IMG/VR virus record: IMGVR_UViG_3300032278_002546
Location: 1-23,498 of that record
Length of the DNA stretch: 23,498 bases
Reading direction: 5' to 3' (one strand)
DNA from: a virus
The notes below the pieces were generated by a model that had not been told where the DNA came from, did not search any database, and saw nothing but the letters and a program-made list of their open reading frames with translations. Positions 1 through 23,498 of this stretch are shown here, one piece after another. The first letter of the stretch is position 1, and each line of letters begins with the position of its first letter. The position numbers were made by a program, and so were the translations under genes.

Positions 1-5
1 CTTAC

Positions 6-1064
6 TTGCGATTGCAGTACCCCAAGATCGCGGACGTCCTGGTGTGGCCCGAACTGGTTGAAGCGTTTCGTCAGCATGAGGACACGGCAAAGAGACTGAA
101 GTTAGGCTCCCGCCGAAACTGCCTATTCTCCATCGGCTCCATCGTGCTTTCGCTTGCGACCACACTGGTCGGCACCTCACCGATGTTTGCGCCCCTGGTC
201 TCTGGTCACCCGGCTGGCGCATACGTCGTAGCAGTTGCGTCCTTTCTTCTGCTTGTCTTGGCGCTTCTGTTCGGAAACGGCATTCTCTATGGCCGCAAGC
301 GTGACGACTGGCTGAAGCACCGCCTTATCGCCGAGCGCCTGCGGCATTTCTATTTTCAGACAATTCTTGCGAACCTTTCCTCAATCTGCTGCGGCAGTTC
401 ACTTGAGCGGAGGCGCTTCATCGAGGATCGCGGCAGAACGCTTGAGCGCGTCCTGCGGCGCTTGAGAAGCCCTGGCTATCGGCAAGCTGTTCTCGGCGAT
501 GAAGCCCTGCAAGAGGCTCGTCTTGTCGACTTTGGTGAAGTGAACGCCGAAGCTATAGACGCAGAATACTTCCAGGAACTGGAGCAGTACTGGATCGAAC
601 TCAGATTTAACTGGCAGGGCGAGTATGCCACCCAACAGTTGGCGCGCAAGGCGTCAGCCCTACCCTTTTCCGGCTCCCTTGCAGACCAAGAGCACTCAGT
701 AAGCAGAATCGAGTTTATTACCACTGCAGGAATTGTTGCCCTCCAAGCTCTAGCTGTGGCAGGCATCTTCATTTATGCTCCCGGTTCCCCTGTTATTGAA
801 GGTTCCATGCTTGGAGCAAGTATTCTTGCCATCCTTGTTGTTGGATTGCAGGCGTTCAAGGACGGCTTGGGGCTGACGAATGATCTATCGCGCAACCGCG
901 TCTATGCTTCCTATACGGCAAAACTGCTTCGCGACTTTGTATCGGCGCAAAGAATACCGGATCGTGCTGCTCAAGTCCGCATCATGCAAGAGATGGAGGA
1001 CCTAGCTTACTTCGAAACGCGCGAGTTCCTCTATACCCACAGCACTGCGCGCTTTTCTCTCTGA
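6..1064 (+). CDS. SLATT-like four-transmembrane protein, possible defence effector (5' end may lie outside window)
   Basis: The reading frame is open to the left edge; the first usable start is a TTG at base 6, so the true start may be upstream. The 352-residue product has two hydrophobic pairs, about residues 38-56 plus 72-92 and 235-257 plus 264-282. Each pair is linked to a charged helical segment. Right after the first pair comes an RDDWLKHRLIAERLRH segment, and this W..(H)R..AE.LR pattern after two membrane helices is typical of SLATT (SMODS/SLOG-associated two-TM effector) domains. Members of that family are thought to form membrane pores when a partner nucleotide synthase or sensor is triggered by phage; no partner is visible here. 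Several sampled stretches are about 50% GC, well below the neighbouring phage genes, which suggests separate acquisition. The gene is convergent with the lysis cassette. The membrane topology is clear, the family assignment moderate, and the defence role is inference. Confidence 0.6.
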   Translation: MRLQYPKIADVLVWPELVEAFRQHEDTAKRLKLGSRRNCLFSIGSIVLSLATTLVGTSPMFAPLVSGHPAGAYVVAVASFLLLVLALLFGNGILYGRKRDDWLKHRLIAERLRHFYFQTILANLSSICCGSSLERRRFIEDRGRTLERVLRRLRSPGYRQAVLGDEALQEARLVDFGEVNAEAIDAEYFQELEQYWIELRFNWQGEYATQQLARKASALPFSGSLADQEHSVSRIEFITTAGIVALQALAVAGIFIYAPGSPVIEGSMLGASILAILVVGLQAFKDGLGLTNDLSRNRVYASYTAKLLRDFVSAQRIPDRAAQVRIMQEMEDLAYFETREFLYTHSTARFSL

Positions 1065-1158
1065 ATTTTCTGCGCCCGACGACGTTCCACTCGTCGCCGC
1101 ACCTGCCATCATCCATTTGCAGCGAATCCTTCCTGCCGCTCCTTGACACCGTGAATCT

Positions 1159-1236
1159 GTGAAACGGGCCGGGCGTGACGCGGCGGTCGAGGCGTCTGGC
1201 GCTTCCCGCCTGGCACTTGCCCGGCCCGCCTTTCAC
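1159..1236 (-). terminator. Long inverted repeat at end of late operon, probable terminator
   Basis: The arms at 1159-1174 (GTGAAACGGGCCGGGC) and 1219-1236 are near-perfect reverse complements with a two-base bulge, enclosing about 44 bases that can themselves fold. The distal arm touches the stop codon of the last lysis gene. The plus-strand gene ends at 1064, so this sits between two convergent genes. There is no clear T-run on either side, so it is either a Rho-independent terminator of poor quality or a 3' stabilising hairpin. Confidence 0.45.
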
Positions 1237-1478
1237 CGGCAGGCGCGCGCCTGATCGCGCAGGACGGCGTAGTCGCCCAGCATCCCGACCACGACCGCAC
1301 TTTCCGGCAGGGCCATGATCTCGTGTGCCGCCCGCGCCTGATCGGAGGCGGTGTAGTCGACAACGGGCGGGCAGGGCGGCGTGAAGTCAGAACCGGCCAT
1401 CGCGCAGGCGGTCAGCCAGAGCATCGCGATTAGCGGGGCGGCGGCTGGCAGCGTCCAGCATCTGGCGTTGGATGTCAT
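1233..1478 (-). CDS. Rz1-like outer-membrane spanin lipoprotein
   Basis: This 81-residue protein has an N-terminal hydrophobic signal ending in the lipobox LTAC (Cys25), the site of lipidation after signal peptidase II cleavage. The mature part contains TPPCPPVVDY, LPE and GMLGDYAVLRDQARAC, an arrangement familiar from small Rz1-like lysis proteins of alphaproteobacterial phages. It would sit in the inner leaflet of the outer membrane and pair with the inner-membrane spanin to fuse the membranes at lysis. The start at 1478 is chosen because a GAGAGA sequence lies a few bases upstream; a second ATG seven codons earlier (1499) is also in frame. The first 92 bases overlap the 3' end of the Rz-like gene in another frame, the classic overlapped spanin architecture. 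Family similarity was recognised by eye only. Confidence 0.72.
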   Translation of the reverse strand: MTSNARCWTLPAAAPLIAMLWLTACAMAGSDFTPPCPPVVDYTASDQARAAHEIMALPESAVVVGMLGDYAVLRDQARACR

Positions 1479-1632
1479 GGTTTCTCTCTCTGGCTTCAAA
1501 GCGTTCGGCGGCGCGCCCGGCCTGTTCCCCGGCGCGGCGCAGGTTCAGCAGGAACAGCAGGATCGTCGCCGCTGCGAGGATCAGACCCAGCGCCTTGCGC
1601 GCCGGGCCGCGGGTGAGGCGCCAGCCGATCAT
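1387..1632 (-). CDS. Rz-like inner-membrane spanin
   Basis: This 81-residue protein has a basic N-terminus, one transmembrane helix at about residues 13-29 (LGLILAAATILLFLLN), and a charged helical tail rich in Arg, Glu and Gln that could form a coiled coil in the periplasm. This N-in/C-out layout, its place directly after the endolysin and its out-of-frame overlap with a lipoprotein gene identify it as the i-spanin. Its ATG overlaps the endolysin stop codon (ATGA), so translation is probably coupled. It is shorter than lambda Rz (153 aa), which is usual for phages of this group. Sequence alone would not identify it; the call rests on topology plus neighbours. Confidence 0.65.
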   Translation of the reverse strand: MIGWRLTRGPARKALGLILAAATILLFLLNLRRAGEQAGRAAERFEARERNHDIQRQMLDAASRRPANRDALADRLRDGRF

Positions 1633-2297
1633 CTTTGGCCCCGGTTCCAGTCATCGAGACGGGCATGGATCGTCACCGCGATTCCGGTCAAAGCGAGGGC
1701 CACGAAGATCCAGCGCAGGCCGTCGAGATAGGGCAGCAGCGGCAGGATTGCGTTCTGCGTCTCGGCCAGCGCCTGCTGCACCACCTCGACGCCGGCCGCG
1801 CCGATGGTGCCGATACCGGCCGCGCCGCTGCCTTTCAGGGTGCGGCTGTCGGCCAGATGCTCGCGGGCCGAAGGCTGGTCAGGCGCGAAGGGTGTCGCCC
1901 GCGCCGGGAAGGGCTCGCCCCAAGCGCGGGCAGGGCCGGTGTCGATATGGATGAAGTTTGACCGGGGATAGGTGCCGATGCCCTTGAACCCGGCCTTGCG
2001 GGCGGCGGCGATGAAACTGGCCGGATCGTGGTTCGCCATCGAGATGTCGAAGGCGGAGCCTTCAAGATGCTTCGAGGCATTCGCGCCGCCGACCTTCCTG
2101 TTGTGCTCGGGGCTGCGATAGGCCGAATTCACGATCAGCGGCTTGCCCAGCGTCACGCGCAGCTCCTGCAGCCGGTTCAGCGCATCCTCGTTGACCAGCA
2201 ATTTTCCGGTGCCACGACAGGCGATCTCGGCAGGCGAGAAGTTCGGCCAGTGCCAGGCGGTCGCCGGCAGGTTCCGCCAATGTTGATAAAACGTCAT
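1629..2297 (-). CDS. M15-family peptidase endolysin with C-terminal membrane segment
   Basis: This 222-residue protein is a D-Ala-D-Ala carboxypeptidase-like (peptidase M15_3) cell-wall hydrolase. Residues 1-125 hold the domain, with the zinc-ligand pattern His77 in SKHLEG, Asp84 in SAFDIS and His117 in FIHIDTG, plus the conserved NSAYRSPEHN segment. It should cleave the peptide part of peptidoglycan at the end of infection. There is no signal peptide. The C-terminal part differs from a plain soluble endolysin: a Gly/Ala-rich linker (about 155-185), then one hydrophobic helix (about 194-211) and a short basic tail. This could tether the enzyme to the inner membrane or act as a built-in holin-like element. 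The ribosome-binding site GGAGAG lies just before the ATG, immediately after a terminator hairpin. The stop overlaps the Rz-like start. Confidence 0.85.
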   Translation of the reverse strand: MTFYQHWRNLPATAWHWPNFSPAEIACRGTGKLLVNEDALNRLQELRVTLGKPLIVNSAYRSPEHNRKVGGANASKHLEGSAFDISMANHDPASFIAAARKAGFKGIGTYPRSNFIHIDTGPARAWGEPFPARATPFAPDQPSAREHLADSRTLKGSGAAGIGTIGAAGVEVVQQALAETQNAILPLLPYLDGLRWIFVALALTGIAVTIHARLDDWNRGQR

Positions 2298-2312
2298 GCG
2301 GTCTCTCCAAAT

Positions 2313-2337
2313 GAAAAACCCCGCGCGCTGGCGGGGT
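2313..2337 (-). terminator. Intrinsic terminator in front of the endolysin gene
   Basis: Read on the minus strand, ACCCCGC (2337-2331), a six-base loop and GCGGGGT (2324-2318) form a perfect 7-bp GC-rich stem followed by TTTTT (2318-2314). It sits between the small membrane-protein gene and the endolysin, about 16 bases before the endolysin ATG, leaving no room for a promoter downstream of it. Confidence 0.75.
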
Positions 2338-2363
2338 GGGTGGACGGTCGGATTGGGCGTCGG

Positions 2364-2618
2364 TCAGTCGCGGCCGGGCCCGCTGCGTTCCAGCAGACGT
2401 TTGATGTCGGCGCGCATCTCGCGCAGCATCTCGTTCTGTTCCTTGCGGGTCTCGGAAATCGCCTGGCGATCGGCGTCGAGCTGCTTTTCCAGCCGCTCGA
2501 CCTCCCGCAGCGCGGTTTTGCTCGCCCCCTCAAGACGGACCAGCCACACGCCCAGCCCGGTTGCCGCCATGATCGCGCCCCACCATTCGCGGATCGTGTC
2601 CGTGAAATTTTCTCCCAT
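2364..2618 (-). CDS. Small membrane/coiled-coil protein, candidate holin
   Basis: This 84-residue protein has one hydrophobic segment at about residues 12-28 (WWGAIMAATGLGVWLV) and then a long charged helix (about 30-80, EVERLEKQLDADRQAISETRKEQNE) with heptad-like spacing. It starts 4 bases after the stop of the DUF2793 gene and ends before a terminator and the endolysin. Small single-TM proteins at this place are often holins or accessory lysis proteins, and no other holin is visible in the window. The sequence does not match a holin family that I can name, so this is inference from size, topology and position. An alternative is a structural or tail-associated hypothetical protein. Confidence 0.6.
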   Translation of the reverse strand: MGENFTDTIREWWGAIMAATGLGVWLVRLEGASKTALREVERLEKQLDADRQAISETRKEQNEMLREMRADIKRLLERSGPGRD

Positions 2619-2622
2619 GGGT

Positions 2623-3366
2623 TCAGCCCGGCGCGACGCAGGTCAGGTAATGGATGGCAATGCGCACCGCGCCGCCAGCAAAGCTGCCGCCATTGGCGGT
2701 CAGCCGCACCGGCGTGTCGGCATAGAAGGCGGTGGGGCCGATGACGCCGATATTGCTGCTGCCCACGGCCACGCCGAGCGAGCCGCCGAACTTCGAGGGC
2801 TCGCCGTTGATGCCGCAATCGAAGGAGCTGGCGCCCAGCACCGCGGTCACGGTCCGCGCGGATACGCCCAGCACGATGGCGCGGTTGGGGATCACGATGG
2901 TCGAATCCCGGCTGGCCCCGGAAAGGCCGGAGAGGGTTTCCTCGAGCACCGCCATGCCGGTGCTGGCGCCATTTGCCTCCCGAGCCACGGCGACCGAGGC
3001 GGCCTGCGCGATGAAGCCCATGGCATCCACAACCGGGATCCACGCCGATCCGGTCCAGACGATGGCCTGCGCCTCGTCCTCGATCCAGGCCATCCAGCCG
3101 GGGCTGGGCGGGATCCGCATCCAGGCGCCGTCGATCCAGTAGGCGATGCTGCCTTCCCAGCCTGACCATGCACCTGTTGCGCCGCTGGCGGGGATGTAAC
3201 GGTCGCCCTCGGCCGGGCTGGCTGGCGGGTCCGTCAGGTCACGGTCGAGGGTCGCCAGCTGCACGATGCCGTCGAGCATGCGCAGCGCCTCGTTCATGGT
3301 CACATGCTTCTGGGCTTGCGCAGCCATGATGAAAGGCAGCGCCAGATGCGCTGTGGTGTCAGGCAT
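2623..3366 (-). CDS. DUF2793 protein, probable tail fibre/tip accessory
   Basis: This 247-residue protein begins MPDTTAHLALPFIMAAQAQKH and continues with NEALRMLDGIVQL, the hallmark N-terminus of DUF2793. Residues about 65-125 (EGDRYIP, WSGWEGSIAYWIDGAWM, WMAWIEDE) hold tryptophan-rich repeats typical of the family. The C-terminal half is Gly/Ser-rich and beta-predicted, ending in a probable beta-sandwich. DUF2793 proteins are found next to the GTA-like tail hub in Rhodobacterales phages and are regarded as fibre or host-recognition components. The start at 3366 is chosen because AGGAGA precedes it and it is 15 bases from the hub gene stop; the frame extends further upstream but only into hub coding sequence. 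Receptor binding is inference. Confidence 0.8.
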   Translation of the reverse strand: MPDTTAHLALPFIMAAQAQKHVTMNEALRMLDGIVQLATLDRDLTDPPASPAEGDRYIPASGATGAWSGWEGSIAYWIDGAWMRIPPSPGWMAWIEDEAQAIVWTGSAWIPVVDAMGFIAQAASVAVAREANGASTGMAVLEETLSGLSGASRDSTIVIPNRAIVLGVSARTVTAVLGASSFDCGINGEPSKFGGSLGVAVGSSNIGVIGPTAFYADTPVRLTANGGSFAGGAVRIAIHYLTCVAPG

Positions 3367-3380
3367 GGGGGGTCTCCTGT

Positions 3381-6300
3381 TTAGAACCAGAGGGTGGTGA
3401 CGGGGGCCGCCCCGGCACCGAACGCCTGCCCGATCTGGGCAATTCGGATGGTGAGGGAGGCACCGGGGGCGAGCGGCGCGCCCCAATCAGCGCTTTGCTG
3501 CGCCGCGGTGTAGACCACGCTGGCGGTCGCAGTCGTCAAGGATCTCTTGACGGTTGCGCCGTCGAGGATGTCGACCCGCCAGGACTCGCTCGCCTCCGAC
3601 ATGGGGATCTCGGCCGCGTTCCAACTGTCGGCCGCGAGCGATCGGTCGCGGCGCAGCCAGCTTATGGTCAGATCGCCGGGGCTGCGCGCCCGCCGCCACG
3701 GCTGCTCGACATGGACCGGCGCGAACGGGCGCAGGCCCGTGCCGCGTGGCGTGAATACCTCTGCCAGATAGCTGTCGTCACTGACCGGACGCGAGGCAGG
3801 CCCGATGCGCCAGTTCCACGGCATGCCCAGATCGGCCTCGATCACCGGCAGCGGGGCCAGCGCTGTGTCCAGCACCACCACCCGCGCCCCGGCCGGCACC
3901 ACCGCCGCCATGTCGGTCTCCGTGCCACGCTGGCCTCGCAGCAGGCGCGAGAGCCGATATCGGCCGGGGGCGATCAGTTCGGCGGTGCCGAATTGCAGGA
4001 TCTCCCAGCCGCCGCCCGGTTGCGCGACAGCGAGCGCGTTCTCGCCAGCGAACAGCCACAGATCGGTAACGCTTTCGAGGGTGCCTGACAGCAGGTCGAG
4101 ATAGACCGAGTTGCCGTAGTCGAAGCGAGAGGTTGGGCCGGAATGGAGATCGGTCACCAGTTCGCCCATGCGCGCACGGGTTCTGAAGGTGGTGAGCAGT
4201 TCGAAAGCGGAGGCCTCGGGGCTGCGGAACACCGCCATCTGGCCGGGCCAGGGGCGAGCATGGGTGGCGATCAGCGGGTGGTGTGGCGCGAGATCCTCGC
4301 GCAGTTGCGGCAGGTTCAGAAGTTCGACCAGCGGCGCACCGAACACGACCGGCCGGGCAAGCGCAGCCGGGCGAGGGCTTCCGGGAGGAAGATCATAGGC
4401 ATCCCGGTCCTGGCGGATGGTCTCGATGCTGCGGGCCTCGGCATCGGAAACCGTGAGGATGCGCATCTCGGCAAGCCGTCCGTCGTGATCCAGCGCGATG
4501 ACATCGCCGGGATCCAGCGCCAGCATCGAGGGCGGCAGGCTGAAGACTCCGGTCTCGCGGCCGATCCATGCCTCCATCAGCGCCCGGCGGCAGCGCCGGT
4601 CGGCTTCCTCGGGCGGCACCGCCATTGGAAAGCTGTCCGAGGATACCCTGCTGGCGCTCACGGCAATGCGCCGCGCCTCGACGGTGATGGCGTCATAATC
4701 CTCGTCGGTGCGCGCGACCTGCCATTTCAACGCCTGCGGCAGTTCGGTCTCCTGGCCGCGGGTTAGTTCCATCACGTCGCTTCGGCCCGCCGCCATGTCG
4801 TCCGGTGCGACGGTCGCGACCGGCGCGCGTCCGCGCATGACGAAGCGAATGCGCCCCTCGCTCTCGACGGCATCGAAGCCGAAATGCCGCGCCAGCATGG
4901 TGATCGAGGTGCGGGGCGATTCCAGCGCCGAGATCACATAGCCATCGACAGCGCCGGTCAGGCCCGAGACATCGATCCACGCCGAGGGCATGCCGGCGCT
5001 CAAGCAGAGGTGGCGCACCAGCGCTGCCAGCGACACGGCGCCCAGCCGGCCAGTCAGCCAGTGCCCCAGCCGCCAGTTGTTGCCATCCGCCCATATGTCC
5101 CCGAGTTGAGGGAAGAACGGATAAGGCCGGGCATCCCAGGTCCATGCCGCGCATTCCGCCACCTCGACCATGCGGCCGGCATATCCGGTCGAGACCGGGT
5201 TGTTTTCGGCGTCACCCCAGAACAGGTAGGTCGCTTCCAGATAGGCCCGCTGGACGGCATCGTCGCGCCAGCCGCGTGAGAACCAGGGCACGAAGGATTC
5301 CGAGGATTTCGGGTCATGAAACACGTTCGGCTGATTGGGGCCGCGATCCACGGCCGGGCAACCGAGTTCGGTAAACCGGATCGGCTTCGACTGCGGCAGC
5401 CATGCGGTCGGGGACGCTGCGGGGATCCCGCCCGGCCGGTTGCGATGCGGGTTCGACCACCAGCCGCGGATGTCCTTGTAGCGGAAGATCCACGGCTCGG
5501 GTGCCACCGCCGGCAAGGTCGCGAAACTCGGGACCGCGCCCGACCATATGCTGAGATTGCTGACCAGCGTTCCCGGCCAGGGGAGTGCTGTCGTGACGGT
5601 GCTGGACCCCGACACCGGGCCGTTGGCAAGGCCATATCCCCCGCCGTTGTTGGCGGCCCATGTGCCGGATACGGACCCGCCGAAGCTTGCCGTGGCCGCG
5701 ACATTCCCGTCGACAGCAAAGCCGATCTCGCCGCTTGCCATGTCGAACCATGCGACCAGATCGGCGGTCCTGCCAGCGAGCGAGGCGGCAGGGGTCGAGG
5801 CCGTCCTGGTCTGTCCGATGGCCGAGAAAATCTCGTGCAGGATCAGCTGACCGCCAGCCAGGCCGAAGAACATGCCGCTGCTCAGGTTGCCGATCTCGAA
5901 AACAATGCCGTCCGCGATCAGGGCCGGGAACTGAACCCGGCAGGATAGGGTGATGCTGGCACTCCGATATGGCACCGTGGTGGTGAAATTGGTGCCGGGA
6001 CTTTGGCTGATGCCGGGTGCTGCAACAGGCATCGCGGTGATGACCTTGCCGCCGGCGCCCGGTGTGATGCTGTCCTCGATCGGTGTGCGGTTCTGCGCGA
6101 TCCGGTCGCCCTCGCTGGCATAGTACCAGTCGAAGCCCTCGCCGCCGGCAATGTTCGATTGCAGATAGGCGCGGTCGTAGATCGACGGCCATGCCAGCGC
6201 ATCGAGATGCTTCCAGCCATCGCGCCAGTCGGAAAGCGGCATGTAATTGTCGATACCGATGAAATCGACATTGTCATCCGCCCAGAGCGGGTCGAGGTGG

Positions 6301-7892
6301 AAGAACACGTCACCCGAGCCATCGCCCGGGTGGTGCCCGTAATACTCCGACCAGTCGGCGGCATAGCTGATCTTCACGCCGGGGCCGAGGATCGAGCGGA
6401 CGGCAGCGGCCAGCGATTGCAACGCGGCAACCGCCGGATAGGTCGATGCCCCGGATCGGATCGTGGTCAGCCCGCGCATTTCGGAACCGATCAGGAAGGC
6501 ATCGACCCCACCCGCCGCCGCGCAGAGATGGGCGTAATGCAGGATCATGCGCCGGAAGCCCCAATCCGCCCCGCCGGTCCAGGTCACGCTGTCGCCGCTG
6601 ACTGCGAAATCCGAGGGCTGGGCATTGCCGAAGAAGGCATCGACCTGCACCGCGGCGGCGGCGGTCTTGTCCACGGTCCCGGCGAAACCGGCCGCAGGTG
6701 AGCAGGTGATCCGCCCGCGCCATGGCAGCACCGACTGGCCGATGGCCGCGGCATAGTCGGACCAGGGATCCGGCAGGGTGTTGCCGGCCGGGACATCCAT
6801 CATCAGGAACGGATAAAAGGTCACCTTGAGCCCGCGCGTTTTCATCTCGCGGATGGCCTGCAGCACCGAGAAATCCGCTGGCGTGCCACCATAGATCGGC
6901 CGCCCCTGATCGTCCTGGCTGACCACCAGCGCATCGCCGCGGCTCACGCCGTTGACGCTCCAGGCAGGCGTGGTGTTCTTCTGCGCCATTTCGACCTTCG
7001 GGCGGATCGTGCAGCTTCCGGCGCGCAGATCGTCGCCGAACCAGGACACCACCAGCGAGGCGCTTTCGACCTTTGGCACCATGGCTTCCAGCCGGTCCAG
7101 CGAAACCACCATGTCGGCGGTTCCGGCCATGGCGTTGACATTCTCGGCCGCGCTGTCGCCGTCCCCGGCCTTGCGCACGATCTGGGTTGCGTAGGACCAT
7201 TCTCCCGACGCCGGGATAACGGTGACCGCGGGCACCAGCCCCTCGGCGGTGTCGGCATCGTCCAGAGGCCGGAACACCTCGAAGGACAGTTGCGGCAGGC
7301 GGTTGCCGAAGCGCGCCAGCGGCAGTTCCTCGAACACCACATAGGCGGTGCCGCGATAGGCAGGCGTGTTCCCCACCCCCATCTTCGCCGTGATGAAGGG
7401 GTCGGGGGCCTGTGCCTCGCTGCCCGGATACCAGCGCCACGTCGCCTCACTGAGGTCCACGATCTCGCCATCAGCCCAGATGCGGCCAATGCCGGTGATC
7501 GGGCCTTCGCAGAGAGCGACAGCGAAACTGGCATAGTAGAGGTACTCGGTCGTGGTGACCTTCTGCCCGCCGCCCTTGCCGCCGCCCTGGCGGGTGGTGT
7601 TAGTTTCCTCGCGGAAGTCGGTCGCCCAGATGATATTGCCGCCGATGCGCATGCGGCCATAGAGGCGCGGGATCACCACGCCCTCGGTCGCCGAGGTTAT
7701 GCGCAGGCTGTCCATGCGCTGGCCCTCGATGCGCTGGCCGGGCAACAGCGACGAGACGATCCAGCTGTCGACCATCGAGCCGATGCCGGAGCCGATCATG
7801 CCGCCGATGGCAGCGCCGGAGAGGCCGAGGATCGTGCCGCCGAAGCCGCCGCCGATGGCGGTGCCGACCGCGCCGAGAAGGATGGTTGCCAT
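3381..7892 (-). CDS. GTA-type tail hub / host specificity protein (TIM-barrel 'megatron') with inserted jelly-roll domain
   Basis: This 1503-residue protein is the homologue of GTA gp15, the large baseplate protein that closes the tail tip. The N-terminus (1-45) is a Gly/Ala-rich hydrophobic segment. Residues about 50-300 are the conserved hub region (VIPRLYGRMRIGGNIIWAT, YASFAVALCEG). Residues about 330-890 contain the GTA TIM-barrel-like domain, with glycosidase-like acids at Glu471 (LIGSEMRGL) and Glu842 (FTELGCPAVD), followed by GPNQPNVFHDPKSSES and further tail-protein beta domains. Between RTPIEDSITP (about 602) and WIFRYKDIRGWW (about 801), where relatives have a short loop, lies an insert of about 190 residues with a lectin-like/LamG-like pattern. 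Whether the barrel cuts host glycans is unknown. The gene starts 3 bases after the NlpC/P60 stop. Confidence 0.92.
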   Translation of the reverse strand: MATILLGAVGTAIGGGFGGTILGLSGAAIGGMIGSGIGSMVDSWIVSSLLPGQRIEGQRMDSLRITSATEGVVIPRLYGRMRIGGNIIWATDFREETNTTRQGGGKGGGQKVTTTEYLYYASFAVALCEGPITGIGRIWADGEIVDLSEATWRWYPGSEAQAPDPFITAKMGVGNTPAYRGTAYVVFEELPLARFGNRLPQLSFEVFRPLDDADTAEGLVPAVTVIPASGEWSYATQIVRKAGDGDSAAENVNAMAGTADMVVSLDRLEAMVPKVESASLVVSWFGDDLRAGSCTIRPKVEMAQKNTTPAWSVNGVSRGDALVVSQDDQGRPIYGGTPADFSVLQAIREMKTRGLKVTFYPFLMMDVPAGNTLPDPWSDYAAAIGQSVLPWRGRITCSPAAGFAGTVDKTAAAAVQVDAFFGNAQPSDFAVSGDSVTWTGGADWGFRRMILHYAHLCAAAGGVDAFLIGSEMRGLTTIRSGASTYPAVAALQSLAAAVRSILGPGVKISYAADWSEYYGHHPGDGSGDVFFHLDPLWADDNVDFIGIDNYMPLSDWRDGWKHLDALAWPSIYDRAYLQSNIAGGEGFDWYYASEGDRIAQNRTPIEDSITPGAGGKVITAMPVAAPGISQSPGTNFTTTVPYRSASITLSCRVQFPALIADGIVFEIGNLSSGMFFGLAGGQLILHEIFSAIGQTRTASTPAASLAGRTADLVAWFDMASGEIGFAVDGNVAATASFGGSVSGTWAANNGGGYGLANGPVSGSSTVTTALPWPGTLVSNLSIWSGAVPSFATLPAVAPEPWIFRYKDIRGWWSNPHRNRPGGIPAASPTAWLPQSKPIRFTELGCPAVDRGPNQPNVFHDPKSSESFVPWFSRGWRDDAVQRAYLEATYLFWGDAENNPVSTGYAGRMVEVAECAAWTWDARPYPFFPQLGDIWADGNNWRLGHWLTGRLGAVSLAALVRHLCLSAGMPSAWIDVSGLTGAVDGYVISALESPRTSITMLARHFGFDAVESEGRIRFVMRGRAPVATVAPDDMAAGRSDVMELTRGQETELPQALKWQVARTDEDYDAITVEARRIAVSASRVSSDSFPMAVPPEEADRRCRRALMEAWIGRETGVFSLPPSMLALDPGDVIALDHDGRLAEMRILTVSDAEARSIETIRQDRDAYDLPPGSPRPAALARPVVFGAPLVELLNLPQLREDLAPHHPLIATHARPWPGQMAVFRSPEASAFELLTTFRTRARMGELVTDLHSGPTSRFDYGNSVYLDLLSGTLESVTDLWLFAGENALAVAQPGGGWEILQFGTAELIAPGRYRLSRLLRGQRGTETDMAAVVPAGARVVVLDTALAPLPVIEADLGMPWNWRIGPASRPVSDDSYLAEVFTPRGTGLRPFAPVHVEQPWRRARSPGDLTISWLRRDRSLAADSWNAAEIPMSEASESWRVDILDGATVKRSLTTATASVVYTAAQQSADWGAPLAPGASLTIRIAQIGQAFGAGAAPVTTLWF

Positions 7893-7895
7893 GAG

Positions 7896-8399
7896 TCAGG
7901 TCTTCTTCTTGTGCAGGCCGGGCGCCGGGCGCGGGAACCGGAAGGCGAAAGCAATGCGCCGCCGCCATGCGATGGTGAGCGGTTCTTCGATCACCCCGAG
8001 CCGCTCATAGGAATGGACGAATGTGCCCTCGCCGGTCAGGATCCCGATATGCTTGACGATGGCGCCCGCGCGCATGCGGAACAGCACCACCGCGCCCGGC
8101 CCGGCCTCGGCCGGGTCGATGCGGATCATCACCCGGCCGGCATTCTCGGCCAGCACCTCGCGGCTGCCGATCTCGCCCCAGTCGCGGCTGTAGGGCGGCA
8201 CCGGCAGCGTCTCGCTTCCGACCACTTCGCGCCAGATGCCGCGCGCCAGCCCGAGGCAGTCGCAGCCGACGCCCTTGACGCTGGCCTGATCGTGATAGGG
8301 CGTGCCGAGCCAGCCGCGCGCGGCGGCGATCACGGATCGGGGATCGGCGGGCCGGGCATCAGATGCTGCATGCGGTGCAACAACTGCCGCGCCGCTCAC
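7896..8399 (-). CDS. NlpC/P60 tail-tip peptidase (GTA gp14-like)
   Basis: This 167-residue protein is a cysteine peptidase of the NlpC/P60 fold. Cys48 in VGCDCLGL is the likely nucleophile, and His117 in VKHIGILTG the likely base. RGWLGTPY before the Cys and FVHSYERLGV after the His are typical of the phage subgroup. It would open the peptidoglycan locally as the tail penetrates the periplasm. The start is the GTG at 8399, which overlaps the stop of the DUF2163 gene (GTGA), the same coupled arrangement seen across this operon; longer in-frame extension runs only into DUF2163 coding sequence. The Lys-rich end (HKKKT) is unremarkable. It lies between DUF2163 and the hub, exactly as in the GTA cluster. 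Confidence 0.9.
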   Translation of the reverse strand: MSGAAVVAPHAASDARPADPRSVIAAARGWLGTPYHDQASVKGVGCDCLGLARGIWREVVGSETLPVPPYSRDWGEIGSREVLAENAGRVMIRIDPAEAGPGAVVLFRMRAGAIVKHIGILTGEGTFVHSYERLGVIEEPLTIAWRRRIAFAFRFPRPAPGLHKKKT

Positions 8400-9280
8400 A
8401 GCACCGCCCCCTCGTGCCCGCCATCCGCCGTGGCGTAGCGGACAACCGCGTCCTGGCCGGGGATATGCGGGAAGCCGCGGAAGTTGGCGATGTTGCTGAA
8501 CTTGGCCGCGCAGGTCGCGCTGCGCTTGTCGCAGCCGGCGCGGATGGTGAACGCATTGCCGCCCGCGACCGCGCGCACAGGCGCTTCCAGCAACGTGATG
8601 GTGACCACGCCGGAGGCGATCTCGTGCAGCATCACTTCGGCCAGCCGACCGCTGTTCGGGCCGCTCGTCCATTCCAGATGACCGAAGCTGAACCAGCCGC
8701 TGGCGAAGCCACCGAGGCCGGAGGCGGTGAAGGCGCGGTCGCGGATCGGATCGACCACCGCGCCGGTGCCGCGATAAGCGGCGGCGGCAATGTTCACCCC
8801 GCATCGGCTGTCGCCCAGTGCCGCATCGCAGGTGCCCTGATAGACCCGGCCGACCGTCTGACCCAGCACATGCGCCATGCTGCGCACCTCGGCGACGAAG
8901 GACATGCGCCCGCGCCGCAACTCGCCGATGGCGCCGCGCCGGATCAGCACCCGCTGGCCGAGGGCGTTCCAGTTCACCCGCCAGACCTCGACCAGTGCGT
9001 TGTCCCAGCGCCCGTCCAGAATATCGGTCTCGGTGATCCGGCCCGAGGTCAGCGCTCCCTGCGCATCCTGGGAATCCACCGACAGATCCGAGCCGGCCCG
9101 GATCTCGGATGCCGAAAGCCCGCTTTCCGGCTCATAGTCCGTGCCGCCGAAGGCAAGCGGGCAATCATGATCGGTAAAACCGAAGCTCTGGCCATCGGCG
9201 CGGGTGATCTTCCAGCACCAGGCCAGCGTGGTGGTGCCATCGTCCAGATGCGCCTGCAGGGCAGGGGACAGCGATTTCAT
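8396..9280 (-). CDS. DUF2163 tail-hub protein (GTA gp13 / lambda gpL-like) with four-Cys motif
   Basis: This 294-residue protein matches the DUF2163 (BR0599-like) family. It opens with LSPALQAHLDDGTTTLAWCWKI, then FTDHDCPLAFGGTDYEP and LVEVWRVNW. The C-terminal region carries Cys151 and Cys160 (TCDAALGDSRC) and Cys250 and Cys257 (GCDKRSATC), followed by KFSNIANFRGFPHIPG. The spacing of 9 and 7 residues is that of the four cysteines reported to hold an iron-sulfur cluster in lambda tail-tip gpL. It forms part of the central hub between the distal tail ring and the megatron. It overlaps DUF2460 upstream (ATGA) and the peptidase downstream (GTGA). Confidence 0.9.
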   Translation of the reverse strand: MKSLSPALQAHLDDGTTTLAWCWKITRADGQSFGFTDHDCPLAFGGTDYEPESGLSASEIRAGSDLSVDSQDAQGALTSGRITETDILDGRWDNALVEVWRVNWNALGQRVLIRRGAIGELRRGRMSFVAEVRSMAHVLGQTVGRVYQGTCDAALGDSRCGVNIAAAAYRGTGAVVDPIRDRAFTASGLGGFASGWFSFGHLEWTSGPNSGRLAEVMLHEIASGVVTITLLEAPVRAVAGGNAFTIRAGCDKRSATCAAKFSNIANFRGFPHIPGQDAVVRYATADGGHEGAVL

Positions 9281-9903
9281 CGGCGGATTTCCACGAGCGG
9301 GATGGAGGTGATCGAGCCGAGCCGCTCGATATCGAGGGTGACGTCGAGCGTGTCGCTGTCGAAGCGGACGGGCACGTCGAATTCGAACCCCGCGCGGACG
9401 GTGACGCCAGCGGCGGGTGCGGTTCCGAATGTAACGACACCGGTCGTCGTATCGACCGACCAGCCGGAAAGCTGCTCGACGCCGCCCAGCGCCAGCCTGA
9501 CGCTGCCTGCGACCGGCCTGGTGATCGAGCGGGTCCAGGACTGCACCCCGGAGGCATACCGCTTCACAAGCTGGAACGCGGTTGCGGTTCCGTTGCCGGT
9601 CCCGAGCAACTGGTCCTGGTGCGTCACCATCGCCGATGGCTTGCAGGATTTATGATCGCCCCAATCCTTGAAGCGGAAGCCGTGCAGACGCCCGTTGCGG
9701 GCCTCGAAGAATTGCACCACGGCGTCGAGATCGTCGGCGCGGCGGATGCCATAGGAGACGTCATAGCGGCGGCGCGAGTTGGCCCAGCTGGCGTTGCGTT
9801 CCTCGTCGCCGGAGGCCAGTTCCACGATCTGGGTGCGCCGTTCCGGGCCGCCGCGCGCGCCGCGGCTGATATTGTCCGGGAACCGGACATCGTGAAAAGT
9901 CAT
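9277..9903 (-). CDS. DUF2460 distal tail protein (GTA gp12-like)
   Basis: This 208-residue protein is a DUF2460 family member (TIGR02217-like). It opens FHDVRFPDNISRGARGGPER, continues with TQIVELASGDEERNASW and RRRYDVSYGIR, and has FFEARNGRLHGFRFKDW, all strong family marks. The last third is beta-rich, ending in a conserved RFDSDTLDVTL segment. In GTA particles the equivalent protein forms the ring that joins the tail tube to the tip. Its ATG overlaps the tape-measure stop by one base (TAATG) and its stop overlaps the DUF2163 start, so the three are translationally coupled. Confidence 0.92.
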   Translation of the reverse strand: MTFHDVRFPDNISRGARGGPERRTQIVELASGDEERNASWANSRRRYDVSYGIRRADDLDAVVQFFEARNGRLHGFRFKDWGDHKSCKPSAMVTHQDQLLGTGNGTATAFQLVKRYASGVQSWTRSITRPVAGSVRLALGGVEQLSGWSVDTTTGVVTFGTAPAAGVTVRAGFEFDVPVRFDSDTLDVTLDIERLGSITSIPLVEIRR

Positions 9904-12302
9904 TACATCCCTCTCCTTCCCATGGCGACGGCCCGCGCGATATCTGCCGAAATCTGTGCTCGCGACTGCCGGAAGCTCTCGGCATCGCGGGCGTTGATGT
10001 TGATGGTGACGCCGCCCCCGTAACCCGCCGCTTCGCGGCGCGAGAGCACCCGCTCGCCCTTCTGCAGGATCGCCGGCACCTCGTCCGAGCGCAGCCCGGC
10101 CCAGCCGCCGGAATGCATCCGGGGCGCATTGGCGAAGGCCATGGCCGAGACCATGCGGGACGGCGCTGCACCGCCGACCATGCCGCCGGCATGGAGGATC
10201 GGCACATTCAGCCCCGGCATGAAGCCCGACAGAATCCCGGCCAGCGGCCCGAGCAGGAACCGGCGCGCGCCCAGCTTCGCCATGTCGGCCAGCATCGAGG
10301 TCACGAGGTCGTGGAAGTTCAGCTTGCCGGTCTTCACGAACTCGCCGACCGCATTCTCGGCGCTCTGGAACGCTCCGACCAGCGCGTTGCCGATATCACC
10401 GCTGATGTCGCGGGCCTTCTGGGCATAGTCGGAGAGCGGGGCGATAACCGCATCCCAGCCCTGTTTCGCCTGTTCCGCGCCGTTTGTAGTGTCTTCGCCG
10501 GCTTTCTTGCCAGCCGCACCGGCCCGGCCCGCAGCGCCACCGGCGCGATCCATGGCACCGGCAACCCGCTCGGCCGCGCCAGCGGCATCGTCCAGAGCGT
10601 TCGCGCCATCCTCGCCCGAGGCGGTGACTGCATCCTTCAGCGCCTGCCAGCTTTCCAGCGGCGCAACTGCCGCCGCGCCCAGCGCCTGTGCAGCGTCGAG
10701 ATGGGCGGAGGCAGCCGCGGCGGCCTGATCGGCAAGATCGCCGAACAGGTCCGGCGGTTCGATATATGTCCTGTCCCAGGCTGCGCTGAACGCCTCGGCG
10801 GCGGCGGAACCTGCATCAGATGCCGATCCCTCGAACGGGTTGTCGATGCGCCCGATGCTGAACGGGTCCAGAAGGCCGATCTGCGCCCCGCCTTCGCCGA
10901 CAGCCCATTCCGGCAGCATGGCGAGGGCGGCGTTGATGCCGGAGATGAAACTGTTGATCCGGGTGACGACGCCGTTCAGCATCGCCTCGACCCCGGCGAT
11001 CAACCCGTTCGCCGCCTTGAACGCCAGATCGCCAATGGCATCCGGCAGCAATGCCCAGATCGCCTTGATCGCCTCAAACCCGCCGTGCCAGACCGCAACA
11101 TATCGGTCCACGGCGGTGACGCCCCCGGTCACGATCAGGTCGAGCACCGTGAACACATAGGCGCGATAGCCATCCCAGGCCGCATTGAGCAGCGCGAACG
11201 ATGCCTGGAAGGCCAGGACGATGCGCTGGCCGACCTCCTTTGCGACATCGCCTAGCAGCTTGAACGCCGTGCCGATGCCGCCGACTGATTTGACCAGCGA
11301 GGAAAACTGGTAGATCAGCTCGCCCGCCGCGACGATCAGCGCGCCGATGCCGGTGCGGATCAGCGCCCCCCGCAGCACGGTCAGCGCCGTGGACAGCGAG
11401 AAGGTCGCGACACGGGCGGCGACAAAAGCCGCCACCCAGCGCCCGGCCATGAAGCCGGCGAAGGCAATCGCGAGCGAGGCGAGGCGTTCGATATTGTCCG
11501 CGACAAGGATCAGCACAGAGGCGACGGTGGAGGAGGCACCCAGAAGCTGATCCCAGCTGCCAACCAGTTGCAGCGCCGCATTGCCGATCAGCGTGAACGC
11601 GTCGCCGATGGTGGCCGGCATGGAGTCCGCTTCCTCGCGCAGCAGCTCCAGATTGCCGACCAGCGCGGTGCGGATCACCTCGCCGGTGATCGCGCCCTGC
11701 GTTCCCATCACCCGCAGGCCGGAAACTGTGGTGCCGAGTTCCGCAGCCAGCAGTTCCGCCACGCGCCCGCCGGTCTGGATCACCGTGTTCAGGTTATCGC
11801 CCGACAGGCTGCCCAGCGCCATCGCCTTCGAGAGCGCATTCTGGACCGAGGCCGCGCGTTCGGCCTTGGCGCCCGAGACCACCATGGCGTTGTTCAGCGC
11901 CTCGGTGAAATCCAGGCTCTCGGCGGTGGACAGGCCCAACTCGCGCAGCGCGGTCGCGTTCGCGAGCCAGGATTCCGTTGTCTGCTCGATACCGGAATAG
12001 GTGCGCCGCGCCATATCGGCGAGCCGGTCCATGACGGCGGCGCCCTTCTCCTGCGACCCGGTCGCCAGATCGACCCGCGAGCGCAGATCGGTCCAGGTAT
12101 CGGCATATTGCGCGACCTGGCGGATGCTGAGCGCGCCAGCCGCGATACCGGCGAGGCGCCGCAACATGACGCCGGCCGTGTCCACCTCACGCGACATGCG
12201 CTTGAAGCTCTCTGCACCCGCATTGCCGACGCCTTCCAGTTCCGCGCGGACCTGGCGTCCGTTCTCAGCGACGAGACGAACGGAAACCTTCTTCTCGGCC
12301 AT
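9903..12302 (-). CDS. Tail tape measure protein (lambda gpH-type)
   Basis: This 799-residue protein sets tail length and is ejected ahead of the DNA. The N-terminal part (about 40-240) shows the tape-measure N-terminal domain: TWTDLRSRVDLATG, LADMARRTYSGIEQTTE and ALSKAMALGSLSGDNLNTVIQTGGRV (split by my reading). A hydrophobic stretch runs from about 255 to 335. An Ala/Gly-rich helical region (about 530-620) is followed by a C-terminal domain resembling lambda gpH (GKLNFHDLVTSMLADMAKLGA, then LHAGGM and VPAILQKGERVLSRRE). It is much longer than the GTA tape measure. At the usual 0.15 nm per residue it would give a tail of about 120 nm (an estimate). The start overlaps the end of the frameshifted chaperone reading frame by 38 bases, as in lambda T/H. 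Confidence 0.92.
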   Translation of the reverse strand: MAEKKVSVRLVAENGRQVRAELEGVGNAGAESFKRMSREVDTAGVMLRRLAGIAAGALSIRQVAQYADTWTDLRSRVDLATGSQEKGAAVMDRLADMARRTYSGIEQTTESWLANATALRELGLSTAESLDFTEALNNAMVVSGAKAERAASVQNALSKAMALGSLSGDNLNTVIQTGGRVAELLAAELGTTVSGLRVMGTQGAITGEVIRTALVGNLELLREEADSMPATIGDAFTLIGNAALQLVGSWDQLLGASSTVASVLILVADNIERLASLAIAFAGFMAGRWVAAFVAARVATFSLSTALTVLRGALIRTGIGALIVAAGELIYQFSSLVKSVGGIGTAFKLLGDVAKEVGQRIVLAFQASFALLNAAWDGYRAYVFTVLDLIVTGGVTAVDRYVAVWHGGFEAIKAIWALLPDAIGDLAFKAANGLIAGVEAMLNGVVTRINSFISGINAALAMLPEWAVGEGGAQIGLLDPFSIGRIDNPFEGSASDAGSAAAEAFSAAWDRTYIEPPDLFGDLADQAAAAASAHLDAAQALGAAAVAPLESWQALKDAVTASGEDGANALDDAAGAAERVAGAMDRAGGAAGRAGAAGKKAGEDTTNGAEQAKQGWDAVIAPLSDYAQKARDISGDIGNALVGAFQSAENAVGEFVKTGKLNFHDLVTSMLADMAKLGARRFLLGPLAGILSGFMPGLNVPILHAGGMVGGAAPSRMVSAMAFANAPRMHSGGWAGLRSDEVPAILQKGERVLSRREAAGYGGGVTININARDAESFRQSRAQISADIARAVAMGRRGM

Positions 12303-12621
12303 CGCCTCTGCCTTCCTCGATCTTCTGGTTGGTCTGGCGGATCATTTCCGCCTCGATCACCGGCAGCAGTTCCACGACCGCCAGCGGTGCAATGCCAAGG
12401 GCGCGGCCCATTTCCAGCGCCGTGCCCATGTCCCAGCCCAGCACCGCGCCGGGGATCGCCCGGACCTGCCCGCTCAGCCTCCCGGCCAGATCCCAGACCT
12501 GCCAGCCCTCTTGCGTTTCGGGACTGTTCAGCCGGGCAGGGCAGTCGGGGCAGCGTCCGGGGCAGGCTGCGCAATATCGGTCGCCCCCGCCGTAGTGCCA
12601 TTCGGCGAGGGCGCGGAGGCG
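12265..12621 (-). CDS. Frameshift extension of the tail-assembly chaperone (lambda gpT-like role, Cys-rich)
   Basis: This 118-codon reading frame has no convincing start of its own. It is entered by a -1 shift at the A-run near 12621-12628, giving a fusion of 115 + 118 = 233 residues. Its sequence is clearly coding. A CAACPGRCPDCP cluster (CxxCxxxCxxC) is followed by NSPETQEGWQVWDLAGRL, GAVLGWDM and ALGIAPLAVVELLPVIEAEM, a combination seen in a conserved Rhodobacterales phage family (probably DUF7697). The C-terminus is highly charged (EEGRGDGREEGFRSSRR). By analogy with lambda gpG/gpGT, the short form and the minor fusion together chaperone the tape measure, and the extension recruits tube subunits. 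It overlaps the tape-measure start by 38 bases. Separate translation from a rare start cannot be excluded. Confidence 0.75.
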   Translation of the reverse strand, partial: RLRALAEWHYGGGDRYCAACPGRCPDCPARLNSPETQEGWQVWDLAGRLSGQVRAIPGAVLGWDMGTALEMGRALGIAPLAVVELLPVIEAEMIRQTNQKIEEGRGDGREEGFRSSRR

Positions 12622-12965
12622 TTTTTTTCCGCATCCAGCACCAGATGCGGACCAAGGGCCTTCTCCTGGAACGCCTCGAACACCGGCCAGATGTTCAAGA
12701 GCGCGTCGATGCCTTCGGGCGTGACCGGCAGGTCGATGCCCTCGGCATCGCCGACGCCCGACCATTCGGTAATCACCATTCTGGCGACGGCCTGCGCCAT
12801 GGCCACGGCCAGCACCTCCTTCGGCGCGTCGATGTCGAGGGTATCGAGGGAGACATCGGAGCGCGCGGCGGCCATGATGGATGTGGTGATCGGGGCGACT
12901 CGGATCATCAGGCCGGGCAGGAGGTCGATCCAGCGCGGCTCGGTGGTGAGGTTCAGACGGATCAT
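12528..12965 (-). CDS. Tail-assembly chaperone, short form (lambda gpG-like role)
   Basis: This 145-residue protein begins MIRLNLTTEPRWIDLLPGLM and continues with an acidic, mostly helical domain (DVSLDTLDIDAPKEVLAVAMA, VITEWSGVGD, VTPEGIDALLNIWPVFEAFQ). It ends in a low-complexity Ala/Pro/Ser tail after residue 115. Size, position between tail tube and tape measure, and the -1 frameshift site at codons 113-115 identify it as the gpG-like chaperone. The low-complexity tail beyond the slip site is what is expected when selection acts mainly on the overlapping -1 frame. It starts 3 bases after the tube stop, with GAGGA inside the tube gene as a possible ribosome-binding site. The function comes from genetic context, as these chaperones share little sequence. 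Confidence 0.85.
   Translation of the reverse strand: MIRLNLTTEPRWIDLLPGLMIRVAPITTSIMAAARSDVSLDTLDIDAPKEVLAVAMAQAVARMVITEWSGVGDAEGIDLPVTPEGIDALLNIWPVFEAFQEKALGPHLVLDAEKNASAPSPNGTTAGATDIAQPAPDAAPTALPG
12621..12627 (-). promoter_or_regulatory. -1 programmed ribosomal frameshift site A_AAA_AAC
   Basis: On the minus strand, codons 113-115 of the chaperone read GAA AAA AAC, giving seven consecutive A bases (12628-12622) and the heptamer A AAA AAC in the correct phase for simultaneous -1 slippage. The -1 frame just upstream is not conserved-looking, whereas downstream it is clearly coding for 118 codons. Confidence 0.8.
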
Positions 12966-12968
12966 GGT

Positions 12969-13913
12969 TCAATATTCCTCGGTGTTGTTGACAAGGGTGA
13001 TGGTTGCCATGCGCGCCGGGCTGGACCCGCGCGCGGCTTGCCAGTCGAAGCTGGCCTGAATGCCCTGCGGCCCGCTGATCTCGACGCGGGGGCGCGGCAG
13101 ATAGACGGCATGTGCGGTGAAGGTCAGGCTTTCGCCGCTGCTCAGGGTGTATGCGAATTCCAATTCGCACGGCCCGCCGGCGATGGCCTGGTTCATCAGC
13201 ACCATATCGGCAAAGCGCAGCTCGATCTGGCCGGTCAGCGCGGCGATGGAGGGATCCGCGCCATCGATCATGCCGTCGGCACGAATGGTCTCGATCCGGT
13301 CGAGATTGTTGGCATAGGTGATCTGGGCCGAGATCACATTGCCCAGTGCTGTGCCATTGCGCGTGATGGCGCCGTTGAAATGCCCGAAGCGGATCAGGTC
13401 CAGATCAGCCAGCGTGCCGGCCTGCGAGGTGCTGACGACGGTCTCGCCCTGCGCCACAAGCTGGGCGCTGGCGGTCAACAGGCCGGAACGCTGCATGGTC
13501 CAGCTGAGCTGGTTGACCATCACGCCCGAATACATGGCGAAGCGCGGCACCTCCGGCATGCCGGTCTCGATCGACATCGACGGCAGGGTCCAGTTGCCGG
13601 AGCGGAACTCATGAGTATAGGGGCCGGGCACGGTGCCTGTGGTGACCGGCGCTCCGAACGCCGCCTTCAGCCAGAAGCCGAACGCCTCGGCGTCGATCGG
13701 CACGGTCAGATCGCCATCCGCGGTGATCGCGTCCTTGACCGGGGCCAGCGGGTCCCGGCCATATCCCAGCAGCTCCGAGCCGAGCAGCGGCTGTTCGGCG
13801 CTCAGCGTCGAGGATGCGAAGGGCAGGCGGGTGAAGCCGCTGACGGGGGCGGTGCCATAAACAGTCTCGAACGCAGCCGCGAGTTGCGACCGCGCACCTT
13901 GGGCGCGTGCCAT
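12969..13913 (-). CDS. Phage tail tube protein
   Basis: This 314-residue protein begins MARAQGARSQLAAAFETVYG, with the family-like continuation GFTRLPFASSTLSAEQPLLGSELLGYGRDP. It is a beta-rich protein with a conserved WLKAAFGAPVTT segment and repeated short strands, fitting a two-domain siphovirus tail tube (Phage_tube family). An SFDWQAARGSSPARMATITLVN stretch sits at the end (positions about 286-307). A strong AAAGGA lies 7 bases before the ATG. It is followed closely by the chaperone and tape measure, the invariant order tube-chaperone-tape measure. It should polymerise into hexameric rings around the tape measure. I am confident of the role, less so of the exact family. Confidence 0.85.
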   Translation of the reverse strand: MARAQGARSQLAAAFETVYGTAPVSGFTRLPFASSTLSAEQPLLGSELLGYGRDPLAPVKDAITADGDLTVPIDAEAFGFWLKAAFGAPVTTGTVPGPYTHEFRSGNWTLPSMSIETGMPEVPRFAMYSGVMVNQLSWTMQRSGLLTASAQLVAQGETVVSTSQAGTLADLDLIRFGHFNGAITRNGTALGNVISAQITYANNLDRIETIRADGMIDGADPSIAALTGQIELRFADMVLMNQAIAGGPCELEFAYTLSSGESLTFTAHAVYLPRPRVEISGPQGIQASFDWQAARGSSPARMATITLVNNTEEY

Positions 13914-13956
13914 GGAAGGTTCCTTTCTATGGAAGCGATCCCGTGCCGGGACCGGG

Positions 13957-14098
13957 TCAGTGCAATGGCGGCTTGACCAGCGCGGCCAGCCTGGTGAGGC
14001 GCTTGGCGGTCACCCGCACCTGCTCGGTGACCTTTTCCGAACCATCGGCGCGCAAGACAGTGGTGATCCTGTGGCAGATGCGAGATCATGGTGCTCAC
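13957..14098 (-). pseudogene. Possible small gene broken by a one-base frameshift
   Basis: A perfect AGGAG (14109-14105) sits 6 bases before a GTG at 14098, opening MSTMISHLPQ. After about ten codons the frame that looks coding is the next one: ITTVLRADGSEKVTEQVRV then TAKRLTRLAALVKPPLH and a stop at 13957-13959. That second frame has no start codon with a ribosome-binding site of its own and is closed upstream by TGA at 14088-14086. Removing one G near 14067 would join them into a protein of about 46 residues. It may be a genuine pseudogene, a sequencing error, a +1 frameshift, or chance. The function is unknown. Confidence 0.35.
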
Positions 14099-14163
14099 TT
14101 CTTTCTCCTGATGTTCGATTCGGGCCGGGGATTCGGCCTGAATCAGACAGGCACATCCGCCCA

Positions 14164-14208
14164 ACCGGCGGCGCGGACCGGCGCCGGAACGCCGGAATGG
14201 CCGCCGGT
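14164..14208. repeat. GC-rich nested inverted repeat in the head-tail intergenic gap
   Basis: ACCGGCGGC (14164-14172) and GCCGCCGGT (14200-14208) are perfect reverse complements. Between them lies the perfect 10-bp palindrome CCGGCGCCGG (14178-14187). They fall in the largest gap of the late operon, 14110-14225, after the tail terminator gene. No T-run follows, so it may be an mRNA-stabilising or processing hairpin rather than a full terminator. Confidence 0.4.
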
Positions 14209-14225
14209 CGCGCTTTGTTCGCATC

Positions 14226-14654
14226 TCAAACTAGCGGATCGTTGCTGGTGTAATGCAGGTTGAGGATCAGCACCGCCGCCCTGATGGTCGGGGCGCCCTC
14301 GACCGCCAGATCGGCAGGTTCGGGCGCGTCGGTCTCGATCCAGTCGCAAAGCCCGCCCAACGTCCGGTCGCCGGCGATCGCGTGCCCGATCCCCTCAGCC
14401 AGCGTGTCGAAGGCCAGTTCCAGACCGGAGGATCCGCGAATGAAGACCTCGATCTCGGCCTGGTGCTGCCAGTGATAGCGCAGCGGCGACAGCGTTACCT
14501 CGGCTTCGCCGGGCGTTCCGTCGCGCAAGATCAGCAGCCCGGCAGCAGGGATGCGCTCGGGCAGGACCTCACTGCGCAGGACGATGGTGCCGCCGCCGAT
14601 GCCCTGCAGGAGGGTGAACAGGGACGATAGAACCTGTTCGCGCCTGGTGGTCAT
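14226..14654 (-). CDS. Tail terminator protein (lambda gpU-like role)
   Basis: This 142-residue protein begins MTTRREQVLSSLFTLLQGIG, has an alpha/beta pattern with SPLRYHWQHQAEIEVFIRG in the middle and ends with EGAPTIRAAVLILNLHYTSNDP. This layout (helix, strands, helix, with a conserved late strand) is that of the small tail completion/terminator proteins that cap the tail tube and bind the head connector. Its position after DUF6441 and before the tail tube supports the call. Its ATG overlaps the DUF6441 stop (ATGA). It carries no enzymatic motif. Confidence 0.7.
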   Translation of the reverse strand: MTTRREQVLSSLFTLLQGIGGGTIVLRSEVLPERIPAAGLLILRDGTPGEAEVTLSPLRYHWQHQAEIEVFIRGSSGLELAFDTLAEGIGHAIAGDRTLGGLCDWIETDAPEPADLAVEGAPTIRAAVLILNLHYTSNDPLV

Positions 14655-15271
14655 GTGCGTTCCCAGCGAGAGACGATTGCGCCCGGCAGGGATGCCAGAG
14701 CGGCATTGGCCGGCTTCTCAAGATCCAGCCGCTTCTTCAGCCTGACCTGCGGCACCAGCAGAAAGATCGGCACCGAGGCGAGGCCGCGCCCGGTTCTGGA
14801 CCGGGACACGGCCGCCCGACCGTGCTTGGTCAGCCGCGCCTCGGCGACCAGCAGGCTGGGGCCGGTTCGGCGATAGACGAAGATCAGCCGCAGCCCGGTG
14901 CGCGCCTCCCATTCGCCCGGCGTCGGGCGCTTGCCGCTGCGGCTTTTCCCGGCCGCCTCAAGCGGGATGGCCAGCCAGAACCCGTCGCGCGAGCGGATCA
15001 GCGGCCCGGTGTCATGGGCGTTCACGATCACCGGGGCGCGGGTCCAGACCATCGACGCGGCATTCATGCTGTGCCGGCCCTTGGGCCAGGTCTCCGAGCG
15101 GATGGTCCGGGCCAGCCGCTGGCCGAGGCCGGCGCCGGTGATCTGCCCCCGCCATGCGGCCTTGAGCGCGATCCCGGCATCGCGGATCCCGAAATGCACC
15201 GCCTTTTCGCCGGCCTTGACCTCATCGGCCATCAGCCTGGCGATATCCGCGATCTCGGCACGCAGCTTCAT
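14651..15271 (-). CDS. DUF6441 family head-tail/minor tail protein
   Basis: This 206-residue protein matches the DUF6441 family known from Rhodobacterales phages: MKLRAEIADIARLMADEVKA, then GIRDAGIALKAAWRGQITG, LARTIRSETWPKG, VIVNAHDTGPLIRSRDGFWLAIP, GEWEARTGLRL and FLLVPQVRLKKRLDL. It is very basic at its C-terminus. Its place between the head-tail stopper and the tail terminator is that of HK97 gp10-like or lambda gpZ-like proteins, which help join head and tail; that role is inference. The start at 15271 overlaps the upstream stop (ATGA) and is preferred over longer in-frame extensions, which run through other coding sequence. Confidence 0.8.
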   Translation of the reverse strand: MKLRAEIADIARLMADEVKAGEKAVHFGIRDAGIALKAAWRGQITGAGLGQRLARTIRSETWPKGRHSMNAASMVWTRAPVIVNAHDTGPLIRSRDGFWLAIPLEAAGKSRSGKRPTPGEWEARTGLRLIFVYRRTGPSLLVAEARLTKHGRAAVSRSRTGRGLASVPIFLLVPQVRLKKRLDLEKPANAALASLPGAIVSRWERT

Positions 15272-15582
15272 ATGGGCCTCAGATCGAGGGTCACGATCAG
15301 CCGTTCCCGGTCGCGGATCGGCTCGCCCTGAACCTCGAAGGTCTCGCCGCCGATCACGATACGGTCGCCGGACTGGATTGACGGGGTTTCGGCCGCCATC
15401 ACGTCGATGCGCACGGTTTCCGACCACACCCGCGCGCCGCCATAGCTGGTCAACTCGTCGGGGGCCTTTCGGATGGCGCGAATGGTGCTGCCGGGCGGAA
15501 CCCCGCTCGGCAGCCATGTCGCGTCCACCGCCATGTTCGGGTCCGCGAAGATCCGGGTCGCAGCGGCGGCAAAGGCGCTCAT
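15268..15582 (-). CDS. Head-tail stopper/joining protein (lambda gpFII-like)
   Basis: This 104-residue protein begins MSAFAAAATRIFADPNMAVDATW, then shows IRAIRKAPDEL, ETVRIDVMAAE, IQSGDRIVIGGETFEVQGEP and DRERLIVTLDLRPI. A small beta-barrel with a 'G-D-x-I/V-x-x-x-G-x-x-(F/Y)-x-V' segment is typical of the gpFII/SPP1 gp16-like stopper family. It would bind the portal-gpW connector and receive the tail. The start at 15582 shares one base with the stop of the DUF2190 gene (TGATG), and the stop overlaps the next start. Confidence 0.75.
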   Translation of the reverse strand: MSAFAAAATRIFADPNMAVDATWLPSGVPPGSTIRAIRKAPDELTSYGGARVWSETVRIDVMAAETPSIQSGDRIVIGGETFEVQGEPIRDRERLIVTLDLRPI

Positions 15583-15920
15583 CAGACGGCCGCCCCGTTC
15601 AGACGGACGCGGCCGGTGGTTTCCCCGGCGCCGCCGCCGACCGCGAGCACCGCAATGCCGATCAGCGTGTTGGAGGCGACCGTGGTCGTGCAGGCCTTGG
15701 CGGTGTTGTCCCAATAGACCTTCGCGCCGACAGTCCACGCCTGGGACGCGGTCTTCGGCAGATCATAGACGCCGGTGAGATTGATCACGCCTTCCGCGCC
15801 ATTGGCGATGGGGCCGGTGGCAACGCCGAAGATCGAGCCGATCAGAACGCCTGCGCCCGAGGCGATATCCGCCTCGGCGGTGATGGTGAGCGTGTTGCCT
15901 GTTGCGATGAAGTTTTTCAT
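15582..15920 (-). CDS. DUF2190 capsid cement/decoration protein
   Basis: This 112-residue protein has the DUF2190 pattern: MKNFIATGNTLTITA, then ASGAGVLIGSIFGVATGPIANGAEGVINLTGVYDLPK (two parts of one segment), VGAKVYWDNTAKACT and LIGIAVLAVGGGAGETTGRVRLNG. DUF2190 proteins decorate the outside of capsids and stabilise them against DNA pressure, taking the role of lambda gpD. The start at 15920 has GGAGAAAG upstream; a longer in-frame start exists but adds unlike sequence. It lies directly after the capsid gene, as usual. Confidence 0.85.
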   Translation of the reverse strand: MKNFIATGNTLTITAEADIASGAGVLIGSIFGVATGPIANGAEGVINLTGVYDLPKTASQAWTVGAKVYWDNTAKACTTTVASNTLIGIAVLAVGGGAGETTGRVRLNGAAV

Positions 15921-15974
15921 GGGCTTTCTCCAGATGAGGGAAAGAAGGGAATGCGGGCCGATCACCGGTCCGCG

Positions 15975-15993
15975 CCGGTCAGGATCAGACCGG
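15975..15993 (-). other. Short hairpin between capsid and decoration genes
   Basis: CCGGTC (15975-15980) and GACCGG (15988-15993) form a 6-bp stem with a 7-base loop, 12 bases past the capsid stop codon in the 84-base gap. There is no T-run. It could stabilise the upstream capsid mRNA or weakly attenuate transcription. Confidence 0.3.
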
Positions 15994-16004
15994 GGCCGGC
16001 AGCA

Positions 16005-17399
16005 TCACGCGATGCCGGGATTCTTATAGAGACCGCGCCAGTCGATGGCCTTGGCGCCGAAATCGTGACGGGCCTTGAACTCGATGCCATCGACCTCGAA
16101 GCCGACGCGATGCTCGGTATAGAGACCCTCCTGACCCGCCAGATAGGCGTATTCCACCGCGCCGAAGGCGGGATCGGTGGCGGCGAACCACGGATCGGGA
16201 CCGGCGGTATTCACCAGCCGGATTTCCTCGACCACCGAGAAGCGGTTCGAATAGGGGTTCACCTCGGCCGTGCTGCCGGGCGTGGTTGCGGCCAGTTGCT
16301 TGTGAATTTCGACCATCCGCTTTCCGGGCGGAACGATGATGTTGCGCGGCAGAACCGTGATCGCCCGGCCGTCCAGATCCTTCTGCACAGCGAAGGCGCG
16401 CAGCATCGCGGTCAGGGACTCCTCGGTGATCGCCGCCGCCGTGCCGAGGTTGCCGTGATTGGCATGAAACAGCGCGGTGCCGTCGCCCATGGCGGGGTTC
16501 GACAGCAGGATCGAATAGAGGATATCCGATTCAAGGTTCGCGGCCGAGGCACCGAAGGACTGGACGACCCGGTCGAAGGCGCGCAGGTCATCGTTGATCA
16601 GCATCTGCCGGCTGAAGCCGATAATGCGGCCATAGGTGGCGATCGCATAGCTTTCCTTGCCCTCGGTCGCGGTGCCATAGGTGAACTCGCCGCCTTCGGG
16701 CACCTTGACCAGATCGGGGGCGTTGCCGATCTGCAGGCGGTCAACGGGCCGGAAATCCCGCACCGTCACCCGCGTGGACCATGCCCCGAAGGTACGCGGG
16801 GTTGCGTCATAGGCGGCGCGCAGCGTCCGGTTGACCACGCTGCTGAGGATCGCCGGGAAGTCTCCGGTGCTGTGGTAACCCGCCGAGCGCATGCCCATGG
16901 CGAAACCTGCGATCTCCATATCGGGCATGGCGGCGGTGTTGACGCCGGCGCGCTCGACGGCATGGCGGGCCAGGTCCATCAGGCTGCGGAACGCGAATTC
17001 CCGCGATTGCGGCGATACCGCATGCAGCGATGGTGCCGCCCTGTGCATGATCGCGTCGGCAACCGCATCGCGATAGGCGGCATCGCCGGTGCCGCGGGCC
17101 TGCGCCGGGGCCAGCTCAATCGTGCGGCCCAGCGGGTTTGCCTCGCCCAGTGCGTCGAGGACCGCCTCGCGGGCGGCATCGATCGAGACGCCGCGTGCGA
17201 TCAGGTCGTTGGCAAGCTCAGAGCCAAGATCATGCCGGGCGCAGAGCGTCATGATGGTGCTGACGCGCTCGCGTTCTTCCGCGCGGATGCTTTCCGCGTC
17301 GGGCGCGGCCGGGGCGGCTTGCGGGATGGCAGGGGTTTGCGCGGGGGCGGGGGTGTTGCGGGTTTCATCAACACCCGCCGCAATGGTGTCTTCAGGCAT
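16005..17399 (-). CDS. Nested scaffold-capsid product from an internal start
   Basis: An in-frame ATG at 17399 (Met198, NMPEDT) is preceded by AAGGA at 17410-17406 with a 6-base spacer, a textbook Shine-Dalgarno inside the protease-capsid gene. Initiation here would give a 464-residue protein containing the scaffold-like region and capsid domain without the protease, analogous in logic to lambda C/Nu3. The ribosome-binding site is visible; its use is inference. Confidence 0.6.
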   Translation of the reverse strand: MPEDTIAAGVDETRNTPAPAQTPAIPQAAPAAPDAESIRAEERERVSTIMTLCARHDLGSELANDLIARGVSIDAAREAVLDALGEANPLGRTIELAPAQARGTGDAAYRDAVADAIMHRAAPSLHAVSPQSREFAFRSLMDLARHAVERAGVNTAAMPDMEIAGFAMGMRSAGYHSTGDFPAILSSVVNRTLRAAYDATPRTFGAWSTRVTVRDFRPVDRLQIGNAPDLVKVPEGGEFTYGTATEGKESYAIATYGRIIGFSRQMLINDDLRAFDRVVQSFGASAANLESDILYSILLSNPAMGDGTALFHANHGNLGTAAAITEESLTAMLRAFAVQKDLDGRAITVLPRNIIVPPGKRMVEIHKQLAATTPGSTAEVNPYSNRFSVVEEIRLVNTAGPDPWFAATDPAFGAVEYAYLAGQEGLYTEHRVGFEVDGIEFKARHDFGAKAIDWRGLYKNPGIA

Positions 17400-17990
17400 G
17401 TTTCGTCCTTTCGTGGTGATCGCGCAGGGGAATTGCCGGGCGTCACTCGGCCCGATCCCGGCGCGCATGCCGGCGCCGGGATCGGCGCCGATGGCGACGG
17501 CAGAGATTTCAAGCGGCTCCCAATCGACCGCGCGATAGAGCGCGCGCTGGCCGCCATCGGTGCGGTCGGCTTTTGCCACCCGCTCGAAGCGATGGACCCG
17601 GTATCCGACCGAGACATTGCGGATGATCCCGGATTTGATGTCGCGCCAGATCGGCTCGACCTCATCGCGCTCTGACAGGCGGATGCGGGCGAAACCGCTG
17701 CCGCCCTCGATGCGGATCGAGCCATTCTCGACCACGCCGAGAATGTCGGTCAGGCGGTGGGACGCATGCGAGTTCAGGAACGGCGCACCGGCGTTCAGGC
17801 GATCCAGCCGCATCGCGTTGGGAGACACGACCAGTTCTTCGTCGAACTCCTCATCCCGCGCCCAGGAATAGCGCCGCACCTGCGCGCCGGTGGTCCAGAG
17901 AACCTCGAATGTGCGCGAGGCGTCATCGACAGATTGCATTGTGCCGGCCCGCCCGATCACGGGCAGGTCGAGAATTTCCTCACTCTCCAT
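16005..17990 (-). CDS. Prohead protease / major capsid protein fusion
   Basis: This 661-residue protein is one polypeptide combining two head functions. Residues about 1-175 form an S78-like prohead protease: LNAGAPFLNSHASH with His75, NVSVGYRV with Ser127 and WEPLEISAVAIGADPGAG. Residues about 200-300 are a Pro/Ala-rich and then charged helical region, suitable as a scaffold or delta domain. Residues about 340-661 are the capsid subunit of the Mu gpT-like / HK97-fold type (MRSAGYHSTGDFPAIL, ATYGRIIGFSRQMLINDDL, ALFHANHGNLG, RNIIVPPGKRMVEIHKQL). The protease should cut out the scaffold during head maturation. An internal ribosome-binding site before Met198 suggests free capsid is also made. 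The start at 17990 follows GGAGA with 6-base spacing. Protease-capsid fusions are known in this phage group. Confidence 0.9.
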   Translation of the reverse strand: MESEEILDLPVIGRAGTMQSVDDASRTFEVLWTTGAQVRRYSWARDEEFDEELVVSPNAMRLDRLNAGAPFLNSHASHRLTDILGVVENGSIRIEGGSGFARIRLSERDEVEPIWRDIKSGIIRNVSVGYRVHRFERVAKADRTDGGQRALYRAVDWEPLEISAVAIGADPGAGMRAGIGPSDARQFPCAITTKGRNMPEDTIAAGVDETRNTPAPAQTPAIPQAAPAAPDAESIRAEERERVSTIMTLCARHDLGSELANDLIARGVSIDAAREAVLDALGEANPLGRTIELAPAQARGTGDAAYRDAVADAIMHRAAPSLHAVSPQSREFAFRSLMDLARHAVERAGVNTAAMPDMEIAGFAMGMRSAGYHSTGDFPAILSSVVNRTLRAAYDATPRTFGAWSTRVTVRDFRPVDRLQIGNAPDLVKVPEGGEFTYGTATEGKESYAIATYGRIIGFSRQMLINDDLRAFDRVVQSFGASAANLESDILYSILLSNPAMGDGTALFHANHGNLGTAAAITEESLTAMLRAFAVQKDLDGRAITVLPRNIIVPPGKRMVEIHKQLAATTPGSTAEVNPYSNRFSVVEEIRLVNTAGPDPWFAATDPAFGAVEYAYLAGQEGLYTEHRVGFEVDGIEFKARHDFGAKAIDWRGLYKNPGIA

Positions 17991-18001
17991 GGTGGTCTCC
18001 G

Positions 18002-19531
18002 TCAGTTATCGCCGCTCGGCGGTGCGGTCGGGTCTGTGGTCTGCACGAGGCCCGCCTTGCTGACCTTGCGCGGGTCGCTGTCGAAGACGAGGCCAGCGGC
18101 ATCGGCCTTCCTGGCGAAATCGGCCCATTCGCTGAGGATTTCCTCAGGGTCATATCCCCGCCGCGCGATCTGTTGCGGCAGGGTCGAGAAGCCTGCGCGC
18201 ACCTCCAGCAGATCGGCCTGCACGTCCTGCAGCGGATTGACACTCTCGAACTTCGGCGGCCCCCATTCCGCAAGAATCTCGACGCCATCCGGCAGCAGGC
18301 CCTGCGACTGTGCCTCCTTGATGAACCAGCGCCAGATCGGCTCGCAGAACATCGGGATCACGGTCTGCCACTGGATCTGCTCAACCATGCGGCGGAATTC
18401 GTTCAGGCCCGCACGGGTGGACGAGAAGTTGGCCTGCGACAGATCGCCGGTCATCATCGCATAGGGCACCCGGAACCCCGCAGCGATGATGTGAAGCTGG
18501 GTCCGGTGCCATTCATAGACGCCGGCCGTCGAGGCAGGCTGGTTGAACTTGATGTCCTTGCCGCCGCGGGCATAGGCGATCAGGCCCGGCTCGAACTGCT
18601 CGACCCGGTTGCCCATCCCGTCCTCGATCACCGGGGCGATGGATTGCTGATCCTCATCGGCACCGAAGACGATGCCGACCAGACAGGCTTCGGTTTTCTT
18701 GCGCACCAGTTCCGCGGTCTGCCAGTCATCCACGTCGCGGATCGCCCGCATGGCCGGGGTGCCCCATGGCACGCCCCGGCTTTGGACCCGCTGGCGTTCG
18801 AACAGATGCGCCACGTCCCGCGCCCTGAGGCGCACCGATTCCAGACGGTGGTTGACAATGGGGTCGTTGTGGCCGGGATGGTCCGGAAACATCCAGTAGG
18901 CGATGCGCCGGCCGTCCCGGTCGGTCTCGATCCCCTGGCTGATCCGGGTTCCATCGGCGCGGTTGTCGAAGCGTGCGCTGTCGAGGTGATCGGCCTCGCG
19001 CAGTTCGATGCGCAGACGCAGATCACGCGCGTGTGCGCCACGACGATAGCGGGCCACCGCGAAGACCTCGCCGCCCTCGATCATCTCGCGCACGGCGAGG
19101 CAGAGAACCCCATGGAAATCCGTGTGTCCATGATCGTCGCAACGGCTGGCCCAGCGCCGCCACAGATCATCGACCTGTCTGTTCAGTGCCGGATCGGGGG
19201 TTGCGGCGCGGGGCCGGATGCCGGTGCCGACGATATTGTTGACCAGCACCTGCACCGCCTGCGCGGCGATGGGGTTGTTGCGCACCAGATCGCGCATGCG
19301 GTCGCGCAGCGTGGCCCCGGCCGCAGCGATTTCCGCATCCGCCGCCGTTCCACCGACTTTCCAGCCTGCCGTTCCACGCCCCCTTGAGGCGGCCTCATAG
19401 CCACGCCGCAGGTTTGAAATCGCCACCCGCGCGGCATAGCGCCGGGCGGCAGAGCGTGGCGAAACCACCGACAAGGCAGCATCCATCAGCCCCCAGCGCA
19501 CGTCCGGGGTGATCTCCTTCGGTCCTGCCAT
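18002..19531 (-). CDS. Portal protein, lambda family
   Basis: This 509-residue protein is a lambda gpB-type portal, of typical length. Recognisable marks are RGYEAASRGRGTAGW near the start, RDLVRNNPIAAQAVQVLVNNIVGTGIRP, WRRWASRCDDHG, EMIEGGEVFAV, DVAHLFERQRVQSRGVPW, and YAMMTGDLSQANFSSTRAGLNEF (given in overlapping pieces of one conserved core). It forms the dodecameric ring at the unique capsid vertex through which DNA enters and leaves. It starts 2 bases after the gpW-like gene. The last 30 residues are loosely conserved and Pro/Thr-rich. Confidence 0.93.
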   Translation of the reverse strand: MAGPKEITPDVRWGLMDAALSVVSPRSAARRYAARVAISNLRRGYEAASRGRGTAGWKVGGTAADAEIAAAGATLRDRMRDLVRNNPIAAQAVQVLVNNIVGTGIRPRAATPDPALNRQVDDLWRRWASRCDDHGHTDFHGVLCLAVREMIEGGEVFAVARYRRGAHARDLRLRIELREADHLDSARFDNRADGTRISQGIETDRDGRRIAYWMFPDHPGHNDPIVNHRLESVRLRARDVAHLFERQRVQSRGVPWGTPAMRAIRDVDDWQTAELVRKKTEACLVGIVFGADEDQQSIAPVIEDGMGNRVEQFEPGLIAYARGGKDIKFNQPASTAGVYEWHRTQLHIIAAGFRVPYAMMTGDLSQANFSSTRAGLNEFRRMVEQIQWQTVIPMFCEPIWRWFIKEAQSQGLLPDGVEILAEWGPPKFESVNPLQDVQADLLEVRAGFSTLPQQIARRGYDPEEILSEWADFARKADAAGLVFDSDPRKVSKAGLVQTTDPTAPPSGDN

Positions 19532-19533
19532 GG

Positions 19534-19737
19534 TCAGCCCCTATGGAAACCGGCAAAGCCCGCCACGGGCAAGGGACGGCCCGATCCGGCTGCCATTTCG
19601 CCCTCGATGGTGCGGATGCGGCTCAGCAGATCGGCGGCCGAGCCGTATTCAAGGGTCTTTCCATCATAGCTGACCCGCAGGGTGCCCGAGGCATAGGCCC
19701 GGCGCAGCGCGTCAAGTTCACTCTCGGTCCAGGCCAT
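19534..19737 (-). CDS. gpW-like head-tail joining protein
   Basis: This 67-residue protein begins MAWTESELDALRRAYASGTL and continues RVSYDGKTLEYGSAADLLSRI, the signature of gpW family head-completion proteins (helix, beta hairpin, helix). It should bind the portal after packaging and provide the platform for the stopper. The start codon shares a base with the terminase stop (TGATG), and the stop is 2 bases before the portal gene, matching the lambda A-W-B order. Confidence 0.88.
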   Translation of the reverse strand: MAWTESELDALRRAYASGTLRVSYDGKTLEYGSAADLLSRIRTIEGEMAAGSGRPLPVAGFAGFHRG

Positions 19738-21722
19738 CAGAACCAGCTTCCTCTTTGTCTCTTGCCCAGCCAGCCCGACGGGCGGGGCGGCGGCGGTTTC
19801 AACGGTTGACGATGCGGTTGCCCGGCCGGGCGCGCATCACTCGTGCCGGGCATGAGCTGCGCGCGCAGATCGTCCCATTTGGCGCCGTCCCAGCGGTCCA
19901 TGCCCATCAGCCAGGCGCAGGCGCGGGCATAGACCCGGCAGTCCAGCGCCTCGTTGCGGTCGCGGGTCTGCTGCCATTCCAGCTTCTGGAACCCCTGCCG
20001 GGTCTTGATGGTCATCAGCTGCTCGGCGGTCAGTTGCTTGGTCCATTCCGCGGTAGTGCCCTTCGGGATATGCACGAAACCGGCCGGCCAGCCGCTGCCG
20101 TTGGCGATGTCCTCGTCTGTCGGCGCGACAAGCCGCAGAAGACGATAGGTCTCGGATTTGAACACTGCGCCTGCGACCTTCCACAGCCGCACCCCGCGCC
20201 GGAACTTGCGCCCGCCCTCGGTCACATCGACATAGCTCGGGCCGTCCACCGGGGTGGAGCGGTCAAAGCCGCCGACGCCCTTGATCGCGATCACCTGGCC
20301 GTGGCCCATCTTCCGGCACCAGCCATAGACCGCATCCGTGGTCGCGCCGTCGCCGGTGTCGATGGCCATCCGGGCCAGCGCCATGCGCGCGCCGCCAGCA
20401 TGGGGCCAGGTCTCGGCCAGAAACCCGGTCAGATCGTCCCAGACCTCCTCGCGGGCCGTGTCGCCTTCCAGCACCACATGATCGACCAGCCAGGATTCAA
20501 GGTTCTCGCCCCAGCCCCAGACGTCGATCTCGATCCGGTCGCGCTGCACATCCGCGCCGGCCGTCAGGATCAGCGCGCGCTGCGGCACCTCCCACAGATG
20601 CCAATCCTCGCGCCGCTCATAAAGGCGCTGCCAGTCCGGGGCCTCGCCGCGTTCCTGCCAGGTCTCGCCCAACACCGTGTTCTTCAGCGTCTTCAGCGCG
20701 GCCTCGTTGCCGACCGCCTGCTCCCAATCCTGCGCGATCTTCGACCAGCTGAGCCAGCCCAGCGGCGAATAGAGGCCGCTGATGTGATACCCAACGATCC
20801 CCGCCGCCTGCGCCCGCTCCAGCATCTCCGGCTCGGCGGTCGGCATCCATGTCGCGCCATTCGCCTCGTCCATCATCTCGGTCTTGTGGCGCTCGGCGAT
20901 GGGTTCATCACAGTGTTCGCAGACATAACGCGCCGTTTCCGGCCGGCCCGGCTGCCAGCGCAGGCGTTCGAACTTCAGCCATTGCAGGGCGCCGCAATGG
21001 GGGCAGGGGACATGGTATCGCTGCTGATCCGACATCTCGTATTCCCGCTCGATCCGGGAGAGGCCCTTCACGGTCGGGGTCGAGGCCAGAAACAGCTTGC
21101 TGCGATGCCCGAAGCTGATCGTGCGCGCCTCGGCCAGCGCGATCGGGTCGCCCTCGCCATCGAGATCGCCCGGATAGGCGTCCACCTCATCGAGAAACAC
21201 CCAGCGCGCCGGCATCGAGCGCAGGCCCACGGCGCTGTTCGCGCCGGTCAGGATCAAGTGCCCGCCGGGAAACCGCTTGCCGAGGATCGTGTTGCCGCTG
21301 TCCTTGGACCGCGACGGCATCACCAGCGCCCGCAGTTCCGGGCTTTCCTCGATCAGCGGGTCGATGCGCTGCTGCGACAGGCGCTTGGCCAGATCTACAG
21401 TCGGCTGGACCGCCAGAAACGGCCCCGGCGCGCGGTGGATGCAGAAGCCGACCCAGTTGTTGCCGCCTTCGGTCGCGCCCACCTGCGCGGCTTTCTGGAA
21501 TACCACCCGTCGCGCCGGGCTGGCCGGCGACAGCGCATCCATGATCGCCCGCATGAAGGGCGTGCGGGCGGTGCGATAGGGCCCGGCCTCGCTTGCCGCG
21601 CGCGAGGACAGGATCCGGTGCCGATCCGCCCATTGGCTGACCGTCAGCGCCGGGTCCGGCGCCAGACCAGCCAGCCAGGCATTGCGGATATCCTCGGCGC
21701 CCTCGAAATCAGCCAGCGCCAC
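19737..21722 (-). CDS. Terminase large subunit, lambda GpA type
   Basis: This 661-residue ATP-driven DNA packaging motor and nuclease carries a Walker A-like loop at about 77-84 (KAAQVGATEG), Walker B at 174-179 (WVFLDE), and a four-Cys zinc ribbon at Cys240/Cys243 and Cys268/Cys271 (CPHC, CEHC). The nuclease domain has Asp391 in TAGADVQRDRIEID and Asp455/Asp458 in AIDTGDGA. YHISGLYSPLGW and LGETWQERGE are family hallmarks. The C-terminus is a Pro/Arg-rich tail. The start is a GTG at 21722, with GGGAGA upstream, overlapping the preceding small gene by 14 bases. GpA-type enzymes normally make cohesive ends, so this phage may be a cos type; that is inference. Confidence 0.95.
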   Translation of the reverse strand: MALADFEGAEDIRNAWLAGLAPDPALTVSQWADRHRILSSRAASEAGPYRTARTPFMRAIMDALSPASPARRVVFQKAAQVGATEGGNNWVGFCIHRAPGPFLAVQPTVDLAKRLSQQRIDPLIEESPELRALVMPSRSKDSGNTILGKRFPGGHLILTGANSAVGLRSMPARWVFLDEVDAYPGDLDGEGDPIALAEARTISFGHRSKLFLASTPTVKGLSRIEREYEMSDQQRYHVPCPHCGALQWLKFERLRWQPGRPETARYVCEHCDEPIAERHKTEMMDEANGATWMPTAEPEMLERAQAAGIVGYHISGLYSPLGWLSWSKIAQDWEQAVGNEAALKTLKNTVLGETWQERGEAPDWQRLYERREDWHLWEVPQRALILTAGADVQRDRIEIDVWGWGENLESWLVDHVVLEGDTAREEVWDDLTGFLAETWPHAGGARMALARMAIDTGDGATTDAVYGWCRKMGHGQVIAIKGVGGFDRSTPVDGPSYVDVTEGGRKFRRGVRLWKVAGAVFKSETYRLLRLVAPTDEDIANGSGWPAGFVHIPKGTTAEWTKQLTAEQLMTIKTRQGFQKLEWQQTRDRNEALDCRVYARACAWLMGMDRWDGAKWDDLRAQLMPGTSDARPAGQPHRQPLKPPPPRPSGWLGKRQRGSWF

Positions 21723-21897
21723 GGATCATCTCCCATCGCGCCTGCCGGATCGCGCAGAGAACCGCCCCGGCCCCTTCCTCATCCGCATCCCGTTGCTCGC
21801 GTGCTTTCCTCGCTCTGATCCGCGCCATTGTCCTGTCGATCAGCACGCCGAACGCCTGCCGACGCCGCGCCTCGGCGCGCCATTCATCGTAAGTCAA
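21709..21897 (-). CDS. Small hypothetical protein between the terminase subunits (TTG start)
   Basis: This 62-residue, strongly charged helical protein has an Arg/Glu/Ala-rich composition (DEWRAEARRRQAFGVL, RIRARKAREQRDADEE). The start is a TTG at 21897 with an excellent GGAGG six bases upstream, which is the main reason to accept it. It overlaps the small terminase gene and the large terminase gene by 14 bases each, filling an otherwise empty 161-base gap, so all three are probably translationally coupled. I do not recognise a family. The position suggests a packaging accessory, but this is only guilt by association. Confidence 0.6.
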   Translation of the reverse strand: MTYDEWRAEARRRQAFGVLIDRTMARIRARKAREQRDADEEGAGAVLCAIRQARWEMIRGAG

Positions 21898-22489
21898 TCT
21901 TCACCTCCGCAAGATCGGCCAGGTGCTGGCGCAGGTAATTGTCCAGAACCTGCTCCATCCGATGGGCATCGACGCCCAGATCGGCGGCCATGTTGGCGGC
22001 TACACGGGCCGGCCAGTTCTGCCAGGCGTCGCGTTCGCGCCGGGCCAGGTCGAAGACCATGGAGGTGGTGCGCGCCCGGTCGACCAGCTCGCCCTTCATC
22101 CTGGCGAGCTTGACCTTGGCGGTCTGCGCCTTCAGCACCTCATTGGCCATCCGCGCGCGCAGGAACGACACCTCGCCGCCCGCGCCGGGATCGGGATCGG
22201 CGCCGGCCTCGCGCAGGGTCTCACCCACCGACTCGATGGCGGCGCGCGGCACCGGCCTGGTCGCGGCGCTGGCGCGCGCGGTGCCGGCCGCCGTCGCCGC
22301 CCCCAGCGCCCGTGCATGAGCGCCGCGCTGCTTGGCCGGGTCGGTCTGCGCGTCCCATTGCCGGTCGGCCGTCACCGGATCGATGCTGCCATCCGGCTCG
22401 AGACTGATGCGCCCCGAGGAGATTGCCTTGCCCACCGCCGTGTGGCTGACGCCGCGATGCGCCGCATATTGACGGCGCGACATGCCCAT
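21884..22489 (-). CDS. Terminase small subunit-like DNA-binding protein (Nu1 role)
   Basis: This 201-residue protein begins MGMSRRQYAAHRGVSHTAVGKAI, a clear helix-turn-helix like that of Nu1-type small terminases and 'elements of external origin' proteins. A GRISLEPDGSIDP segment (the wing) and WDAQTDPAKQRG follow. An Ala-rich linker comes next, then a long helical region from about residue 120 (SFLRARMANEVLKAQTAKVK, LARMKGELVDRA) ending in DNYLRQHLADLAEVKIDLR, probably the oligomerisation and large-subunit contact region. The start at 22489 is preferred because GGAAGGG lies about 9 bases upstream; an ATG at 22522 is also in frame but has no ribosome-binding site. It is the first gene of the late operon and should recognise the packaging site. 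Confidence 0.8.
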   Translation of the reverse strand: MGMSRRQYAAHRGVSHTAVGKAISSGRISLEPDGSIDPVTADRQWDAQTDPAKQRGAHARALGAATAAGTARASAATRPVPRAAIESVGETLREAGADPDPGAGGEVSFLRARMANEVLKAQTAKVKLARMKGELVDRARTTSMVFDLARRERDAWQNWPARVAANMAADLGVDAHRMEQVLDNYLRQHLADLAEVKIDLR

Positions 22490-22531
22490 TCCGCGTAACC
22501 CTTCCGGCTTGTGCCCAAGCATCTGGGCAGA

Positions 22532-22566
22532 TTACATAAAGCAATGATATTGCTGCGATTATGTTA
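22532..22566. promoter_or_regulatory. AT-rich dyad in the divergent intergenic region, candidate operator
   Basis: In an AT-rich island between the leftward late operon and the rightward small genes, AGCAAT-GAT-ATTGCT (22540-22554) is a perfect 6-bp dyad. It is flanked by TTACATAA (22532-22539) and TTATGTTA (22559-22566), which are inverted copies with one mismatch. This looks like a binding site for a dimeric regulator or a cruciform-prone element. No convincing sigma-70 -35/-10 pair was found on either strand. Confidence 0.45.
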
Positions 22567-22636
22567 CACTTCCGGCCTGTGGTGAGCGATTCTGATGGCA
22601 CGAAAACGATGCAGTTCAGACGCCGGAGAGCCCCCC

Positions 22637-22879
22637 ATGACCATCCCCACCCGCGCCGAGAAAGCCCGCCGCAACCATGATGCCGCGCTCGCCGCCTTTC
22701 TCGGCAAGAAGACCGAGATCGACACCATGCTCGCCCGCCTCGCCGCGCTGAGCGACGATCATTTCAACACCAGCCCCGACGCGGTGAACTGGGGCGATGT
22801 CGGCACGCTGGAGCATTACGCGAGCCTCTTGCGCCAGATCACTGACAGTGCCTTTGGCGAAGGGGAGCATGCGCGATGA
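22637..22879 (+). CDS. Conserved hypothetical protein upstream of the DUF3489 gene
   Basis: This 80-residue, mostly helical, charged protein begins MTIPTRAEKARRNHDAALAAF, continues KTEIDTMLARLAALSDDHF and SPDAVNWGDVGTLEHYASLL, and ends RQITDSAFGEGEHAR. The NWGDVGTL-HY-LLRQ-D-AF-EGEHA pattern recurs next to DUF3489 genes in Alphaproteobacteria. The start at 22637 has GGAGAG upstream; a frame extension to 22595 has none. It overlaps the next gene by ATGA, so the two form a small operon. No membrane segment or catalytic motif is seen, and the function is unknown. Confidence 0.75.
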   Translation: MTIPTRAEKARRNHDAALAAFLGKKTEIDTMLARLAALSDDHFNTSPDAVNWGDVGTLEHYASLLRQITDSAFGEGEHAR

Positions 22880-23427
22880 CCCCGCTTTCCAAAACCCAGA
22901 GCCTGATTCTCAGCCGTGCCGCCGCGCGCCCGGGCAATCTGGCGCTTCCCTTGCCCGACAGCCTGCGCGGCGGTGCTGCCGCCAAGGTGGTGGAGGCGCT
23001 GCTTGCCAAGGGCCTCGTCGAGGAGGTCGAGGCCAATCTTCGCCGGGGCGAGCCGCTCTGGCGCGAGACCGGTGATGGTCATGGCACCACGCTGCTCGCC
23101 ACCGAGGCCGGGCTTTGCGCCGTCGGCATCGAGCCGTTGGTGGCGGGCGCCATCGCCGGCGCAAGGCGCGGGCGGGTGGAGCGGGATGCGGTCGCGCCCG
23201 CGGCCCCAAAGCCCGCGACGATTCGCGCCAATACGAAGCAGGCGGCGCTGATCGCGCTGCTGCAGCGGCCCGAAGGCGCCAACATTTCCGAGGCGGCTGC
23301 CGCGCTCGGCTGGCAACCCCACACCGTGCGTGGGGCCATTTCCGGCGCGCTGAAGAAACGCCTCGGGCTTACGGTCGTCGCCGAGAAGATCGACGGGCGC
23401 GGGACGGTTTACCGTATCAAACTGTAA
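22876..23427 (+). CDS. DUF3489 winged-helix protein
   Basis: This 183-residue protein has two parts. The N-terminal part (1-90) begins MTPLSKTQSLILSRAAARPG and contains AAAKVVEALLAKGLVEEV and LLATEAGLCAVG, a winged-helix-like arrangement. The C-terminal part (about 115-183) is the DUF3489 domain: NTKQAALIALLQRPEGANI, then ALGWQPHTVRGAISGALKKRLGL and EKIDGRGTVYRI. The family looks like a small DNA-binding module and in related genomes is often near site-specific recombinase and DUF2924 genes on mobile elements; neither is inside this window. It is coupled by ATGA to the preceding gene, and 71 untranslated bases follow to the window edge. A regulatory or recombination-accessory role is inference. 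Confidence 0.85.
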   Translation: MTPLSKTQSLILSRAAARPGNLALPLPDSLRGGAAAKVVEALLAKGLVEEVEANLRRGEPLWRETGDGHGTTLLATEAGLCAVGIEPLVAGAIAGARRGRVERDAVAPAAPKPATIRANTKQAALIALLQRPEGANISEAAAALGWQPHTVRGAISGALKKRLGLTVVAEKIDGRGTVYRIKL

Positions 23428-23498
23428 TCTGGGTGGACCGGAAGATTTCTTCGGAATGGCAGGATATTTGCGGTTAGTTACAGTAGGTTTGCGATCCT

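Follow-up and report, generated by a model that had tools for sequence, protein, structure and literature searches.

A siphovirus tail assembly chaperone gene with a well-supported programmed -1 frameshift into a T-like domain that carries a probable zinc module

The tail gene cluster of virus record IMGVR_UViG_3300032278_002546 raises the question of whether a run of seven A near the end of a chaperone gene joins that gene to a cysteine-rich second reading frame, and what kind of domain this second frame supplies. The window, by which we mean the whole 23.5 kb stretch that was analysed (67% GC), comes from a phage (or prophage) of alphaproteobacteria. Our reading, to which we give a probability of about 85%, is that of a siphovirus chaperone gene of the lambda G/GT kind, in which a hairpin-aided -1 slip would append a T domain of the DUF1799/DUF7697 type with a probable zinc module.

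The chaperone locus and its slippery site

The tail genes of the window are encoded on the minus strand and comprise a tail terminator (phrog_4204), a tail tube protein, a tail assembly chaperone and a tape measure protein, with a large GTA-like tail protein (3381-7892, matching GTA_TIM) further down. An earlier note on this DNA gave no strand; all features of the chaperone locus lie on the minus strand, as follows.

12969..13913, minus strand: tail tube protein, directly upstream of the chaperone (Phage_tube_2, E=8e-57)
12528..12965, minus strand: gpG-like tail assembly chaperone, 0 frame, 145 aa (phrog_313, E=1e-21)
12621..12627, minus strand: slippery heptamer A_AAA_AAC, codons GAA AAA AAC, in frame (slippery form in 167 of 168 distinct relatives)
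12265..12627, minus strand: T-like extension in the -1 frame, read from the slip for 120 codons and a stop (open frame; AlphaFold mean pLDDT 88)
12582..12613, minus strand: predicted stem-loop of 11 bp, 12613-12603 pairing with 12592-12582, 7 nt past the heptamer (fold of the window)
12541..12573, minus strand: four-cysteine module CAACPGRCPDC, C19, C22, C26 and C29 of the extension (conserved in relatives)
12295..12447, minus strand: DUF7697/phrog_11212 domain, residues 61-111 of the extension protein P0001 (PF24752, E=1e-22; phrog_11212, E=4e-19)
9903..12302, minus strand: tape measure protein (TMP_3, E=2e-50; ATG at 12302)

The chaperone is thus flanked as expected of a G/GT-type gene, with the Phage_tube_2 gene upstream and the TMP_3 gene downstream. 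Past the slip, the 0-frame product continues as a disordered Ala/Pro-rich tail, with model confidence falling to a pLDDT of about 42 past residue 110, and comparison of the chaperone with PDB structures returned HK97 2ob9 only at E 1.4. At its C-terminal end, the tape measure matches over 41 residues the corresponding end of NF058675, the model for the tape measure of RcGTA (E=5e-5, a match below that model's cut-off).

The canonical A_AAA_AAC phase that had been described for the A-run was confirmed at 12627-12621, and AAAAAAC occurs only once in the window with both strands counted. The -1 frame had been described as coding for 118 codons up to and over the tape-measure start; we count 120, which is near enough, ending in a stop at 12267-12265 and overlapping the start of the tape-measure ORF by 38 nt.

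Evidence for a change of frame on the ribosome

Relatives of the extension were drawn from IMG/VR, species genomes, phage records and plasmids, giving 168 distinct extensions; relative L034 was excluded from the counts. The heptamer reads AAAAAAC in 162 of these (L080 and L129 included), GGGAAAC in three, AAAAAAA in two and the degraded form AGAAAAC in one (L091). A 0-frame ORF matching the chaperone profile precedes the slip in 166 of the 168. The two exceptions, L185 and L193, have just five 0-frame codons before the slip and look like cases of a broken frame upstream. Of the other unusual copies, L010 carries a stop codon in frame shortly before the extension ends, and L151 has lost the extension's N-terminal half.

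G/GT-type genes have a conserved slippery heptamer and, behind it, a -1 frame with no start of its own, and this is the arrangement found here. In the extension frame, no relative has an ATG, GTG or TTG between the slip and the first cysteine. The first in-frame start past the slip falls anywhere from codon 23 to codon 84 and is not conserved, so the conserved start codon that would have spoken for independent translation did not appear. An in-frame start codon lies 30-45 nt upstream of the slip in L193 and L208. In 14 relatives the extension frame is closed until 0-3 nt before the slip, and 19 have a 0-frame stop one codon past it; these copies leave hardly any route to the extension other than a change of frame. 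These observations bear directly on the proposal that the extension is a separate gene and the A-run incidental. The records of the phages Nsp-JY21 and Sc-Yong805-1 do annotate a second CDS from an internal ATG, but a gene begun at any of the scattered later starts would omit invariant cysteine, and the heptamer would then have no reason to persist. We give this proposal almost no credence.

A frame change may also be brought about by RNA polymerase slipping on the A-run to yield mixed transcripts, with no part played by the ribosome. The run itself, seven consecutive A in the window and eight in cyanobacterial phages, is what recommends this idea, although seven is short for polymerase slippage. 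The three relatives with GGGAAAC favour the ribosome, because their heptamer breaks the A-run while preserving the rule for tandem ribosomal slippage. The conserved hairpin at the usual 7-nt spacing also stands against polymerase slippage, which we regard as very improbable.

The hairpin was evaluated in the window and across the relatives. In the window, folding of the 53-nt stretch gave -24.2 kcal/mol as the minimum free energy, with a z of only -1.6 against dinucleotide shuffles, a value that is not decisive for a single sequence. Across 134 distinct relatives, the 48 nt past the slip are more stable than synonymous recodings that leave the protein unchanged and use pooled codon frequencies (mean z of -2.2 in one run and -2.1 in another). 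Control windows further downstream and in the chaperone gave z values from -0.6 to 0, and the adjoining overlapping window gave -0.85. The stem positions pair in 84% of cases in 37 diverged sequences, compared with 43-57% when the partner is slid; covariation is modest. A search of Rfam returned no match. The hairpin is likely a stimulator of the slip.

Taken together, the conservation of the heptamer, the absence of an early start, the limits of the two frames, the localised synonymous-site hairpin and a joined CDS already annotated in phage RcOceanus strongly support programmed -1 frameshifting in the chaperone gene, and the proposal of such a frameshift in the earlier note stands on these sequence comparisons. 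The frameshift itself is of an ordinary and known kind, familiar from tailed phages, and has been annotated before.

The extension and its cysteine quartet

The extension had been called unrelated to that of lambda. This is upheld with respect to lambda T, which has no cysteine; it does not hold in the sense of a sequence without known relatives, since the extension belongs to a catalogued family and has a homologue in DUF1799. Membership in DUF7697 (PF24752) is clear, with 80.3 bits against a curated Pfam cut-off of 27. DUF7697 and phrog_11212 cover one and the same region, the second half of the extension, and both are families without an assigned function. We infer that these profiles start mid-extension because gene callers chose internal start codons where the frameshift was not modelled, and gene calling of this kind is seen in Nostoc and Synechococcus phage records. 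P0001 is absent from the matches of DUF1799 (PF08809) in Pfam up to E=1. In profile comparison (hhalign), the extension matched the DUF1799 extensions with a probability of 96% and E 2e-9, while control comparisons with reversed profiles and with the chaperone profile gave probabilities of 0.1-0.2%. Judged by these profiles, the extension is homologous to DUF1799, related to that family and not a member of it. Both models match four distant relatives in genome G013, with a weak score under the cut-off in the case of DUF1799. This genome, together with G001 and G178, is among those with three to five DUF7697 matches apiece on separate contigs, which probably represent several prophages. A contig placed in a Gammaproteobacteria MAG (L049) holds a copy of Paracoccus type that shares 86% identity with the extension of the window; the placement is possibly a binning error.

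The AlphaFold model of the extension consists of a helix (residues 2-20), a cysteine loop and the conserved domain. Several of the nearest predicted viral folds carry the label 'tape measure chaperone' or 'tail assembly chaperone'; no E-value is below 0.001. Comparison of the extension with the PDB by Foldseek and VIA-align gave no significant match, and searching the sequences of solved structures with a profile of the extension returned RING proteins only, at a non-significant E of about 0.6.

The CxxCxxxCxxC cluster that had been described is present as CAACPGRCPDC, positioned between the slip helix and the DUF7697 domain. None of C19, C22, C26 and C29 varies among 31 aligned extensions with identity down to 36%. 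At least four cysteines occur in 167 of the 168 distinct relatives, and the remaining one has an ambiguous residue at this place. The pattern CxxC-x(3, 9 or 15)-CxxC is found in 159 relatives; distant groups keep four cysteines at other spacings, for example C-x2-C-x6-C-x11-C, and two human faecal phage records likewise keep four at another spacing. Retention of four cysteines across the family is what a C4 knuckle calls for. The earlier note regarded a metal centre in a gpGT-type extension as unusual, and this can be said with respect to the T domains compared, namely lambda T and 20 DUF1799-type extensions, among which the cysteine count varies from 0 to 4 and a conserved quartet is absent.

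The conservation pattern makes the cluster a likely metal site, most likely a structural one holding a single zinc ion. Its cysteines could instead hold an iron-sulphur cluster or serve as a redox switch, with the frameshift unchanged, and CxxCxxxCxxC does resemble some cluster motifs. The loop between the two pairs, however, ranges in length from 3 to 15 residues, and the spacing differs in distant relatives that still retain four cysteines. Variable spacing of this sort is usual for structural zinc sites, so that zinc fits better, and we judge the iron-sulphur or redox version unlikely. KS10 was considered as a case of a tail chaperone with a zinc finger and was rejected, the zinc finger there being another gene.

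In a literature search that reached few subscription journals, no paper was found on the C4 module, the hairpin or the link between DUF7697, phrog_11212 and DUF1799, and DUF7697 gave no literature match. These three are what the present analysis adds. DUF7697 and phrog_11212 gain a role, since they represent the C-terminal half, in truncated form, of a protein made by frameshifting, and they are joined to DUF1799. For annotation, the cysteine-bearing N-terminal half can be found only when the frameshift is modelled. The probable metal site in the T domain is a point open to work with purified protein. More tentatively, and with somewhat less than even confidence, we suggest a widespread siphovirus chaperone lineage, spread over alphaproteobacterial prophages, cyanobacterial phages and some gut phages, whose T domain would be made only by frameshifting and stabilised by zinc; tail assembly would then depend on metal, or on the redox state of the cysteines, at the recruitment of the tube protein.

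Proposed function and comparison with known systems

Work on lambda assigns tape-measure binding to gpG and to the G part of gpGT, and assigns to T both the binding of the tube protein and the start of tube polymerisation; the ratio of gpG to gpGT matters (PMC5009743, PMC4493119). The conserved -1 frameshift of tail-chaperone genes goes back to Xu, Hendrix and Duda (2004), as cited in these papers. Similar roles are expected here because of the synteny and family of the genes. A minority of ribosomes would move back by one base at A_AAA_AAC, aided by the hairpin 7 nt downstream, and so produce a gpGT-like fusion. The gpG-like part would hold the tape measure and, by analogy with lambda, the T-like extension would recruit the tail tube protein, its expected partner. 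The four-cysteine module would most likely bind one zinc ion and stiffen its loop, bracing the connection between the last helix of the chaperone, prolonged by the shift, and the tube-binding domain.

The locus shares with lambda G/GT the order tube, chaperone, tape measure, the heptamer near the chaperone end and a -1 extension reaching the tape-measure start. It differs in the extension, which bears no resemblance by eye to the cysteine-free lambda T. An annotated parallel is RcOceanus, a phage of Rhodobacter capsulatus (MW677520), with a homologous chaperone and extension and the same cysteine quartet; its record labels the joined CDS 'tail assembly chaperone'. RcOceanus differs in its slip site, GGGAAAC, and in an extension about 52% identical to that of the window. 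At the match, ten further Rhodobacter phages have tail assembly chaperone genes in pairs, and the frameshift in this chaperone family is already known. In two cyanobacterial phages the gene in the tail-tube position is of equal length: in Synechococcus phage Sc-Yong805-1 (L246, 225-1163) its annotation, probably a wrong one, is that of a XerD-type tyrosine recombinase, and in Nostoc phage Nsp-JY21 its function is not given. The DUF1799 extensions have a homologous C-terminal domain and the same slip sites, AAAAAAC or GGGAAAC standing directly before all 20 that were cut out, and are distinguished from the window's extension by their want of a conserved quartet. DUF7697 and phrog_11212 correspond to the C-terminal half of the window's extension, whereas their profiles are without the cysteine-bearing N-terminal half, which is readable only through the frameshift.
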